The notes beneath the pieces were generated by a model. The model was not told the origin of the DNA and made no database searches. It was given only the letters and a program-made list of their open reading frames with translations. This document shows, piece by piece, positions 1-64,000 of a stretch of 64,000 bases of DNA. The position numbers and the translations under genes were made by a program. This DNA is from Ignavibacteria bacterium (GTDB taxonomy: Bacteria > Bacteroidota > Ignavibacteria > Kapaibacteriales > Kapaibacteriaceae), in contig JACPPD010000003.1 in the NCBI GenBank assembly GCA_016191145.1, positions 62,001 to 126,000 on the forward strand. Reading direction: 5' to 3'. Position 1 is the first letter of the stretch. Each line of letters begins with the position of its first letter.

Positions 1-152
1 TTGATTATAACGAAATTGCCCAACAGCTTGGACACCCGTTAGGAACTGTTAAAGCGCATTTATTTCGTGCACGGAAATTGCTATACAAGAAGCTGTTACG
101 ACATGGCACACACTTCGATGAGTATTGGTTAGATGATGAGGTTAGCGAGTGA
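1..152 (+). CDS. RNA polymerase sigma factor, C-terminal fragment (sigma-70 region 4)
   Basis: The window opens inside a gene; its reading frame (codons from base 3) gives 49 residues ending at TGA 150-152. The fragment begins DYNEIAQQLG and continues GTVKAHLFRARKLL, which is the helix-turn-helix of sigma-70 region 4 that contacts the -35 promoter element in ECF-type sigma factors. The acidic tail after it (DEYWLDDEVSE) is ordinary for the family. The stop overlaps the GTG start of the next gene (GTGA), so the two are translationally coupled, which is typical of a sigma factor followed by a membrane-anchored partner. Subgroup cannot be given because regions 1-3 lie outside the window. The family assignment is secure; which promoters it serves is unknown. 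Confidence 0.85.
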   Translation, partial: DYNEIAQQLGHPLGTVKAHLFRARKLLYKKLLRHGTHFDEYWLDDEVSE

Positions 153-583
153 AGGCGAGCCTCGGAGTTTGGTGGTGGGTTGCCATCGGACTGATGGGGT
201 TGGCTGCAGCAGCATTACTAACTTCATTTATTATCCGAATGTTAAACCCACCCGTGGAGCCTACTGTTGAGGAAAGGGGCGTTCTTACGGCTATCCAGGT
301 TGAAGTCGTCAACAGCTCCGGCGTTGCCGGAGCAGGACGCATGACTATGCGGTATTTAAGGGAACGAGGGTTTGATGTTGTTGAGTTATCAACACTGCCT
401 ACTAAATCCTCAAAGTCCATGATCATCGACCGCGTGGGAGATCGCATTTCAGCGCTCAAAGTGGCAAAGGTACTGGGGATAGCCGATACTTTGGTTGTGA
501 GTGATATCGACTCGATGCGGTTTGTTCGGTCTAGTGTCGTTCTAGGCACCGATCTTCAACAACTCGATCCATTCTCCGATTAA
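149..583 (+). CDS. Membrane-anchored LytR_C domain protein
   Basis: This 144-residue protein starts at GTG 149, overlapping the preceding sigma factor stop by 4 nt. Residues about 7-30 form one hydrophobic transmembrane segment, and residues 48-135 match the LytR/CpsA/Psr C-terminal (LytR_C) domain, recognisable from VEVVNSSGVAGAG followed by MRYLRERGFDVVEL. LytR_C domains occur on envelope proteins, often next to a cell-wall-polymer ligase domain; here the domain stands alone. The topology suggests a cytoplasmic N-terminus and a periplasmic LytR_C domain. Coupling to a sigma factor could mean a regulatory partner, but no anti-sigma motif is visible, so that is only inference. rsfS follows 22 nt downstream, probably in the same operon. 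Confidence 0.7.
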   Translation: MKASLGVWWWVAIGLMGLAAAALLTSFIIRMLNPPVEPTVEERGVLTAIQVEVVNSSGVAGAGRMTMRYLRERGFDVVELSTLPTKSSKSMIIDRVGDRISALKVAKVLGIADTLVVSDIDSMRFVRSSVVLGTDLQQLDPFSD

Positions 584-605
584 TCTGTTTTGAAAGGAAT
601 GTGTA

Positions 606-1022
606 TTGGCTAAGATTTCGAAACCCCGCTCCGAGAAAGGATGGGCAGTGTTATGCGCCCGCCTGGCACAGGAGAAGCAAGCACAAGATTTGCTTGTTAT
701 GGATCTTTCCGAAATAGAATCTTCGCCGGCTGAATATTTTGTTATTGTAACAGTATTTAGCGATGCCCAAATGAGAGCTGTCTGTGAGTCTATACAGGTT
801 GGCCTGAAATCGATGGGGCTGGGTCTGCCAAAGGTGGAAGGTAAGGGGAAATCATCGTGGACAATTCTCGATTATTTCGACGTTGTTGTGCACGTTATGC
901 TTCCCGATGCACGAGAATTCTATAAGCTTGAACGACTGTGGGGCGATGCCAAGCTGTACCTGATTACACCTGCCGGTGCAGCCAAGGCTGTAAGTTCGCT
1001 TCCAAGGATGACTGCGAACTGA
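606..1022 (+). CDS. rsfS: Ribosome silencing factor RsfS
   Basis: RsfS (Iojap/DUF143 family) binds ribosomal protein L14 on the 50S subunit and blocks subunit joining when translation must be slowed. The 138-residue product has the family hallmarks: DLSEIESSPAEYFVI near the start, a central FSDAQMRA segment, and WTILDYFDVVVHVM followed by REFYKLERLWGDA near the C-terminus. Its length is normal for the family (105-140 residues). The start is TTG at 606, preceded by GAAAGGAATG as a plausible ribosome-binding site; no in-frame ATG precedes the conserved core. The stop lies one base before the argS start codons, so rsfS and argS are likely co-translated. Confidence 0.93.
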   Translation: MAKISKPRSEKGWAVLCARLAQEKQAQDLLVMDLSEIESSPAEYFVIVTVFSDAQMRAVCESIQVGLKSMGLGLPKVEGKGKSSWTILDYFDVVVHVMLPDAREFYKLERLWGDAKLYLITPAGAAKAVSSLPRMTAN

Positions 1023-1023
1023 T

Positions 1024-2709
1024 ATGATGATGAAACAATTTGTGGAGCCGTACATACGTGCGGCGCTTGGAGAGATTGGCACTGATCCGAACCATGACGT
1101 CAGCTTCGAAGTTCCCCGACAGGAAGGGTTCGGTCACCTTTCAACAACCGTAGCCCTTGCGCTTGCAAAGCCCCTTCGCAAATCGCCCAAAACTATTGCC
1201 GAACAGATTGTGGCATCGTTGGGTAAGATGCCAATGGTTTCCTCTGTCGACGTAGCAGGACCAGGCTTTATCAACTTCACCTTTGAACCGGCAGCGTTTC
1301 ATTCAATCCTCAAAGATTTAGCTGCAGAGGAATTGAATATTGGCCGAAGTGAGATTGGCGAGGGCAAACGAGTAAACGTTGAATATGTAAGCGCAAATCC
1401 AACCGGGCCTCTCCATGCAGGCCATGGCAGAAACTGCGCCATTGGCGATACGATAGCCAACATATATGAGTGGTGCGGCTATCATGTCACACGGGAATAC
1501 TACTTCAACAACGCGGGCAACCAGATGAACAAGCTGGGAGAGTCCATTGCCTCGAGAATACTCGAACTCCACGGCAAGTCCGAGCTTATTCCATTCCCTG
1601 CCGACGGGTATCACGGTGAGTATATCAGACTCATCGCTCAAGCAAATGCCAACGATGAAGAACTGCGAAGACTCGAAACGTTGTTGAGTCAGAATCGCAA
1701 TGAATCAGGTAGTATAATAAATGAAAAATATATCAATGAATTTAAAAAGAGATGTTCTAAACTGGGAGAGAAATGGTGCTTCGAGTCCATTCAGAGAACA
1801 TTGGAATCGCTGGGGATACACCACGAAGTGTTTTTCAACGAAGACACGCTGTATGCCGATGGAAAGATAGAGGCAACTATTGCCCTGTTGAAAGCAAAGG
1901 ATCTTGTTTACGAGCGTGATGGGGCTCTGTGGTTTGCATTGGAAAAACTTGGTAATCCGCAGGACAAGGTAATCGTTAAATCCACGGGTGAACCTACGTA
2001 CAGACTCCCCGACATTGCCTATCACGCCGATAAACTTTCGAGGGATTACGATTTAGTGATCGACATCTTCGGTTCAGATCACATTGCAACAGTTCCCGAT
2101 GTAATGGCAGGCATTAAAGCGCTCGGTTTCGATGTTGAACGTGTGCGCATCGTCATTCACCAGATGGTAACGTTTGTTGAAAACGGAGAGATCGTCAAAT
2201 TTTCGAAACGCTCGGGGAAGAGCTTCACGCTCGACGAGCTGATCGAAGAAGTTGGATCCGATGTTGTGCGATTCTTCTTCATCATGCGAGCTCCCGGCAC
2301 GCATCTCGATTTCGATCTGGGACTTGCAAAGGAAGAAGGCGAGAAGAACCCGGTTTTCTATCTTCAGTATGCTCACGCACGGATCAGTTCAATTCTGCGG
2401 AAAGCTCGGAGGGAACCAACCAGTGCTGATTTATCGGTGCTCACACATCGGCGCGAATTGGATCTCATCGGAATTCTCTCACGTTTTCGGGAGGAAGTGG
2501 AACGTGCATGCGAAAATCTCGAACCACATACCCTGGCAGAGTACCTACGCGATTTGGCTACAGCCTATCACCAGTTTTATCACGACTGCCGAATACTCGG
2601 CAGTGAAAAGAAGGTCGAAAAAGCGCGCCTTCTAATCGCTGCAGTCACCCGCAGGGCAATGGCAAACGGACTAAATATTTTAGGTGTTGCTGCACCCGAA
2701 ACGATGTGA
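1024..2709 (+). CDS. argS: Arginyl-tRNA synthetase
   Basis: Class I aminoacyl-tRNA synthetase that charges tRNA-Arg with arginine using ATP. The 561-residue product shows the N-terminal Add-1 region, the HIGH signature as HAGHG within SANPTGPLHAGHG (residues about 123-135), a KMSKS equivalent written KFSKR (about 392-396), and the C-terminal anticodon-binding DALR domain ending at the stop. Length is normal (550-580). Three consecutive ATG codons (1024, 1027, 1030) follow the rsfS stop, so the exact start is uncertain by one or two residues. A locally AT-rich stretch around 1705-1760 encodes a polar loop (residues about 228-245) and does not disturb any motif. Confidence 0.96.
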   Translation: MMMKQFVEPYIRAALGEIGTDPNHDVSFEVPRQEGFGHLSTTVALALAKPLRKSPKTIAEQIVASLGKMPMVSSVDVAGPGFINFTFEPAAFHSILKDLAAEELNIGRSEIGEGKRVNVEYVSANPTGPLHAGHGRNCAIGDTIANIYEWCGYHVTREYYFNNAGNQMNKLGESIASRILELHGKSELIPFPADGYHGEYIRLIAQANANDEELRRLETLLSQNRNESGSIINEKYINEFKKRCSKLGEKWCFESIQRTLESLGIHHEVFFNEDTLYADGKIEATIALLKAKDLVYERDGALWFALEKLGNPQDKVIVKSTGEPTYRLPDIAYHADKLSRDYDLVIDIFGSDHIATVPDVMAGIKALGFDVERVRIVIHQMVTFVENGEIVKFSKRSGKSFTLDELIEEVGSDVVRFFFIMRAPGTHLDFDLGLAKEEGEKNPVFYLQYAHARISSILRKARREPTSADLSVLTHRRELDLIGILSRFREEVERACENLEPHTLAEYLRDLATAYHQFYHDCRILGSEKKVEKARLLIAAVTRRAMANGLNILGVAAPETM

Positions 2710-2725
2710 ACACGCAGAGCAAATG

Positions 2726-3283
2726 CTAACGTTTCCATTTAATAGAACAGCCTGTGCTGGGAAGTTGCTGACCGCTGACTCCAATACCGTCTATCAGCGC
2801 ATTTACGGCGGCGCTAAGATCAGCTCCCGTTACTGGCTTGCCGTTGCCAGGTGTGCTCTCGTCGAACCGACCACGATAGACTAATTTGTTCATGCCGTCA
2901 AACAGATAAAAATCTGGTGTACACTCAGCCTGATAAGCCCGTGCAACGTCCTGCGTTTCGTCGTAGAGGTAAGGGAACGTGAACCCATGCTTCTCGGCAT
3001 ACAGCTTCATCTCATCAGGTCCGTCTTCGGCGTATCGGCTGACGTCGTTCGATGAAATTGCAATGACGCGTACACCACGCCCCCTAACATTTTTAGCAAG
3101 ATCTACAAATGCGCTGATGATGTTCTTTACAGAAGGACAGTGATTGCAAATGAATGCGATGATGGTACCGGCGGATTCACCAGTTTCGGGCATTGTGAAT
3201 TGTTTGCCGGTTACCACATCGGGTAGCGTGAAACCGGGAGCATCGGTCTGCAACGGTAACATGCTTGATATTGTGAGCGCCAT
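2726..3283 (-). CDS. Thioredoxin-fold protein with CNHC redox motif
   Basis: A 185-residue cytoplasmic thioredoxin-like protein of the AhpC/TSA-ResA superfamily. It has no signal peptide. The redox motif is CNHCPSVK (residues about 46-53), the characteristic CNHCP variant of this subfamily, followed by a cis-proline loop in ECTPDFYLFD (about 118-127), and the family ending GCSIKWK. Members are generally called thioredoxin family protein or putative peroxiredoxin; the substrate is not established. The gene converges on argS with 16 nt between stop codons, and runs divergently from the UPF0598-thioesterase gene with only 17 nt between start codons, so any promoter must overlap coding sequence. 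Start ATG 3283 is the only good candidate. Confidence 0.85.
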   Translation of the reverse strand: MALTISSMLPLQTDAPGFTLPDVVTGKQFTMPETGESAGTIIAFICNHCPSVKNIISAFVDLAKNVRGRGVRVIAISSNDVSRYAEDGPDEMKLYAEKHGFTFPYLYDETQDVARAYQAECTPDFYLFDGMNKLVYRGRFDESTPGNGKPVTGADLSAAVNALIDGIGVSGQQLPSTGCSIKWKR

Positions 3284-3300
3284 GGGACAAATTTAGGTGG

Positions 3301-4209
3301 TTGTTTTTCGTCATTCGACAGGTTTTTGGAGATAGATTGCAGCGAGATTATTACTACGAAGTAAACGACAGAGGCGTACTAACGCTGGACGGACTCGTCC
3401 AAAACGATCCTGCATTCCTGGATTTTTTCTTTCGGCGTTTGGCGATTACTGCTAATCCGCATTATCCCGATCACCCTTATGTGAGCAGATGCGGAGACGA
3501 AATGAATTACCTAAAGCCGGCCGATACTCCAATTGTTTTTACAGGGTTCGACGGTGAACGTTTACTTTACGCATACTCTCTTTCCGTGCCGATGTTCCCA
3601 GACCGCTTACGATATTCCGAAGACGGAATTCTATACCACTGGGCGCCTGTTGGCGGAGTGGGAAGAATTGTTCCAGCAGTTGCAACAGAGATTTCTCGAC
3701 ACATAGAACATTGGGGTCCATATTATGCGTTTCGTGATACTGAACACAACTCTCTAACACCCTTTATTCCCATTCTATCAGAAGATTTTTTGACTGTGCT
3801 GAGGCCTCGTGCCGACAGTGCATGTATTGGATGTGGCGCAGGCAACGATAACTCGTTTAGGCTATCGTTTATTCACGATAAACAGGCAAACGCAGTTGTT
3901 ACCTATATCAAACCGGATGCGAGGATGCAAGGCTCGTTTGGAATTGTGCATGGAGGGATGATATCGCTGCTGCTCGACGAAACGATGGGTAAGTGCCTGA
4001 GCGCTGGTGGCATAAAAGCTCCCACGGCTCGCATTTCCGTGAATTACAGAAAACCTATGATGCTGGGTGTGGAATACGAAATTCGCGGATGGGTAGATCG
4101 TCAGCAGGGGCGGAAGAACTTTATGCGTGCTGCTATATGCTCCTGGGATACCCGGGCTGACGTGATTGCAGACGCCGAAGCCTTGTTCATTGCCCTAAAG
4201 GGGGGGTAG
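3301..4209 (+). CDS. UPF0598/DUF4505 domain fused to PaaI-type hotdog thioesterase
   Basis: Two domains are visible in 302 residues. Residues about 12-160 match the UPF0598/DUF4505 family (the family of human mitochondrial C8orf82): DYYYEVNDRGVLTLDG, FLDFFFRRL, HPYVSRCGDEMNYL, DTPIVFTG, then a GGVG segment and a PYYAF ending. Residues about 175-302 form a 4HBT/PaaI hotdog domain: CIGCGAGND, FGIVHGGMISLLLDE (the HGG motif) and ISVNYRKPM. Hotdog enzymes of this type hydrolyse acyl-CoA or other thioesters. The start is TTG 3301; a second TTG at 3337 lies just before the conserved DYYYEV. The stop is followed 6 nt later by the metallophosphoesterase gene. The thioesterase call is firm as to fold; substrate unknown. 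Confidence 0.82.
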   Translation: MFFVIRQVFGDRLQRDYYYEVNDRGVLTLDGLVQNDPAFLDFFFRRLAITANPHYPDHPYVSRCGDEMNYLKPADTPIVFTGFDGERLLYAYSLSVPMFPDRLRYSEDGILYHWAPVGGVGRIVPAVATEISRHIEHWGPYYAFRDTEHNSLTPFIPILSEDFLTVLRPRADSACIGCGAGNDNSFRLSFIHDKQANAVVTYIKPDARMQGSFGIVHGGMISLLLDETMGKCLSAGGIKAPTARISVNYRKPMMLGVEYEIRGWVDRQQGRKNFMRAAICSWDTRADVIADAEALFIALKGG

Positions 4210-4215
4210 CAGAAG

Positions 4216-5466
4216 TTGAACCAGCAACCGAATTTCACATTATTTAGTATCATCGCCGGTGCAATTCTTGTTGTACTTGATGTGTACGTCCTTGCACACT
4301 GGACAAAATTTGCTAAACGACGTCAGCTCAGGCCGATGTGGTACAACATCCCCTGGATAATAGCTGCTGCCTTTCTGATACTAAACATCGCAATAGCTTT
4401 ACGCAGACATTTTTTTCGATTGGATTCCACAGACACCCTTCTGGTGGGACTCATAACATTTTGGTACCTGCCAAAAGTGCCCATCATGTTGTTTTTAATT
4501 GTCCGCGATGTTCTAAAGTTGATGCTGTTGGTGGGCAGCACTGTCAACCGCATATTTCGGCTCGGAGTCAAACAGCAAACACCCAAGCCAGCCGTATTAG
4601 CTCCATCTGAATCTCGGAGAACGTTCCTTGGTAAGGCAACATGGTCGCTGGCAGCAGTGCCATATGTGATAACCGGAAGCAGCATGCTGAGTACGGTGTA
4701 CGATTTTCAGGTGATGCCAGTTGAACTTGTGCTTCCCAATCTCCCACGTAGTATGGACGGTCTGAAAATAATTCAGATCTCCGACATACATGCCGGATCG
4801 TTCCCAGATTACATGCCATTTCAGGAAGCGTTACGATTGGTGACGGAGCAGCGTCCGGACGCTATTGTCATTACCGGAGACTTTGTCAATGCCAGACCGG
4901 AAGAGCTTTCCATAATTGCGCGAGACCTTGAGCGACTCCGTGCACCAGAAGGTGTATACGCAAGCCTGGGAAATCACGATCATTATAATTCGCCCGCAGA
5001 GCACAAGCAAATTGTTTCGATGGTAAAAGATCTTAGAGTCGATCTGCTCATCAATGAGAACAGACGTATAGGTGGCGAAAATTCGCGACTTGTTCTTGCC
5101 GGCATGGACAACACAGGAATGAGGCAGGATTTTGGTCGTATCGATCTTGCCCTGCGCGGAACGTTGCCCGATGACGCCATCATCCTGATGTCGCACGATC
5201 CAACATTTTGGGACAGGGGCATTGTTGGCCAGACTCCGGTTGGGCTTACGTTATCGGGGCATACACACGGTGGACAATTCGGTGTGCAGGCATTTGGATT
5301 CGAATGGAGTCCTGCTCAATATGTTTACAAACAGTGGGCAGGCCTGTATCGGACAGGGGATCAGGTAATTTATGTGAATAGGGGGCTTGGTACCGTTGGC
5401 CCTCCAGTACGTGTTGGAATACCACCCGAGATCACTGTTTTTACGCTACGCTCTCACGTTGCATGA
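4216..5466 (+). CDS. Membrane metallophosphoesterase (YkuE-like) with internal twin-arginine motif
   Basis: The 416-residue protein has three or four N-terminal hydrophobic segments (about 8-30, 43-62, 75-95 and 97-110), then a twin-arginine-like motif SRRTFLGK at 133-140 followed by another weakly hydrophobic stretch (141-160), and a calcineurin-like metallophosphoesterase domain from about 180 to the end. Metal-binding motifs are all present: ISDIHAG, TGDFVN, LGNHDH, MSHDP and SGHTHGGQ. YkuE of Bacillus subtilis, a relative, is Tat-exported, so the catalytic domain here is probably outside the cytoplasmic membrane. The start is TTG 4216, 6 nt after the preceding stop. The stop codon directly abuts the stop of the convergent M20 gene. 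The substrate (a lipid or cell-wall phosphoester) is unknown. Confidence 0.85.
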   Translation: MNQQPNFTLFSIIAGAILVVLDVYVLAHWTKFAKRRQLRPMWYNIPWIIAAAFLILNIAIALRRHFFRLDSTDTLLVGLITFWYLPKVPIMLFLIVRDVLKLMLLVGSTVNRIFRLGVKQQTPKPAVLAPSESRRTFLGKATWSLAAVPYVITGSSMLSTVYDFQVMPVELVLPNLPRSMDGLKIIQISDIHAGSFPDYMPFQEALRLVTEQRPDAIVITGDFVNARPEELSIIARDLERLRAPEGVYASLGNHDHYNSPAEHKQIVSMVKDLRVDLLINENRRIGGENSRLVLAGMDNTGMRQDFGRIDLALRGTLPDDAIILMSHDPTFWDRGIVGQTPVGLTLSGHTHGGQFGVQAFGFEWSPAQYVYKQWAGLYRTGDQVIYVNRGLGTVGPPVRVGIPPEITVFTLRSHVA

Positions 5467-6639
5467 TTATCGGCTGAGTGCTTCAGCGGCTACAGAGGCA
5501 AGGAGTGCAGACCCTGTTATCATTGCCGTTTCGTCTGGTGAGAATTTTGGATTGTGCAGTCCAGGCATCGCAGCAGTGTCTGCAGGTCGGCCGCCTAGCA
5601 TCCAAAAGCACGCAGGGATGTGGTGAGAGTAGAAGGAAAAATCTTCAGCCCACATTTTTGGTTCGAATGCGGCAACGCGATGTTCACCAAATGAACTGAC
5701 GGCAACAGTTCGTGCAAAGTCAGTTGACTGTTCATCGTTGATCAGTGGCGGATAACCCTTAAGAATGTGAACTGATCCGTCACATCCATGAAGAGAACAA
5801 TATTGTTTCGTTTGCTCTTCGAGGAATGCCCATGCATCTTCTCTTACAGATGTGGCAAATGTTCGCAGCGTTCCCTTCAACTCCACAACGTCTGGAATAA
5901 TGTTGGTTGCAGATCCGCCGTGAATGCTTGTGATCGTTAGGACTGCAGGTTCGAGCGGGTTACGTCGGCGTGTGATGAACGACTGTAGATGATGAATTAA
6001 CCCTGCTGCAGCAAAGATTGGATCGCGTCCGAGATGCGGTTGAGCGGCGTGCGCACCCGTGCCGGTAATTGTCCAGTACAACTCGTCGGCAGAAGCCATC
6101 ATCGGTCCGCTCACAAACGACACTTCACCAACTGGTGAAGCAGGGTTGATATGCTGGCCAAAGATTACCGATGGTATTGGATCCGTGAGCGCTCCTTCGG
6201 CAATCATCAAGCTGGCGCCGCCCGGCACCTTTTCCTCTCCCGGCTGAAACAGAAGTTTCACCACGCCACCCAACGAAGACTCATGTTCTTTCAGCATTTG
6301 AGCAGCAGCCAGAAGCATGGTGGTGTGTGTGTCGTGACCGCATGCATGCATCACTCCGTCTGTGCGGGATGCAAACTCCAATCCCGTTTCTTCAGTAATG
6401 GGTAAGGCATCGATATCTGCACGCAGTGCTACACACTTGCTGCCCTTACCAATGTGGGCAAGCACGCCGGTGCCGGCAATGACGCGGTAGTCGACAGACA
6501 GACCCGATAAATGATGCTGAATAAATGCCGATGTTTCAACTTCCTGAAACGAGAGTTCCGGATACTGGTGCAGATGTCTTCTGAGTGTCTGCATGGCGGG
6601 AAACAGCTCCTGAGCTCTTTTCCCGAAGTCAATCTTCAT
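5467..6639 (-). CDS. M20 family amidohydrolase, candidate N-acetyl-diaminopimelate deacetylase
   Basis: Zinc-dependent M20D amidohydrolase that removes an N-acyl group from an amino acid. Motifs seen: RRHLHQYPELSF near the N-terminus, the metal-binding HACGHDTHTT, QPGEE with the catalytic glutamate, GTGAHAAQPHLGRDP in the lid domain, and a late AEDFSFY metal ligand region. About 390 residues, normal for the family. I take ATG 6639 (MKIDFGK) as start; an upstream ATG at 6654 would add MGMSS. Either start lies inside dapF, whose stop is at 6629-6631, so the two are coupled. That position next to dapF suggests a role in diaminopimelate/lysine synthesis (acetylated route), but the sequence motif alone cannot distinguish it from hippurate- or indoleacetyl-type hydrolases. 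Confidence 0.82.
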   Translation of the reverse strand: MKIDFGKRAQELFPAMQTLRRHLHQYPELSFQEVETSAFIQHHLSGLSVDYRVIAGTGVLAHIGKGSKCVALRADIDALPITEETGLEFASRTDGVMHACGHDTHTTMLLAAAQMLKEHESSLGGVVKLLFQPGEEKVPGGASLMIAEGALTDPIPSVIFGQHINPASPVGEVSFVSGPMMASADELYWTITGTGAHAAQPHLGRDPIFAAAGLIHHLQSFITRRRNPLEPAVLTITSIHGGSATNIIPDVVELKGTLRTFATSVREDAWAFLEEQTKQYCSLHGCDGSVHILKGYPPLINDEQSTDFARTVAVSSFGEHRVAAFEPKMWAEDFSFYSHHIPACFWMLGGRPADTAAMPGLHNPKFSPDETAMITGSALLASVAAEALSR

Positions 6640-7378
6640 AGACGACATCCCCAATCAAAATCATTTCATAAATAATTTTATCGTGAAAGTGAATTTCTAC
6701 TTGTACAGGTTTCTTGCTTGGTGGAATCAAGGTGACGTTGCTTGAAATCTTACCCTTGCGCCACAAACAAACTGCCGTGGCCAAAGCTCCAGTTCCGCAT
6801 GCTCCGGTGACTGCCTCTACGCCCCGCTCAAACGTTAGGTAGGTAATAATGTTTGGTCCCGAGATTTCGGCGAGGTTTACATTGACGCCGCGAGGAAATT
6901 CAGTGTGGTGACGTAGCGTTTTGACGATGGGGCGAGACGCATCTAGCGATCCTGTAAGAACAACATGATCGGAATTGACATCAACGTAATACACATCTTC
7001 ATCGACATCTTGAAGCGAACCGGCAGGGTAGCTGCGTTCTGTAACGGGTGGAGGGAATGTTACAGCAATCTTGTCGGTATCGACAACAGTTGCAGCATAC
7101 CCAATTCCGTTGAGAGAGAAATAAACCGTCCGGCCAACGGGCTTTACACCGATGTCTAAAGCATAGCGAACAACACACCGCGACCCATTACCGCACATCA
7201 TGCCGGCAGAGCCGTCGGGATTAAAAAACGATGCCTCAAACTTGTTGGTACTTTGAGAATCAACTGTAAGGTATCCTTCAACGCCTGCAGTATCAATGTG
7301 ATCGAGTCCCAAGGCCTTGTCTTCACGGGTCCCCACCATGAAAACATTTCCAGCTCCAGACATTCTTCGCCACGTCAT
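6629..7378 (-). CDS. dapF: Diaminopimelate epimerase
   Basis: DapF interconverts LL- and meso-diaminopimelate, the last racemisation before meso-DAP enters peptidoglycan or is decarboxylated to lysine. In this 249-residue protein both catalytic cysteines are present: C62 in MMCGNGSRC and C194 in TGACGTGALA. The N-terminal SGAGNVFMV replaces the more common GxGNDF, a mild deviation. Length is slightly short for the family (about 270) but both halves of the pseudo-dimer are complete. The start ATG overlaps the stop of the upstream inositol monophosphatase gene by 4 nt, and its end overlaps the M20 amidohydrolase start, placing it in the middle of a coupled minus-strand operon. Confidence 0.93.
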   Translation of the reverse strand: MTWRRMSGAGNVFMVGTREDKALGLDHIDTAGVEGYLTVDSQSTNKFEASFFNPDGSAGMMCGNGSRCVVRYALDIGVKPVGRTVYFSLNGIGYAATVVDTDKIAVTFPPPVTERSYPAGSLQDVDEDVYYVDVNSDHVVLTGSLDASRPIVKTLRHHTEFPRGVNVNLAEISGPNIITYLTFERGVEAVTGACGTGALATAVCLWRKGKISSNVTLIPPSKKPVQVEIHFHDKIIYEMILIGDVVYED

Positions 7379-8166
7379 AAATCCACCTCATCAAGTACAT
7401 GAATCAGTTGGTTATGGATGATTCCATTTGACGCTACTATGCTGTTAGACGAAAGGACAAATGGTTCATTCCGGTAATGAGTTACATGTCCACCAGCCTC
7501 CAGAACCAGCAACACCCCAGCGGCAATGTCCCACGGGTGAAGCGATACCTCCCAAAAAGCATCGAACCTACCTGCAGCCGTATAAGCAAGATCGAGCGCC
7601 GCACTCCCTAACCTGCGCACTGGCAAGCCCCTTCCCACCACGGCGTTGAACTGATCAATGCAACGGTGCGGATTCTGACCGACATTATAAGGAAATCCTG
7701 TAACAAGAACTGAATCATTTAGCAAAGAAGTTTTCGACACCGACAATTTGGAACCATTCAGCCAGGCACCTTTACCCACAGATGCAGTAAACATTTCGTC
7801 GAGCAGGGGGTGGTACACAACGCCAAGTACAATATCCGCATCTCTCAGGGCAGCGATGCTGACGGAGAAAATCGGAATTCCATGTGCATAATTCACCGTG
7901 CCATCCAGAGGGTCTACAACCCATGTAAGGTTTGATGAACCCTGCGTATGACCGCTTTCTTCGCCAATAAAAGCGCTGTCGGGCACAAGATTTGTTAAAT
8001 AAGTTTTTAATAGTCTTTCGGAAGCAAGGTCGTATTCCGTAACGATGTTGTGCACTCCATCCTTAGCTCGGCGCTCAATAGATGTACCAAAGCCGCTGCG
8101 TAAGAGGTCGCCCGCCCTTCGTGCAGCGTCCATGGCCCCCTCCAGAAGATCATCGGGCTTCATCAT
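7375..8166 (-). CDS. suhB: Inositol monophosphatase family protein
   Basis: Magnesium-dependent lithium-sensitive sugar phosphatase fold, 263 residues. Metal-binding motifs are intact: GEESG (about 69-73), WVVDPLDGTVNY (about 81-92) and the C-terminal WDIAAG (about 210-215). Bacterial members hydrolyse inositol-1-phosphate and related compounds, and E. coli SuhB also has a role in rRNA transcription; which applies here is not decided by sequence. Two ATG codons are adjacent at the start (MMKPDD). The start overlaps the end of the HD-domain gene by 4 nt and the stop overlaps the dapF start by 4 nt. The symbol is given by family similarity. Confidence 0.88.
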   Translation of the reverse strand: MMKPDDLLEGAMDAARRAGDLLRSGFGTSIERRAKDGVHNIVTEYDLASERLLKTYLTNLVPDSAFIGEESGHTQGSSNLTWVVDPLDGTVNYAHGIPIFSVSIAALRDADIVLGVVYHPLLDEMFTASVGKGAWLNGSKLSVSKTSLLNDSVLVTGFPYNVGQNPHRCIDQFNAVVGRGLPVRRLGSAALDLAYTAAGRFDAFWEVSLHPWDIAAGVLLVLEAGGHVTHYRNEPFVLSSNSIVASNGIIHNQLIHVLDEVDL

Positions 8167-8807
8167 CCAAGAAATTTATTCGCTTCCAATCGAATTTCAG
8201 CGGCAAGCTTATGCAGATGCTTGTTCGACGATTCGTCGGCAATCGGAAGGTACCGTTCCAGAGTATTGCGAAGGTAGACAAGAGGATTGCGTTTTAGGTT
8301 GAAAGCAAGGCAACGAATGTTGTCGAGTCTGCCGGCGAGCTTGATGATCATGCAATCCTCGCTTGCTGATCGAAGCGATTGAACATGCTCGAGGTCGACG
8401 GCATCGGGATCATTTTTTGCACGCTGCAAATCTTTCGTAAGGCTCTCCACAAGGTAGGCAACATATCCACCAAAATTGTATTCAAGCACACCACGTGTTA
8501 TTGCGTCTGAATCTTCGAGAACATCATGAAGAAGCGAAGAGATGAGAACATCTACATCGTAAATGTTGAGTTCATCAATCAGGATTCTGGCTACGCGGGC
8601 ACTGTGGTAGAAATACGGAGTACCATCGTTGCGCATCTGGTGTTCGTGTACTGCTCGTGCCATTTCGTATGCATCGAGAACCTTAGAAACGCCGACAATA
8701 TCGCCACGGGCTGTCAGCCTTGCCTCAAGCTCTTCATAGCTTAAAGTGGATTGATTGTACGAAGGACCGTCGGAGTTATACATGCGTTCGATCTTACCAG
8801 AGCGCAC
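8163..8807 (-). CDS. HD-domain phosphohydrolase, ppGpp-hydrolase-like (RelA/SpoT HD, MESH1 type)
   Basis: The 214-residue protein carries the HD domain typical of the hydrolase half of RelA/SpoT enzymes: HSARVARILID (about 63-73) and LLHDVLEDSD (about 91-100), followed by the helix GYVAYLVESLTK and later LAGRLDNIR. The HDxxED arrangement is that of (p)ppGpp 3'-pyrophosphohydrolases. There is no synthetase, TGS or ACT domain, so this would be a stand-alone small alarmone hydrolase. Substrate is inferred from family only. The first possible start is GTG 8807; ATG 8783 (MYNSDG) is an alternative leaving all motifs. It sits 17 nt after recN and overlaps the monophosphatase gene by 4 nt. Confidence 0.8.
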   Translation of the reverse strand: MRSGKIERMYNSDGPSYNQSTLSYEELEARLTARGDIVGVSKVLDAYEMARAVHEHQMRNDGTPYFYHSARVARILIDELNIYDVDVLISSLLHDVLEDSDAITRGVLEYNFGGYVAYLVESLTKDLQRAKNDPDAVDLEHVQSLRSASEDCMIIKLAGRLDNIRCLAFNLKRNPLVYLRNTLERYLPIADESSNKHLHKLAAEIRLEANKFLG

Positions 8808-8824
8808 AATTTACAACGGCTGCG

Positions 8825-10498
8825 TTACGAACGCTTACTCTTCTTTAATGTTCCCAACAAAGAACGCGCTCCCTCTAAAGCTTCGCTGGTAACAGAGGCG
8901 CCGCTGATCATTCTTGCGATCTCCAGAACAGCCTCTTCTCCCACTACCTCCTCTGCGTTCACGGTTGTCGAATTCTTGTCTTCAACCTTTTGAACACGAA
9001 TCATTGTGTCTGCCAACGATGCAATCTGAGGCAAGTGTGAAATGCAAATAATTTGATGGCGTGAGCATAGGTCCTTCATCACGTCGCCAACGGCTCGGGC
9101 TATCCGCCCACTGATGCCTATGTCGATTTCATCAAACACCATGGTTCCGACCGAACCCTTCGATGCCTGCACCTTTTTGATAGCAAGCATTACTCTCGAC
9201 AATTCACCCCCCGATGCAATGCGTGCTAGTGGTAGGGGGCTTTCACCCGTGTTAGCCGTCAGCAGAAATTCAACGCCGTCTCCTCCTGAAGCGCTGAGTT
9301 CGGTTGGGTTGAATCTGACTTCAAACTGTGCCGATGGCATTCCCATTTGCTGTAAGGACTCTGTGATGGACTTACACATTTGCTTAGCCGAAGCCTTGCG
9401 GCGCTCAGAGAGTGTGTTGGACGTTTGCCGTGCTTCTGTCTGCGCTTCACCAACGCTGCGCTCCGCTTCCAGAATTGCACTATCGAGGTCTTCGAGGATT
9501 GCAAGTTGCCGCCGCGAAGACGTCAGCGTTTCGATAGCAACATCCAACGATCCATATTTACGAACGAGCCGTTGTAGCTGGCTCTGACGCTGCCTGAGAA
9601 ACTCCAGACGTTCCGGAGAAAAATCTTCAGGGTCGGCCAATCTTGCAACGGCGCCTGCGGCTTCCTTGCAGGTTTCTGCAGCAGATTCCAATTCGTTTAC
9701 GGCAGCAGACAGAGTGGCGTCGAACTGAATAAGTCCGAGTAATTTTTCTTTTGCCTGCTGAATCAAATCAAACGCGCTTGGTTCGTCGGAATACAACATG
9801 CCCTGTACAGTCGAAGCAGATGTGATAATTGTCTCGGAAGATTCTGCACGCCGCAATTCTTCGACAATCCGACCGAGCTCATCCGGTTCTGCAGCCGCAG
9901 TCCCGATGTCGTTGACGACGAACTCCAGACGAGAACGCACTTCGTCGATACTTGCAGCTTGATCGTTAAGATTCTTTAGTAATTTCCGAACATCCAGCAC
10001 ACGATTCCATTGTTGGCGCATTTCTGCGCACAATTCCTCATCGGCAGATACCGAATCAAGGATTGCAAGATGATTCTTGGCGTTCAATAAGCCATGCGTG
10101 TCGTGCTGTCCGTGAAAATCAATCAGCATTTCCGACAGCTCCTGTACAACCGACGCCGGTACGGGTGAGTCGTTGACGAAGCACCTCGATGTGCCAGAGG
10201 CCAGCATTTCTCTGCGCAGTACTAAATCGTCGTTATCCCATTGCAGTTCGTGCGATGAAAGGAAGTTTATTACACCCTGATGTGAACCCACGTTAAAAAT
10301 GGCTTCAACGATAGATTTCTTTGCGCCAGATCTCATGCTGGACGCTGAAGTACGCTCGCCAAGCGCGATCGTCAAGGCATCAATAATTATAGATTTTCCG
10401 GCTCCGGTTTCGCCAACCAGCACCGTCATGCCCGATCTAAAATCGAGCTCGATATCATCGACCAGTGCAAACGACTGAATTGAGAGGCGTGTAAGCAA
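8825..10498 (-). CDS. recN: DNA repair protein RecN
   Basis: SMC-like ATPase that acts early in double-strand-break repair, bringing DNA ends and RecA together. In 557 residues: Walker A GETGAGKSII (about 30-39), a central coiled-coil region (about 150-370), the ABC signature IASGGELSRVMLAIK (about 425-440) and Walker B MVFDEIDIGISG (about 453-464) followed by HLPQIAS. Length is normal. Start is TTG 10498 (MLTRLSIQSFALVDD), matching where homologues begin; no ATG is available close by. It follows the 54-residue membrane protein by 27 nt and is followed by the HD-domain gene, within the long minus-strand housekeeping operon. Confidence 0.95.
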   Translation of the reverse strand: MLTRLSIQSFALVDDIELDFRSGMTVLVGETGAGKSIIIDALTIALGERTSASSMRSGAKKSIVEAIFNVGSHQGVINFLSSHELQWDNDDLVLRREMLASGTSRCFVNDSPVPASVVQELSEMLIDFHGQHDTHGLLNAKNHLAILDSVSADEELCAEMRQQWNRVLDVRKLLKNLNDQAASIDEVRSRLEFVVNDIGTAAAEPDELGRIVEELRRAESSETIITSASTVQGMLYSDEPSAFDLIQQAKEKLLGLIQFDATLSAAVNELESAAETCKEAAGAVARLADPEDFSPERLEFLRQRQSQLQRLVRKYGSLDVAIETLTSSRRQLAILEDLDSAILEAERSVGEAQTEARQTSNTLSERRKASAKQMCKSITESLQQMGMPSAQFEVRFNPTELSASGGDGVEFLLTANTGESPLPLARIASGGELSRVMLAIKKVQASKGSVGTMVFDEIDIGISGRIARAVGDVMKDLCSRHQIICISHLPQIASLADTMIRVQKVEDKNSTTVNAEEVVGEEAVLEIARMISGASVTSEALEGARSLLGTLKKSKRS

Positions 10499-10525
10499 TG
10501 GTAATAAATGTTAGTGAATTCAGGA

Positions 10526-10690
10526 TCAGATCCGCGTGATTCGTGCCTGGAAGAGCTTGATGGCTCCGAAGGCAACTACACCTGCTATCAGGATGGAAAC
10601 GAGGGGGTGTGTTTCCTGAGCGACGACAATCAAGGCAATCGTTACGAAAAACGTTGCAACTGATAGAAGGAAGATCCAAACTGCGGCCAT
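10526..10690 (-). CDS. Small two-helix membrane protein, 54 residues, unrecognised
   Basis: Between hflX and recN the minus strand encodes 54 residues beginning MAAVWIFLLSV at ATG 10690 and ending TGA at 10526-10528. Residues about 4-24 and 29-47 are two hydrophobic helices separated by QETHPLV; the C-terminus FQARITRI is basic, so by the positive-inside rule both ends would be cytoplasmic. The start lies only two bases past the hflX stop (TGATCATG), which argues for translational coupling, and recN follows 27 nt later. I recognise no family. The support for it being a gene is the perfect fit into the gap, the coupled start and the clean amphipathic pattern; comparison with relatives would decide. 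Confidence 0.65.
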   Translation of the reverse strand: MAAVWIFLLSVATFFVTIALIVVAQETHPLVSILIAGVVAFGAIKLFQARITRI

Positions 10691-10692
10691 GA

Positions 10693-12000
10693 TCAATGAA
10701 CGTTGGTAGACGTGTTATTCTGAATGTAAGGGGCGTATGTGTTGCTGAATAACAGCAATTTATCGGAAGGTACCTTTACTATCAAGGTTACGCTTTCATC
10801 TCCGTCCAGCCGTTCAAGGACTTCCAGTTCATCGTACACCGTGGAGACGTCTTTCATCCTATCGTATGGGATGCGCAGGGTACGTTGCACAGAGAGCGAC
10901 TCGAGAACAGCCTGCATATCGGCTAGCAACCTGCCAAGGTTGATAGATCGGGTAGCAGAGATGAATACACATCCGGGATACTCCATGCCTATGTCGTCGA
11001 GCAGATGCCTGTCCTCAACAGCATCTATTTTGTTAAACACAAGAATCACCGGAGTGTCGTGCACTCCCAGTGATGCAATCATTTCCTCAACAATTGCCAC
11101 ATGATCCTTCACATGCCGATGCGATACATCGGCAACGTGGATGAGAACGTCGGCCTCCAATGTTTCGGACAGCGTAGAGCGGAACGATGCAACAAGCTGT
11201 GGGGGAAGTTTGCGGATAAAGCCAACGGTGTCAGACAGTAACACATGCTTGCCATTTGGCAAATCAATGGCGCGTACGGTAGTGTCGAGCGTTGCAAACA
11301 ATCTGTCTTCGATATGAATCTCAGCCTTCGTCAGCGCATGCATCAGCGATGACTTCCCAGCATTCGTATAGCCAATCAAAGCAAATCGTGGAATGCTTTC
11401 CCGACCCTTTCTCTGTACGGCTCGGTTGACTTCAATGTCGTCGAGCTTTTCCCTAAGGCGTTGAATTCTGTTTCGCAAAATCCGACGGTCTGTTTCAATC
11501 TGTGTTTCCCCCGGGCCCTTGGTGCCGATGCCGCCAAATTGTTTGGAAAGGTGCGTCCACATTCGCGTAAGCCTTGGAAGCATGTACTCCATCTGTGCCA
11601 ATTCCACCTGAGTACGCGCTTCGATGGTACGTGCGCGAGACGCGAAGATGTCGAGAATAACACCGCTGCGGTCAAGCACCTTAACCTTCAGTTCTTCTTC
11701 GAGGTTTCGTGTTTGCGTTGGCGAAAGGTCGTCATCAAAGACAACCATCTGCACATCGTGTTCTTCAACCAGCGCCTTCACTTCCTCAACCTTTCCCTTT
11801 CCGATTGCACTGGCAACATCAGGTTTATCTCGTTCTTGGTACAGGCTCGCAACAACGTCGGCTCCGGCTGTGTCAAGCAGCAGCCCCAGTTCATCCATGT
11901 GCTCGCGGACAACTTCGGGGTCTGTACCCTTACGTACTACTGCAATTGTAATGGCACGCTCACGTGCCTCCAATCCCACATCAAACATCGTTGTATTCAC
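10693..12000 (-). CDS. hflX: GTPase HflX (ribosome-splitting factor)
   Basis: HflX is an Obg-like GTPase that dissociates stalled or hibernating 70S ribosomes. In 435 residues: the N-terminal HflX domain with GKVEEVKALV, then FGGIGTKGPGETQIETDRR (split here: the GTKGPGETQ core is at about 164-172), a coiled linker, G1 GYTNAGKSSL (about 211-220), G3 DTVGFI (about 258-263) and G4 NKID (about 325-328), and a short C-terminal domain. First start GTG 12000 gives MNTTM; ATG 11988 four codons later is an alternative. It diverges from the LptA-like gene with a 67-nt gap that must hold both promoters, and heads the minus-strand operon running down to 5467. Confidence 0.95.
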   Translation of the reverse strand: MNTTMFDVGLEARERAITIAVVRKGTDPEVVREHMDELGLLLDTAGADVVASLYQERDKPDVASAIGKGKVEEVKALVEEHDVQMVVFDDDLSPTQTRNLEEELKVKVLDRSGVILDIFASRARTIEARTQVELAQMEYMLPRLTRMWTHLSKQFGGIGTKGPGETQIETDRRILRNRIQRLREKLDDIEVNRAVQRKGRESIPRFALIGYTNAGKSSLMHALTKAEIHIEDRLFATLDTTVRAIDLPNGKHVLLSDTVGFIRKLPPQLVASFRSTLSETLEADVLIHVADVSHRHVKDHVAIVEEMIASLGVHDTPVILVFNKIDAVEDRHLLDDIGMEYPGCVFISATRSINLGRLLADMQAVLESLSVQRTLRIPYDRMKDVSTVYDELEVLERLDGDESVTLIVKVPSDKLLLFSNTYAPYIQNNTSTNVH

Positions 12001-12067
12001 AATTCATTCCATTCCAAACATACTACTAGCCCTCACTACGGCATGGTCCAATGTAGATTTGATCAGC

Positions 12068-13384
12068 ATGAAGGTGATAATTACTGCACTACTGCTGATG
12101 AGTTCATTTACTCTGACAGCCACCGGTCAGGAACCCGGCCCACAGCCACCCATTGTATTGGAGTGGGCAGACAGCCTAAAGGGCGCAGGTCAGACAGACG
12201 ATGGAGTACGGGAATTCATCGGCAACGTAAAATTCAGGCAGGGGAATGTGACGGTTACGTGCGACCGTGCTGTTCAGGACATTGCAGTGAACCGGGCTCG
12301 TTTGTACGGTCACGTTGTTATTAAGCAGGGGACGATGAAAATGCAAGCCCCGTATGTGTCGTACGACGGTAATAGCTCTGTGGCAAGAGCCGACAGCGGA
12401 GTGATAGTTGTTGATGAAGGCAAAACCGTAACTGCAAAGCACGGAACCTATTCCACGAGATTGCATACGGCAAATTTCGTCGACAGTGTTGTGGCTGTCG
12501 ACGATACTTCTACAATCTGGTCCGACAGAGCTACCTACAACAAAGACACAAGAATCAGTTCTGCCGCAGGACGTGTTGTTGTGCGGGACACCGTAGAGAT
12601 TGCCTGGATGCGGGCCGATTCATTGTTCAACGATCCGGCTTCGGATATCATAAAAATTTTGGGCAATGCCGCAGTATGGCAGTGCCGAGAAGACACGCTT
12701 TTCATCGTTGCCGATAGTATAATAATTTATAAAGCCCCTTCCGAGATGTATATAGCCAGGGGGAATGTGGAGCTCGTAAATGGCAACATTGCAGCTCGTG
12801 CCGATTCAATTGATTTCACCGATTCGAGCGGAAGGTTCAACCTTGTGCGAGATCCTACACTATGGGCAGACTCCATGCAGTTGGTAGCAGACACAATAAA
12901 TGTTATGGCTCCCAAGCGTAAACTCGAAAGTATCACTGGCAGTCAGCACAGTATTATGGTGAGCCGTTCGGACACAGTTCGAACCGATCGGTACGATCAG
13001 ATTAGCGGCGATACAATAATTTTAAACATATCCGAGGACACCGTGCGGAACCTGATAGCATTTGGCGATGCTAAGAGTATTACCTGGCGAATCGAGGATG
13101 ATGAGCCCCAGGGGATGGCACAGTTTGCTTCCGACTCAATCAAGGCATTCTTCCTTGAAGGAACACCCAAAGATATTTATTGGTTAGGGGGCGTCCAGGG
13201 TCAGCATCATCCTGAAAAAATTGCCTCCAGACGAGTTGCAGAATACCTTCTGCCGGGATTTGTCTGGAGAACAGACCGTCCAGCAATGAGAGCCATACCT
13301 TTACCATTCACGCCAGCGCCCTTCCGAACTCAACCTCAGCGACGACCTCCAAGTCCGGAACAATTACCAGGAAAAATGAAGTAA
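12068..13384 (+). CDS. LptA/OstA-like periplasmic protein
   Basis: A 438-residue secreted protein with a signal peptide (MKVIITALLLMSSFTLTATGQ, cleavage near residue 21). The mature part from about 45 onward has repeated OstA-type strand patterns, e.g. FIGNVKFRQGNVTVTCDRAV, ARLYGHVVIKQG, and RGNVELVNGNIAARADSI (each a few residues of the beta-jellyroll turn). LptA/OstA proteins form the periplasmic bridge carrying lipopolysaccharide to the outer membrane; waaA elsewhere in this window fits that. It is more than twice the size of E. coli LptA, so it holds several repeats. The C-terminus is proline-rich. The open frame extends 148 codons upstream antisense to hflX, but ATG 12068 at the signal peptide is clearly the start. 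Confidence 0.78.
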   Translation: MKVIITALLLMSSFTLTATGQEPGPQPPIVLEWADSLKGAGQTDDGVREFIGNVKFRQGNVTVTCDRAVQDIAVNRARLYGHVVIKQGTMKMQAPYVSYDGNSSVARADSGVIVVDEGKTVTAKHGTYSTRLHTANFVDSVVAVDDTSTIWSDRATYNKDTRISSAAGRVVVRDTVEIAWMRADSLFNDPASDIIKILGNAAVWQCREDTLFIVADSIIIYKAPSEMYIARGNVELVNGNIAARADSIDFTDSSGRFNLVRDPTLWADSMQLVADTINVMAPKRKLESITGSQHSIMVSRSDTVRTDRYDQISGDTIILNISEDTVRNLIAFGDAKSITWRIEDDEPQGMAQFASDSIKAFFLEGTPKDIYWLGGVQGQHHPEKIASRRVAEYLLPGFVWRTDRPAMRAIPLPFTPAPFRTQPQRRPPSPEQLPGKMK

Positions 13385-13464
13385 CTTACAGGCTGTCGGT
13401 TAGTTTTAGTTGTCCTGTAAAACATGCTGCCAACGTAGCACCAATTCAACCGGAGGTGAGCGGC

Positions 13465-16400
13465 TTGACGTTGATACTTCGGATAACGTTATTGCTTGTC
13501 CTGGCGTCGGCGATGCTTCCGGCGCAGGTGGAACGCATTTTACCGCGTAAGGGGGCTTCGTCGCTAGAGGGGACTCAATTTGTAATCGGCTTCATGCAGA
13601 ACGAAGTACTCGGGTGGGGTGTCGATCCCAGACTGCAGATTTTCATTGCAACGCAGTACGATGCCAATGTCCGCATCGATTATCCGGTATTCGGTCCCGT
13701 GAATAAATTTATTCCTGCAAATACTATCTATGTTGAAGATGTGTATTACACATTTATGGTCACTCAGTCCGAAGTACCGGTAAGGCAGGCAATTTTTATT
13801 ACTTCGGATGCGCCAATCGTTGTATATGCGCTAAACACCATCCTTCATTCAACAGATACGTATTCGGCGATACCTATTAAACACCTTGGGACAGATTATT
13901 TCACAATAAATAAACCTAACGATCATTACAGACTGGACACGAATCAAAATCCTCTGGATACAGCGATCAGGAATTCTGAGTTCATGATTATGGCTGTAGA
14001 AGATTTCACCAATGTGTCGATAATACCATCGGTGCGGACATTTGCTGGCAATCCTGCCGACGTTCCGTTTACCGTAACCCTGAACAAGGGTGAAGTTTTT
14101 TTGGTAAAATCTGGCTGGACCACCATAAATGCGGGCGACCTTACGGGAAGCCGTGTTCAGAGTACAAAACCCATTGCATTACTCAGCGGGCACATGAGGG
14201 CAGGTGTGCCGACATACGACTTGAACTTTAAGGATCACCTGGTTGAAATGCTGTTTCCCATTAACAAATGGGGTAGTACCTATGCTACTACTCCCTTTGC
14301 ATTGGTAGACAGGCCAGAGTATGTGAGAGTGATTGCATCAAGTCCAAACACAACGGTACAGATCGTCACCAAGAGTGGTACTCAAACTTCGTTTTTTAAT
14401 GCAGCAGGTGATTGGAGGGAATACACCGTAACTGATGTTGCGCTGTGGCGAAGCGACAAACCCGTGTTAGTAGTACAGTTCATGCCGAGTTCCAATGGCG
14501 CAACAACCATGTTTGATCCCGCCATGGTGCTTGTTCCTCCGTTGGAAGTTTACGTCGAGGCTGCATTATTTCAGTTCCCAATCCTAGAGTCGACCGGATT
14601 GCCTGATCAAGAATTTTACTATTTCATCAATGTTGTTTGTGAACAAAAGGCCCTCTCGACGCTGCGAATTAACGATAGGCTTGTCTCCTCCATTGCACCG
14701 AGAATTCTTACACAGACGGTTCCCGGAACAACGCTTCGATGGGCGCAGGTTCAGCTCTCACCGGGAGTGTTCTCGATGTCTGCCGATTCCGGTTTGTTCA
14801 GCGGAGTGATGTATAGCACGTCCGGCGCCGATTCCTATGCCAATCTGTTTGGAGTGCGGTTCGATTCCATTCCAAGAGACGATGAGTCTCCGCCGGTTTA
14901 TGGTCTCAACGTTGTTTGTGGAAACATCACGGGGTATGTTGCCGACGTTTCGTCCGATACTGCTTTATTAAATGAAGTTACTGTACAAACTAATAGGACT
15001 TTCAATTACTGGTGGGTTATCTCGGAGCCGACCAATGCAGAGGGTTCAGTTGATGTTGTTGCAGACGTGCGCGACAGGTGGGCTGATGCCCGGATTGTTT
15101 TCCATGCATACGATTACAAGGGCAATGGAAAGGAGTGGCTGTATTATTACGATGCCCCGTTTGTGGAAGCGCCGCCTATTGTCACGATAAATGCAGAGGG
15201 CAACAATCTGGTCTGCAATAATGTTCCAATTGTCAATAAAGATTCAACTCCCGTAACCATTCGTTCGATTGCCGTGAACGGCGACGCCCGCATCACGATA
15301 CCCGGACAGCCGATTACCAACATTGTGATTGCGCCCGGCGACACATTACTCGTTTCTGTGTGTTATCAGCCCACATCAGACACAACGCAAGCACGGTCGG
15401 AATTGCTTATCACCTATCCATGCGACCTGCTTGCCAAAGTTCCCGTGAGGTCTACGTCGTTGGCATCGCTAACGACAATCGATCATGATTTCGGAAATGT
15501 GCGCTTGGGAGATACATCCTGTGCATCGATTCCAATCATCAACAATGGCTCTAAGACCGTTCGCGTTGATTCCCTTATTCAAGGTGTTGGAAGTCCATCT
15601 TATCAGGTAATTGGCTATAGCCCACGTGTGCCCGACACGCTTGCTCCTGGCGATTCTGTGTCGGTGAATATTTGTTTTACTCCGGACACTCTTGGTGATG
15701 CATCCCGTACTGACACAGTTGATTCCGACATCGGTGCGTTTGTAACGACGAGCTTAAAGGGGCGTGGAGTGCGGCCGCGCATAGGCGACGTAATCATTGA
15801 CTTCGGGAGACGCCGCGTCGGCACTGCCGCCGATACCGTTGTAAAAATCTTTAACAATGGCGAAGCCGGCGCCTACGTGCAAAGCGGTCCTCCGGTGCTA
15901 AACGACACGTCGTTCACCTTTGCGCAACCGGGCCTTCCCGCTACCATTGCTGCACTTAACTATACCCTGTTGAGAGTTCAATTCAGTCCTGACCGAAGAG
16001 GAGTTATATCGGACACAGTTCCGATGATTGTTGACTGGCGATTTCACGAGCCTGTGCGAATTATCGTTACCGGAGTTGGTGTGCTGCCCGATATAATTAC
16101 CCATGATGTCGACTTTGGTGTTGTTGGAATCGGATTTTATAAGGATACAACTGCATTGCTCGTTGAATCTGCGGGGAACGAGCCGTTAATTGTTTACTCA
16201 GTCACAGCTCTCGGTCCGGATTCATCTGCGTTCAGCGTCCCACAAAATGTCATCGCAATGTCTGTTGTTGACGTGGCAACAGCCATAACAGACAGTATTC
16301 GGTTCACACCTGCAATAGATGGTTTGCATACAAGCCTGTACGAGATTAAAAGCAATGCAGCGCCTGGAAACACTCAGGCAACATCTCAGTTTCGTTTGAT

Positions 16401-17430
16401 GGGGATTGGCACTCCTGATTTTTATCCTAGGCTGAGAGGATCGGTGATAGCTCCATCAAGTATTATGGCATGTGTAGATACGCCGATTGAAATTGTGATA
16501 GAAAACACGGGTGAACTTAAAGGAACTGTTGATTCCATTGTTGTTACTATCGGGTTACAGAGGTTCGTTGTAGATACTACATTCCCATTTGCAATCAATT
16601 CACATAAATCTGTCTCCGTTGGCGCAACGATCATCGTCGACAGATCTTCGGTAACAGTGCTCCACGTGATGATTTACGGCTCGTCGTCGTTCATCGATAT
16701 TAGCCAGGATTTTTCAATTCTATATGAAACTCCCTTTGTAACCAGCACTCCCGTCATTAACGCAACGCCCGGAAACGAAGCATCTGTAGACGTCAACGTA
16801 TCTGCGTCCATACCAAAGCAGATTCGCGAGACATTCGTGATGCGCGCGACTGTGCCCAGGGAGAAATGGGCTATCGGGTCAGATGTTATCCAGGCTACCG
16901 TCACCGATGCTCTTGCAACAGCCGAGCAAGTGAATCTGATTCCAACGGCGGTAAATAATGGGATGATCTATACTCTGGCTCGCGAAGTGCAAGCCCCCTA
17001 CCAAATTCAGTTCACCATGAAGGGGAGGGTGTTATGGGCCGACGCAGTAGACACGCCAATAGACTTTACGGTACTTGAAACCTCGTGTGCAGACTCGGGT
17101 GCATCGGTGTCTATTCTCAGTTTTGCAGTATGTGCCGGTTCGCTGCGGATGGTGCGCCTGGATGCGAACCCACAGGTGTTGGCTAGTTTGCGTTATCATC
17201 CAGTCGGCGAGACCCTGCCAATGCGGTTTGAATCGACAATGAATACGTACGTATCAGTCGATCTAATTACGCTTTCAGGCGAAAGAATTTCGTTGGTAGA
17301 TAATTATCCGTTGGAAAAGGGAAATACCGATGTTAATTTTTCGGTTTCTGATTGGACATCGGGGATATACAGCCTTCGTGTAAAACACAGTGCCGGTGAA
17401 GCGATAATTCCTTTTGTGCTTGTTAAATAG
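13465..17430 (+). CDS. Giant secreted surface protein: IgGFc-binding-like N-terminus, choice-of-anchor-D repeats, T9SS sorting domain
   Basis: About 1,321 residues. A signal peptide (LILRITLLLVLASAMLPAQ) is followed by a region (about 35-485) resembling the IgGFc-binding/adhesion-type N-terminal domain (FVIGFMQN, ITSDAPIVVYALN, KHLGTDYF, SDKPVLVVQFMPS). Residues about 560-1010 contain ASPM-SPD2-Hydin-like repeats marked by DFGNVRLGDTS, IDFGRRRVGTAAD and VDFGVVGIGFYKD, each with a following FTPD/FSPD element. The last ~80 residues (ending IYSLRVKHSAGEAIIPFVLVK, split here after 20) look like a T9SS type A sorting domain. The upstream GTG 13456 is too close to the GGAGG; TTG 13465 has GGAGG at 13452-13456, a better spacing. 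An outer-membrane barrel gene follows 8 nt downstream. Role: probably surface adhesion or structure, inferred. Confidence 0.8.
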   Translation: MTLILRITLLLVLASAMLPAQVERILPRKGASSLEGTQFVIGFMQNEVLGWGVDPRLQIFIATQYDANVRIDYPVFGPVNKFIPANTIYVEDVYYTFMVTQSEVPVRQAIFITSDAPIVVYALNTILHSTDTYSAIPIKHLGTDYFTINKPNDHYRLDTNQNPLDTAIRNSEFMIMAVEDFTNVSIIPSVRTFAGNPADVPFTVTLNKGEVFLVKSGWTTINAGDLTGSRVQSTKPIALLSGHMRAGVPTYDLNFKDHLVEMLFPINKWGSTYATTPFALVDRPEYVRVIASSPNTTVQIVTKSGTQTSFFNAAGDWREYTVTDVALWRSDKPVLVVQFMPSSNGATTMFDPAMVLVPPLEVYVEAALFQFPILESTGLPDQEFYYFINVVCEQKALSTLRINDRLVSSIAPRILTQTVPGTTLRWAQVQLSPGVFSMSADSGLFSGVMYSTSGADSYANLFGVRFDSIPRDDESPPVYGLNVVCGNITGYVADVSSDTALLNEVTVQTNRTFNYWWVISEPTNAEGSVDVVADVRDRWADARIVFHAYDYKGNGKEWLYYYDAPFVEAPPIVTINAEGNNLVCNNVPIVNKDSTPVTIRSIAVNGDARITIPGQPITNIVIAPGDTLLVSVCYQPTSDTTQARSELLITYPCDLLAKVPVRSTSLASLTTIDHDFGNVRLGDTSCASIPIINNGSKTVRVDSLIQGVGSPSYQVIGYSPRVPDTLAPGDSVSVNICFTPDTLGDASRTDTVDSDIGAFVTTSLKGRGVRPRIGDVIIDFGRRRVGTAADTVVKIFNNGEAGAYVQSGPPVLNDTSFTFAQPGLPATIAALNYTLLRVQFSPDRRGVISDTVPMIVDWRFHEPVRIIVTGVGVLPDIITHDVDFGVVGIGFYKDTTALLVESAGNEPLIVYSVTALGPDSSAFSVPQNVIAMSVVDVATAITDSIRFTPAIDGLHTSLYEIKSNAAPGNTQATSQFRLMGIGTPDFYPRLRGSVIAPSSIMACVDTPIEIVIENTGELKGTVDSIVVTIGLQRFVVDTTFPFAINSHKSVSVGATIIVDRSSVTVLHVMIYGSSSFIDISQDFSILYETPFVTSTPVINATPGNEASVDVNVSASIPKQIRETFVMRATVPREKWAIGSDVIQATVTDALATAEQVNLIPTAVNNGMIYTLAREVQAPYQIQFTMKGRVLWADAVDTPIDFTVLETSCADSGASVSILSFAVCAGSLRMVRLDANPQVLASLRYHPVGETLPMRFESTMNTYVSVDLITLSGERISLVDNYPLEKGNTDVNFSVSDWTSGIYSLRVKHSAGEAIIPFVLVK

Positions 17431-17438
17431 GGCAAACG

Positions 17439-18254
17439 ATGAAGAAAGTACTATACACAGTTGTTGTTGTTTTGATCTCTTCCACGGGCAGCATATTTGC
17501 CCAGCAGGAAATCGCCAATCCACTTGTGCCTGCAGAACGGGCGCCGAGGATTTACGTTGGCCCTGTGATGGGTTATAACAGATCGTTACATGCATCCGGA
17601 TTCCAATCCATTGCCGGTGATGTTTTATGTCCTGATTTCACACAGGGCAATGGGAATGGATACTACTTTGGCGGATCGATTGAATATCTCTTAGGCCACC
17701 CCAAGGATTCCAAATCGTCGATCATCGCACGTGTAGTGTACAGCTACCTACCTGCCGGATATGAAGTTCCAGGCGATCGGCTGCCGTCGCTCGATCCGAA
17801 CGGTCAGGTTGTGTATTCAACTGTTCGCCACGTAGCGGAAATCAAATATTCGATGGTTGAGTTTGAGGCGATATATAAACTCAACTTATTTAATTCTTAC
17901 TTTGGAGTCGTAGTCGGTCCTACGCTCGGTTTGGTAATGAGTTCGAAACGTGAGCAGCGTATGGAATTAATTGAACCGCTCAATGCTAAGTTCGACAGGA
18001 GTTCCAATCAATTTGGAAATAATGTTGAGTATATCAACAACGATAGGGCTATCATCACCGGAAGGGACAACATTCCCGACAAGTCGCCTATCAGAGTTGG
18101 AGTTAAGGCAGGCGTTCAGTATGAAATGCCAGTTGGCAGGCTGCTTTTGGTACCAACCATGTATTACAACTTTGGAGTCACGGAGGTAAGCGCTGCAGAC
18201 AACCTTCGTATTAATGCGCTGCAGGTTGGCGTCGACCTACGCTTTGCATTGTAA
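17439..18254 (+). CDS. Outer membrane beta-barrel protein (PorT-like)
   Basis: A 271-residue secreted protein with a typical signal peptide (KKVLYTVVVVLISSTGSIFA, cleavage before QQE). The mature part alternates polar and hydrophobic residues in strands such as PRIYVGPVMGYN, SSIIARVVYSYLPAG, YFGVVVGPTLGLVMS and PIRVGVKAGVQYEM, and ends with a barrel-like strand VGVDLRFAL. That pattern and length fit an 8- to 10-stranded outer-membrane barrel of the PorT-like group. It begins 8 nt after the giant surface protein and ends at a strong terminator (18279-18305), so the two form an operon; it may anchor or partner the giant protein, but that is inference. Confidence 0.78.
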   Translation: MKKVLYTVVVVLISSTGSIFAQQEIANPLVPAERAPRIYVGPVMGYNRSLHASGFQSIAGDVLCPDFTQGNGNGYYFGGSIEYLLGHPKDSKSSIIARVVYSYLPAGYEVPGDRLPSLDPNGQVVYSTVRHVAEIKYSMVEFEAIYKLNLFNSYFGVVVGPTLGLVMSSKREQRMELIEPLNAKFDRSSNQFGNNVEYINNDRAIITGRDNIPDKSPIRVGVKAGVQYEMPVGRLLLVPTMYYNFGVTEVSAADNLRINALQVGVDLRFAL

Positions 18255-18278
18255 AAAATGTTAACATGTTGAATGTTC

Positions 18279-18305
18279 ATGCCCGCATCATGCGGGCATT
18301 TTTTT
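18279..18305 (+). terminator. Intrinsic terminator after the surface-protein operon
   Basis: A perfect 9-bp stem ATGCCCGCA (18279-18287) / TGCGGGCAT (18291-18299) with a 3-nt loop is followed by a run of Ts through 18305. It lies 25 nt after the stop of the beta-barrel gene. The T-run ends directly at the ATG (18306) of the HIT-family gene, which is unusual (see findings). Confidence 0.9.
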
Positions 18306-18830
18306 ATGGACAATCTTTGGTCACCCTGGAGAAGCGAGTACATCGAGAGACATGCCGCAGAGCATGGCAGCCACCGATCCGATGAGCCAGAACATTGCTT
18401 TTTGTGCAAGGCTGTCAGCGCAGAGACTTTTTCGATCAACAATCTTGTTGTGGCTAAAACCGGACATACCGTTGTTATTCTCAACAAATTTCCATACAAC
18501 GCAGGCCACCTGCTGATTGCCCCCTTCAGTCATGTTGCTGAATTACACATGCTCAATTCAGGCGAATACACGGACTTAATGGACGTACTTCGGCAATCAT
18601 GCAGTATCCTTAATTCCGTGCTAAAACCCCATGGTTTCAACATCGGCGCTAACATCGGAGTTGACGCCGGCGCAGGCGTACCCGCGCACTTGCACATTCA
18701 CGTTGTGCCGAGATGGAGAGGCGATACGAATTTCATGCCTACTCTTGCAGAGATAAAGGTTGTATCGGAATCGCTCACCACTACATGGCAGCAGTTCAGT
18801 CAGGCGTTCTCCAGTCTTCGTCAACAATGA
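18306..18830 (+). CDS. HIT family hydrolase/phosphorylase (Ap4A phosphorylase-like)
   Basis: A 174-residue histidine-triad protein. The start MDNLWSPWRSEYI matches the usual N-terminus of the actinobacterial/FCB HIT group related to Ap4A phosphorylase; CFLC (about 32-35) is a zinc-binding-like pair seen in this group, NKFPYNAGHLLI is the substrate-loop motif, and HLHIHVVPRW carries the catalytic histidine triad (about 130-139). The enzyme acts on nucleoside polyphosphates or nucleotidyl conjugates; the exact substrate is not decided. The ATG at 18306 directly follows the T-tract of a terminator and has no ordinary ribosome-binding site; a frame-compatible ATG at 18273 lies before the hairpin. 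The stop overlaps the rsmA start (ATGA). Confidence 0.88.
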   Translation: MDNLWSPWRSEYIERHAAEHGSHRSDEPEHCFLCKAVSAETFSINNLVVAKTGHTVVILNKFPYNAGHLLIAPFSHVAELHMLNSGEYTDLMDVLRQSCSILNSVLKPHGFNIGANIGVDAGAGVPAHLHIHVVPRWRGDTNFMPTLAEIKVVSESLTTTWQQFSQAFSSLRQQ

Positions 18831-19675
18831 AGCTAGCTCCGAAGCGGCGTTACAGTCAGAATTTTCTCACCGATCAGAAGATAGCCCTCAAGATCGTTGC
18901 GTCGTTGAGCATAGACGAACACGACGTAGTTGTAGAGATTGGCCCCGGGAAAGGGGCTTTAACACGATGGCTCTGTGCGTCGGAGACATACAGAGTGTTG
19001 GCAGTGGATGTTGATGAACGATCGCTTGCCTTTGTTGCGCATCAGGACTGGTTTGATACCGATCGCATTAAATTGATAAACAACGATATATTATCATTGT
19101 CTATGACGGACATTGCGTTGCAGTTCCCGGGAAAGAGAATAAAAGTCATCGGTAACATCCCTTACAGCATCACCTCGTCAATTCTATTTTGGCTGTTTGA
19201 TCAGCGAAGGAGCATAACGTCTGCCGTCATCATGATGCAGCGTGAAGTGGCTAGGCGCTGTGCCGGAAAGCCTGGCTCGAAGGATTACGGTATCTTATCA
19301 GTAGCAGCTTGGTTTGCTGCACGTACCGAGCTGCTGTTTCACGTAAATGCCGGATCGTTTTTTCCGAAGCCCGAGGTAACGTCATCGGTGGTTCGATTCA
19401 CTATGCGTGCATCGGATCCGGGTTGGGCTTCTTTCGACGACTTTATGAACTTCACACGTGCTGCATTTGGCCAGCGGCGAAAGGTAATGTCGAACACATT
19501 GAATTCATGGCTGCATCAGCATGGTATTACCGATGAAATTTTATCAGGCGAGGTTAATGGAATCAGCTTGAAGATGGCACGTACGGAGCAGCTTACGCCA
19601 GAGCAGATACTGAGTCTGTACCAAACCCTGATTGGTGCATCAATGGGGAGGGGGCGTCAGCCCGACAAAGGATGA
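18827..19675 (+). CDS. rsmA: 16S rRNA dimethyladenosine transferase RsmA (KsgA)
   Basis: RsmA dimethylates two adjacent adenosines (A1518/A1519 in E. coli numbering) near the 3' end of 16S rRNA during 30S assembly. The 282-residue product begins MKLAPKRRYSQNFLTD, the invariant substrate-binding start; SAM-binding motif I is EIGPGKGALT, and the catalytic motif IV is NIPYSITS. Start ATG 18827 overlaps the HIT stop by 4 nt. Upstream in-frame codons from 18713 are antisense-free but belong to the HIT gene in another frame and carry no family similarity. The C-terminus overlaps the PAP2 gene by 4 nt. Confidence 0.95.
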   Translation: MKLAPKRRYSQNFLTDQKIALKIVASLSIDEHDVVVEIGPGKGALTRWLCASETYRVLAVDVDERSLAFVAHQDWFDTDRIKLINNDILSLSMTDIALQFPGKRIKVIGNIPYSITSSILFWLFDQRRSITSAVIMMQREVARRCAGKPGSKDYGILSVAAWFAARTELLFHVNAGSFFPKPEVTSSVVRFTMRASDPGWASFDDFMNFTRAAFGQRRKVMSNTLNSWLHQHGITDEILSGEVNGISLKMARTEQLTPEQILSLYQTLIGASMGRGRQPDKG

Positions 19676-20637
19676 AGCCGCACATTAACCGAGTAGTCAA
19701 CGATACGATATCGAAAGTGATATCGGGAATCATCAGCTTCGATGTTTACACATTGATCATCATGCTGATTTGCAGTGTGCTTGCAGTGGTGTACTATCAG
19801 TGGGTGCCAAATTCATCGAGCATTTTGGTTTTGAACCTCTTGATTGCCGTTACAGTTGGAGCACTCATCGTGGTTCGTGCTACGTCGGACTTTAAGTTAT
19901 TTGGAATGCTCCGCCGATTCTATATGGTGCCTGTAATCTATCTGATGTACGACCAGATTCAAATGTTTGTGCGAGTTGTGAATCCTGTTGATTACGACGA
20001 CCTGCTGATCGGCATCGACAGAGCAATTTTTGGCGTCGACCCCACCGTCTGGTTAGCGCACTTCAGCTCACCATTTCTCACAGAGTATTTGCAGGCATGT
20101 TATTTCCTGTTCTACCTACTACCCATCATGCAGGCAGTCGAGCTATGGAGAAAGGGCGACGTTGCCAGACTCGACGTGTTCACGAGAGGCATGGCTTTCT
20201 GCTACTTCATTTCGTATGTCGCCTATTTTGTGATGCCAGCGGTTGGACCTCGATTCACGCTTCATGACTATGCAATGCTCGACACCGATCTGCCTGGAGT
20301 TCTACTTACGCCATGGCTTCGGGACATGATAGATGTGGGAGGGGGCATTGCCAGAGGGGTAGCACATCCGGTGTCAGTCGTCAACCGCGATTGCATGCCC
20401 AGTGGGCACACAATGCTTACGCTGGTCAACATCATTTTTGGATTTCGGTTTCGATCACGATTTCGGTGGGTATTCCTTATAATTGGCGGAAGTCTAATAT
20501 TCTCAACTGTTTACTTGCGCTACCATTACGTCATAGATATCATTGTGGGTGCCCTATTAGCCATCATTGTTCTCCCACTGGAACCAGTAGCAAATGCCTT
20601 TATAAAACGAAGGATCAGAGTGCTTCAAAAACCGTAA
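19672..20637 (+). CDS. PAP2-superfamily membrane phosphatase
   Basis: A 321-residue polytopic membrane protein with about six or seven hydrophobic helices. The PAP2 catalytic motifs are in the last third: RDCMPSGHTMLT (the PSGH motif, about 240-251) and YLRYHYVIDIIVG (the SRxxxxxHxxxD-type motif, about 282-294). PAP2 membrane proteins dephosphorylate lipids such as undecaprenyl pyrophosphate, phosphatidate or inositol-phosphoceramides; the long N-terminal membrane region resembles the inositolphosphotransferase (Aur1/Ipt) subgroup. It is translationally coupled to rsmA by ATGA. Substrate is unknown. Confidence 0.82.
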   Translation: MKPHINRVVNDTISKVISGIISFDVYTLIIMLICSVLAVVYYQWVPNSSSILVLNLLIAVTVGALIVVRATSDFKLFGMLRRFYMVPVIYLMYDQIQMFVRVVNPVDYDDLLIGIDRAIFGVDPTVWLAHFSSPFLTEYLQACYFLFYLLPIMQAVELWRKGDVARLDVFTRGMAFCYFISYVAYFVMPAVGPRFTLHDYAMLDTDLPGVLLTPWLRDMIDVGGGIARGVAHPVSVVNRDCMPSGHTMLTLVNIIFGFRFRSRFRWVFLIIGGSLIFSTVYLRYHYVIDIIVGALLAIIVLPLEPVANAFIKRRIRVLQKP

Positions 20638-20886
20638 AAGTATTAATTGACAAGTCAGTAACCATTCACACTACTTCGTGTTATTGATAATGCGAAAATC
20701 GGTGACTGCAAATAATGCATAACACTGTATAATTTTTCGGACACTTGTTGTTTGTGTGTAACCATTTTTCGCTTATTTTACGAGGATGTGAAGTTGTACG
20801 TCGCTCGCACGATTTTTATGAAACAAGATTGAACAGAAATGAAATCAAGATTAGTGGTTGAACATTCTAACATCAGGAGTATCTCC

Positions 20887-23800
20887 ATGCGTGTTGTTCC
20901 TCAGTTACTCAGATCGCTGGCAGTTGCAATCATTGCATTTGCAGCGGGTTTGGGAATTGCAGATGCCCAAGTCACCGAGACCCGTGGCACGATGAGTCTT
21001 ACAGAAGGCCGTCGGTACATGGTTGCGTTTCCGCAGGTCTGGGCCAGTTTAAACGAAAAGCCAAACAATCCTGCGATGATGTTATACATATCATCGAAGT
21101 TCAAGGCAAAGATTAAGGTTGAGACGCCGGCTGGCATCGCGCGATTTAGGATCAACCGTAATTACGATGTTTTGCCGAACCAGATCCTTCAGGTCCCGAT
21201 TGCCGAGTCTTACATGAGCACGGAATCGGAAGCTCGTGAGGGATTTGGAATTTCTGTTACCAGCGACAAACCAATATCGGTGTTTACCTACCAGTCCTGG
21301 CTGGGGAATGGTGAGCTTGCTCGCCATTTACCTACCGAAGCATGGGGTAAGAACTATTACACCATGAATTTCTATCAGGACCGATACGGTATTAGTACAT
21401 TTAAGTATCGTCCAAGTCAGATTCTGATTATCGCCGAAAAAGACAATACGATAGTTACGTACACGCCAACGTTTGACACCGAAGGCGGGCGTGAGACACC
21501 ATCGGTACCAAAGGGCAGCTCGCAGACGATTACGATGGAGCGTGGCGAGACCTTTCTGATTAAGGCCAAGATTAACGAGGCCTTGAATAAGGAATTCACC
21601 ACCGATCTTTCTGGTACGTTGATTCGCGCGTCCAAGAACATTGGTGTTGTCTCCGGTCACACGAAGGTTGCAATTATGCGATATCCGGATGCACTTCCTC
21701 CCACCGGAGGTTATGCAGCCGAAGCACATTTTATTCGGAACAACGTTCATGATGCCATGTTGCCGATGGAGATGGCAGGCAAATCGTTTGTAACTGTTCC
21801 AGCTATGTATACTGCCACTCGGGTTACCGGGCGGACATCCTATGATATCGGTATCGACGACGACAAAGGCGACGTAATCCGTGTGATTGCTCTTGAAAAC
21901 AACACAGTCGTCAGAGCCATGCGGTCAAACGGTGATGGTTTGCTCAATAAGTGGACAATCAACCGTGGTGAAACGCGCTTGGAAACGTCGGTTGATGTTG
22001 CAGTGTATTGGGAATCCGACAAGCCAATTCTCATGGGGCAGTACGGCAAATCGTTCGGTAAGGTAATTCCTTATGGAGGCATTGCTGAAAAGCCTGCATT
22101 AGACAAGAATGGGGAAGCAGTACAGGGTTACCCAACGATTGAAGGCGGCATGCCCATGCTTGAATACGTTCCATCAACGGATCGATGGGTGAACTACGGA
22201 ACGTTTAAGTCTCCTGAAGGCATGGACAACTTCTTTAACATAACTTTTAAAGAATCAGAAATTGGGAAGATTAAGGTTGACGGGAAGTCCTTGATGTCGG
22301 GTTTTGGCGGTTCAATGCGCCAGTTGGCAGGTACGCCTTATTCCTATATCCGTACGGCAATTGGCCAGGGCGACCACGTTGTTGAATCGACAGATGAAAA
22401 CGTTAAGTGGATGGCCTGGACCTATGGATCGTTAGATGGTTTGAAGCAAGGGCGTGCGTATGGAACACCTATTTCTATCGACCTTGCAATTCCGTGTCCA
22501 GATTCACTCGTGGTAACGGAAAATATCGTATGTGGCGACGTTACCGGAGTTGGGAAAATCGTTCCGGAGAACATTCCCTGCGGTTCAATCTTTGCAGTGT
22601 ATGCCGATGAGCTAACGAACTATGAACTTGTTGTTGATGAAAACTTCTCAAGCGGCGATCAGAAGGTAAACTTCTGGGTAAATGTTCTTGATAAATCCCA
22701 GGATGCTAAGGCAACAGTCCGTGTTGTTACGCGTTCTGGAAAGTTCGTCGAAAAAGTCTATACATACGAAGCCGATAAGATTGCCTTTGATCCGGCAAGT
22801 ATCAACTTTGGTATAGCTCCGTTTAACACACCTGTTACGAGAGAATTTACTATTACCAACCGGCTCACTACCCGAGCCGTTACAGTAAAGGAACTGAGAG
22901 CTAAATACTTCCCGAATGTATTCAATTTCACTCCTGCATCGTTTACAATTCCACCTAGTGGTAGTCAGAAGGTCACCGTTACGGCGAGAATTCAGGATGC
23001 GCGTGAAAAAATCGACACGGTGATTGCAGTACTCAGTTGCTTCGAACAAAACACTGTTGAGTTAATCATCCGCGGCCAGGAGCCAGTGATTTATGTTGGT
23101 GACCAAACATGGGTGAATGTGCCGATTACAGCGGGTGGACAGGAGAAGGATGTTGTTATTCAAAATGGATCCGATGTGGATCTGGTTATCACCGGGTATG
23201 ATAAATCCTTGCTTCCTTTAACTAACGATGGTGTGGCTAAATTCTACAATCCGGTAAATCTGGATAAGATGCCTATCACTCTGAAGGGCGGAGAAAAATA
23301 CACCTTTAAGGTAACCTACAACCCACAGGGTGATGCTGTTAATCAGCACAGGATTGATGTTCCGTTCTATTCAAATGCTGTTCGTGTAGACAGTATAGCT
23401 ACTCTAATTGGGAACGGTGTTTCCATAAACCTTGCTGCAGTTGTTGAACCGTGGAATGTGCGGGTTCTCGACAATGTTCAGAGCAACCAGGGAATTACCG
23501 AATACCCACAAAGCGTCAGATTTTACAACTATGGTTCGCAGCCTGTTGAGTTCAATCAGCCTACAATTCGTGGAGCAGATGCTGCAGCATTTCGTATTGT
23601 AAACATCGGAGATGTTGGAACATTTCCGATCCAATTGGCTGGCGGCGGACCGAATGAATCGCGATACATCACTGTTGCATTCGTACCGACTGAATTGCCA
23701 AATCGTGCAGCGGAGCGTAATAACTACCAAGCTGAACTCGTGTTCACAACGAATTCAACAGAAACTCCGGAAGTTGCGATTAAATTGTCGGCTGTTGCAT

Positions 23801-25386
23801 GGCAGCCTCAGGTTAAGGGTGCCGACTATGACTTTGGCAGTTTCCAAACAGGTGCAGCTCCAGTGCTGACGACAATTCCTATTACTAACGAGAATTACAA
23901 TAATGTGTCCAACCCCACAACTGGTGATACAAGGGGTACACGAAATGTAGTTCTAACGGATATTCGTTGGAGCAATCCAGCAGACCCCGATAACGCGAGA
24001 TTCACTTTTGGTACTTTGCCAACTGTTGCTAATCCGTGGAGAATTGGTACTGAAGCCGGTGCTCAGGAACAGCTTCGTGTAACCTTTACGCCAGATAGGG
24101 CGGGCACGTTTGAAGCGAAGTACGATATCATTACCCAACCTGCCGACATGACTGACGGTGCGGCACCGTATGTAGCTACATATACGCTGAAGGCTGTTGT
24201 TGCCGGTGGTGACTTCAGTGTTACCAACGCCAATGTCGAGCAGTATGTGTTCCTGCCTAAGGATATGTTCATTACTGTTAGACATGATGATGCAGCAACA
24301 AAACGATTTACCATTGGATTACCAAGTGGCACCGATGGCCCACGGTTTACCGTTGTTGATCCATCGACAGGATATATCGATGTTCCGCCAGGACAAGCAG
24401 GTATCGTTCGCATCGAGTTCTATCCGGACTATGTTACAAAGATGAAGCCTGGACAGACTCAACAGTGGCTGAATGACAAGGGTGGACCGGTTGGTGTATC
24501 ATACAGAGGCACATCCTTCCAGTCTGAGGTACTGTTTACAGATGAAGCCACTGGCAAGACTCAGACAGCACAACTGACTGGTGATGGTATTTATCTCGAA
24601 ACCACTAACTTCATCAGAAGTGATTACACCGTTAAGGTTGGTGAGTCCGTTATTGTCGATGTTCAACTGTCGCCAGATCCGGAATCAGTTAATCAGCCTC
24701 GGCTTGATGAAATGAGAGTTCGCATTGCTTACGATGGCAAGCTGATTCGCCCATACACCGACCTAGCCGGCACGAGTCCGATTATTCTCGACGGCACACT
24801 GATGCAAGGGTGGAATATCAAGAGTTTCACACAAGCAGGCGTTAATGGATTTGAGGTTGACTTCGAGGCAGGTCCTAACGGCCAGCCACTCGTGGACGAT
24901 CCGAACAAGCCTCTGTTCCGCGTGAAGTTCGATGCATTCCTAAACACGAGCTCGAATCCTTCTGCGAGATTTGAAAGTCCTCTAACACCAACACTGTATT
25001 GGGTGGATGTGAATGAGAACGGCGACGAGAAGCGATATACGGTCTTCCGTGATATTCCTGGAAAGCTTGCCGTTACTCTTGATTGTGCCGGTCAGTTGAG
25101 ACTTGTCAGCCTCTCTACCGCTCGGTTCTCAGTTAAACCTGTTTCTCCGAACCCGGTTAGCGGGACTGCAGTCATCAACTACTCAATAGGTCTTGATGGG
25201 CAGACCTCGATTGTTCTTATGAACAGCGGCGGAGTGCGTGTTGCTGATCTCGTTAATGAGCAGCAGGTACGCGGCGAGTACGAGCTTACATTCGATGTGT
25301 CGAATATTCCATCAGGAGTATACTACTATCAGGTGATTTCTGGTCCGTATACAAGCGAACCGCAAATGGTCGTAGTGGTCAAGTAA
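20887..25386 (+). CDS. Giant secreted surface protein with IgGFc-like N-terminus, anchor-D repeats, cohesin-like region and T9SS sorting domain
   Basis: About 1,499 residues from ATG 20887, which has AGGAG at 20875-20879, 7 nt away; 16 further in-frame codons upstream from 20839 lack a good site. After a signal peptide (ending GIADAQ) the N-terminal ~460 residues parallel those of the 13465 protein (YMVAFPQVW, VTSDKPISVFTYQSW, LPTEAWGKNYYTMN, ESDKPILMGQYGKS). Then come anchor-D-like repeats (INFGIAPFNTPVTREF; YDFGSFQTGAAPV), a region near 1250-1390 resembling a cohesin/dockerin-associated fold (VIVDVQLSPDPE, MRVRIAYDGKLI), and a T9SS type A sorting domain (VSPNPVSGTAVINYSI ... IPSGVYYYQV). 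It stands alone between a 249-nt upstream gap and a strong terminator. Confidence 0.82.
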   Translation: MRVVPQLLRSLAVAIIAFAAGLGIADAQVTETRGTMSLTEGRRYMVAFPQVWASLNEKPNNPAMMLYISSKFKAKIKVETPAGIARFRINRNYDVLPNQILQVPIAESYMSTESEAREGFGISVTSDKPISVFTYQSWLGNGELARHLPTEAWGKNYYTMNFYQDRYGISTFKYRPSQILIIAEKDNTIVTYTPTFDTEGGRETPSVPKGSSQTITMERGETFLIKAKINEALNKEFTTDLSGTLIRASKNIGVVSGHTKVAIMRYPDALPPTGGYAAEAHFIRNNVHDAMLPMEMAGKSFVTVPAMYTATRVTGRTSYDIGIDDDKGDVIRVIALENNTVVRAMRSNGDGLLNKWTINRGETRLETSVDVAVYWESDKPILMGQYGKSFGKVIPYGGIAEKPALDKNGEAVQGYPTIEGGMPMLEYVPSTDRWVNYGTFKSPEGMDNFFNITFKESEIGKIKVDGKSLMSGFGGSMRQLAGTPYSYIRTAIGQGDHVVESTDENVKWMAWTYGSLDGLKQGRAYGTPISIDLAIPCPDSLVVTENIVCGDVTGVGKIVPENIPCGSIFAVYADELTNYELVVDENFSSGDQKVNFWVNVLDKSQDAKATVRVVTRSGKFVEKVYTYEADKIAFDPASINFGIAPFNTPVTREFTITNRLTTRAVTVKELRAKYFPNVFNFTPASFTIPPSGSQKVTVTARIQDAREKIDTVIAVLSCFEQNTVELIIRGQEPVIYVGDQTWVNVPITAGGQEKDVVIQNGSDVDLVITGYDKSLLPLTNDGVAKFYNPVNLDKMPITLKGGEKYTFKVTYNPQGDAVNQHRIDVPFYSNAVRVDSIATLIGNGVSINLAAVVEPWNVRVLDNVQSNQGITEYPQSVRFYNYGSQPVEFNQPTIRGADAAAFRIVNIGDVGTFPIQLAGGGPNESRYITVAFVPTELPNRAAERNNYQAELVFTTNSTETPEVAIKLSAVAWQPQVKGADYDFGSFQTGAAPVLTTIPITNENYNNVSNPTTGDTRGTRNVVLTDIRWSNPADPDNARFTFGTLPTVANPWRIGTEAGAQEQLRVTFTPDRAGTFEAKYDIITQPADMTDGAAPYVATYTLKAVVAGGDFSVTNANVEQYVFLPKDMFITVRHDDAATKRFTIGLPSGTDGPRFTVVDPSTGYIDVPPGQAGIVRIEFYPDYVTKMKPGQTQQWLNDKGGPVGVSYRGTSFQSEVLFTDEATGKTQTAQLTGDGIYLETTNFIRSDYTVKVGESVIVDVQLSPDPESVNQPRLDEMRVRIAYDGKLIRPYTDLAGTSPIILDGTLMQGWNIKSFTQAGVNGFEVDFEAGPNGQPLVDDPNKPLFRVKFDAFLNTSSNPSARFESPLTPTLYWVDVNENGDEKRYTVFRDIPGKLAVTLDCAGQLRLVSLSTARFSVKPVSPNPVSGTAVINYSIGLDGQTSIVLMNSGGVRVADLVNEQQVRGEYELTFDVSNIPSGVYYYQVISGPYTSEPQMVVVVK

Positions 25387-25420
25387 GTCTACCGCTTCAC
25401 CGAATAGACACATGATATTC

Positions 25421-25457
25421 AACCCCCTTCCGGAGATTCCGGAAGGGGGTTTGGTTT
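25421..25457 (+). terminator. Intrinsic terminator after the second giant surface protein
   Basis: A perfect 14-bp stem runs from 25421 (AACCCCCTTCCGGA) to 25451 (TCCGGAAGGGGGTT) around a 3-nt GAT loop, followed by TGGTTT. It starts 35 nt past the stop and ends about 20 nt before the next gene. The G5 arm resembles the over-represented AGGGGGC word found throughout this window, with T in place of the final C. Confidence 0.85.
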
Positions 25458-25475
25458 ATCTGAAAGGCAGTCGAT

Positions 25476-27029
25476 ATGCAAAATGTCACTCGAAGTCTGG
25501 TTCCGGCAGTCCTATTGGCATTAAACGTCGCAACATCATGCGCACAAGAGCCTAAGCCAGGGACAATTCCATGGACACCTGTCAATGATGGCAATCTCGT
25601 TAAAACAACTATTGAAGTGCCACTGAAATATGCGACGCTAAATCTGGACCCGGACATACACTTTCTGTACCTGCCTCCGGGTTGGAAGGCTAAGATCTTT
25701 CATGCAGGCAATTCACTCAACAAACCCCGATTTATGGCATGGGGTCCGGATAGCGTCCTGTTTGTAGCCAACATGAACGCTCGTAACGTGCTTGCTCTAC
25801 CTGATAAGGATGGTGATGGTGTGGCCGATGAGGCTATCGTTGCAGCAAGTGGATTTACAACCGGACATGATGTAAGATTTCATCGCGACACAATGTACGT
25901 TAGCCAGGTAACGGGGCTTTCTAAGCTGTGGAGATCGACAGGAACAGGTTACGAGTTTGATCAGAGAGTCACACTTGTCGACAAGGCCTCTCAACCCAAC
26001 CAAACCGGTGGAAATCATACTACAAGGACGCTGGGGCTGGATACAAATAACTTTAAGCTATACATCAGTGTTGGTTCAAGAGGTAATGCGGACAGAGAGA
26101 CTGATCGAGGTCTTATCGAAGTGTATAATTGGGATGGAACGGGTCGGCGCACAGTTGCAACTGGGATACGTAATGCAGTTGGCCTAACTATCCACCCGAG
26201 AACGGGCAGGCTGTGGGCGAACAATAACGGAAGTGATATGCAGGGAAACGACGTTCCTCCGGAATGGGTAGACGTGGTGCGTGACAGTGGGTTTTATGGC
26301 TATCCTTATGCCTATCACTACCAACGATGGTTTGACTTTGGTGTGAGTGACTACGCCGACATATTGCCTATCACAAAAAGCGATAGTGCGAACGTGGCAT
26401 TGATGGTTCCGGCAGCCGCCCTCGTGGCCGCACATTCAGCACCCATGGCCATTGAATTCACGCCTTCTACAATGCCAGCCCCCTTCCAAAATGGATGCTT
26501 TATGGTTATGCGTGGATCGTGGAATCGGAGTCCGGTCAGCGGATCGAAAGTGATTTTTCTTGAGTTTGATAATGACTCGGACACTGTGGCAAATGTGGCC
26601 CGAGATTTCTGTACCGGGTTCCTTCCGGATTCCAATAACGTTGCTTCTCGCTGGGCACGCCCTGTTGGCCTGGCAATAGCCGCCGACGGGTCGGTGTATG
26701 TGTCCACAGATGATGCGTCACTAAAACAATTTATAATCAAGCTCACACCGCCGTCGGCTACCTCGGTTCCAGAGGAAAGAGGTAACGGTTCCCTTGACTT
26801 TGATATTCATCCAAACCCAAGCACTGAACAGCTGTCTGTTTCTGTTGCAAATGCTGTTACGGACGCGATACTAACAATGGCAACAATACAGGGGCAGACC
26901 GTCCTTAGAAAGACTTTGCTGAAGCAATCCGAAGATGTCGATACAACGCGTTTGTCAAGTGGTACGTACATCATTCGAATAGATGATGGGAAGCGGTCTG
27001 GACAACGATTAATATCGATTATTCGCTGA
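25476..27029 (+). CDS. Secreted glucose/sorbosone dehydrogenase-like beta-propeller protein with T9SS sorting domain
   Basis: A 517-residue protein: signal peptide (about 1-23, ending NVATSCAQ), a beta-propeller region (about 60-425) of the glucose/L-sorbosone dehydrogenase family (PPGWKAKIFHAG, PRFMAWGPDSVLFVAN, LGLDTNNFKLYISVGSRGN, GIRNAVGLTIHPRTG, PVGLAIAADGSVYVS), and a C-terminal sorting domain (FDIHPNPSTEQLSVSV ... LSSGTYIIRID). Family members oxidise sugars with PQQ, but I cannot confirm that the PQQ ligands are kept, so it may be a non-enzymatic propeller. The cysteine at about 22 could be read as a lipobox, but the T9SS tail fits a signal-peptidase I product better. Its 3' end overlaps the convergent waaA end by 21 nt. 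Confidence 0.8.
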   Translation: MQNVTRSLVPAVLLALNVATSCAQEPKPGTIPWTPVNDGNLVKTTIEVPLKYATLNLDPDIHFLYLPPGWKAKIFHAGNSLNKPRFMAWGPDSVLFVANMNARNVLALPDKDGDGVADEAIVAASGFTTGHDVRFHRDTMYVSQVTGLSKLWRSTGTGYEFDQRVTLVDKASQPNQTGGNHTTRTLGLDTNNFKLYISVGSRGNADRETDRGLIEVYNWDGTGRRTVATGIRNAVGLTIHPRTGRLWANNNGSDMQGNDVPPEWVDVVRDSGFYGYPYAYHYQRWFDFGVSDYADILPITKSDSANVALMVPAAALVAAHSAPMAIEFTPSTMPAPFQNGCFMVMRGSWNRSPVSGSKVIFLEFDNDSDTVANVARDFCTGFLPDSNNVASRWARPVGLAIAADGSVYVSTDDASLKQFIIKLTPPSATSVPEERGNGSLDFDIHPNPSTEQLSVSVANAVTDAILTMATIQGQTVLRKTLLKQSEDVDTTRLSSGTYIIRIDDGKRSGQRLISIIR

Positions 27030-28280
27030 CAATATTTCCAGAATTCTCGCGGCGTAGACAGACGAAGATCCTGAATGAGCGCTCAGGTATTTGCGCGTTA
27101 TAGAAGCGATTTCTTGCACCTTCGTGCGGTTTGTGGCGATAGCAGTTATCCATGATGCAAGATCCTCAACAGAGTTAACAACTGATATTGCATCGGTCGT
27201 TGAAAGCTCCATTGCATGGTGCGAACGATGTATCATCGGACCGCACGCAACAGCGATGTTATAGGCAATCGGTTCGGTAACACTGTGAACGCCGTGGTGA
27301 AAACCGCCGCCAACAAATGCAGCATCGGCAATGGAATACAACGCCATTAGCCTACCTACACTGTCAACGAGAATATGGCCCGCTGTCTGACTATTAGCTT
27401 GGCTCATTCTGGTACAGGGAATGCGAGCTTCGATCTCTGCAAGCACTGACTGCATAGGTTCGTGTGGAGCTATGATGAGTCGTAAGGGGCTATCCAATCG
27501 TGAAGTCCTGCTCAGCATATCGAGTGCATCAAACAACATCTGCTCGTCTTTGCGCCACGTACTACCGCAGACAAGGGTAAACACATCATTGCGTTTCCAT
27601 TGCCCTACCGATGGGTCTTGGCTCGTGATACAGTCCAGTACGCGATCGATACGCGAGTCCGGCAGGACGTCGACATCCTTCAACGTGAGGTCGGCTAATC
27701 TCTTACTATCTTCTACGGTCACAGCCGAGATCAGAATACATCGGGAATAGGTGTCGGCAATCCAACTTCGTAAAAAAAGTGAGGAAGCTGCCGAAGGTAC
27801 AGTTGCATTAGCGAGTACGATTGGAATATTTCGTTTGTTCAATTCGAGTACTGCATTGCGCCACAAGTCGTAGCGGTCGAAGACGGCAGCATTGGGGCTG
27901 ACGTCTTCGATAAATCGCCTCATTGCCTTTCGGGTGTCTATAGGGATGAGCAAGCCGACATCTACGTCGGGATTGGATTTCACAGCATCAAGTGCAGAAG
28001 GCGAAAAACATGTGGCGATGATTTCAACATCAGGAGCAATACCCTTGATTCTAGAGATGATTGGCAGCAACTGTTCAAACTCTCCCATCGACGCGGCATG
28101 AAACCAAATCCGGTTCCGAACTGTTGTGCCCATAGAAGCCCGCCCTGTCGATGAACGGTGTGCCAGTACGATGCCCATATTTCGTACCCGACGTCGGGCT
28201 TTCCCGCTGAACCACGATGCGATATACAGTAGCATGCGCAAGGCAGGAATTACAACAACGTTATAGAGCACGTCTATCAC
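27009..28280 (-). CDS. waaA: 3-deoxy-D-manno-octulosonic acid (KDO) transferase
   Basis: WaaA/KdtA adds KDO residues from CMP-KDO to the lipid A precursor at the inner membrane. The 423-residue product has an N-terminal membrane-associated helix, the GT30 N-domain motif WFHAASMGEFEQL (about 62-74, containing the catalytic glutamate), FVGGGFHHGVHSVTEPI (about 314-330, the CMP-binding part) and a matching length. It shows that this organism makes lipopolysaccharide, consistent with the LptA-like gene at 12068. The gene ends inside the 3' end of the convergent propeller gene (21-nt overlap), and the crotonase at 28310 lies 29 nt upstream of its start. Confidence 0.92.
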   Translation of the reverse strand: MIDVLYNVVVIPALRMLLYIASWFSGKARRRVRNMGIVLAHRSSTGRASMGTTVRNRIWFHAASMGEFEQLLPIISRIKGIAPDVEIIATCFSPSALDAVKSNPDVDVGLLIPIDTRKAMRRFIEDVSPNAAVFDRYDLWRNAVLELNKRNIPIVLANATVPSAASSLFLRSWIADTYSRCILISAVTVEDSKRLADLTLKDVDVLPDSRIDRVLDCITSQDPSVGQWKRNDVFTLVCGSTWRKDEQMLFDALDMLSRTSRLDSPLRLIIAPHEPMQSVLAEIEARIPCTRMSQANSQTAGHILVDSVGRLMALYSIADAAFVGGGFHHGVHSVTEPIAYNIAVACGPMIHRSHHAMELSTTDAISVVNSVEDLASWITAIATNRTKVQEIASITRKYLSAHSGSSSVYAARILEILSANNRY

Positions 28281-28309
28281 GGTAGCGATATCTCTGGAGT
28301 GAGGATGAT

Positions 28310-29089
28310 CTAACGACCTTCAAATAAGGGCTGACGTTTTTCGAGAAACGCTGCCGTTCCCTCTTTGAAATCCGATGTGCCACAAATACGGCTGAACAAT
28401 TGTGCTTCGATGTACTGTCCGTCTAATCGAGTTGTATCGTACGAAGCAAGCGTAGCTTCAAGGCAGGCAGTGAGCGCCAGTGGCGCCTTTGCGGCAAGGC
28501 TGTGTGCGAAGTCAAGCGTTGATGGGAGCAATTCAGCAGATGGATAAACCCGATTCACCAATCCGACCGATAACGCTTCAGCTGAATCGATCATTGTTCC
28601 GGACAAGATCAGCTCCAGCGCTTTAGGAACTCCTATCGTCCTTGCCAGGCGCTGCGTGCCGCCATATCCCGGGATGATGCCCAGGTTGATTTCTGGCTGA
28701 CCAAACTTTGCAGTATCCGAAGCAAAACGCATGTGGCATGCAAGCGCAAGTTCGCAGCCGCCGCCAAGAGCAAAGCCGTTGACAGCAGCAATTACGGGCT
28801 TTCCTAAACGTTCAATCAGCGAAAAAATATCCTGACCATGTGCTGTGAACTTCGATCCGGATAATTCGTCTAACTCATGCAATTCAGCAATATCGGCACC
28901 GGCTACAAATGCTTTCGGACCATTTCCGGTTATAACAACAACTCGAACCACATTGTTGAAACGAACGTCACGAACAACATTGGAGAGCTGGTTGAGAACT
29001 TCACCATTCAGAGCATTGAGTTTATCCGGTCGGTTGATTGTAATTAATGCAACGTGCTGCTGCGTTTCGATTGTTACAACCTGGTGCAT
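28310..29089 (-). CDS. Enoyl-CoA hydratase (crotonase family)
   Basis: A 259-residue crotonase. Both catalytic glutamates of the hydratase subfamily appear to be present: GGGCELALAC (about 109-118) and FGQPEINLGIIPG (about 127-139); the oxyanion-hole motif is AFVAGADIAEL. The length and the C-terminal EGTAAFLEKRQPLF are those of classical short-chain enoyl-CoA hydratases, which add water to trans-2-enoyl-CoA in beta-oxidation or butanoate metabolism. It is one of three crotonases in this window, all on the minus strand. It shares a short divergent region with the plus-strand glycosidase gene at 29159. Confidence 0.9.
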   Translation of the reverse strand: MHQVVTIETQQHVALITINRPDKLNALNGEVLNQLSNVVRDVRFNNVVRVVVITGNGPKAFVAGADIAELHELDELSGSKFTAHGQDIFSLIERLGKPVIAAVNGFALGGGCELALACHMRFASDTAKFGQPEINLGIIPGYGGTQRLARTIGVPKALELILSGTMIDSAEALSVGLVNRVYPSAELLPSTLDFAHSLAAKAPLALTACLEATLASYDTTRLDGQYIEAQLFSRICGTSDFKEGTAAFLEKRQPLFEGR

Positions 29090-29158
29090 GCTGTAGCCTC
29101 CTTCTGTTTGTGCCGCGCAAAGCTACGTATGTTCGCAATCGTGTCTGCCCCCTTCACA

Positions 29159-30553
29159 ATGAAAAAATCTACCTCGTTGTTAATGCTACTCAGCGTGTTG
29201 GTTGCGATTTCATTAGTTGCCGACCCTGTATTTGCTGATGCGAGTCCGCTACGGAAACATAAGCGTGCTAAGCGTGTGCCGACGGAAAAGATTTCAACGC
29301 TTACGCCACTCCTGGAGAGTACCATTGCGGAAGGCGTTCGGTACGGCAGGTATAAAACGAATGGACGCAACCCCATTCTTGTCCACACAATCAAAATGGA
29401 CCGCACAGTGCCCGGCGTTGCAGCTCGAATTGTGAAAGGCGAGAATCTTGCCGATGGTCGGGAACCGATTGCAGAGATGACGTACCGATACGCTGAGGAA
29501 ATTGGCAATAACATACTGGCACTTGTCAATGCAAATTTTTGGACAGCGGTTAGAAATACGCCAGTCGGTCCATGTGTTATCGATGGAGAAGTGATAGAAA
29601 TGAATCCCTATAAAAAGTGGTCGAGTGCATTTTTCACTGCCGATAATCGGGTTCTGATTGATACGTTCAGAATATTGGGCTCAGTTATTTGGGGAGATCA
29701 GAAATTCACAGTCAGCAATGTGAATCGCAGAATGGATTCGCTTAGTATCGTTGTTTACAATGGATATGGCGGGTCAACTGTTCCGTTTGTGAACGCCAAA
29801 CGCATAGAACAAGCGTTTGAGAAAGCCGTCAAGGATTCAATTTTTCTGGAGAAAGATTCTACTGAGATTGCGATGTCGTTAGAATTACTCCGCACAGAAA
29901 TTGCGCGTGCCCAGCTAGAGTCATCAATCGAGCACCCCATGGTGAAAATCCGTGTGAGGTACCTTCGGAATCCCTCGCTCAACAGACGGCTTCCATGCGT
30001 TGTGCTGGACGTTGATACAGGGACTGTGAATACGCCACTACGCGGAGCGGTCGTATCTGTGCCCAAAACAAGCTGGCTTGCATTCTCAGCACACGCTGGC
30101 GACACACTCTTCCTTGAGTATACAACAAACTTGTTTACAAATGAACGATTTATGAATGCTGTTGCGGGAACACCTCGAATTGTTCGCAATGGTGTAGCCC
30201 GGCAAGAAGCCCTGAAGGAAGGGGCAACAGGACGCCGCTTCATTACGCATCACCTTGCGCGAACGGCTATCGGCACAGACAGATCAGGAAATCAATTGAT
30301 ACTTGCCGTTGTCGAAACCGCAAATGGTATGGGAAACAGAGGGGCTTCACTTGATGATATGGCAAAGATCATGCAACTACTCGGCGCTCATCAAGCGATG
30401 AATCTGGATGGTGGGGGATCGACGGGAATGATTGTTGATGGCGACAATGTGATTGCAGATGGCGCTAACCCACACACCAGGCCAGTATCGGTTGGCCTGG
30501 CAATTGTGAGACTGTCGCATGTGCTGCGATCGTCGCTTCAATACAGCAGATAG
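29159..30553 (+). CDS. Secreted phosphodiester glycosidase (NAGPA/DUF2233 domain)
   Basis: A 464-residue protein with a clear signal peptide (KKSTSLLMLLSVLVAISLV, cleavage near ADPVFA|D), so ATG 29159 is the start rather than codons further upstream. The C-terminal half carries the NAGPA/phosphodiester glycosidase signature: TAIGTDRSGNQLILAVVE, HQAMNLDGGGSTGMIV (about 380-395) and ANPHTRPVSVGLAI. This family includes the human uncovering enzyme that cleaves GlcNAc-phosphodiesters, and bacterial members acting on cell-wall or exopolysaccharide. The substrate here is unknown. The last 16 nt overlap the convergent NamZ-like gene. A polar insertion (about 210-260) is unusual in length but in frame. 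Confidence 0.82.
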   Translation: MKKSTSLLMLLSVLVAISLVADPVFADASPLRKHKRAKRVPTEKISTLTPLLESTIAEGVRYGRYKTNGRNPILVHTIKMDRTVPGVAARIVKGENLADGREPIAEMTYRYAEEIGNNILALVNANFWTAVRNTPVGPCVIDGEVIEMNPYKKWSSAFFTADNRVLIDTFRILGSVIWGDQKFTVSNVNRRMDSLSIVVYNGYGGSTVPFVNAKRIEQAFEKAVKDSIFLEKDSTEIAMSLELLRTEIARAQLESSIEHPMVKIRVRYLRNPSLNRRLPCVVLDVDTGTVNTPLRGAVVSVPKTSWLAFSAHAGDTLFLEYTTNLFTNERFMNAVAGTPRIVRNGVARQEALKEGATGRRFITHHLARTAIGTDRSGNQLILAVVETANGMGNRGASLDDMAKIMQLLGAHQAMNLDGGGSTGMIVDGDNVIADGANPHTRPVSVGLAIVRLSHVLRSSLQYSR

Positions 30554-31809
30554 GGCTGTCTCCGAATTTTAAACGACTCAACGTCGCGCTGAGCTTTATC
30601 AATAAAATTAGTATATGGCGAACCACCGATGAGCATGTCCAGGTAGGTTCCCGATCCAATCGCTTTCACAAACATTTGAGTCCTGTCCTCATTGCCCAGG
30701 GCGGTTTCATCGAGTTTGGCATTGGACTTTAGCGTATCGTAGACGGTTGTTATCAGCGAAATCGCCGCCTGAAAAGGAAGAAACGATGAGTCGGCGTTAA
30801 ATGCCAGGTAGTAGCCATAACATAATTGCTGCGCATACTTTGCGCGATCCGGCTTAAACACGCCAAAGCGTGGAACGACTCCGTTGCGCATCAGGCGCCT
30901 CTCAAGGATGGAGTCGCGTTTAAACGATGGACTACCAACTAAACAAAATGGCGTCGAGGTTCCAATCCCGATCGACGTCAAGCCAAGCTCGCCAGCGAGT
31001 CCTGTTACAGCGTACCCACGGACGGATTCGATTGAAGGGATGTTGGGAGATGTTGGATACCATGCCAGTTCTGTGTCTTCCCATTTCATGAGGCGGGTCC
31101 ACCTCTTGCACCTGACGACAACGAGTGAACAATTCTTTGCAACGCCCGCTGCATTCTTAGAAAGCCACCCTTCACCGTTGATCATGCCGGCAAGCTCGCC
31201 AATCGTCATTCCATGGATATACGGAACGCGAATACTTGCAACGAAGCTCATCATGTTGGAGTCAGGTAAAGAACCGTCAACGATGCTGCCGCCAAGCGGA
31301 TTGGGTCTGTCCAGGATGTAAAGGGGCACACCAAATTCAGCACACGCTTCCATGACTTCTTTCATAGTGCTGATGTAGGTGTACGACCTTACGCCAATGT
31401 CCTGCAGGTCCAGGACGGCTGCATCGGCACCTTCAAACATCGACTGATCGGGGCGGCGCAGCGAACCATAGAGTGAACGGACAGACATTCCTTCCACAGT
31501 ATCATCGTGAACGGTTGCACCTGCAGTAACAATACCATAGAATCCGTGTTCAGGTGCAAGTACACGCAATAAATGCAAGTCTGTGCGCTTGCTAAAAAGT
31601 TCAGTGGTCGACATCCCTGACACTGCGCGTGCCGCAGCATGCGAGATAAGAACAATGTTCTTGCCCTTCAGCAGACGAAAATCTGTATCAACCAGGTTGT
31701 CGATACCGCACTTTACGCCGGAAGAACCAGCATAGCAGACGGTATGGATGATTATCAATAAAAGAATAATTTTAATTATCGCCGATGCAGCACGCAAACA
31801 TTCAGTCAT
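30538..31809 (-). CDS. NamZ-like exo-beta-N-acetylmuramidase (DUF1343)
   Basis: A 423-residue DUF1343 protein with an N-terminal signal/anchor helix (residues about 8-27). Family hallmarks are KNIVLISHAA, LRVLAPEHGFYG, VLDLQDIGVRSYTYI, LYILDRPNPLGG and WYPTSPNIPS. Characterised members (NamZ) release N-acetylmuramic acid from the non-reducing ends of peptidoglycan glycans, a step in wall recycling. nagZ is also in this window (52918), the partner activity that makes such ends. It is the last gene of a coupled run with xerD and the 7TM-HD phosphodiesterase (4-nt overlap with xerD). Confidence 0.85.
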   Translation of the reverse strand: MTECLRAASAIIKIILLLIIIHTVCYAGSSGVKCGIDNLVDTDFRLLKGKNIVLISHAAARAVSGMSTTELFSKRTDLHLLRVLAPEHGFYGIVTAGATVHDDTVEGMSVRSLYGSLRRPDQSMFEGADAAVLDLQDIGVRSYTYISTMKEVMEACAEFGVPLYILDRPNPLGGSIVDGSLPDSNMMSFVASIRVPYIHGMTIGELAGMINGEGWLSKNAAGVAKNCSLVVVRCKRWTRLMKWEDTELAWYPTSPNIPSIESVRGYAVTGLAGELGLTSIGIGTSTPFCLVGSPSFKRDSILERRLMRNGVVPRFGVFKPDRAKYAQQLCYGYYLAFNADSSFLPFQAAISLITTVYDTLKSNAKLDETALGNEDRTQMFVKAIGSGTYLDMLIGGSPYTNFIDKAQRDVESFKIRRQPYLLY

Positions 31810-32744
31810 CGTGATATGCGCGATCGTGGATGAAACAAGGTATGGACCTCCTTGATGTATTCCCTGTCGATATGCGTGTAAATCTGCGTTGTTGAAATAT
31901 CGGAATGCCCCAGCATTTCCTGCACGGCACGGAGATCGGCGCCGCCCTCCAGCAAATGCGTGGCAAACGAATGTCGGAACATGTGTGGGTGTACATGCTT
32001 GTTAATACCTGCCATTGCTGCAGCATGCCGTATGATACTCCAAACAGACATTCTTGAAAGCTGCCGGCCTCGGATGCTGAGAAAGAGAATATCGTCTGTG
32101 GTAGCGGACTTGAGCAGCGAAGGTCGTGCATCTTTCTGGTATTGCGCCAACCACGAAAGAGCTACGGAACCAATTGGAACAAGCCGTTCCTTGGAGCCTT
32201 TACCTAGTACACGCACCAGCTCCACATCTGTGAGTATGTCTTTTCGATGCAATGTAATCACTTCGCTGACGCGTAATCCGCAGGCGTACATCACTTCCAG
32301 CAAGGCGCGGTCGCGTATCATGAGGGGCGAGACTACTGAGATGCTGTCGGCTTCGCCGCCAGCGGCCTCAAGCACTGCCGCGACTTCTTCAACTGTGAGG
32401 ACATCCGGCAGGTGGCGCTTTCGTGCCGGCAGCTCCATGGATTCCGTGGCGTCGGTCTCAATGCGGCCTGTCGAAGCGAGGTAGTGGTTGAAGTGCCGCA
32501 TCGACGACAAGTATCGCGCTCTGCTGGAAGAACCCAAGCCTGCATCTGCGAGCATTTCAAAAAATGATGAGAGGTCTTTGCGTGTTACACTTGCAAACGA
32601 GTCAATTCCGTGCAAGGCGCAGAACTCAGCATATCGGTTCAGGTCGCGATTATACGACTCAATCGTTTTCTCGGACAAGCCGCGTTCCAAGCGGGCATAT
32701 TGCTCAAATAGTTTAAGATCGCGTTCAAGAGCGGATGGAATCAT
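31806..32744 (-). CDS. xerD: Tyrosine recombinase XerD
   Basis: Site-specific recombinase that, with XerC, resolves chromosome dimers at dif. The 312-residue product has the N-terminal SAM-like core-binding domain (LSEKTIESYNRDL) and the catalytic residues: R in YACGLRVSEV (about 156-165), HMFRHSFATHLLEGG (H and R, about 256-270), LGHSDISTTQIYTHI (H and the nucleophilic Y, about 278-292). No integrase-type extra domain or att site is seen, and it sits in a housekeeping operon, so it is the chromosomal Xer and not a mobile element. It overlaps both neighbours by 4 nt. Confidence 0.93.
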   Translation of the reverse strand: MIPSALERDLKLFEQYARLERGLSEKTIESYNRDLNRYAEFCALHGIDSFASVTRKDLSSFFEMLADAGLGSSSRARYLSSMRHFNHYLASTGRIETDATESMELPARKRHLPDVLTVEEVAAVLEAAGGEADSISVVSPLMIRDRALLEVMYACGLRVSEVITLHRKDILTDVELVRVLGKGSKERLVPIGSVALSWLAQYQKDARPSLLKSATTDDILFLSIRGRQLSRMSVWSIIRHAAAMAGINKHVHPHMFRHSFATHLLEGGADLRAVQEMLGHSDISTTQIYTHIDREYIKEVHTLFHPRSRISR

Positions 32745-34873
32745 ACCGAATCGTCTGACTGTTCTCGAACACCCTTGTATGCAATGCGCTGATGAGACAT
32801 ACCGATCAGGTTTTTAGCAAAGGAATTTGCGATCACGTCCAGATCGTTCATGGTTAGCGGTGTGTTGTTCAACTGGCCGTCTGTTAAGCGGTCGACGATG
32901 ATGGATCGAATCGCTGCGTCGACTTCATTTCGCTGATGAGTGTTGACAAGCCTCGACAGCGCTTCAACAGCGTCAGCTAACATTACAATTGCAGACTCCT
33001 TTGAATCTGGCTTGGGACCAGGGTACCTATAATCATTCTCATCAATTGCAATTTCCTTCAGCAGAGCTTCGTCGGCAGCGGTTGCATAGAAGTGCTTGAT
33101 GAGAATTGTCCCATGATGCATAGGGATGAACTTCGAAATTCTGTCGGGAATCCCGTACTCGTTTGCAAGTTCGATACCGTCCTGCACGTGCTGGCGGATA
33201 ATAGCAGCGCTCTTCTTTGGTGTGAGCCTATCATGTTTGTTTTCTATTGAAATCTGATTCTCAACGAAATATTCGCTCTTTTCAATCTTACCTATATCGT
33301 GAAACAAGGCTCCAACCCTGGTTAACAACGAATTGGCGCCAATGGCAACTGCGGCGGCCTCACTCAGCCGAGCCACGGCAAGCGTGTGCTGGTATGTGCC
33401 GGGCGCCCTCTCGTTAAGTTTTTTTAGTAGTGGATGGTTAAGGTTATCGAACTCGTCTAAACGCATGTCTGTGGCTACGTTGAACACGCGTTCGAATGCA
33501 ATGATAACAGCGAATGTGATCAATGGCGACAGAATTCCGTTGGCACTAGCCAGCAATACCTTGGGCCACATCATCGACACCGGTATGCCTCGCTCCAAGT
33601 CGATGGCAAGTGTGGCAACAACCAGGCTGATAATAATCGCAATGATTGATGTAAATATCTGCGTGCGGCTTTGGACGCTTCGCGACGAATAAATACCGAA
33701 TACTCCGCCAACAAGAAGGACAACTGCAATACTATAGTCATCGCCGCGAGAAGCACCTACAGCAAGCGACATTGCAAGGGTTGCAACTATCGCAGTTCGT
33801 TCTTCAAATAGCAGCGATACAACCATCGACAATGCAGGGACGATGATCAGATACTCAATCGGAAGAGCAGTATCGATATGCACAGATATCCATCCGAGTG
33901 CGCCTGTCAATGTTGGAAGAAAAAGTAGAAAAGCAAGTTGACCATTCCGTTCAAAAGAAGCAGGGCGCAGCAGGAAGAGGTACATGGCGAGGAACGAAAT
34001 TATCAGTGCCGCATGAGCAAGGCTTCCAAGCGCAACAAGAGCAGAAAACGGAGAGGAGGTTCGTGCGTATTGTGCAAGCCGATATGCCGAGAGGCGTGCT
34101 AAGGTAGGCTCGTCTACACGCTGCCCTTTGGAAACGAGAATGTCGCCCCTTCTTACAATCTCCTGTGTTGTAGCCACAGATCGTTCTGCATCTGCAGACA
34201 TCGTTTCTGTTGCCAGCGTGTCGAAAACAATCGTCGACTGAATCGTTGTGTCGAGAATAAGTTTTAAGATTTTATGCGCCTGATCGTTCGTTATTGCCAA
34301 CGACAGAAGGATTGCATCAATTTCTGTTTGCTTATCAGCGATTTGTGTGGCGTTGACGATTGTTTCACTTCCATCATCATTGCGAACGATTGAAGCAGTG
34401 CCCTTTACACGCGTCCGCACGTTGTCGACGATGTATCTGTCCGACAATCGTGTTCCAATGTCATCAACATATTGCAGGAGCTCCCGCTGGAACGCCTTGT
34501 CCTGTCTTTTGATTGCATTCGTGATGTTTTCTTTTGTGAGCCATACCGGATGACCCGAGCGGGCGAATACGACCGGCGAAAGCCTCCGCGCAGCTTCTCT
34601 CTGAGCCTGAAGTACCGAAGGGGGCTTGGGTACGCTAAAGGCATACTCAGCAATCACACGTTCATTGGTCCAGGTAGTGCCGAGCAATGTCTGATCGTAG
34701 ACGCCACGATCTTTGTGTCCGCCATTGCCAGGCAGTAACAACGCAAGGACTACGCAGGAGCAAATAATGATAATCCATCGCAGGTAGATTGACGTTGAAA
34801 CACTGCGGCGCGCCGACGATGCCTCAGCTTCTTCGCGCAGTTGATCGAACAGTGTTTTGCCAGACTTTCCCAT
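32741..34873 (-). CDS. 7TM-7TMR-HD phosphodiesterase (PgpH-like)
   Basis: The 710-residue membrane protein has an N-terminal TM helix (about 28-47), a periplasmic 7TMR-HDED domain (about 60-275), seven TM helices (about 285-475) and a cytoplasmic HDIG-type HD domain (about 490-690) with LFHDIGKIEKSEYF and MHHGTILIKHFY. PgpH of Listeria, with this architecture, degrades cyclic di-AMP to 5'-pApA, so that activity is the leading guess. All HD metal residues visible by eye are present. It leads a coupled run: its TGA overlaps the xerD ATG, which in turn overlaps the NamZ-like gene. The crotonase at 34889 lies 15 nt upstream, so the operon may begin further right. Confidence 0.87.
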   Translation of the reverse strand: MGKSGKTLFDQLREEAEASSARRSVSTSIYLRWIIIICSCVVLALLLPGNGGHKDRGVYDQTLLGTTWTNERVIAEYAFSVPKPPSVLQAQREAARRLSPVVFARSGHPVWLTKENITNAIKRQDKAFQRELLQYVDDIGTRLSDRYIVDNVRTRVKGTASIVRNDDGSETIVNATQIADKQTEIDAILLSLAITNDQAHKILKLILDTTIQSTIVFDTLATETMSADAERSVATTQEIVRRGDILVSKGQRVDEPTLARLSAYRLAQYARTSSPFSALVALGSLAHAALIISFLAMYLFLLRPASFERNGQLAFLLFLPTLTGALGWISVHIDTALPIEYLIIVPALSMVVSLLFEERTAIVATLAMSLAVGASRGDDYSIAVVLLVGGVFGIYSSRSVQSRTQIFTSIIAIIISLVVATLAIDLERGIPVSMMWPKVLLASANGILSPLITFAVIIAFERVFNVATDMRLDEFDNLNHPLLKKLNERAPGTYQHTLAVARLSEAAAVAIGANSLLTRVGALFHDIGKIEKSEYFVENQISIENKHDRLTPKKSAAIIRQHVQDGIELANEYGIPDRISKFIPMHHGTILIKHFYATAADEALLKEIAIDENDYRYPGPKPDSKESAIVMLADAVEALSRLVNTHQRNEVDAAIRSIIVDRLTDGQLNNTPLTMNDLDVIANSFAKNLIGMSHQRIAYKGVREQSDDSV

Positions 34874-34888
34874 GATGCGTAGAATGAA

Positions 34889-35677
34889 CTACCGACCGCT
34901 AAATTTTGCTTTGCGTTTTTCGACAAATGCTGCCACTCCTTCGCGATAATCACTCGACTCACCAGCTCGCTGTTGATATTCTCTTTCAAGCGCGAGCATA
35001 TCATCGAGCGGAACGTTCATGCTTCTTTGCAAAAGCATCTTAACGAATCCGTACGATTGTGTTGGTCCACCTGCATACGTCAAAGAAATCTTATCAACGG
35101 CGTGTTTGAACGATCTGGGATGTGCAATAGCATTGACCATTCCCATCTGCAATGCCTCTGCCGCAGTAATTGGTTTGTTAAGCGTTGCAAATTCAAATGC
35201 CTTCGTGTAACCCATCATTCTTGGATAAAACCATGTTGCTCCGGAATCCGGGATGAGAGCGATGCCAATAAACGCTTCTACAAACCGGGCCGACGTACTC
35301 ATTATTCGATAGTCTGCCGCAAGAGCAATCGACATTCCCGCGCCGGCAGCAACGCCGTTGATGCCTGCGATAATTGGCTTTGGCATCTCACGCATCAGAC
35401 GGATAATTGGATTATACCGACGTTCGAGAGAGTCCCTGAGGCTGCGCTTACCGTCGGCCGTGGGAGCATCCTTTAAATCCTGACCCGAACAAAAAGCCTT
35501 TCCTGCTCCCGTTATCACAACAACTCTGACTTCATTGGCTTCAGCGGCCGTAGTCAGCGCAGCCCGTAAATCGGTAGTTAGCTGCTCGTTTGCGGCATTG
35601 TAAGATTCTGGCCTGTTGAGTGTTACAAACGCTACGCCGTCGGTAACAGAATACAATACTGTTTCAAGCGCCTTCAT
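34889..35677 (-). CDS. Crotonase family protein, PaaG-like isomerase
   Basis: 262 residues. Unlike the other two crotonases here, the first catalytic glutamate position is not conserved (GAGMSIALAADYR replaces GGGCELA), while the downstream ALIPDSGATWFYPR is typical of the PaaG group, which isomerises 2-(1,2-epoxyphenyl)acetyl-CoA or shifts double bonds in enoyl-CoA. A hydratase function is therefore unlikely and an isomerase is the better guess; no other phenylacetate genes are visible, so the pathway is open. The oxyanion-hole region AFCSGQDLKDA is intact. Overlaps the secreted hypothetical gene at 35674 by 4 nt. Confidence 0.85.
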   Translation of the reverse strand: MKALETVLYSVTDGVAFVTLNRPESYNAANEQLTTDLRAALTTAAEANEVRVVVITGAGKAFCSGQDLKDAPTADGKRSLRDSLERRYNPIIRLMREMPKPIIAGINGVAAGAGMSIALAADYRIMSTSARFVEAFIGIALIPDSGATWFYPRMMGYTKAFEFATLNKPITAAEALQMGMVNAIAHPRSFKHAVDKISLTYAGGPTQSYGFVKMLLQRSMNVPLDDMLALEREYQQRAGESSDYREGVAAFVEKRKAKFSGR

Positions 35678-36222
35678 CTATCAATGTGCTCCTTGGATTG
35701 GAGCGTTGTAGTGATGTAATCATCATATAATTCTGCAACCCTGGTTGAAACACTGCCAACATATTTCATCCAAACGTAATCGGATTCCCTGTCGAACAAA
35801 TTCTGAAATGTCTTCATAAACATGTCGAATCGCTGGTACAAGTCTTTGTTTGAAGATTTGGTTTCCGCGCTACAGACACTGAGAATTTGGGTAGCCTCAT
35901 TTACTGTAAAAAGTTTTACTAAGTGACGTCCCAGGCGCATCTTAAGCAGCCTTACCGGATTTAGTGCAGTCGCTACTTCCTTGCAAGCGCTCGATAAAAT
36001 TGTTTTCAACGCGGCCGAATCATCAGACGATGGTATCAAAAACTCAACACTACTTTCGCTATAACGGGCAAATGCGGCTGTCGGCACATAACACTCGACG
36101 ATCTTGATATAAACGGAATCAATCGTAGGCGTTGTTGCTCGTTTTTGAGCTGTAGCAATAGTTGAACTCAGTGCACATACAATTGCAATGATTGTGAACA
36201 GTAATCTCATTCTCCTCTCCAT
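35674..36222 (-). CDS. Secreted protein of unknown function between two crotonase genes
   Basis: I do not recognise this 182-residue protein. It has a signal peptide (LLFTIIAIVCALSSTIATAQ after MERRMR, cleavage near residue 25). The mature part is predicted largely helical with a tail rich in charged and aromatic residues (FDMFMKTFQNLFDRESDYVW). One cysteine pair (C97-like and C118-like positions in LSSACKEVA and LSVCSAE) could form a disulfide. It overlaps the start of the flanking crotonases: its end overlaps the 34889 gene by 4 nt and its start overlaps the end of the 36207 gene by 16 nt, so it is embedded in an operon of cytoplasmic acyl-CoA enzymes despite being exported. Confidence 0.6.
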   Translation of the reverse strand: MERRMRLLFTIIAIVCALSSTIATAQKRATTPTIDSVYIKIVECYVPTAAFARYSESSVEFLIPSSDDSAALKTILSSACKEVATALNPVRLLKMRLGRHLVKLFTVNEATQILSVCSAETKSSNKDLYQRFDMFMKTFQNLFDRESDYVWMKYVGSVSTRVAELYDDYITTTLQSKEHIDR

Positions 36223-36989
36223 TCAGGTTTACGTTTTTCGACAAATGCCTTCATGCCTTCTTTCTGATCTTGAGTTGCAAAAAGCAGGTAAAAATTCTTT
36301 CGTTCAAATTCCAAGCCCCCTTCCAACGTAGTACTAAAAGATTTTAATACCGACTCCTTAGCAAGGCGTGCAGCAATCGGCGCTTTTTCTGCAACCGTGG
36401 AAGCTAGTGCGAATGCCTCTTCGAGATAATATTCAACAGGCACCACGCGGTTTACCAGACCGGCAGACATTGCCTGCTGTGCCGAAATCATCGATCCCGT
36501 TAGCACAAGCTCCATTGCCAATGCCTTGCCCACAGCCCGCGTGAGTCTTTGCGTTCCACCGGCGCCCGGCATAACGCCAATGTTAATTTCCGGCTGTCCA
36601 AACTGCGCAGTCTCACTTGCAACAATCATATCGCACAGCATGGCAAGCTCACACCCGCCGCCGAGAGCAAACCCACTAACGGCAGCGATAATTGGCGTCT
36701 TTACCTGCCGAATGCGATCCCAACGCGCAAACTGATCTCGATTGAGCATTGCAACAGCATCTGCATCCGACATTTCTGTGATGTCGGCTCCTGCTGCAAA
36801 TGCATTGTCGTCTCCATGCAGCACAATACATCGCACATTGGCGTCGGCGTCGAATGTCGCAAATGCATCCACAAGTTCAATCATCGTCTGCAAACTGAGT
36901 GCATTCAGGACGTTTGCTCTGTTTATGCGTATCGCACCTACACCAGCACCTGGTTGGTAAGTTTGGATACAGGTATACGTATCGTTCAT
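36207..36989 (-). CDS. Enoyl-CoA hydratase (crotonase family)
   Basis: 260 residues with both catalytic glutamates of the classical hydratases: FALGGGCELAMLCD (about 103-116) and FGQPEINIGVMPGAGGTQRL (about 125-144, 20 residues). The oxyanion-hole segment is AFAAGADITEM. It is closely similar in motif layout to the 28310 protein, so the two are likely paralogues serving related substrates. The C-terminus overlaps the secreted hypothetical gene by 16 nt. It runs divergently from rsmE across a 59-nt gap. Confidence 0.9.
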   Translation of the reverse strand: MNDTYTCIQTYQPGAGVGAIRINRANVLNALSLQTMIELVDAFATFDADANVRCIVLHGDDNAFAAGADITEMSDADAVAMLNRDQFARWDRIRQVKTPIIAAVSGFALGGGCELAMLCDMIVASETAQFGQPEINIGVMPGAGGTQRLTRAVGKALAMELVLTGSMISAQQAMSAGLVNRVVPVEYYLEEAFALASTVAEKAPIAARLAKESVLKSFSTTLEGGLEFERKNFYLLFATQDQKEGMKAFVEKRKPEWRGE

Positions 36990-37048
36990 AGACCATTCAA
37001 ATCAAGTTCAGCTAATTTACCAACAATTCGCGGTGAGTACTGTCGAAA

Positions 37049-37741
37049 ATGGACTATATCTACGTTGGAACTCTAGAGCCTGATGACGACGTTGTTGATG
37101 CCGAGCTTTCGGAGCTCAAACATCTCGATGTGCTGCGTATCAGAGACGGAGACGTTGTTGGTGTTTTGAATGGTAGGGGGCTGATCTCGACGTGTCGGGT
37201 AAGCCGTGTTGGCGGGCGCATTTCGCTGCACACCGAATCCAGGCGCGTTGTGGCAAAGCCCCCTTCCCTAACAATTGTAATTGGACTTCTCGATAATCGC
37301 GATCGGTGGGAATTCGCAGTCGAAAAGGTAACGGAGTTGGGAGTAACGAACATCGTGCCATTGATATGCGATCGTGTTCAGCGCAGGAAATTCTCTCGCC
37401 ATCGTATGAATCAAAAAATTGTTGCAGCATTAAAACAAAGCGGGAATGCATGGCTGCCACGAGTATCTGAGCCTGTTGTCTTTTCGCAGCAGGTGGATGT
37501 ATTGAAATCTTTTTCCAGGGTAATTGTTGGGGATGCAGATGGAGATGCGCCAACGGTCTTTACCGAAACGGATAATGTTGCAATTGTTATTGGTCCGGAA
37601 GGTGGATTTTCCGCACAGGAAACCAATCAGTTGGCACAGCTTACCAACACTGTGGTTTGGCGAATAGGCAGCAACAGACTTCGATCGGAAACAGCAGCAA
37701 TTTCTCTTCTTGCTGCGTACCATTCACACTTCAGTGTGTAA
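37049..37741 (+). CDS. rsmE: 16S rRNA m3U1498 methyltransferase RsmE
   Basis: RsmE methylates N3 of U1498 in 16S rRNA using SAM. The 230-residue protein has an N-terminal PUA-like RNA-binding domain (about 1-70) and a C-terminal SPOUT (knotted) methyltransferase domain with the signature VIGPEGGFSAQE (about 175-186) and RIGSNRLRSETAAISLL (about 207-223). Typical bacterial length is about 240. Start ATG 37049; no alternative upstream. Its stop is 4 nt from the stop of the convergent nuclease gene at 37746. Confidence 0.93.
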   Translation: MDYIYVGTLEPDDDVVDAELSELKHLDVLRIRDGDVVGVLNGRGLISTCRVSRVGGRISLHTESRRVVAKPPSLTIVIGLLDNRDRWEFAVEKVTELGVTNIVPLICDRVQRRKFSRHRMNQKIVAALKQSGNAWLPRVSEPVVFSQQVDVLKSFSRVIVGDADGDAPTVFTETDNVAIVIGPEGGFSAQETNQLAQLTNTVVWRIGSNRLRSETAAISLLAAYHSHFSV

Positions 37742-37745
37742 TGTT

Positions 37746-39527
37746 TTACTTTTTTACGACAACTGGCCGTCGGATGATACTGTTGTTGCTTTGTACAAGC
37801 ACTTGATACAAGCCTGTTGTAAGATTGTTGACGGGAATGGGGATGAGGCGAACCTGCGGGCTCAACGATTCTTCTAGCAGGAGCACCGAATGTCCAAGCG
37901 CATCAACGAGAACAACTCTGACACTCGCTTCGTGCTCCAGCGTCAACTCAATACAACTGCGATCCGTGCAGGGATGAGGACTAATGCGCACAATAATTCC
38001 CGCATCTGATTTCTCTTCGCCAGCACCAGTGGCGCCAGACGGCCATAAACGCATTGTTACCGGTAGGTGATCCGATACGGTTGAGGAGTACGGCGACAAG
38101 TACGCTTGTGGAGATTCCAGGAACGTGCGGTAATGAGATGGCGATACTTCATTGCTGATGATGATGTGATCGATAAAGGAACTCAAGCCTCCTACATACG
38201 AGCTTAAACCCCGCTGCTCGAGCAGGTACGTTGGAGACGACCACGAAGCTGTATCAGCCAGGAATGAGATGTAGGGCGATTCAAATGATGTATCAACTAC
38301 ACTGCCAGCAAGATTATCATTGAAATCACCAATTACAACGATGTTTGCATCTGAATAAAAGTCGTTTAGATAGGCATGAAATGTTTCTGCATCAATCTTT
38401 CGGCGCGAATAATCTTCAAGTGCAGTTGCTGAGTCGGTTGCCTTGGCATGAATATTAAACACAGCGAGCTGCTGCACAATACCGCCGATTGTAGTAGTAA
38501 AAGTGAAACGATACGGGAACCGTCCGCCCGCCCACGCCTGCGCGCCTCCGTTCACTGCAAGACCATTGCTTTCGGGCACAATGGTTGACGCGTTATAGAT
38601 GTATGCCATTTTTTGGGCTGATGCAATATCACTGGCAAGCAAACTGCGGTATTCGCCACTAAGCGAATCTGTAATTGCCGTCAGTGCTTCCTGTGAGAGA
38701 ACTTCCTGGAGTGCAATTAAATCAACACCCATCGAGTCCATCACCTGCCTAATGCTTCTGCGTTGTCTGTCCTTATCGCTAGGACCAAACGTAGTATCAG
38801 ATGAGCCATACCAATTCAGATTCCAAGTCGACATATCGATGGTTCTGTTTTTGCTCACGGTATCTATCTGCACCGGCGGGAGACCAACATCGGATGCGAA
38901 ACGAGGGAAGATCTGGTATGTGCCCCGGAACTGGCCAATAACACCAATGAGATCGACGGGAGTGGTGGGAATGGGCAGGGAATTCGTGGCAATTTCCGTT
39001 GCTCCGTCAAGCCTAATCGAAAAATCACCTTCGTTCTCATCCACAACACCATAGTTCATTTCGCCCTGGAACGAACCTTGCTCAATAAATTTAACATTGC
39101 GAACACGCACAAGTTGTCCTTCAAGGTCTTCACCGATTATAGGGAGTGATGTTGTGCGCGGCGATGGTACAACTCGCGGCACCGGAACCACAGTAAACCG
39201 TAGCAATTCGCCGGAGAGTTCCGAAGTCCCTGTTCCCGGGGCGCCTGTGGTCTGGTTGAACTCAGTGAGTACTGCAGAGTCGATAACCACGGAATCACCG
39301 ACTTGTACACCCAGATGGAAGGGGGCGTTGAACACAGCAATACCACCGGTTCTGTCCTGAATGTATGAAGTGTTCCTGAACTCTCCCCCCACGGCAACTC
39401 TTCCGGCAACACGAGAGACAATGGTTCCGAACACCTGCTTCTTTGCGTCGGAGACCGACATGGGATCCTGTGCCTGACTCACCGCCATACACATACAAAT
39501 CGTTATCAAAATGATTTTTATTCGCAT
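37746..39527 (-). CDS. Secreted endonuclease/exonuclease/phosphatase protein with T9SS sorting domain
   Basis: From ATG 39527 the product is 593 residues: signal peptide (MRIKIILITICMCMAVSQAQ), an OB-fold-like region (about 30-235) with FGTIVSRVAGRVAVGG, a DNase-I-like EEP domain (about 250-510) showing NLNWYG, LQEVL (metal ligand), INNA-type GDFND and SDHLPVTM, and a C-terminal T9SS sorting domain with VRISPHPCTDRSC. EEP domains cut nucleic acids or phosphoesters; the layout resembles extracellular nucleases. The frame stays open 29 codons upstream of the signal peptide, which is ignored. It converges on rsmE with 4 nt between stops. Confidence 0.82.
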   Translation of the reverse strand: MRIKIILITICMCMAVSQAQDPMSVSDAKKQVFGTIVSRVAGRVAVGGEFRNTSYIQDRTGGIAVFNAPFHLGVQVGDSVVIDSAVLTEFNQTTGAPGTGTSELSGELLRFTVVPVPRVVPSPRTTSLPIIGEDLEGQLVRVRNVKFIEQGSFQGEMNYGVVDENEGDFSIRLDGATEIATNSLPIPTTPVDLIGVIGQFRGTYQIFPRFASDVGLPPVQIDTVSKNRTIDMSTWNLNWYGSSDTTFGPSDKDRQRRSIRQVMDSMGVDLIALQEVLSQEALTAITDSLSGEYRSLLASDIASAQKMAYIYNASTIVPESNGLAVNGGAQAWAGGRFPYRFTFTTTIGGIVQQLAVFNIHAKATDSATALEDYSRRKIDAETFHAYLNDFYSDANIVVIGDFNDNLAGSVVDTSFESPYISFLADTASWSSPTYLLEQRGLSSYVGGLSSFIDHIIISNEVSPSHYRTFLESPQAYLSPYSSTVSDHLPVTMRLWPSGATGAGEEKSDAGIIVRISPHPCTDRSCIELTLEHEASVRVVLVDALGHSVLLLEESLSPQVRLIPIPVNNLTTGLYQVLVQSNNSIIRRPVVVKK

Positions 39528-40625
39528 GAGGCATCCTGACGGGTGATTTGTGTTAAAGAAACGAGATACTTTGGAATGTTGAGGATGAGCTCGAAACGCT
39601 GCAATTCGTGACAAAACAAAAAAGCGTAACCTGTAGTTGCAATTTTGCTTCTACAAACATTCCACAGCACAGGCCTAATGAACAAGGCACAAGCTCCGGT
39701 ACGATTGGACACCGTGCAAAAAAAATCAAGAGGAACACGGCAACCGTCAATTACAAGTATCCAAAGACTGCGGACGAGCGGGCATAACTCACGCAAAGCA
39801 GTGCCTGTTAAGATGTTAACTTTTGCCTCACAACTAAGAATTATTACCTTTAGGTAATACATGTCCAACGCAAGAGTTTAGTGCACCTGAGAAGGCAGTC
39901 GTGTTTACGGAACAGAAACACCATAGAGTTTCTCAGTATCTGGGAGTTGCTCAGTAATTCCAATTTTCAATCTGAGGAATTCGACGGGTTTAGAAGACAG
40001 GCGGGGATAAACAGCTTCTCGCTTACCCCAAAGCAAATGGCGCACTTTTAGGCTACACAGCTACCGAATGGCGTCGATCAAATCCTGGCAAGAAAGACAA
40101 TGTCTGCGATTATGCAACGGTTGAACAACTACTCGTCCTTGCTGACATCGAAAGTTTGAATGCTAAATTCATTCACACAAGATTGTCTCAGGGCGAACGC
40201 TGAAAACTCCTGAACGAAATCGCTATTCGTCAGATGCAGGTTTTGACCTCTGTTAATACTATAAATAAGTTGAATAAGTAGTGTGCTTTGCACAACGACA
40301 TAACGGAGAATCGATACTGTGCATAATATTTTAGTCGGCAAGATACCCGATCCAGGGATTCGAGTTGACCAGATCACAATTTCATTGATCTGCAGGTTCA
40401 TCGCCGTCAGGTTCACGGAAGCGCCACCTGCCAATAATTCTTAGACACATCAGTTCCTGTAAATAACAATCGATTTGAACTATTAATTGGCTTGTTAATC
40501 ATCATACGCCCGGGCTGGTACATCTGTTATTCAAATAATTGATGAAACATTCCGCCACCAGACAGGTGATTTTGATAGGTAAGCATACTCCGGACCGGTG
40601 GCCATCAAGCCGTATATTCGTTGAT
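39528..40625. other. 1.1-kb gene-poor stretch holding a decayed KilA-N gene
   Basis: No intact gene is supported between the nuclease start (39527) and the SpoIIE-type phosphatase start (40626). The middle (39905-40281) is a recognisable KilA-N-domain pseudogene, annotated separately. The left part (39528-39904) has no recognised content; in the pseudogene frame, scattered residues between 39836 and 39904 might be its further decayed 5' end. The right part (40282-40625) has weak open frames on both strands, no tRNA-like or terminator structure, and no recognised product. A short inverted repeat, TATTACC/GGTAATA, is at 39842-39859. This is by far the longest non-coding stretch of an otherwise tightly packed window and looks like the scar of a degraded insertion. 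Confidence 0.7.
39905..40281 (+). pseudogene. Decayed KilA-N domain protein gene (internal deletion, frameshift, in-frame stop)
   Basis: Two fragments of one family are readable. In one frame, 39905-40036 gives LRNRNTIEFLSIWELL followed by SEEFDGFRRQAGINSF and SLTPKQ, matching the first half of the KilA-N DNA-binding domain. In a second frame, 40033-40281 gives LLGYTATEWRRSNPGKK, DYATVEQLLVLADIESLNA and, after a TGA at 40201, KLLNEIAIRQMQVL to a TAG at 40279-40281, matching the conserved C-terminal part of the same proteins. The segment normally between them (the rest of KilA-N and a linker, roughly 130-170 residues by memory of the family) is missing at about 40031-40040. KilA-N proteins are typical of phages and mobile elements, so this is probably a relic of transfer. 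Recognition is by motif memory, not by a search. Confidence 0.8.
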
Positions 40626-42323
40626 ATGAAAACTCCATCACCTGTGCCGGGTGTTGGTTCATCGACTGCATTTCATTTAGCATCACTGCTCGACCTCAAT
40701 ACAAGGCTGACGGATGCCGATCCGGTCGACGTCCTCAACGTTGCAGTCCTCAGCGTGATGGGACGCCTGAAGATTCAACGCGCCTGTTTCCTGCTTCCTA
40801 ACGGATCGGGGTGGTCGGCCGATCCGCGATTATGCAAGGGTGTGCTCCCATTCTCAATTACTACATTGACAACACACGGTATCGAGCCCCTTACCGAATC
40901 CAACTCTTCGCATAAATCGCTTATCGATGCAGGTTACCGGACGATAGTTCCTATCGGCAATCCCACCGATCCTGTTGCAATAATGTTGTTGGGTAGAACT
41001 TTGGATAACATCGAGGCTGATAGGGAAGTATCGGCTTATCTCGAAATTGTAAGGGGCATTGTTAGCACAACTGTGCAGAATGCAAAACTTATCCGATCGC
41101 TCATTTCTGCTACAAAGGAATTAGAAGCACGCAATCTTATGGTTACTACGTTGTTTGAAAGCGCTCGCGATTTTACGCTTTCAAAAACGAAGGAAGAGAT
41201 GCTTCGAATACTATCGTACAGGCTGATGGGACAATTGATGGTGTCGACATTCGGAATATTTTTTACCGAGCCACTCGACGGAATTGATTTCATTGGAAAC
41301 AGAAAGGAAGCACAGCCGTTGGCTGATCTGCGCAATGCCATTATATCCATCGACGTGCCGTTGAGAATCGACGAACTGCCAATGTCCGATCCGCTTCGTA
41401 ATGCGGCAGAGAGCATGGGAATTGCGATTGCAGTTCCCATGACTGTTCATGGTGTAAAGAAGGGTGTTATTGCAACCAGAGGGAAGTTGAACGGACGCCG
41501 GTTTACAGACGAAGAAATGTCGTTTCTCGAATCTCTGGGCAACACTGCAATGATTGCAGTTGAGAATGAGCGGCTGATACAGGAAGAGATTCTCAAACGT
41601 CGGCTTGAAAATGAATTGAAGATTGCTGCCGATATACAGCGCAAGCTTCTTCCTGACGTGCTGCCACACGCAAATCATTTGGAAATTGCTGCCGATGCAC
41701 GAACAAGCCGACAAATTGGGGGAGACTATTACGATGTTATTTCACTCGATGACAATCGCACACTGTTCGCTATTGCAGACGTGGCGGGAAAGGGAATACC
41801 CGCGGCATTACTGATGGCGAATGTTCAGGCTGCACTGAATGTACTGGTGCGCATTGATATGCCCCTTACACACCTAATGAGCCGACTAAACAGTCTTATA
41901 TGCGATAATACCGAGGTAGATGTTTTTGTAACGATGTTTATTTGCGTAATTGATTCGGCTACGCTGTTGTTTGAATATGTGAATGCCGGACATAATCCGC
42001 CTATTCTTCTTAGCGGAAAAGAAGTGCAACTTCTTTCAACAGGCGGAGTGCTGACCGGAGTCATCGAAGATCCGCCCGAGTATAAACTGGGAACAGGTAT
42101 GCTTGACGTCGGCGATGTGTTGCTGCTCTATACCGACGGTGTTACCGAAGCCAGGAACCACAACGATGAATACGGTGTGCCTGCGCTGGTTAATCTGCTA
42201 ATGGCAAAACGCAACCATACTCCATCAGAGATTATCCGTTTTATTCACCGCGACATTCACACGTTTACAGGCACCGATCAGATAGACGACGACACATCGT
42301 TGGTTGCAATCAAAGTAATATGA
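40626..42323 (+). CDS. GAF-domain SpoIIE/RsbU-type PP2C serine phosphatase
   Basis: A 565-residue cytoplasmic signalling protein from ATG 40626 (MKTPSP); upstream in-frame starts at 40539/40542 would add a poorly conserved 29 residues. Two GAF-like sensor regions (about 20-165 and 185-340), a coiled linker (ENERLIQEEILKRRLENELK) and a PP2C domain (about 365-565) with LKIAADIQRKLLPD, SRQIGGDYYDV, FAIADVAGKGIPAALLMA, LEYVNAGHNPP-like (FEYVNAGHNPP) and LLYTDGVTEARN. Such phosphatases dephosphorylate anti-anti-sigma factors in partner-switching pathways; no RsbV/RsbW gene is visible here, so the target is elsewhere or different. It overlaps the next gene by 4 nt. Confidence 0.88.
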   Translation: MKTPSPVPGVGSSTAFHLASLLDLNTRLTDADPVDVLNVAVLSVMGRLKIQRACFLLPNGSGWSADPRLCKGVLPFSITTLTTHGIEPLTESNSSHKSLIDAGYRTIVPIGNPTDPVAIMLLGRTLDNIEADREVSAYLEIVRGIVSTTVQNAKLIRSLISATKELEARNLMVTTLFESARDFTLSKTKEEMLRILSYRLMGQLMVSTFGIFFTEPLDGIDFIGNRKEAQPLADLRNAIISIDVPLRIDELPMSDPLRNAAESMGIAIAVPMTVHGVKKGVIATRGKLNGRRFTDEEMSFLESLGNTAMIAVENERLIQEEILKRRLENELKIAADIQRKLLPDVLPHANHLEIAADARTSRQIGGDYYDVISLDDNRTLFAIADVAGKGIPAALLMANVQAALNVLVRIDMPLTHLMSRLNSLICDNTEVDVFVTMFICVIDSATLLFEYVNAGHNPPILLSGKEVQLLSTGGVLTGVIEDPPEYKLGTGMLDVGDVLLLYTDGVTEARNHNDEYGVPALVNLLMAKRNHTPSEIIRFIHRDIHTFTGTDQIDDDTSLVAIKVI

Positions 42324-43501
42324 AATCCTTTCAAACAATTCTTCTGCACGAGGCACAGTCTGCTGGTATGTCGGCTGGCGGCATCGAACCATTTGGAGAT
42401 GTTCCATACCATGATGAGCTAAAGGTAAAGCAGGCCGCTGTTCAGCAATTTTCGCGCGAAATATTGAAAAAAGCCGATGTATGCAGCACAGTAGTTAAGG
42501 CACCGCGTCCGCGGCATTACCGAACAACATCCAGGCGCCGTCTTTGGCACGAAGGGAAACGCTTCACCTTTGTTCACGGAGACGGTTCAAGGATCAGTGC
42601 CCGATCGCCTCTCGAACAAAAGGAGCATCTTCAGATCTATGAATCTGTTGCCGAAAGTTTGGCTCGCCTGGATCACAAGGTGCGTGCTGCGTTCCATCAT
42701 GTTGTTGTTCGCGGTACGTATAGCGAGTATGCATTGATTATAACAACAACGCATCTCGATGCCGAAATAGTTCGCGCCTGCCGCCAGGTGGCCCTGAAAG
42801 CTCAGAAGCAGGTATCAATCCTCAAGCACGCGTGGATTTATGTAGACGAGCGGCGAAGCCGGTACTATTTAGAATTGGAGCGTCCAATCCATGGAATTGG
42901 ATCAAAAAAATTGTTTGGAGCCGCTGCCTGGAAGCAGGCCGTCGAAAACATTGAATACCAGGTTGGCGTCTTCTCGTTTTCCCAAATTAACCTTGCAATG
43001 CTTCCCGATTTCGTAAATATTATTAGGAGGGAAGCTGAGCCTGCACTCGATGACACGGTTGTTGATCTGTATTGCGGATATGGTCTGTTGGGAGCTGCAC
43101 TTGCTAAGAATGTAATTAGGGTTATAGCCATCGATCAGGATAAGTCGGGTACTGCCGATGCACGCTATAATATTTCGAGGGCAGGGGGCAGGGTGAATGC
43201 GATTGACATGAAAATTGAACCTGAAGCCCTTAGCAAACTGTTTCTTTCGATGAAACAATTACATCCCTGCGTGCTGATTTTGGATCCTCCGCGGTCGGGA
43301 ACGCCAGTTGGACTGATTGCAGAGTTGGCGGCACATGGATTCCGTAGGGTAGTAACGGCATTCTGCGGCGCCGACGAAGTACGGAGAAGCATAGCCGAAT
43401 GGCAGGCAGCGAAGTACTCTGTGGAACGTATCGTGCCGCTGGACTTCTTCCCCGGAACTGCGGGGATGGAATTTATCGTGAGTTTAACTAATAAATCGTA
43501 A
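42320..43501 (+). CDS. Class I SAM-dependent RNA methyltransferase, TrmA/RlmC-D-like but divergent
   Basis: 393 residues. The C-terminal half is a Rossmann methyltransferase of the m5U-RNA family: DLYCGYGLLGAAL (SAM motif I), LILDPPRSGTP (the DPPRxG motif), VTAFCGADEVRRSI where the catalytic cysteine is expected, and the final FPGTAGMEFIV, which aligns with the FP.TxHVE motif of TrmA proteins (here GME instead of HVE, keeping the glutamate). The usual CNP after the catalytic cysteine is replaced by CGA, and the upstream FQxN motif is FSQIN. The N-terminal 180 residues have no TRAM domain and lack the Fe-S cysteine cluster of RlmD. It could be a 23S rRNA uridine methyltransferase or act on another RNA. 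Coupled to the phosphatase gene by a 4-nt overlap. Confidence 0.75.
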   Translation: MKSFQTILLHEAQSAGMSAGGIEPFGDVPYHDELKVKQAAVQQFSREILKKADVCSTVVKAPRPRHYRTTSRRRLWHEGKRFTFVHGDGSRISARSPLEQKEHLQIYESVAESLARLDHKVRAAFHHVVVRGTYSEYALIITTTHLDAEIVRACRQVALKAQKQVSILKHAWIYVDERRSRYYLELERPIHGIGSKKLFGAAAWKQAVENIEYQVGVFSFSQINLAMLPDFVNIIRREAEPALDDTVVDLYCGYGLLGAALAKNVIRVIAIDQDKSGTADARYNISRAGGRVNAIDMKIEPEALSKLFLSMKQLHPCVLILDPPRSGTPVGLIAELAAHGFRRVVTAFCGADEVRRSIAEWQAAKYSVERIVPLDFFPGTAGMEFIVSLTNKS

Positions 43502-43510
43502 TAGTATTTA

Positions 43511-44983
43511 CTATTGATGTTTTTCCCGAGCCCAGTTAAACACCTCTGCATACTGCTTTGCAGTGCGTTCAATCGAAAAATCCTGTTCCATTGCGTTGCG
43601 TCTGATCTGCGTCCAAGCCGGCTCCTGCTGAAAAAGACTTAGCGCTCTTTCGATTGCGTTGCGAAGGTCGTCTGCAAGAAACTCGCGGAATTTAATTCCT
43701 GTACCCGCGAGGTTCTGTGTATCGAAATCCTGAACAGTATCGTTTAGGCCGCCGATTGCGCGAACGATTGGCACCGTGCCATAAGACATTGCAAACATCT
43801 GCGTTAGGCCGCACGGTTCGAATTTTGAAGGCATTAGCAGGAAATCCGATCCAGCCTGTATCCTGTGCGAGAACGGTTCGCTGTATCCAATACCAACAAA
43901 GGCGTATTCCGGGTAACGTTGTGCAAGCCCCCTGAAATAATCTTCAAAATACTTTTCGCCGGATCCGAGAATGATTAGCCGCAGGCGTTTTGAGTTTATG
44001 AACGATTCAATCACGTCGGCAACGAGACTAATACCCTTCTGCTCTGTTAGCCTCGATACCATGCCTAAGAGAGGGATTGGTTCTGCTGCTTTTGCGAGAG
44101 ACAAGCCCGACAGAAGAAGAAGGGCGCGTTTATCAACGGTTTTCTTTTCGAGTGTTGAATGGTTATACGGCACAGCAATGTCGGCATCGACTTCGGGACT
44201 CCATGAATGCAGATCTATTCCGTTCAGCACTCCGATAAGGTCTGTAGTACGCTGCTGTAGCACAGGTTGCATACCAAAGCCTTCTTCTGTCCATCGGATT
44301 TCTTCGGCATACGATGGACTCACCGTAGTGACCTTATCGGCAAACATGATCCCTGCCTTCATGGCATTGAAAGCTCCGTTGTGTTCAAACCAGGAGCCCG
44401 GAAAAAAATCCTGTGGTGGGAATCCGCAGAATTCCATTGCCCGCTGCGGATCGTACACTCCCTGATACGCCATGTTGTGAATGGTGTAAACGGAGGCAGT
44501 ATGCTCGAAGAACGGATCGGATCTGTAATGAACAGAAAGCATCGGCATGAGCGGTGCCGTGTGATAATCGTGACCGTGGATTATATCCGGCTTGAAGTTG
44601 AGAGCACGGGCTAACTCAAATGCAGCACGACATAGAAAAATGAAACGCCTGTCGTTGTCAACGAATCCTTCGTGATAACCATATATGCCGGGTCTGTCGA
44701 AATAATCTGCAGACCGCAGGAAATACGTGTCGACGGAAGTACCTGGAATCTTGCCCTTGAACACTGTTGCATACTCCGTCCACGTGCCATATGGAACGGT
44801 AATCATCATGTCCGTCTGTTCAATCCCGTATTTCGCCCTATCTATGTTACCATACAACGGCAGTACTGGCAGGACGGAGTGATTCCCCGCAGTCCATGCC
44901 TTGGGCAGGGAGCCCGTCATGTCTGCCAAACCGCCAACTTTTGCAAACGGAGCCATCTCCGCAGCTACCTGAAGTATCTTCAT
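43511..44983 (-). CDS. glgA: Glycogen synthase (ADP-glucose type)
   Basis: GT5 glucosyltransferase that extends alpha-1,4-glucan from ADP-glucose. The 490-residue product has the N-terminal ADP-glucose-binding KVGGLADMTGSLP (about 15-27), HGHDYHTA, TIHNMAYQG, and the C-domain KFEPCGLTQMFAMSYGT (about 380-396). Length matches GlgA (about 480). It converges on the RNA methyltransferase with 9 nt between stops, and its start abuts the ispE stop, so ispE-glgA is likely a bicistronic unit although the functions are unrelated. It shows glycogen storage in this organism. Confidence 0.94.
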   Translation of the reverse strand: MKILQVAAEMAPFAKVGGLADMTGSLPKAWTAGNHSVLPVLPLYGNIDRAKYGIEQTDMMITVPYGTWTEYATVFKGKIPGTSVDTYFLRSADYFDRPGIYGYHEGFVDNDRRFIFLCRAAFELARALNFKPDIIHGHDYHTAPLMPMLSVHYRSDPFFEHTASVYTIHNMAYQGVYDPQRAMEFCGFPPQDFFPGSWFEHNGAFNAMKAGIMFADKVTTVSPSYAEEIRWTEEGFGMQPVLQQRTTDLIGVLNGIDLHSWSPEVDADIAVPYNHSTLEKKTVDKRALLLLSGLSLAKAAEPIPLLGMVSRLTEQKGISLVADVIESFINSKRLRLIILGSGEKYFEDYFRGLAQRYPEYAFVGIGYSEPFSHRIQAGSDFLLMPSKFEPCGLTQMFAMSYGTVPIVRAIGGLNDTVQDFDTQNLAGTGIKFREFLADDLRNAIERALSLFQQEPAWTQIRRNAMEQDFSIERTAKQYAEVFNWAREKHQ

Positions 44984-45868
44984 TTATGCGTGCAATGATG
45001 CTGTAAGGGGGCGGCAAATATACGTTTCCATTGTCGGGAAAGCCTTCCTGGCATTGTCTGCGGTAGCCGGTGATGTGTATAACCCGTAGATAACTGATCC
45101 ACTGCCCGTCATCGAAGCATAGAACGCTCCTTCGCTAAGAAGTTTATCCTTAATCGTTGAAAGTATTGGTACTTCAGCGAATATTGTTTTTTCGAAGTCA
45201 TTTATAAAGTATTTACTCCAAAGCTTATCATTATCAATAGCTTGAATAAATTTCTCGTTCAATCCAATCTGAGGTGTCGTTCGAATTGTCCCCAATGTGG
45301 AATACGCAGTTGCCGTTGAAATCTGAACATCGGGGACAACGATGAGAATATGCCAGGTATTCAGCCTCTTAAGTGCGGGATCCGACATTGTTATGGGGCG
45401 AACCTTCTCGCCCCTGCCTGTTACGCAGCAGATACCACCGGTGAGAAAATATGGGACATCGCTGCCGAGTGCGCATGCGATGTCGTGCAAATCTGTGTGT
45501 ATTTCCCAAAAGTCCGACAAGCCTAACAGCGTTGCGGCAGCGTCGGACGAGCCCCCTCCCAACCCAGCGTTAATTGGGATGCGTTTCGACACGGTTATCT
45601 TTGCGCTTTCCGACGTCAGGCCGGCGTGATTGCGAAGAGACTCGGCTGCACGATAGACAAGATTTTCCTGAGGAAATTCGGTCACCACGGGGAAGCAGTT
45701 AACCTGCAATTCTGTACTTGCCTCAATTGTTATATCGTCGTGAAGATCGATTGCAACAAACACTGACTCGACGTCATGATACCCATCGAGTCGTTTACCC
45801 AACACATTTAAGCCGATATTAATTTTTGCAAACGCTTTACGATGAATAGTAGTCACGGCTTCACTCAA
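44984..45868 (-). CDS. ispE: 4-diphosphocytidyl-2-C-methyl-D-erythritol kinase
   Basis: IspE phosphorylates CDP-ME in the non-mevalonate isoprenoid pathway. 294 residues of the GHMP kinase family: KAFAKINIGLNVLGKRLDGYH near the start, the ATP-binding PINAGLGGGSSDAAATLLGL (about 93-112), and LGSDVPYFLTGG (about 128-139). The first start is TTG 45868; GTG 45856 (MTTIHRK) is an alternative and the AAGGAGGAG at 45867-45875 lies on the other strand and does not serve it. The reading frame is otherwise intact. Diverges from the kinase-like gene at 45889 over 20 nt. Confidence 0.93.
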   Translation of the reverse strand: MSEAVTTIHRKAFAKINIGLNVLGKRLDGYHDVESVFVAIDLHDDITIEASTELQVNCFPVVTEFPQENLVYRAAESLRNHAGLTSESAKITVSKRIPINAGLGGGSSDAAATLLGLSDFWEIHTDLHDIACALGSDVPYFLTGGICCVTGRGEKVRPITMSDPALKRLNTWHILIVVPDVQISTATAYSTLGTIRTTPQIGLNEKFIQAIDNDKLWSKYFINDFEKTIFAEVPILSTIKDKLLSEGAFYASMTGSGSVIYGLYTSPATADNARKAFPTMETYICRPLTASLHA

Positions 45869-45888
45869 GGAGGAGAACGCAAAGTTAT

Positions 45889-46560
45889 ATGATTGACGGC
45901 AGGCCGAAGCAGATTAGCTACGAGGGAGAGATGAGGCGTAAGGCGATACATCTGTCCTCGCTTGCCATTCCTATCATCTATCTGAACATCAACCATATTA
46001 CCGGGATTGCCATATTGCTGGTGATGACGCTTGTTTCGTTCCTGATTGATCTTGGCAGACATTTTCACGAGCCTACCCGTAAATATCTGATGTTATTTGT
46101 TGGAGATCTCTTACGCAAACATGAGAGAGACAATGGTAGGTTTCATCTGACAGGCGCCACATGGGTCCTGATTGCAGCAACGTTAACGCTTGGAGTTTTC
46201 CCTACGATTGTTGGCGTCACGGCATTCACTGTATTGATTGTTTCCGATACATTTGCGGCACTTGTAGGAAGAAAGTACGGCGAGAAAAAATTTTTGGATA
46301 AAAGCGCAGTTGGTACAGCAACCTTTGTGCTCACTGCATGTGCTGTTGTGGCGGTGTATGGAATAGTGTACGCGATGCCCTGGACGTACTGGGTGGCTGG
46401 TTTTGTTGGCGGCGTATGCGGTGCTATAGCCGAAGCAGGTTCTGTGCGGTTGAACGTCGATGATAACATCGTAGTTCCCTTTAGCGCAGCAATTGCAATG
46501 ATGTTGTTGGATTGGGCATTGAAAGTGTTTGGCATGCCTTCGTTCATTAATCTGGCTTGA
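45889..46560 (+). CDS. Dolichol kinase-like / CDP-diacylglycerol-type membrane protein (SEC59/VTE5 group)
   Basis: A 223-residue integral membrane protein with six or so TM helices. The sequence RRKAIHLSSLAIPIIY (about 15-30) and the conserved DTFAALVGRKYGEKKF (about 122-137) are typical of the SEC59/DGK1/VTE5 family, which phosphorylates polyprenols, phytol or diacylglycerol using CTP, and of the related CDP-DAG synthases. In FCB genomes such genes are often annotated dolichol kinase or phosphatidate cytidylyltransferase; the substrate here is unknown. AAGGAGGAG at 45867-45875 stands about 13 nt before ATG 45889, a little far. The neighbouring ispE links it loosely to isoprenoid metabolism. 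Confidence 0.78.
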   Translation: MIDGRPKQISYEGEMRRKAIHLSSLAIPIIYLNINHITGIAILLVMTLVSFLIDLGRHFHEPTRKYLMLFVGDLLRKHERDNGRFHLTGATWVLIAATLTLGVFPTIVGVTAFTVLIVSDTFAALVGRKYGEKKFLDKSAVGTATFVLTACAVVAVYGIVYAMPWTYWVAGFVGGVCGAIAEAGSVRLNVDDNIVVPFSAAIAMMLLDWALKVFGMPSFINLA

Positions 46561-46564
46561 TAGT

Positions 46565-47077
46565 ATGAATCGAACAACTTTCCGGCTCATCATTGGATTG
46601 ATCATTCTTGCTTTTGTGTTGGCAATTGGATATTGGTACTATGCCCTCAGCGAAATGTCTCTAAACGGTTATTATGAAGTTACCGATGGATTTTCCGACG
46701 CAACAAATATTGAAGTTGCAACAGTTTCGTTTGTTCGAGTAAATGAATATGATTCCGCTAAGATTGGACGTGTTTCGGAACTGCTGTCCAATCAAGAAAT
46801 TGAACAGAAACGCGTTGCGTTGAATAAACGGAGGATATTTCTGTATCACTTTTATGTTGCCGGAGACACGGCGCCATTATCGGCAGAAATGGTTGAGGAG
46901 CTGGCTTACACACATCCTTCTATTACCGATGCCTCCGATATCCTTCAGGTTGTTCCCAGCGGATGGATTGCGAGGCTAACATTCGAGCCCAACAAACAAC
47001 GGCCCCGTCAGGTGGAGATCAGGCATTCGCAGTTTTACAAGACGCGAGCAGGCATTAAGGCAAAAGATCTCCGATAA
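46565..47077 (+). CDS. Single-TM membrane protein of unknown function
   Basis: 170 residues from ATG 46565 (MNRTTF), 4 nt after the dolichol-kinase-like stop; 12 in-frame codons upstream overlap that gene. One N-terminal TM helix (about 7-27, LIIGLIILAFVLAIGYWYY, cytoplasmic N-terminus), then a soluble periplasmic region of about 140 residues with no motif that I recognise. It contains a possible beta-alpha pattern (VATVSFVRVNEYDSAK, IFLYHFYVAGDTAP). There are no cysteines and no lipobox. Being 4 nt downstream of the kinase-like gene suggests one operon; function unknown. Confidence 0.6.
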   Translation: MNRTTFRLIIGLIILAFVLAIGYWYYALSEMSLNGYYEVTDGFSDATNIEVATVSFVRVNEYDSAKIGRVSELLSNQEIEQKRVALNKRRIFLYHFYVAGDTAPLSAEMVEELAYTHPSITDASDILQVVPSGWIARLTFEPNKQRPRQVEIRHSQFYKTRAGIKAKDLR

Positions 47078-47119
47078 AGATTCCTGACATGCAGTAGATA
47101 ATTATATTCTTAAAAGTTA

Positions 47120-48781
47120 TTATCCTCTCTTGATTTGCACATCCTTGAATTGTGCGAATAAATGTCTTACTCGTGTTCTCTGGTACTTACCAGTGCTTGT
47201 TACAGGTAATTCATCGGCAAATAGCACCACCTTTGGGGTTTTAAAATACGGAAGTTGACTGCTGCAGAACTGTAGTATAGATTTCTCATCTGAGCTGGAA
47301 TCAATTGGTACAACCAGGGCGCCTACTTCCTCGCCGTAAATAGTGTGCTCGAATCCGACGCAGATTCCCGCTTTAACGCCCGGCGCCTTGTTAATCACTT
47401 CATCGATTTCGAGTGGCGCAATGTTTACACCGCCACGGATAATGAGCTCCTTTAGACGTCCGGTAATAAAAAAAAACGGTCTGCCGCTCTCATCGCATCT
47501 AAAAAATCCTTCGTCACCCGTGTGGAACCACCCATGCGCAAACGCATCGGTATTTGCCTGTTCGTTTTTGAAATAGCCCTTCATAATGTTGAGTCCGCGA
47601 GCGACGATTTCTCCGCGTTCGCCCTCTGGGAGTGCATGTCCCCGTTCATCATGAATAGCCATTTCGTTGCAGGGCAATGCAACGCCAATGGATGGGAATC
47701 CATATTCCTGCATCCAGCTTCTGTGTTCTGCGAGACTCAAATCCACTGGCAGGAAACATGAATAGCACGTGGTTTCGCTCAGCCCGTAGCCATGCACGAT
47801 ACGGATTCCAAATCTGCTCTCGAACCTATCGGCAAGCTCGCAGGTAAGGGGACCCGCGCCACAGATGATGTGTGATAGCTGCTGATAAATAACGTTGTTG
47901 CGATGGTGCTGCGATTCCAACAAGAGTGCCAAAATGGTTGGAACAACACTGACAATATTTACATGCTCTTCAGCGATTGCTGCAAAAAAACTGCCAGCCG
48001 AAAATTTTCTGTTTAGGACTACACTGGATCCGGCAATGAATGGCGTGACGTGTGTAACAACCGTACCGTTGACGTGATGCACGGGCAGAATGCACATCAT
48101 GCGAGTTTCGGCTGTTATCCCATGCCATGCTGCGATAGCCATTCCATCGGCAATCAGATTTTGCTGCATCAAAACCACACCCTTGGGATTTCCCGTTGTG
48201 CCGCTCGTGTACACAATCAGACACTCGTCGGTAAGCATGTCGTCGGCCCTTTCGGGGAACGGAAATGATTTACATGCCGTAACCCAACGTCTGAACTCTG
48301 ATTCTACACTGTTAGTATCGACGTTAACGATATTGATATTAACGTTTTCATATTCCTCTGCCAGCGCTGCTGCGCACTCCCGAATCCGCTGCAAATACTG
48401 TGTTCTGGCAAGAACCAGCATGGATTCACTATTCCGGAGAATGTAGGTAATCCTTGCGTTGTCTTCGCTCATGTTTAAGGGAACTGCAGTTGCTCCCATG
48501 AGCCAGCATGCGAAGTAGGCGGCAATAACGTCGGAGTGGTTGTGATCGGCAACTGCCACTCTCATACCCCTTCCGATACCCTGCTGAACCATGAACGAGG
48601 CAATGCGGCGTGCATAATCGATGAATGCGGAATATGACGTCCGGTGTTTATTACCGTTTTCATCAACATAGATCATCCATGTCTTTTCCGGAAAGTCAGC
48701 AGCCCTGTCTGCCATCAGCGCTCCCCAGGACTTCCATGGAAATGTTCTTTCTGCGGACTCGAAGTGATTATCTGCATTCAT
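47120..48781 (-). CDS. AMP-dependent acyl-CoA synthetase/ligase
   Basis: 553 residues of the ANL superfamily, activating a carboxylic acid (probably a fatty or aromatic acid) as acyl-AMP and then acyl-CoA. Motifs: LIVYTSGTTGNPKGVV (about 186-201, P-loop-like A3), the A5 motif YGLSETTC, the A7 TGDEGF, the A8 hinge GRLKELIIRGGVNIAP (about 447-462) and the A10 lysine region TSTGKYQR (about 534-541). Length is typical. Specificity cannot be read by eye. It faces the threonine aldolase gene across an 80-nt divergent gap. Three crotonases elsewhere in the window suggest a fatty-acid or aromatic degradation capacity. Confidence 0.92.
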   Translation of the reverse strand: MNADNHFESAERTFPWKSWGALMADRAADFPEKTWMIYVDENGNKHRTSYSAFIDYARRIASFMVQQGIGRGMRVAVADHNHSDVIAAYFACWLMGATAVPLNMSEDNARITYILRNSESMLVLARTQYLQRIRECAAALAEEYENVNINIVNVDTNSVESEFRRWVTACKSFPFPERADDMLTDECLIVYTSGTTGNPKGVVLMQQNLIADGMAIAAWHGITAETRMMCILPVHHVNGTVVTHVTPFIAGSSVVLNRKFSAGSFFAAIAEEHVNIVSVVPTILALLLESQHHRNNVIYQQLSHIICGAGPLTCELADRFESRFGIRIVHGYGLSETTCYSCFLPVDLSLAEHRSWMQEYGFPSIGVALPCNEMAIHDERGHALPEGERGEIVARGLNIMKGYFKNEQANTDAFAHGWFHTGDEGFFRCDESGRPFFFITGRLKELIIRGGVNIAPLEIDEVINKAPGVKAGICVGFEHTIYGEEVGALVVPIDSSSDEKSILQFCSSQLPYFKTPKVVLFADELPVTSTGKYQRTRVRHLFAQFKDVQIKRG

Positions 48782-48861
48782 GGTTGCGAAAGTAAGCGTC
48801 CAAGCGGTGACGAGAGTATCGTTGCAGCATCAGCGGCTATGCAGTTTCTTAGTTTCGTTCG

Positions 48862-49914
48862 ATGATAGACTTGCGAAGCGATACGCTAACCATGCCGGAC
48901 GAAGCGATGCGTGCTGTAATGGCGCGGGCGCCTGTAGGCGACGATGTATATGGCGAGGATCCATCAATCAATGAACTCCAGCAGCGTGTAGCAGATCTGT
49001 TCGGCATGGAGGCTGCACTGTTTGTACCGAGCGGTACCATGGGCAACCAGATTTGTTTGGCAGCACAGGCGAGGTCGGGCGATGAAATTATTGCCGACGC
49101 CGACTCTCATTTTCTGCACTATGAAAATGGCGCTGCATCTGTGATAGCCAGGGCACAAGTGTACACTATAAAATCACGCGATGGCGCCATGCCGCTTGAC
49201 GAAGTAGAAGCGGCCATTAGACCATCGGCATACTACTATCCACGAACTTGTGTGATTGCAGTCGAAAACACGCATAACAGACACGGTGGAACAGTACTAC
49301 CTATTGAGTATCTCAGATCGCTGCGCGAATTATCGGTAAGTAATGGACTCGCTTTTCACTGCGATGGAGCCAGAATATGGAATGCTTGCGCATCGTCGGG
49401 GCTTTCTCCGCGCGAATACGGAGCGCTGTTCACATCGATGAGCGTGTGTATGTCGAAAGGAGCAGGCGCACCGGTAGGATCGTTAGTCCTTGGTGCCAAG
49501 CCGATGATTGATGAGGCACGCCGTTGGAGAAAGATGCTGGGAGGGGGCATGCGGCAGGCAGGTATACTTGCAGCGGGGGCACTGTATGCTCTCGATGTTA
49601 TTGTGCCCAACATTCGTGATGACCATGCAAAGGCAAAGATGTTTGCCGAAACAATTGCAGCGGATCCAAGAATAACGCTTGACCAATGGAGAGTTCAGTC
49701 GAACATTGTGATGTTTGAAGCGAATGCACAAGACTATCGAACAAAATCAACAACCGAATTTGTTAAGATGTGCGAGATTAATGGACTGCGTATTGCGCAA
49801 ATAAAGCCGGGAGTTCTGAGAGCTGTGTTTCACCATCAGATTAGTATGGATGATGCAACGACGGCTGCCGAAATCGTCGTGGCTTCCCTGAACAACAGCA
49901 AATTAATTTTGTAA
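48862..49914 (+). CDS. ltaE: Low-specificity L-threonine aldolase
   Basis: PLP enzyme that cleaves L-threonine and L-allo-threonine to glycine and acetaldehyde. 350 residues, beginning MIDLRSDTLTMPDEAM, the characteristic start, with PVGDDVYGEDPSI (about 25-37), FVPSGTMGNQICL, HCDGARIWN and the PLP-lysine motif MSKGAGAPVGSLV (about 197-209). Length matches the family (about 340-350). Start ATG 48862 is the obvious one. Confidence 0.94.
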   Translation: MIDLRSDTLTMPDEAMRAVMARAPVGDDVYGEDPSINELQQRVADLFGMEAALFVPSGTMGNQICLAAQARSGDEIIADADSHFLHYENGAASVIARAQVYTIKSRDGAMPLDEVEAAIRPSAYYYPRTCVIAVENTHNRHGGTVLPIEYLRSLRELSVSNGLAFHCDGARIWNACASSGLSPREYGALFTSMSVCMSKGAGAPVGSLVLGAKPMIDEARRWRKMLGGGMRQAGILAAGALYALDVIVPNIRDDHAKAKMFAETIAADPRITLDQWRVQSNIVMFEANAQDYRTKSTTEFVKMCEINGLRIAQIKPGVLRAVFHHQISMDDATTAAEIVVASLNNSKLIL

Positions 49915-49929
49915 AAACCAAGGCAGATT

Positions 49930-50427
49930 ATGAGCAGCGATAAAGAAGAGGCAACCATAGACCGAGGTCCGATTACAATTGAAGGCTTTGGTACATTCAA
50001 TCACAGACTCCACAGCAGGGTAAGGTCGTACGACGTCGACCGGCAGGGCATCGTCCACAATGCAATTTATTTGTATTGGCTCGAAGCCGCGCGCATCGAA
50101 TACTTCAGAGACCTTGGAGTGCCAATAGATCGGCAGTCCTTTGTTACAAAACATCGGTTTGTTGTGGTGACAACGGAAATTGAATACGTACAGCCAGGGC
50201 AGTTCGACGATCCATATACGGTGTTCACGCGAGTGTCGTTTGTGAAAAACTCTTCGTTTGGATTTGAACACGTAATCCAGCATCAAAACGGAACCATTCT
50301 TGCAACAGCCAAAGCTGTTCTCGTGCATCTTAACCCTGCAACGCAGCAGCCCGAGCGAATTACCGATTCGTATAGATCTTTAATAAAAGAGTTTGAAGGC
50401 GATTCAGTAAACTTCACCGACTCGTGA
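49930..50427 (+). CDS. Acyl-CoA thioesterase (YbgC-like hotdog)
   Basis: 165 residues of the 4-hydroxybenzoyl-CoA thioesterase (hotdog) fold. The active-site region RVRSYDVDRQGIVHNAIYLYW (the YDVDRQGIVHN core at about 35-45) with its aspartate is that of the YbgC/4HBT subgroup; the strand WLEAARIEYFRDLGV follows. Members hydrolyse short acyl-CoAs and are often in Tol-Pal or fatty-acid contexts; here it is 15 nt after the threonine aldolase and unlikely to be functionally linked. AAGGCAG lies just before the ATG as a weak ribosome-binding site. Confidence 0.87.
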   Translation: MSSDKEEATIDRGPITIEGFGTFNHRLHSRVRSYDVDRQGIVHNAIYLYWLEAARIEYFRDLGVPIDRQSFVTKHRFVVVTTEIEYVQPGQFDDPYTVFTRVSFVKNSSFGFEHVIQHQNGTILATAKAVLVHLNPATQQPERITDSYRSLIKEFEGDSVNFTDS

Positions 50428-50434
50428 ATTCCGC

Positions 50435-51007
50435 CTAATACTCCATCGTAATATGCCCCCTGTACGTCACGTATCTCGGAGCTATGGGATCGGACATCAG
50501 TACCTGTAACGATCCCTTTATAAGTCTTTCGGAATAAATGCCAATCCACGCTATCCGCAGCTGGCGCCCAGCGTAGTCCGTGTACCATTTGAAGGGAACA
50601 TCATTTCCATTATAGTCAAGATAGGTTCCTTCCACCCAACTGTATTTGTTAACGTAGTTTCTGTACTTACTGTCGCAAGGAACGCGATCAGCCGAAAAAC
50701 ACAGGCGGTTAACAAACGGAGAGTAGTTACTAGCTGGTTTGACTGTATCCGGAAGATTAAAGACAAACCAGGGGATGGTAATCTCGTACGGGCTGACTCC
50801 TCGTTCAATCCAAATTGTGTTCAGCAGCGATGTATCTGTAACGATGGCTTCGTATGCACTGTCGCCAAAGTAATACAGGAACGACAACCGTGTGGGATGC
50901 ACTGCTCCATCGGTGTAAGTCTTCGACCTTTCCACGCTGAGGTCCAACGGAGAAGTGCATGCAACGGCAGCGACTGCCAGCAAGACGGCTATGGCGCCGG
51001 CTCGCAT
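50435..51007 (-). CDS. Lipoprotein of the sigma/anti-sigma operon
   Basis: 190 residues from ATG 51007. The first 17 residues (MRAGAIAVLLAVAAVAC) are a lipoprotein signal with lipobox AVAC, so the mature protein is probably anchored by lipid to the outer or inner membrane, facing the periplasm or the surface. The mature part (SFLYYFGDSAYEAIV, WFVFNLPDTVKPA, VEGTYLDYNGNDVPF) is beta-rich by eye and I recognise no family. The start lies one base past the stop of the anti-sigma-like barrel gene, so translation is coupled. Context suggests a sensor or ligand partner of that protein; this is inference. Confidence 0.7.
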   Translation of the reverse strand: MRAGAIAVLLAVAAVACTSPLDLSVERSKTYTDGAVHPTRLSFLYYFGDSAYEAIVTDTSLLNTIWIERGVSPYEITIPWFVFNLPDTVKPASNYSPFVNRLCFSADRVPCDSKYRNYVNKYSWVEGTYLDYNGNDVPFKWYTDYAGRQLRIAWIGIYSERLIKGSLQVLMSDPIAPRYVTYRGHITMEY

Positions 51008-51008
51008 G

Positions 51009-52229
51009 TTAGCGTATCGAGCCGATGTCGACGCTAAGGCCATAAGAGACACCCCACTTTGTTGATGTAAACGAATTACCCTGGAACTGATAGAGCAACG
51101 CCGAGCCATCGAGGCCGAGCGTCATGCGGAGCGGACCAACTGGTTGGTACGATAAACCAATTGTTCCTCTTCCAATTGGACCTTGTTCAAATACCATCCC
51201 AAGCGTAGCTTCGGCAAATGGAGAAAGACCTGAGAGAAAAGAAAATTCAAATGGTGTTACGATGTACGTGCCCCCTATCCAAAAAAGAACGGGAGTTTGT
51301 ACGATGCTTACTTGCCGGTTTAATTCGTAGCCTGTGAATTCCTGACGGAAAGATTCCTGACCCATCTCCACACCAAGCTGATGATGCTCAGCAAGTGGGA
51401 AGAGAAGTGAAAATGCAGTGTTGGGCGCCATCGCATCTTGAACCGATTGCGGCACGCGTTCTGTTTGTGGTATACCTGAAGCAAGTGTTCGAATGCGCAG
51501 TGCAACCATTGGTGAATACGATGATTCTGAAAGGGGCTGAGGTCTGCGTAAAGACTTCATCATTTCAGAAGCAATCGGTTGGCGATGCAACTGTGGGTCG
51601 GGGGTTTGCGGCAAGGCAGCACTGCTCGATTCGAGCACGAGATCGTTTGAAGAAGTTTCTTCGTTCAACGTCAAGGTTGGTGAATCTGCTGGCTGAACCT
51701 CAACCGGAGATGCATTTTTCGTTGACTGAGCTGGCACTGTGCGAGTGATCACTCGCGTTGAATACACGGTGTCAACTTCTGCAACAACAGAAGGCTGCTG
51801 CTGCTGATCTGTGTGTTTTCCAGAATAGACTGCTGTGCCGCTGGTTTGCATCACTCCCTGCGTATCCATCATAAACCATGCTATAACTAAGCCGAGAGCG
51901 ATACCAAGAATACCTGAAAGCAATCGGTTAAGCAGAATGTTAGGACTGCGCGTTGCAGTAGCTAAAGCTGCAGCGCCTGCTCCGGTGCTCACGGCACTTC
52001 CCAAGCCAACTGCGGAGAGGAGACTCGATTCTACTTGCGCAGGCGGCGAAGTGATATCGCGATGTACGGCAGCTCTGATGCTGAGAACATCCTTCATTTC
52101 TGTTCGCAAGTCTACCGACGCAGCGAGTTCGTCGAACAGTCGCTGCTCTTCAGAAATATCAAGTTCACCATCGAGAAAAGCATATAGTGCTTCACTCGAT
52201 TCGGGCGGTGTGAAATTCATTTGTGACAT
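51009..52229 (-). CDS. Envelope-spanning anti-sigma-like protein with C-terminal beta-barrel-like domain
   Basis: 406 residues in four parts. (1) Residues 1-65, cytoplasmic: a short helical segment with ALYAFLDGELDISEEQRLF, the LDGEL start typical of anti-sigma factor N-termini; it lacks the HxxxCxxC zinc motif. (2) One TM helix at about 102-121. (3) A 117-residue linker rich in S, T, P, Q. (4) Residues about 239-406 with eight amphipathic strands such as TAFSLLFPL, HQLGVEMGQES, QTPVLFWIGGTYIV, FAEATLGMVFEQ, GTIGLSYQPV, LRMTLGLDGSALLY and WGVSYGLSVDIG, like a small PorT-like barrel. The gene lies 4 nt after an ECF sigma factor. A plausible reading is a sigma regulator linking outer membrane to cytoplasm. 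Barrel insertion is inferred, not shown. Confidence 0.68.
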   Translation of the reverse strand: MSQMNFTPPESSEALYAFLDGELDISEEQRLFDELAASVDLRTEMKDVLSIRAAVHRDITSPPAQVESSLLSAVGLGSAVSTGAGAAALATATRSPNILLNRLLSGILGIALGLVIAWFMMDTQGVMQTSGTAVYSGKHTDQQQQPSVVAEVDTVYSTRVITRTVPAQSTKNASPVEVQPADSPTLTLNEETSSNDLVLESSSAALPQTPDPQLHRQPIASEMMKSLRRPQPLSESSYSPMVALRIRTLASGIPQTERVPQSVQDAMAPNTAFSLLFPLAEHHQLGVEMGQESFRQEFTGYELNRQVSIVQTPVLFWIGGTYIVTPFEFSFLSGLSPFAEATLGMVFEQGPIGRGTIGLSYQPVGPLRMTLGLDGSALLYQFQGNSFTSTKWGVSYGLSVDIGSIR

Positions 52230-52233
52230 ATTA

Positions 52234-52827
52234 TCAAGCCCTGTGATTTAAATCTTCGAGATATGGAGCAAGAATGTCGCGCAGCCGCTTCTTCGCACGG
52301 AAGATTCTAACTTTCACAACATCTAACGTCTGACCAATTATCTCAGCGATCTCGTTGTATGATAGACCGTTGTATTCACGCAGCACAAACGCTTCGCGAT
52401 AATCCTCGGGTAATAACTCGAGTGCTGTCTGGATCAACTGAAGCAGCTCCTTTTGTTCATACGGAATGTCGCGCACCGTCAGGTGGAAGTCTTCGACCGG
52501 TATGTACTGACGTTTTGCTCGAGAGCGGTGCGACAGGCACAGGTTTCGTGCAATCGTCATCAGGTAGGCAGGGAAGTTCTCTATCTGCCTTCCCTGCTTG
52601 CCTGCTTCGAACAGCTTTACAAAGGTTTCCTGAAGTAAGTCCTCGGCAGTGTGACTGTCGCCCGTTATTTTACGACAATAGGTGTAGATTCTTTGCGAAT
52701 ACCGCCTATACAGTACCGTTAGTGCCTGTTGTGCTGTAACGTCGGCGCTCGCGAACTTCGCATACAGTTCTAAATCCGGCGTCTCATCGGCGTCAGTCTT
52801 TCGCAACTGCATGGTTCCTACCGTCAT
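52234..52827 (-). CDS. ECF-type RNA polymerase sigma factor
   Basis: A sigma-70 family factor of the ECF group. Region 2 is LYRRYSQRIYTYCRKITGD with DLLQETFVKLFEAG (the DAEDLxQETF-like core), and region 4 is LPEDYREAFVLREYNGLSYNEIAEIIG followed by VKVRIFRAKKRL (each quoted in parts). Region 2 binds the -10 element and region 4 the -35 element. The frame is open from 52890 but early residues have no conservation; ATG 52827 (MTVGTMQ) or 52812 (MQLRKT) fits better. The adjacent downstream gene starts 4 nt after its stop. It is separated by 28 nt from the divergent nagZ start. The operon it controls probably includes itself. Confidence 0.92.
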   Translation of the reverse strand: MTVGTMQLRKTDADETPDLELYAKFASADVTAQQALTVLYRRYSQRIYTYCRKITGDSHTAEDLLQETFVKLFEAGKQGRQIENFPAYLMTIARNLCLSHRSRAKRQYIPVEDFHLTVRDIPYEQKELLQLIQTALELLPEDYREAFVLREYNGLSYNEIAEIIGQTLDVVKVRIFRAKKRLRDILAPYLEDLNHRA

Positions 52828-52917
52828 AACGGTTCCTAAGTGCGTTCGCGTGCATAGACTGTATGTACTATCTGGTGTTACAAGGTGCAACCTAATGATA
52901 AACCTTAATTTGGATGT

Positions 52918-54411
52918 ATGGTAACACTACGCAGACGAGCTGTTGCTTTGATCATGATACGGGCAGATGCAGAGCATTGGGCCGACTCAGCGTACCGCGA
53001 TAAAACGTATCGAGCAATCGATTTAGGGGTAGGGGGCATTGGAGTATTTGCAGGCCGCCTGGAAGAGACGGCTGCAATGATTGCCGATCTCCAGAACCGA
53101 TCGGGCAATCGATTACTCATCGGAGCTGACTTTGAACACGGTCTTTCGATGCGTTTGGAAGGGGGCATTGCATTCCCGAGGGCAATGGCTCTTGGGCGCC
53201 TCGATAGCTCTGTTACAGAGTCCATAGCAGCCGCGATAGCTGCAGAAGCAAGAGCCATTGGAGTTCATTGGAATTGGGCGCCGTGTGCCGACATCAACAG
53301 TAATCCTGGAAATCCCATCATCAACACGCGCTCATTTGGCGAAGACCCTAATACGGTGTCCGACCATGCCGCTGCCTATGTCCGAGGAAGCCAGCGCAAT
53401 GGCGTGATGGCGTGCGCAAAGCATGCTCCCGGTCATGGCGATACATCTGTCGACAGCCATCTCGACCTTCCCCGCATCGATCTAGATACCGATGTTCTAT
53501 CGCGGCGCGAAATGATTCCGTTCCGGCAATGCATCGATGCAGGCGTTGCTTCGGTGATGATGGGGCATATTCTTGTGTCGCATCTGGACAACGAATCTCC
53601 GGCATCGCTTTCATCGAAAATTATTCACGACGTAGTACGCATCGAGTGGGGCTTCGACGGACTCGTGACCACAGACGCACTCGACATGCATTCAATTACC
53701 GATCGGTTCGATGCTGGAACAGCCACCGTCACTGCCATCGCAGCAGGTGCAGACATTGCCCTCATGCCATCGGATACAGACGTTGCCATGCGTGCATTGA
53801 TGAAGGCCGTCGACGATGGTGTAATAACCGAAGAACGTATATCTCAATCAGAGCATCGGCGAACCACTGCCACTGCAATATGCAAGGCAATAGGTAGTGC
53901 ATCTGCAGATCAGTCTCAGCACGCAGAGTTAGCGCTCACGGCAGCCAATGCAGCTATCGAGTACATTGGCAATGCCAGCGTACTCCCGCTTGAACGCTAC
54001 AAACAAGTTGCTGCATTGGCGTTTATCGATGAGCGCGATGCAAACACAGCAACAACATTTTTCCGGTATCTCGCAGAGGCCACAGAGGTCGATATCGATT
54101 TTGGTTTCGTTGATGGTACGATTGGTGAACGAGATCTATCCGGCATTCTTGAAGGCGTTGAGCATGCCGAGTGTATACTGCTCTGTTTCTTTGGTATGTC
54201 CCTTGCTTATGGTGCCTCTATACCAGGCAGAGAGAACATACCTGCCATCATAGACAAGCTCAGCGCACACAAAACGCGAATCGTTGTTTCGTGTGGAAGC
54301 CCGTATGGAATTTCTGAATTAACATCGGACCTGACGATAAACACATTTTCTGATACAATCCCGTCTCTTGCTGCTGCCGTATTGCGTTTGATCGGGCGTA
54401 AACCGGCATAA
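52918..54411 (+). CDS. nagZ: Beta-N-acetylhexosaminidase, GH3 (NagZ-like)
   Basis: Glycoside hydrolase family 3 enzyme that removes N-acetylglucosamine from peptidoglycan fragments during recycling. 497 residues; the GH3 TIM barrel (about 1-320) contains GVMACAKHAPGHGDTSVDSH (the KHxPGHGDT motif of NagZ-type GH3, including the catalytic histidine) and LVTTDALDM (the D nucleophile region). The remaining ~165 residues form a C-terminal GH3-like domain that short cytoplasmic NagZ proteins lack, more like the two-domain type of Bacteroidota and Firmicutes. No signal peptide is obvious. Together with the NamZ-like gene it implies a wall-recycling capacity. Confidence 0.88.
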   Translation: MVTLRRRAVALIMIRADAEHWADSAYRDKTYRAIDLGVGGIGVFAGRLEETAAMIADLQNRSGNRLLIGADFEHGLSMRLEGGIAFPRAMALGRLDSSVTESIAAAIAAEARAIGVHWNWAPCADINSNPGNPIINTRSFGEDPNTVSDHAAAYVRGSQRNGVMACAKHAPGHGDTSVDSHLDLPRIDLDTDVLSRREMIPFRQCIDAGVASVMMGHILVSHLDNESPASLSSKIIHDVVRIEWGFDGLVTTDALDMHSITDRFDAGTATVTAIAAGADIALMPSDTDVAMRALMKAVDDGVITEERISQSEHRRTTATAICKAIGSASADQSQHAELALTAANAAIEYIGNASVLPLERYKQVAALAFIDERDANTATTFFRYLAEATEVDIDFGFVDGTIGERDLSGILEGVEHAECILLCFFGMSLAYGASIPGRENIPAIIDKLSAHKTRIVVSCGSPYGISELTSDLTINTFSDTIPSLAAAVLRLIGRKPA

Positions 54412-54441
54412 TTCAGCCATACGCGTATTTTTGCGTTTTCC

Positions 54442-55455
54442 ATGAAAATCCTCATTACCGGCGGCGCCGGTTTCATTGGCAGCAATCTTGTTCGATGGAT
54501 TCTCGATAACACACAGCACACAGGTGTGGTCTTCGATGCATTAACGTATGCCGGCAATCTCGAAAATCTTGGCGGATGTTTGGACTCGCACAGATTCACC
54601 TTTGTAAGGGGCTCGGTAACAGACAGGGAAAGCGTTTCGCGCGTGATGGCACTTCAGCGCTTCGATGCAGTTATCCATCTTGCCGCAGAGACACATGTTG
54701 ACAGATCTATCATTTCCGCAGACCAGTTTGTTTCCACCAACGTTATGGGTACGCTCGTTATGCTCGAGTCTGCGCGCGATAACGGAGTAACGAGGTTCGT
54801 GCATGTTTCGACAGACGAAGTGTATGGAGATCTGGGAGAATTTGATTTTCCATTTACCGAAAGTCATCCCCTACGTCCATCTTCTCCGTACGCAGCTTCG
54901 AAAGCGGCCAGCGATCATCTTGTACAATCCTTCATAAGAACATTTAACATCGACTGCGTTATTACTCGCTGTTCAAATAATTATGGCCCCTTTCAATTCC
55001 CTGAAAAATTTATTCCCCTGATGATTGTAAATGCCATGGAGGCGCGGACGCTACCTATTTACGGCGATGGGAAACAGCGCCGAGACTGGCTTCATGTAAA
55101 CGATCATTGCAGGGGATTGCTGCTGGCGTTGGAAAGAGGAATGCCTGGTGAGGTATACAATTTTGGCAGTGGGCACGAAGCATCGAACATTGAGATTGCA
55201 CAGAGCCTTGTAGCGCAGATGGCTGCATCTGCAGAGTTGATTAAGTATGTGGCGGACAGACCCGGACACGACAGGAGATATGCTCTGAACAATTCGAAAG
55301 CAAAGAGTCAATTAGGCTGGGAACCAGAAGTCGATATCGAAGACGGTTTACGTGCAACAATTTCCTGGTATTCAGAACACAGCAAATGGTGCAATAACGT
55401 TCGTACCGGTGAATACAGACTTTATTATGAGCGTCAGTATCACGAAGAACTTTGA
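54442..55455 (+). CDS. rfbB: dTDP-glucose 4,6-dehydratase
   Basis: Extended SDR that makes dTDP-4-keto-6-deoxyglucose, the precursor of rhamnose and other deoxy sugars. 337 residues with the NAD-binding GGAGFIGSNLVRW (about 7-19), STDEVYGDLG containing the catalytic D/E pair, YAASKAASDH (catalytic Y and K, about 150-159), and NNYGPFQFPEKFIPLMI. No rfbA/C/D is in the window, so the sugar product is not fixed. It starts the polysaccharide cluster 30 nt after nagZ. Confidence 0.93.
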   Translation: MKILITGGAGFIGSNLVRWILDNTQHTGVVFDALTYAGNLENLGGCLDSHRFTFVRGSVTDRESVSRVMALQRFDAVIHLAAETHVDRSIISADQFVSTNVMGTLVMLESARDNGVTRFVHVSTDEVYGDLGEFDFPFTESHPLRPSSPYAASKAASDHLVQSFIRTFNIDCVITRCSNNYGPFQFPEKFIPLMIVNAMEARTLPIYGDGKQRRDWLHVNDHCRGLLLALERGMPGEVYNFGSGHEASNIEIAQSLVAQMAASAELIKYVADRPGHDRRYALNNSKAKSQLGWEPEVDIEDGLRATISWYSEHSKWCNNVRTGEYRLYYERQYHEEL

Positions 55456-55465
55456 AAGGAACGGC

Positions 55466-56839
55466 ATGGCACTCCGCAGAAGGGGTAGGCCGCGAAAAAA
55501 CGTTAGCAGGCATGAACGCCTCCTAATGCAAAAAATTCTCGATGGGAATTTCACCGTCGGAGTTGTTGGGTTAGGCTACGTTGGCTTACCCATGGCGCTT
55601 GAGTTTTCAAAGAATGGCATTCGGACGATTGGTGTCGACCTTGACGAAAAAAAAGTGCGTGCTCTTAACTCGGGCAGGAATTACATTCAGGATCTCAATC
55701 CGGCAGATATTCGACATGTTACCACAAAGTCGAAAAAACTTTCTGCATCCACCAATATCGCTGATGTAAAGAATTGTGATGTAATCTATGTCTGTGTGCC
55801 TACACCGTTCACACCAAACAAGGACCCCGATATTTCCCATATCGTGTCGGCGGCTACCGGCATTGCCGCAGTACTGCATCGCGGGCAGCTTGTAATACTA
55901 AAAAGTACAACATTTCCGGGCACGACAGAAAAATATGTGAAGCCGATTCTCGATTCGTCGAAACTCATCTGTGGTAAGGAATACTTTTTAGCGTTTTCTC
56001 CCGAGAGAATCGATCCGGGCAATCGGCACTGGACAACGAAGACCACGCCTGTTGTTGTGGCGGGAGTTACAACTGCATGTACAGATTTAGCCGTTGCAGT
56101 TAACAAGCACATCATCGGCGAAGTTGTTGCCGTGAGCTCTCCAATGGTTGCCGAGATGGAAAAGCTGCTGGAGAATATTTTCCGCAGTGTGAATATCGCG
56201 CTTGTTAACGAGATGGCGCAGTTATGCGACAGAATGGGCGTGAACATCTGGGAAGTGGTTCAGGCTGCGTCAACGAAACCGTTCGGTTTCATGCCCTTCT
56301 ACCCGGGACCAGGCATTGGCGGACACTGTATACTTATCGATCCGTATTACCTTTCGTGGGCGGCAAGGGAGCACGATTTTGTAACGAATTTTATTACTCT
56401 GGCTGCCGAAGTGAATGAATCTATGCCTTTCTATGTTCGGTCGATGATTGAGCGTGAAATTGCGAAACAACCAGTCACGCTGGAAAGGGCAAAAGTCTGC
56501 CTGCTTGGCATGGCATTCAAAAAAGATGTAGATGACCTCAGGCATTCACCTGCACTCAAGGTTGCCGAACTCCTCATCGATCATGGAATCGAAAATGTGT
56601 CGTTTTTCGATCCCTTCATCAAATCAGTTGAGGTTCACGGCAATGTTCTGCATTCTCGCACCAGGCTTACAGAGAAATTTCTTCAGCGTCAGGACGTAGT
56701 CGTTATCACAACCGATCACAGTTCGTTCGATATAGACTTCATCGTTAGTAACAGCAGGGTGGTAATCGACACAAGAAACGCGGCGAAGAACATTAAGGGA
56801 TCGCGCAAGAACATTGTTTTGTTGGGTGAAGGCCGATGA
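55466..56839 (+). CDS. UDP-N-acetylmannosamine-type nucleotide-sugar 6-dehydrogenase (WecC/WbpA-like)
   Basis: NAD-dependent dehydrogenase oxidising C6 of a UDP-HexNAc. 457 residues from ATG 55466, preceded by AAAGGA (55455-55460) right after the rfbB stop; ATG 55427 upstream overlaps rfbB and is less likely. The Rossmann motif VGVVGLGYVGLPMALEFS (about 31-48) and the catalytic region FYPGPGIGGHCILIDPYYL (about 287-305) are clear, as is LLGMAFKKDVDDLRHSPAL. The first ~25 residues (ALRRRGRPRKNVSRHERLL) are an unusual basic extension with an RGRPRK AT-hook-like core. With the adjacent wecB gene, it probably makes UDP-ManNAcA. Confidence 0.92.
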   Translation: MALRRRGRPRKNVSRHERLLMQKILDGNFTVGVVGLGYVGLPMALEFSKNGIRTIGVDLDEKKVRALNSGRNYIQDLNPADIRHVTTKSKKLSASTNIADVKNCDVIYVCVPTPFTPNKDPDISHIVSAATGIAAVLHRGQLVILKSTTFPGTTEKYVKPILDSSKLICGKEYFLAFSPERIDPGNRHWTTKTTPVVVAGVTTACTDLAVAVNKHIIGEVVAVSSPMVAEMEKLLENIFRSVNIALVNEMAQLCDRMGVNIWEVVQAASTKPFGFMPFYPGPGIGGHCILIDPYYLSWAAREHDFVTNFITLAAEVNESMPFYVRSMIEREIAKQPVTLERAKVCLLGMAFKKDVDDLRHSPALKVAELLIDHGIENVSFFDPFIKSVEVHGNVLHSRTRLTEKFLQRQDVVVITTDHSSFDIDFIVSNSRVVIDTRNAAKNIKGSRKNIVLLGEGR

Positions 56840-57918
56840 AGCGAGTGATCTCCGTAGTTGGAGCAAGACCGAATTTTATGAAGGTGGCGCCCATACACAG
56901 AGCCTTTCAGAAACACCTGGAGAAGTTCGACCATGCAATTGTGCATACTGGGCAGCACTACGATGTTTCGATGTCGGATACATTTTTTCACGATCTCGAT
57001 ATGCCTACTCCATCATGGTTTCTTGGAGTTGGCAGCGGTAGCCACGCCTCGCAGACTTCTCGCATCATGATGGGATTCGAGAAAGTATGCATGGAAGCCG
57101 AGCCGGATTACGTGATTGTTGTGGGAGATGTAAACAGCACCATCGCATGTGCACTTACAAGTGTGAAAATGGGAATTCGGACGGCTCATGTCGAAGCAGG
57201 ACTTCGGTCGTTCGACCGATCGATGCCGGAAGAGATTAACAGAATTGCCACGGATGCAATTGTAGATGATCTCTTTGTGACTGAACCAGCGGGCGTGACA
57301 AATCTGTTACGGGAAGGCGCAAATCCTTCTTCCATACATCTGGTTGGTAACACGATGATAGATTCGATGATGTATGCTCTTCCGAAAGCTGAAGCATCTT
57401 CAATACTGATTGATCTCGGGTTAAGAACATCTGAGTATGCAGTGGTTACTCTGCATCGTCCTAGCAACGTTGATGTTCAGGAACGTCTGGAAATGCTTCT
57501 CAATGTTCTTGCCGAGATAGGCAGGCGCATACATGTTGTGTTCTCTGTTCATCCGCGTACTCAGAAGAACATCAAACAATGGAATATCACGACGCCGGAG
57601 AATGTCCGTCTCATCAGCCCTGTGGGGTACGTCGACTTCCTTGCGTTATTGAAGAATGCAAGGTTTGCATTAACCGACAGCGGCGGAATACAGGAAGAAA
57701 CAACCGTTCTAAACGTTCCATGCATCACTGCTCGGACATCCACAGAGCGTCCCATCACCGTCGAGATTGGTACAAACGTTCTTGTTAAACCTGAATATGA
57801 ATTCATGCTAACTGCTGCAAATCAAATCCTCGATGGCCGGTCACGCAAAGGCGCCATACCCGACCTTTGGGATGGTCAGGCTTCGCACCGCATTGTTCAG
57901 CTCATCACATCGCACTAA
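56836..57918 (+). CDS. wecB: UDP-N-acetylglucosamine 2-epimerase
   Basis: Non-hydrolysing epimerase converting UDP-GlcNAc to UDP-ManNAc. 360 residues: VVGARPNFMKVAPIHRAF at the start, HTGQHYDVSMSD, VVGDVNSTIACAL, HVEAGLRSFDRSMPEEINR (core of the epimerase signature, 19 residues), and LTDSGGIQEE followed by the TxRPxT-like TSTERPITVE. The ATG overlaps the dehydrogenase stop by 4 nt (ATGA). The WecB and dehydrogenase pair forms the UDP-ManNAcA branch of the cluster. Confidence 0.95.
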   Translation: MKRVISVVGARPNFMKVAPIHRAFQKHLEKFDHAIVHTGQHYDVSMSDTFFHDLDMPTPSWFLGVGSGSHASQTSRIMMGFEKVCMEAEPDYVIVVGDVNSTIACALTSVKMGIRTAHVEAGLRSFDRSMPEEINRIATDAIVDDLFVTEPAGVTNLLREGANPSSIHLVGNTMIDSMMYALPKAEASSILIDLGLRTSEYAVVTLHRPSNVDVQERLEMLLNVLAEIGRRIHVVFSVHPRTQKNIKQWNITTPENVRLISPVGYVDFLALLKNARFALTDSGGIQEETTVLNVPCITARTSTERPITVEIGTNVLVKPEYEFMLTAANQILDGRSRKGAIPDLWDGQASHRIVQLITSH

Positions 57919-59699
57919 TGAATATGTTCCGACGTTTACAATCACCAGTTTTACCACACCGCGGAATCCGAATGCAGGCTCTCGCCAAGTATTGCCGTGC
58001 TACCATGCTGCTCATTGCTGCAATTGCAGCAGTATCTGAACATGTACAAGCACAAGGGTCGGGGCAATTTTTAGATTTGGAAAGAATTGCAAACAGACCC
58101 GGACTGTCTTCCTCTCAGGTTCTGACTGCCGAGCAAATCCCCACAGATGATGTTGTCGATCCTGAAATATATATTCTGGGACCCGGAGATGTTCTTTCGT
58201 ACATGACTTCAGGACTCGATTTTTCTGAGAAGCTTGTTATTGTTTCTCCCGAATGCACCGTCTTGATGGAGCGATTCGGTATGATTGATGTAAAGGGGAA
58301 ATCTCTGCGCCAGCTACGAGACTCTCTTACAACAGTATATAAGAGGCGGGTTCCGGATAGTGAATTATATCTTTCGTTAAAAAGAGCGAGAACTGTATAT
58401 GTAACGCTCAAGGGCAACGTACCCTATCCTGGAACGTACGCTGTGCCTGCATCGATGCGTGTTTCAACCTTCCTGGGTGTAACCCGTCAGCCGTGGCTTT
58501 TGAATGGATCTAAGCTGCAAATGGAACGCAGTACGATGATCAATGAATCCACTGCTGAGTCTGCTTTGACGAGAAATTCTTCTTCATTTTTGAGTGGTTA
58601 TGCTGTAAGAAATATTACGATCAGGCATCGTGATAATACTGACTTGGCTGATCTCCCTAAATCACGTCTGCCGGGATGCAGTCGGTTCGATCCTCACCTT
58701 CGCGAGGGCGATATCGTTACCGTTCCGTTCGATGCGGAATCGTATCCGTCAATTACCATCTCCGGGGCAGTTGCGCTGCCTATTACACTAGAATATAGAA
58801 CAGGCGATAGAGCATCAATCCTCTTATCTGCTGCAGGTGGGATAACAAGTGATGCCGATATAAACAACATTACATTAATTCAATCCGGCGGTGAGGGAAG
58901 GATTCTTATCAAGGTAGATTCAAATTTTAATATCGCTGGCGACGATCCGGTGTTGCAGCCGGGAAGTACTATCATTGTTGAGCGAATTGCGAAAGCAGGC
59001 GCCGACGTACGGCAGGGTGTTGTTGAAGTATATGGTGAAGTTCAGACTCCGGGGTCCGTCATCATACAGCCAGGTACAACAAAATTGTCCGAGGTGATTA
59101 CAAAATGCGGCGGTATTGCCAAGAACGCGTCACTATCGCTGAGCTACATCGTTCGCCCCGATTTAACGGCCTATTCAGACAGGAAACGATACGATGATGC
59201 TAAACGGAACTTTATGTATAGCGACCTTACACTGGAAGACACAGTTCGGTATCAGTTGGATCAGTCGTATCGGTTGCCGTACGTTTCATGTGACGTTGCG
59301 CGTGCGCTCACAGACACGTCTTCGGCCGACAACTTCGTTCTTCACACTGGCGACATCATTGTAATTGCGGCGAATCCCAACCGCGTGTTTGTTTATGGTC
59401 AGGTTAATCAGCCAGGCTACATCGCTTATTCGCCGAAAAAGTCGTTGGATTGGTATGTAGAACAAGCCGGAGGTTTTGCCACCGGCGCAAAGAGCGGTAG
59501 GGCCAGAATTATTCGGGGAAGGACGAAGGTCTGGGTAGAAGATGGAGATGCATACGTGGAGTCAGGCGACGAAGTCTACGTGCCCCGCGCACCGGACGTG
59601 CCACCGGGAATTCAGATGCAGACGTATGCCGTTGTTGCAGGTATATTGTCGAGTGTTGCTGCAATTACTTACACGATTTTAGCGATCTCGAGCCGGTAA
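57918..59699 (+). CDS. Polysaccharide export protein (Wza-like, SLBB domains)
   Basis: 593 residues beginning at ATG 57918, which overlaps the wecB TAA stop (TAATG); a second candidate is ATG 57972. A signal peptide is present (YCRATMLLIAAIAAVSEHVQA). The Poly_export motif YILGPGDVLSYM leads, followed by several SLBB/soluble-ligand-binding repeats (VYVTLKGNVPYPGTY, VEVYGEVQTPGSVII, VFVYGQVNQPGYIAYSP), and a C-terminal TM helix (VVAGILSSVAAITYTIL). Wza forms an outer-membrane channel for capsular or exopolysaccharide; the partner tyrosine kinase Wzc is not in the window. The lipobox cysteine found in many Wza proteins is not visible near the cleavage site. Confidence 0.88.
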   Translation: MNMFRRLQSPVLPHRGIRMQALAKYCRATMLLIAAIAAVSEHVQAQGSGQFLDLERIANRPGLSSSQVLTAEQIPTDDVVDPEIYILGPGDVLSYMTSGLDFSEKLVIVSPECTVLMERFGMIDVKGKSLRQLRDSLTTVYKRRVPDSELYLSLKRARTVYVTLKGNVPYPGTYAVPASMRVSTFLGVTRQPWLLNGSKLQMERSTMINESTAESALTRNSSSFLSGYAVRNITIRHRDNTDLADLPKSRLPGCSRFDPHLREGDIVTVPFDAESYPSITISGAVALPITLEYRTGDRASILLSAAGGITSDADINNITLIQSGGEGRILIKVDSNFNIAGDDPVLQPGSTIIVERIAKAGADVRQGVVEVYGEVQTPGSVIIQPGTTKLSEVITKCGGIAKNASLSLSYIVRPDLTAYSDRKRYDDAKRNFMYSDLTLEDTVRYQLDQSYRLPYVSCDVARALTDTSSADNFVLHTGDIIVIAANPNRVFVYGQVNQPGYIAYSPKKSLDWYVEQAGGFATGAKSGRARIIRGRTKVWVEDGDAYVESGDEVYVPRAPDVPPGIQMQTYAVVAGILSSVAAITYTILAISSR

Positions 59700-59711
59700 A
59701 TCGTTTTTCGC

Positions 59712-60902
59712 ATGACATTGACAGATGTTGGATTACTCCTTGCAGCCTGCGCGATGTTTGGATTGCTGTATCCGCATGCAATCTATCCACCGCTTCTTTG
59801 GATAATATCAAAATATTTTGCAAAACCGCTGCAAACCTCTACGAATGAGCCACACTCAATTGACATTGTTCTTTCCGCACATAATGAAGAACAACTAATT
59901 GGACAATGTTTAACGTCGGTGGTGGAATCGGATTATCCAAAGCATCTTGTGCGAATTTTGGTAGGGGACGATGGTTCCACAGATAACACATGCTCGATAA
60001 TTGAGTCTATATCACAAAACATCGGACATCAAAAAGTAAAATTGTTTAGGTTTAGTCGCTCTGGTAAAAACCATGTAATTACCTCACTAGTCGGCCAGTC
60101 AACCGCAGACATCATTCTATTCACCGATGCTGATTGTGTAGTTGATAAGGGGGCTCTGAGTGCTGTGAATGAGACGTTGAATGATGAAAGCGTTGGCGCA
60201 GTTGTGGGTATGCTGAAGGTGGCATCTGATTCCTCCGGACTCCAACCAGGACTCGAAGGAGAAACATTTTATAGAAGGATTGAAGCAGGGATAAATCAGC
60301 TCGAAAGTACGATAGGTTCCACTGTCACATCAAACGGTGCCTTATATGGTGTTCGACGTGTGCTGGCAGGGTCGATCCCCAGTGCATCCTTTGCAGACGA
60401 CTGGGTAAATCTGTTAGAGGCGCTTCGTGCCGGCAGCAGAGTTGTTTTCAACCCCAAAGCATGGGCGGTTGAGAATCGACGTGTGACGATGTATGGAGAA
60501 ATACAGAGAACCATCCGCACGGCTTCGGCAGGCATGTCTACTGTTTGGTATTACCGGTCTCTTCTTTCTCCCAAATATGGATGGACATCATTCTTCCTCC
60601 TTTCGCATAAAATAATTCGTTGGGCAAGCCCCCTATTCATGATTGCATTAATGATGGGCACTGTGCTCACTGTAGGCAATACCATGTTGTTCGGCACACT
60701 TCTTTATGGTCAGATAATTGCTTATGGACTTGCCTTGCTGGGATATGCGGCGTCTGTCAATGGTCAGAACGTGCCGATTGCATCGGCGCTTCAGTATTTC
60801 GTTGCAATGAATTATAGTTTTTTAGCGGCAATGGTGAGATTCAAACGTTCGCAGCGTAACGACCAGTGGAATCCAAACGAGGGAATTGGCAATGACAAGT
60901 GA
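59712..60902 (+). CDS. Glycosyltransferase family 2, membrane-associated
   Basis: 396 residues: N-terminal TM helix (about 6-27), the GT-A domain with SIDIVLSAHNEEQLIG, LVGDDGSTDNT, and the acidic LFTDADCV DxD motif, followed by ADDWVNLLEAL and the QRTIRTASAG motif, then three C-terminal TM helices (about 290-380). The layout resembles processive or lipid-linked GT2 enzymes that build polysaccharide repeat units at the cytoplasmic membrane. Donor and acceptor are unknown. It is 13 nt downstream of the Wza-like gene and overlaps the flippase start. Confidence 0.87.
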   Translation: MTLTDVGLLLAACAMFGLLYPHAIYPPLLWIISKYFAKPLQTSTNEPHSIDIVLSAHNEEQLIGQCLTSVVESDYPKHLVRILVGDDGSTDNTCSIIESISQNIGHQKVKLFRFSRSGKNHVITSLVGQSTADIILFTDADCVVDKGALSAVNETLNDESVGAVVGMLKVASDSSGLQPGLEGETFYRRIEAGINQLESTIGSTVTSNGALYGVRRVLAGSIPSASFADDWVNLLEALRAGSRVVFNPKAWAVENRRVTMYGEIQRTIRTASAGMSTVWYYRSLLSPKYGWTSFFLLSHKIIRWASPLFMIALMMGTVLTVGNTMLFGTLLYGQIIAYGLALLGYAASVNGQNVPIASALQYFVAMNYSFLAAMVRFKRSQRNDQWNPNEGIGNDK

Positions 60903-62346
60903 ACGGATGCCTGCTGCCTCGAAAGTATTAAGCGGCTCGCTTGTGCTGTTGCTGTCGAATGTTACTATTCTGCTGCTCACATTCATTGCTCAGCGGATGA
61001 TTCTTTCTACGCTGACGAAGGATGCCAATGGTGTACTGTTTTCTGAGCGACGTTTTGTTGATCTCGTAGTGATCATGGTTGTAGACTTTGGCATAAACGG
61101 TATCATCATTCGCAGAATGGTGCAGCACCCCGAGACTGCGGCAGTCACGCTATCATCGTCAATCGCACTACGAATGGCATTATGGTTATTAACATCACTC
61201 GTTTGCATAGCCGTAGCAGGCTTTACGCCCTATTCAGTTCTCGATGTCGGCCTCTGGTGCTGCTATCTAATGCTGTCGTCGCGCGTTGGTCTTTTGCGCT
61301 ATTCATTAGAGCTTCCATGGCGGCACCGAATGAGATTCGGTTTAGTATCCATAGTTAACATTGCCGAGACGATGTTCTTTACGCTACTGATCTTTTTCTG
61401 GCGGGCAAATCTCAGCCCAACGGTTGTAATTGCAGCTTTCGTGATTTCTGCGATACCAGGATTCTTATTCCTGATGACAGCGGATAGAGGAAAGACCATT
61501 AGTCCCCGATATGTGTCAATGAATGAAATACGTCAGCTTATGCTCGAAGGTCTGCCTCTGCTGGCCACCGTTGTTTTGATATCATTCCACGATAAATTTG
61601 ACGCACTACTGTTGGGATGGTTTTCTCCGCAGCGGGAGTCCGGGATATTTGGAGCCGTCTATATATCTCTGGTGCCGCTCATTGGCACTTTTCCCGTTGC
61701 TCTTACAATGGCGATTACACCGGTTATAGCTCAATTTGCAAAGATGAATTGGGCAGAGTGTCAGAGTTTCACAGTGACTGGACTTCGATTTTTAATGGCC
61801 GCAACAATTCTGGGCACTACGCTGTTGAGTTCGCTAATCCCTTTATTCATCGAATTAGTGAGCAAGGGAAGATACAGCGATAATGTGGATCACTTTTTCA
61901 CGTATATCTGGGTTGCAATTCCAATGGTATTCGTGGTTTATACGCAGGAAATCAATGTGGTTTTGTCTCAGCAACGGAAAAATTTACCTATTGCAGGTAC
62001 ACTTGCAATAGTTACTTTAATTGTAGGTGTAATACTTATACCTTCGCTGCATGCCATGGGAGCAGTTATCACTAAAATTGTATCAGTCGGAATAGCATTT
62101 GTAGTTGCTGTTCGGGCATTATATACCGTCCTGAAGAAATCAGTTGATATGCTGTTTCTTATAGGACTTCTCGCGTCGACATCCGTTGGAATTATATGTG
62201 CATTCTATTTTCCATCAATATTGTCTATGTGGTGGTCGGCTCTGGCAAGTGTAACTGCGGTAATCATGTCGCTTCTCGTCACAAGGCTGCTGAAGTTTTC
62301 TGATGTTCGTTTGTGGATGAACATAATTCGGGCCAGGAATGCCTGA
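60892..62346 (+). CDS. Polysaccharide flippase (Wzx/MATE-like)
   Basis: A membrane protein of 484 residues with about 12-14 predicted TM helices (for example LSGSLVLLLSNVTILLLTFI at the start and LSVGIICAFYFPSIL-like near the end, written SVGIICAFYFP), fitting the MOP superfamily flippases that move lipid-linked repeat units outward. I take ATG 60892 as start, with GAGGGA at 60879-60884; TTG 60886 is an alternative. A matching Wzy polymerase is not seen within the window. It overlaps the following initiating transferase gene by 8 nt. Confidence 0.85.
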   Translation: MTSERMPAASKVLSGSLVLLLSNVTILLLTFIAQRMILSTLTKDANGVLFSERRFVDLVVIMVVDFGINGIIIRRMVQHPETAAVTLSSSIALRMALWLLTSLVCIAVAGFTPYSVLDVGLWCCYLMLSSRVGLLRYSLELPWRHRMRFGLVSIVNIAETMFFTLLIFFWRANLSPTVVIAAFVISAIPGFLFLMTADRGKTISPRYVSMNEIRQLMLEGLPLLATVVLISFHDKFDALLLGWFSPQRESGIFGAVYISLVPLIGTFPVALTMAITPVIAQFAKMNWAECQSFTVTGLRFLMAATILGTTLLSSLIPLFIELVSKGRYSDNVDHFFTYIWVAIPMVFVVYTQEINVVLSQQRKNLPIAGTLAIVTLIVGVILIPSLHAMGAVITKIVSVGIAFVVAVRALYTVLKKSVDMLFLIGLLASTSVGIICAFYFPSILSMWWSALASVTAVIMSLLVTRLLKFSDVRLWMNIIRARNA

Positions 62347-63772
62347 CACAGCACTCACGATATCTGCGAGTAATCCGAGGCTGCTGCGTCCGCGCACACT
62401 GCAGTTATATGCCGACGTAGTTGCTTTCGTCTCCGGATTTCTTACCTATCAGTGGGTGCGCATCGCAGCGCTGCCGGAAGTGAGGTGGTTTTCATTTGAA
62501 GATACACTCGTTGTAAGCACAGTTGTTTGTGTTTATTGGATATGCGTGTTCTGGTTAGGGGGCTTGTATAAGGATCAATACGTTCAGTCGCCGTTCGACG
62601 AATTTTTTAAAGTCATCCGTCAGACGTTTTTTGGATCTGCAGTCTTCTTCATTTTTATTTATTTATCCAGCAGTCCAAATTATCAGAAAAGTCCACGTTT
62701 CATTTTTGCATTGTACTGGGTGCTGTTGTGCGGTTTTGTGTGTATTGGACGGCTAACGGCACGGCAAACACAGCGTAGTCTGAGAGAGCGCGGCATCATT
62801 CGGATACCGGCTTTACTTATCTGCTCAAACAGTCGTGTGCATGCTCTTCTTGATGATCTGAAAAAGGAAAAGGCATGGGGCTATGTTGTCCGAGGCATCG
62901 TCCTCATCGATCAAACAAATCCAATGGAATCGATACGTTCAGTTCCTGTGCTAGGATATAACACTTCGTTGCCAGAGGTTTTACATGAAACGAACCCGGC
63001 AGAAGTGTTGGTATCTGTTGATCAGGCAGATCACAGTGAGCTTCTCACCATTGTTGCACAAGCGGCAGATGCCGGGTGCAAGGTGCGGATTGTACCCGAC
63101 ATGTACGAAATCGTAAGCGGACAGGCGAGAACGCAGCAGATGTATGGTTCGCCGCTAATCGATGTGAATCCCGAACTGATGCAGCCATGGGAAGAGTTTG
63201 CAAAACGCACACTCGATATTCTTGTAAGTCTCATCATCCTGCTGACGGGATTGCCCGTATGGGTGCTCATCGGAATCGTCATTAAGCTCACATCGCGAGG
63301 TCCAGTGTTCTATACACAACCCAGGATCGGTAAAAATGGCCATACATATAACATGATCAAGTTCAGATCAATGTATTTTAAACAACATGATGAACCAACC
63401 TGGACACTGCATAATGATCCTCGCGTAACTCCGATTGGAAAGTTCATCCGAGCTACTCATCTCGATGAGATTCCGCAGATGTGGAATGTGTTAAGGGGCG
63501 AGATGAGCCTGGTTGGACCACGACCCGAGCAGCCGTTCTATGTCGATAAATTCACCGAGATGCTGCCTTACTACAGACGTCGGCTAAAGGTCAGACCCGG
63601 AATTACAGGCTGGTGGCAGGTTAAAGCAAAATCGAATCCTGAATCGCTCGAAGAAATTGAACAGCGGTTGAGATACGATTTTTTTTATATCGAGAATATG
63701 AGTTTCAAACTCGACCTTGAAATACTTGTCAGAACCGTGTTTGTGATGTTACAAGGGCACGGACGCGCATGA
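62339..63772 (+). CDS. Polyprenyl-phosphate sugar-1-phosphate transferase (WcaJ/WbaP-like)
   Basis: Initiating glycosyl-1-phosphate transferase for exopolysaccharide. 477 residues: four N-terminal TM helices (about 20-130), a CoA-binding-like domain (about 140-270), and the C-terminal bacterial sugar-transferase domain with TRGPVFYTQPRIGKNG-like (SRGPVFYTQPRIGKNG), FKFRSMYFKQHDEPTWT-like (IKFRSMY), THLDEIPQMWNVLRGEMSLVGPRPE (LDEIPQMWNVLRGEMSLVG is 19 residues) and the conserved RVRPGITGWWQV-like KVRPGITGWWQV. It probably transfers a hexose-1-phosphate, e.g. glucose or galactose, to undecaprenyl phosphate. The stop overlaps the next ATG by 4 nt. Confidence 0.92.
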   Translation: MPDTALTISASNPRLLRPRTLQLYADVVAFVSGFLTYQWVRIAALPEVRWFSFEDTLVVSTVVCVYWICVFWLGGLYKDQYVQSPFDEFFKVIRQTFFGSAVFFIFIYLSSSPNYQKSPRFIFALYWVLLCGFVCIGRLTARQTQRSLRERGIIRIPALLICSNSRVHALLDDLKKEKAWGYVVRGIVLIDQTNPMESIRSVPVLGYNTSLPEVLHETNPAEVLVSVDQADHSELLTIVAQAADAGCKVRIVPDMYEIVSGQARTQQMYGSPLIDVNPELMQPWEEFAKRTLDILVSLIILLTGLPVWVLIGIVIKLTSRGPVFYTQPRIGKNGHTYNMIKFRSMYFKQHDEPTWTLHNDPRVTPIGKFIRATHLDEIPQMWNVLRGEMSLVGPRPEQPFYVDKFTEMLPYYRRRLKVRPGITGWWQVKAKSNPESLEEIEQRLRYDFFYIENMSFKLDLEILVRTVFVMLQGHGRA

Positions 63773-64000
63773 AAAGCATCGTATGCATTCCAACATACAA
63801 CGAGCGTGAAAATATCGTTGCCTTGTTCAGCGCAATTCATTCGTATATACCAGAGCTGCATATCCTGGTAATTGACGACGGATCGCCGGATAAAACGGCT
63901 GATCTTGTCCGCCAACAGATGGCAGTAGATGACCGAATACATCTCATCGTTCGCGACGCAAAGCGTGGTTTAGGTACAGCCTACTGCGCCGGATTTCGAT
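63769..64000 (+). CDS. Polyprenol-phosphate mannosyltransferase-like GT2, N-terminal fragment (cut by window end)
   Basis: 77 full codons from ATG 63769, overlapping the preceding stop (ATGA). The product begins KSIVCIPTYNERENIVALF, then LHILVIDDGSPDKTADLV and KRGLGTAYCAGF, the standard opening of the DPM1/dolichyl-phosphate mannose synthase group of GT2 proteins, which make polyprenyl-phosphate mannose (or glucose) from a nucleotide sugar. The catalytic DxD (here DDG) is present. The rest lies outside the window, so TM anchors and specificity cannot be read. Confidence 0.87.
   Translation, partial: MKSIVCIPTYNERENIVALFSAIHSYIPELHILVIDDGSPDKTADLVRQQMAVDDRIHLIVRDAKRGLGTAYCAGFR

Follow-up and report, generated by a model that had tools for sequence, protein, structure and literature searches.

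A conserved DUF4505/UPF0598-hotdog fusion protein in Kapaibacteriales and a few Leptospirae, with a tentative link to CoA thioesters

The DUF4505 family (PF14956) is presumably the family also named UPF0598, with C8orf82 as its human member. In the accessible text of the publications concerned, C8orf82 appears as an uncharacterised protein of the mitochondrial matrix (PMC7066081) and the relation between UPF0598 and DUF1285 is already stated, in the form of personal communications (PMC2954204). The cleft of DUF1285 proteins is predicted to bind a nucleotide-type ligand and Nudix genes were noted among their neighbours, in a report whose available portion gives a phosphoglycerate-mutase case once and describes no hotdog fusion (PMC2954208). 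Among the pocket matches of the DUF1285 structure 2re3, acetyl-CoA (1dm3, ligand ACO) comes third with p of about 0.055, beside NAD and FAD, in the table available to us (PMC3892921, Table 2). On the thioesterase side, the accessible part of one source places THEM4 in the cytoplasm in a table and in mitochondria elsewhere, and THEM5 in mitochondria (PMC10982514). The name DUF4505 was found in no paper, and within the literature retrieved on UPF0598, C8orf82 and DUF1285, as far as its text was available, no report of a fusion between DUF4505 and a hotdog domain was found; the literature retrieved on THEM4 gave none linking it with C8orf82. The two-domain protein presented here is conserved and, within the literature thus covered, previously unremarked.

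The protein is encoded in a stretch of 64,000 nucleotides from a genome of the Kapaibacteriales, hereafter the window. A single frame of 302 codons runs there without a break on the forward strand, from TTG 3301 to TAG 4209. The first-pass annotation of this DNA had read it as a DUF4505 domain and a hotdog domain in one uninterrupted frame, and the architecture is real: both domains pass their Pfam gathering cut-offs (DUF4505, PF14956, residues 14-137, 66.3 bits against a cut-off of 27.3, E 4e-18; 4HBT, PF03061, residues 213-280, 38.1 bits against 20.6, E 2e-9), the motifs that it quoted (FFFRRL, VSRCGDEMNYL, CIGCGAGND and HGG) are found in the protein, and neither a stop nor a frameshift separates the halves. 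Its limits for the gene, 3301-4209, hold in so far as the frame is open throughout; translation would probably start at TTG 3337 and not at TTG 3301, since GGAG stands at 3328-3331, 5 bases 5' of the former, and most relatives begin there, so that the product would have 290 and not 302 amino acids. Residue numbers such as D63, D214 or T230 refer to the 290-aa protein and positions of Pfam matches to the 302-codon frame. The features of the gene are as follows.

3337-4209, forward strand: probable coding sequence of the DUF4505-hotdog fusion, placed by the open frame, the GGAG and the start shared with relatives; the alternative start TTG 3301 would give 302 aa
3340-3711, forward strand: DUF4505/UPF0598 domain as matched by Pfam, the folded domain reaching to about 3770 in the AlphaFold model
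3823-4206, forward strand: hotdog thioesterase domain including a leading CxGCG motif, with THEM4 nearest; the Pfam 4HBT match covers 3937-4140
3949-3957, forward strand: HGG motif, the same in 48/48 fused proteins reaching it
3976-3978, forward strand: Asp D214, at the helix-Asp position of HGG hotdogs, present in 48/48 and aligned with the Asp of THEM4 (4gah)
4024-4026, forward strand: Thr T230, present in 48/48 and aligned with the Thr of THEM4

At the level of the family, the hotdog half is, from its sequence, near certain to be a thioesterase. Its nearest solved structure by sequence is human THEM4 (4gah, E 1.6e-11; 4ae8), followed by 2ov9 and THEM5, and a full-length AlphaFold model (pLDDT 95.1, pTM 0.87) agrees on the hotdog fold, Foldseek returning 490 matches at E <= 0.001 with 4gah again the nearest (E 9.8e-11). 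The HGG motif, helix Asp and Thr of HGG-type hotdog thioesterases (THEM4/PaaI group) are all present and aligned with 4gah; we take the Asp and Thr aligned with D214 and T230 to be the catalytic residues of THEM4. Among 51 aligned proteins, H205, G206, G207, D214, E215, K219 and T230 are identical in the 48 of 48 that reach them. The earlier label of a PaaI-type thioesterase was right as to the fold and loose as to the family: the PaaI equivalog TIGR02286 scores 14.8 bits, short of its cut-off of 118.9, and TIGR00369 scores 24.3 against 36.6, so that both NCBIfam cut-offs are missed, and THEM4 is the nearest structure. The pair C163 and C166 is identical in 50/50 fused proteins, including that of locus L052 (5472-6338, forward strand, genome G058/G470), in which HGG, Asp and Thr are missing from the hotdog half and the CxxC pair and the full-length frame are kept; to judge from its sequence, this protein is possibly a dead thioesterase. 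A further 4HBT match of the same genome as the fusion lies in the window at 50044-50295 (G000:C15:112044-112295; E 2.1e-12).

Protein search and Pfam together place DUF4505 in 49 of the 123 genomes of the order, leaving 74/123 without it. The protein search, run on 99 relatives, matched 53 genomes, only 49 of them with the DUF4505 half; G049, G083, G089 and G097 gave weak, hotdog-only matches. Pfam alone called DUF4505 in 46/99 relatives and in 46/123 genomes of the order, the diverged members G055, G076 and G080 being picked up by the protein search but not by Pfam. Across the phylum the Pfam count is 18 of 395 sampled genomes, all 18 in the window's order, and 0 of 14 control genomes carried the domain. 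Conservation of the fusion across Ignavibacteria, which the first-pass annotation proposed to check, is thus borne out for this order and not for Ignavibacteria at large. Inspection by residue covered 48 of the 49 genomes (L050, L051 and L055 being taken as G034, G041 and G066) and gave 45 with a complete hotdog motif, two truncated by contig ends and one, L052, with the motif lost; the remaining genome, G064, has a full-length match in the protein search. No stand-alone DUF4505 was found in these 48 genomes. Candidates for that status were rejected, the short frames of G071 and G045 stopping at contig ends and that of G058 (L052) being full-length with a degraded hotdog half. The fused proteins are 31-63% identical to that of the window (26 aligned proteins), and no relative of the fusion was found on a plasmid or in a viral contig. 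Restriction to a single genome, which the first-pass annotation would have counted against its own reading, does not apply, since the fusion occurs in dozens of related genomes; as these are independent genomes with one and the same domain order, chance, a frameshift or an assembly join is ruled out as its source. A scan of contigs with SPCGxEMN-like patterns, run once and open to escape by diverged motifs in other bacterial groups, gave 30 loci, 22 from the window's order (L068 included) and eight from Leptospirae.

In the phylum of the Leptospirae, DUF4505 was found in 15/344 genomes, all 15 among the 48 of class Leptospirae. Eleven of these genes are stand-alone, three are hotdog fusions (L059/L091, L086 and L089) and one is a GNAT fusion (L092). 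The latter (L092:1165-2289, forward strand, genome G575) holds DUF4505 in frame with a GNAT acetyltransferase domain (PF13673, E 6e-16) and was seen in one genome. In the DUF4505 tree, built from 42 domains, the 30 hotdog-fused ones lie on the same side of one branch (94/88). With the GNAT fusion scored as not fused, a single change of state suffices. The Leptospirae fusions, three in number, make up a starred clade (99/95) nested among the fusions of the window's order (88/94). On a tree of hotdog domains, the fused ones form a group separate from the 4HBT paralogues in these genomes, the uniting branch reaching only 80/77. For the latter tree, 13 of 30 paralogue loci had a profile-matched frame and 12 of them entered, with L106 (E 0.001) left out; L052 and L055 were excluded before the build, L131 and L089 are rows of one gene, and long branches are flagged. 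Both trees agree with a single fusion event, and the simplest reading of these sequences is that the whole fused gene was probably passed between phyla; as the DUF4505 tree is unrooted, the direction of transfer and the choice between fusion and fission depend on the root. Contamination of bins as a source of the Leptospirae fusions was ruled out by the neighbouring genes: a gene for a 450-aa protein next to L059 occurs in 9/9 Leptospirae genomes and in 0/6 tested genomes of the window's order, and this gene together with that of thymidylate kinase stands beside the fusion in all three Leptospirae genomes.

For the DUF4505 half, no solved structure was retrieved by sequence at E <= 10, and PF06938 (DUF1285) had no Pfam match in the window protein at E <= 1. 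A model of the DUF4505 half alone (pLDDT 94.4) nevertheless matches the DUF1285 structures 2ra9 (Z 11.2 over 119 residues) and 2re3 (Z 10.3 over 135 residues), the next match having Z 3.3, and Foldseek gives E of 5e-6 to 7e-5 to DUF1285 structures. The model supports the two-repeat fold of a DUF1285/UPF0598 superfamily and, with it, the relation given in the personal communications (PMC2954204). A DUF1285-like family was found in 17/149 spirochaete genomes at E <= 0.001, with none above the Pfam cut-off; its members at L132-L139 have about 170 residues and score slightly below the cut-off of PF06938. In single hhalign comparisons of the DUF4505 profile with that of this spirochaete family, the probability was 63 and 81 and E 7e-5 and 1.2e-5, and the longer alignment pairs the positions of Asp63, Tyr100 and Arg110 (D, Y, R/K). 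Of the 51 fused proteins, 50 have Glu and one has Asp at position 55, and D63, Y100 and R110 each persist in 47. A catalytic Cys at C52 was ruled out by its replacement in 6/51; since the loci were found with SPCGxEMN-like patterns, conservation around C52-N57 carries a bias in the alignments A4 and A5. In the Leptospirae fusions L059, L086 and L089, Asp63, Tyr100 and Arg110 are all changed, jointly.

The surroundings of the gene were compared over 31 stretches, namely the window and 30 loci, some of them short and some from Leptospirae. In the window, three neighbours belong to recurrent clusters.

4216-5466, forward strand: calcineurin-like metallophosphoesterase gene, 6 bases 3' of the fusion (PF00149, E 6.6e-14; cluster c1)
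2726-3283, reverse strand: AhpC/TSA-type thioredoxin-fold gene, divergent and upstream (PF00578, E 1.8e-18; cluster c13)
1024-2709, forward strand: putative arginyl-tRNA synthetase gene (argS), upstream, read from the sequence (cluster c3)

Of the 31 stretches, 14 have the metallophosphoesterase gene, 13 putative argS and 5 an AhpC/TSA-type gene. Where both were called, the stop of the fusion and the start of the phosphoesterase gene overlap by 4 bases in 8/10 stretches, the window and L064 having a gap of six bases. L054 has a D-Tyr-tRNA deacylase gene 5' of the fusion, and in L068 a member of its cluster takes that place. At L055:3831-4664 and L057:5168-6052, SelR/MsrB and AhpC/TSA-type genes stand together immediately 5' of the fusion, in the reverse orientation; the SelR/MsrB gene of L055 is matched by both Pfam and NCBIfam, and MsrB-type genes occur in 2/31 stretches. 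At L074:6001-8519, downstream of a stand-alone DUF4505 gene and on its strand lie genes for S-(hydroxymethyl)glutathione dehydrogenase (class III alcohol dehydrogenase TIGR02818, 722 bits against a cut-off of 544) and S-formylglutathione hydrolase (TIGR02821, 394 against 282). A lipoprotein-like cluster, c12, is conserved near stand-alone DUF4505 genes (6/31 stretches) and has no match in Pfam, NCBIfam or PDB. Among the spirochaete loci L132-L139, a dGTPase gene adjoins the DUF1285-like gene in 3/8. The Nudix neighbours of DUF1285 may be CoA pyrophosphatases. The neighbourhood of the fusion itself names no pathway.

The reading that we favour, to which we give a probability of roughly 45%, is that of an acyl-CoA thioesterase carrying a DUF4505 domain that binds a nucleotide-containing ligand, likeliest CoA or acyl-CoA, and so tunes or targets the enzyme. 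The THEM4-like hotdog half would dimerise and hold acyl-CoA in the interface, where the thioester would be cut with the help of the HGG loop, helix Asp and Thr, and the DUF4505 half, with its DUF1285-type fold, would sense the CoA/acyl-CoA pool through a predicted cleft lined by Asp63, Tyr100 and Arg110. In this scheme we infer the thioesterase activity, the dimer, the position of the three residues in the cleft, the identity of the ligand and the regulation. The first-pass annotation had proposed from the fusion that UPF0598 proteins work on or with acyl-CoA or other thioesters; the fusion is indeed kept, and sequences and models lend such a role indirect support. This support comes from the fusion of DUF4505 to a GNAT domain, of acetyl-CoA type, in L092, and from the stand-alone DUF4505 gene directly upstream of the S-formylglutathione-pathway (FrmA/FghA-type) genes in L074. 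A third element is the DUF1285-like fold, with a cleft predicted in the accessible text to receive a nucleotide-type ligand (PMC2954208).

Against this explanation, a GNAT partner and FrmA/FghA-type neighbours were each seen in a single genome, one fusion event is one datum, and the gene most constantly found beside the fusion encodes a metallophosphoesterase and does not belong to lipid metabolism. No ligand or activity was found for any DUF4505 or DUF1285 protein, and the acetyl-CoA pocket match is weak because of its p of about 0.055 and its mixture with NAD, FAD and others. The dGTPase genes beside DUF1285-like genes suggest nucleotides generally and not CoA only, and the loss of D63, Y100 and R110 in Leptospirae, together with that of the hotdog residues in L052, suggests that the protein does not in every case need both halves in an active state. 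What the DUF4505 domain recognises could equally be a different nucleotide or a protein.

If the partner were a protein, DUF4505 would be a binding or oligomerising module that places an ordinary acyl-CoA thioesterase, for example by the metallophosphoesterase, with no small ligand involved. The constancy of this neighbour, with the stop/start overlap in 8/10 stretches, and the lack of a catalytic Cys, C52 being replaced in 6/51, fit such a module, as does the description, in the available text, of a PH-like C-terminal half of DUF1285 with no strictly conserved cleft residues (PMC2954208, PMC2954204). However, the conservation of the polar residues E55 (50/51), D63 and R110 (47/51 each) goes beyond the needs of a docking surface, and we consider this module somewhat unlikely.

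Binding of a nucleotide other than CoA (NAD(H), a dNTP or a second messenger), which would tie the thioesterase to the redox or nucleotide state, appears unlikely, as both fusion partners of DUF4505, hotdog and GNAT, come from families of CoA-thioester enzymes. It would nonetheless fit the dGTPase genes of 3/8 spirochaete loci and the AhpC/TSA-type (5/31) and MsrB-type (2/31) neighbours, and, in the parts of the sources available, NAD and FAD among the DUF1285 pocket matches (PMC3892921, Table 2) and the Nudix neighbours (PMC2954208). A functional accident fixed once by descent, with independent halves uninformative on each other, would explain all cases by a single event, one change of state, and suit the 74/123 genomes of the order devoid of DUF4505, but it is very improbable given a fusion kept at 31-63% identity, surviving what was probably a transfer from one phylum to another, and never replaced by a stand-alone DUF4505 in the 48 genomes inspected of the order's 49.

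Sensing of CoA or acyl-CoA by UPF0598 is thus a reasoned hypothesis, built on one ancient fusion, the GNAT fusion, one neighbourhood (L074) and a predicted nucleotide-type cleft. For UPF0598, a fusion to a recognisable enzyme that an order has retained and another phylum has probably acquired gives an unusual hint of function from sequence, and should DUF4505 prove to bind CoA or acyl-CoA, C8orf82 and proteobacterial DUF1285 would gain a first biochemical handle; the bacterial fusion protein should express and assay easily. It is doubtful, though conceivable, that UPF0598 and DUF1285 together make up one (acyl-)CoA-sensing superfamily acting with CoA-thioester enzymes (the THEM4-like thioesterase; GNAT in L092), in which case C8orf82 would be an acyl-CoA sensor or a partner of THEM-type thioesterases in the mitochondrial matrix.

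Compared with known systems, the protein of the window resembles different families by its two halves. Human THEM4, a hotdog acyl-CoA thioesterase, is the nearest in sequence and fold and aligns with the hotdog half at HGG, Asp and Thr, but at about 24% identity and over this half only. The PaaI-type thioesterases (TIGR02286, TIGR00369; 1psu) have the hotdog fold in common with it, although the window protein stays under both curated cut-offs. DUF1285 (PF06938; 2re3, 2ra9) shares its fold over most of the DUF4505 domain, at Z 10-11, yet with only 13-14% identity and without being called in the window protein by Pfam. The DUF4505/UPF0598 family itself (PF14956) is stand-alone in most of the Leptospirae that bear it (11/15), whereas the copy of the window is fused to a hotdog domain.

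Follow-up and report, generated by a model that had tools for sequence, protein, structure and literature searches.

The window, the 64,000-nt stretch of DNA analysed here, comes from an Ignavibacteria bacterium with a 2.47-Mb genome; in NCBI taxonomy, Kapaibacterium belongs to the Bacteroidota, class Eximiradiia. A three-gene operon on the minus strand encodes an ECF sigma factor, a 406-aa protein and a lipoprotein (Table 1). The 406-aa gene starts 4 nt after the sigma gene and is followed after 1 nt by the lipoprotein gene. The sigma product matches Pfam Sigma70_r2 (E 1.7e-18) and Sigma70_r4_2 (E 3e-17). Against an 83%-identical ortholog, dN/dS is 0.02/0.47 for the sigma gene, 0.04/0.43 for the 406-aa gene and 0.08/0.59 for the lipoprotein gene, indicating that purifying selection acts on all three. 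Because this selection is joined by order-wide conservation of the arrangement, the operon is far beyond chance. The trio is real and conserved, and an earlier note on this DNA had read it correctly, with every ORF at the coordinates, strand and spacing that it gave.

Table 1. Features of the operon and of a candidate target gene (positions in the window unless a contig is named).
Feature	Position	Strand	Basis
ECF sigma factor, 197 aa	52234..52827	-	Pfam Sigma70_r2 and r4_2; adjacent in 43/44 family loci
Predicted single-chain anti-sigma/outer-membrane barrel protein, 406 aa	51009..52229	-	AlphaFold model; homologs in 58/60 relatives (Kapaibacteria/Ignavibacteria)
Putative cytoplasmic anti-sigma domain, residues 10-60, three helices, LDGEL motif	52050..52202	-	pLDDT ~95; RseA_N/zf-HC2 matches in family members
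Predicted inner-membrane TM helix, residues 98-122	51864..51938	-	Helix in AlphaFold model
Predicted disordered periplasmic tether, residues 123-240 (~118)	51510..51863	-	pLDDT mostly <50
Conserved DTV(Y) motif in tether, residues 153-156	51762..51773	-	D153, T154 and V155 invariant in ortholog alignment
Predicted 8-stranded outer-membrane beta-barrel, residues 241-404	51018..51509	-	pLDDT mostly >90; matches to solved barrels
Lipoprotein, 190 aa, beta-rich	50435..51007	-	Signal and lipobox Cys17; model mean pLDDT 82
Post-lipobox tag CTSPLD	50942..50959	-	C-x-x-P motif among operon lipoproteins
ECF-type promoter TGTAAC-N17-GTC, proposed autoregulatory	52857..52882 (-35 at 52877-52882, -10 at 52857-52859)	-	Ortholog conservation
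Met-zincin lipoprotein gene, same genome	G000:C10:147961		Motif upstream (L134, L150)

Homologs of the 406-aa protein are present in nearly all relatives searched (Table 1). In a sample of 296 genomes from the phylum, full-length matches were confined to the order and a few members of the class; outside these, the N-terminal domain alone was matched, mostly in short proteins. A set of 44 distinct full-length copies was curated. An ECF sigma gene lies directly upstream in 43 of them, so that the domain order is indeed kept beside ECF factors, a check that the earlier note had proposed. A lipoprotein gene lies directly downstream in about 41 of the 44, 40 by an automatic test and one (L017) by eye; the locus extracted for the window's own copy (L032) ends too early for the downstream test, and its lipoprotein is nonetheless present in the window. 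Copy number can be high, and the 7.9-Mb genome G037 has 33 matches to the family. For one copy in G037 (L100), no sigma gene was recognised in the 300 nt upstream. The window's genome also carries an ECF operon (L101, 2183-3678 of G000:C11) whose anti-sigma-like N-terminus and TM helix lead to a TPR-like C-terminus, not a barrel. Next to it and divergently oriented are a barrel-like ORF, separate from the anti-sigma gene, and a lipoprotein, possibly a split version.

The 406-aa protein was modelled with AlphaFold as one chain, using 29 homologs. N-terminal helices (residues 11-59) were predicted at pLDDT ~95 and barrel strands (243-401) mostly at >90. Segments 283-293/296-302 and 305-311/314-324 can be taken as two bulged strands, giving eight strands in total. 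Fold searches with residues 238-404 returned the OprF N-domain (4rlc, Z 13.0, rmsd 2.7 over 120), NspA (1p4t, Z 13.0), OmpA (1qjp, Z 12.1) and a designed transmembrane barrel (Z 12.9). No sequence home for the barrel domain was found in Pfam, NCBIfam or PDB. A C-terminal Phe, as in outer-membrane barrels, is present in 23 of the 44 members, and the TM segment is hydrophobic in all 44 (mean Kyte-Doolittle 1.45-2.47). Pfam RseA_N matches 8 of 29 family members (best E 1.1e-4) and zf-HC2 also matches among members. The N-terminus of the window protein itself scores below curated Pfam cut-offs and has a weak likeness to RseA (NCBIfam RseA E 0.01; RseA in PDB E 0.13 only). From the letters alone, the earlier note had described a short cytoplasmic LDGEL-type segment, one TM helix (102-121), a 117-residue linker and eight C-terminal strands. 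The model agrees closely, with an anti-sigma-like N-terminus, a helix at 98-122, ~118 disordered residues and an eight-stranded barrel of outer-membrane type. The protein is thereby predicted to sit in both membranes.

Identity among orthologs is 67% in the anti-sigma domain, 22% in the tether and 57% in the barrel. Tether length ranges from 111 to 203 residues (median 134, 44 members). A 111-residue chain at ~0.35 nm per residue would extend ~38 nm, sufficient for a periplasm. A floor on length without conservation of sequence is the pattern that a spanning tether would show. The DTVY motif stands inside this otherwise unconserved segment and is a possible docking or cleavage site.

The promoter motif TGTAAC-N17-GTC was found upstream of the sigma gene in 14/14 aligned ortholog loci, in which the surrounding DNA has diverged; in the window it lies ~30 nt before the sigma ATG. 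A promoter conserved ahead of the sigma gene itself is what an autoregulated ECF sigma factor typically shows, and we infer that the sigma factor would directly recognise this motif. No paralog group carries it. Loci of a second paralog group share a different promoter-like element, GTAAC and GTTA separated by ~17 nt (L002 at G000:C17, L019, L020, L022, L024, L027, L052, L053 and L060), which suggests that paralog circuits are insulated.

A genome-wide scan for the motif returned 9 sites (4+5), fewer than its read-backwards control (23+16), and single sites outside the operon are therefore mostly uninformative. A genome-wide regulon defined by motif alone was therefore rejected; only the operon and one further gene, encoding a DUF5118-DUF5117-DUF4953 met-zincin lipoprotein, survive comparison between genomes. 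The motif precedes the met-zincin gene in 5/13 genomes at N17 and in 6/13 at N16-18. Shuffles predict 0.02 and 0.09 such cases, respectively, and permuted motifs give no more than 1 (N17). The met-zincin gene is thus a probable member of the regulon. A secreted Ig-domain protein (G000:C5) was discarded as a member, its N17 site being kept in the closest relative only.

The lipoprotein signal reads LLAVAAVA|C17. Of 40 operon lipoproteins, 32 have a C-x-x-P motif after the lipobox, or 31 when the pattern is made stricter; much of the 32 reflects shared descent within two groups. The tag recurs in divergent copies (CNDPLEV, CRNPLDV, CRQPIDI, CVSPVDV, CDNPIDI and CQSPTDI), and the lipoprotein bodies of different paralog groups are unlike and otherwise unrelated. 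Among other lipoprotein-like ORFs of the same genome, C..P.[DE] was found in 0/32 (464 kb). Most simply, the leaders would have a partner in common, for which the co-encoded barrel would be the obvious candidate; alternatively, the tag may be a sorting signal specific to operon lipoproteins. The lipoprotein had been suggested as a sensor or partner, and the conserved tag makes the role of partner more likely. A PDB fold search with the lipoprotein model gave no clear match. Barrel-like or lipocalin-like hits were weak (Z 5-8) and within noise.

These features probably describe an envelope-sensing sigma/anti-sigma operon built on one polypeptide that would reach from the cytoplasm to an outer-membrane barrel. 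Domain order, predicted barrel fold, conservation, operon structure and promoter motif are the computed parts of this model. In the mechanism that we infer, the N-terminal helical domain would bind the co-encoded sigma factor in the cytoplasm and hold it inactive, the TM helix would cross the inner membrane, the disordered tether of ~118 residues would cross the periplasm and the barrel would insert in the outer membrane. The lipoprotein, at the outer membrane, probably engages the barrel via its C-x-S-P-L-D leader and sets the state of the barrel. If the barrel were unassembled or lost, or if it changed along with its lipoprotein or ligand, cutting or pulling of the tether would follow, and intramembrane proteolysis would then free the sigma factor. 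An RseP family member is present in the genome; no site-1 protease was identified, which counts against the mechanism. The freed sigma factor would transcribe its own operon from TGTAAC-N17-GTC and probably also the met-zincin lipoprotein gene. That one chain could tether an outer-membrane barrel to a cytoplasmic sigma-binding domain, as first suggested from the sequence, gains support from the predicted barrel, the RseA-like N-terminus and the adjacent sigma gene.

The putative N-terminal anti-sigma domain bears a weak likeness to that of RseA in the sigma-E system of Escherichia coli, and both proteins have a single TM helix. The periplasmic portion of E. coli RseA is a small C-terminal domain to which RseB binds, whereas in the window protein a tether leads on to the predicted outer-membrane barrel. 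As in FecA-FecR-FecI, an outer-membrane signal would be passed to an ECF sigma factor. Fec, however, comprises three separate proteins including a TonB-dependent receptor, and no match to FecR, STN or TonB-receptor domains was found in the three operon proteins.

The closest likeness in architecture is to the Dma proteins of Bacteroides thetaiotaomicron, whose founding description is reportedly that of Pardue in PNAS in 2024. Dma1 and Dma2 combine an anti-sigma domain, a TM helix, a disordered tether and a C-terminal barrel in one chain, an experimental precedent; the cognate sigma factor, of group ECF21, is encoded alongside, and deletion of Dma frees it and raises vesiculation (PMC13088901). 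Because Dma1 and Dma2 have the same architecture, the single-chain, two-membrane principle is already known, contrary to the earlier note, which named no characterised example. The window protein shares this domain order as predicted by AlphaFold and fold search, and in its family, too, the ECF sigma gene is directly adjacent. A search of the open-access literature returned nothing further on the same arrangement in Ignavibacteria or on a protein spanning both membranes.

Bacteroides-type dma2-like and probable dma1-like loci were recovered via DUF4943 and NigD, the dma1 assignment resting on the neighbouring nigD gene. The dma2 operon likewise has three genes, the third of which (DUF4943) is lipoprotein-like. 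The DUF4943 protein bears a lipoprotein-type signal, for example ...FSLFSC (L088, L090, L091, L092, L096), so both systems may have a lipoprotein as their third gene. No homology to Dma1/Dma2 was detected: hhalign probabilities against the recovered loci were 0.1-1.5%, and no alignment of the whole protein or of its N- or C-terminal part was significant. Dma barrels match Pfam OMP_b-brl, whereas the barrel of the window family matches no Pfam family, and by Pfam the third gene of the window operon falls outside DUF4943. In a sigma factor tree, 41 of 43 family sigma factors group together (100/97) and Das1/Das2 lie outside this clade on a branch of length 3.0, such long branches leaving the deeper order unsure. 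By these comparisons the window family appears to work like Dma and to be a separate version with no detectable relation, very distant homology being possible.

Three other explanations were weighed against a two-membrane sensor. The barrel may merely report outer-membrane protein assembly; on failing to insert, it would present its C-terminal strand to a DegS-like protease, in the manner of the sigma-E pathway. The RseA-like N-terminus, the C-terminal barrel signal residue of many members, the RseP homolog and the met-zincin in the probable regulon all fit such a reporter, which would nevertheless leave the near-constant tagged lipoprotein next door and the several paralogs per genome (33 matches in G037) unexplained; we regard it as doubtful, and as the most serious of the three. 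It is improbable that the chain is processed after translation, with the barrel released to the outer membrane, the anti-sigma stub kept in the inner membrane and no spanning chain at steady state. Anti-sigma factors such as RseA are usually inactivated by proteolysis, and a cut would be tolerated in a tether that is long, disordered and unconserved. Parts working apart, however, would enforce neither the domain fusion, which is kept across the order and beyond, nor the tether minimum of 111 residues, and the Dma precedent also argues against processing (PMC13088901). Least credible is a conventional anti-sigma factor of the inner membrane carrying a soluble periplasmic beta-barrel of lipocalin or avidin type: alignments to some avidin and PsbO chains reach Z ~9, but the best matches are transmembrane barrels (Z 12-13.7 covering 238-404, against only 9.0 for soluble avidins), the terminal residue is aromatic and the tether is long enough to cross the periplasm.

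The two-membrane sensor thus remains the preferred reading, and the separate family and its expansion, the promoter in all orthologs sampled, the motif before the met-zincin gene and the C-x-S-P-L-D tag of the lipoprotein are new. Tentatively, the family may form an independently evolved, order-wide class of two-membrane anti-sigma factors, each copy with its own tagged lipoprotein. The C-x-S-P-L-D leader would dock in or on the cognate barrel, the arrival or ligand state of the lipoprotein would be relayed through one chain to the sigma factor, and paralogs would be insulated by different -10 elements. If the two-membrane reading is true, signalling by one polypeptide across both Gram-negative membranes arose in more than one form in the Bacteroidota, and a whole order of mostly uncultured bacteria would rely on it, frequently through multiple copies in one genome. 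A lipoprotein partner bearing this tag would give a specific, testable candidate for what is sensed by the barrel.
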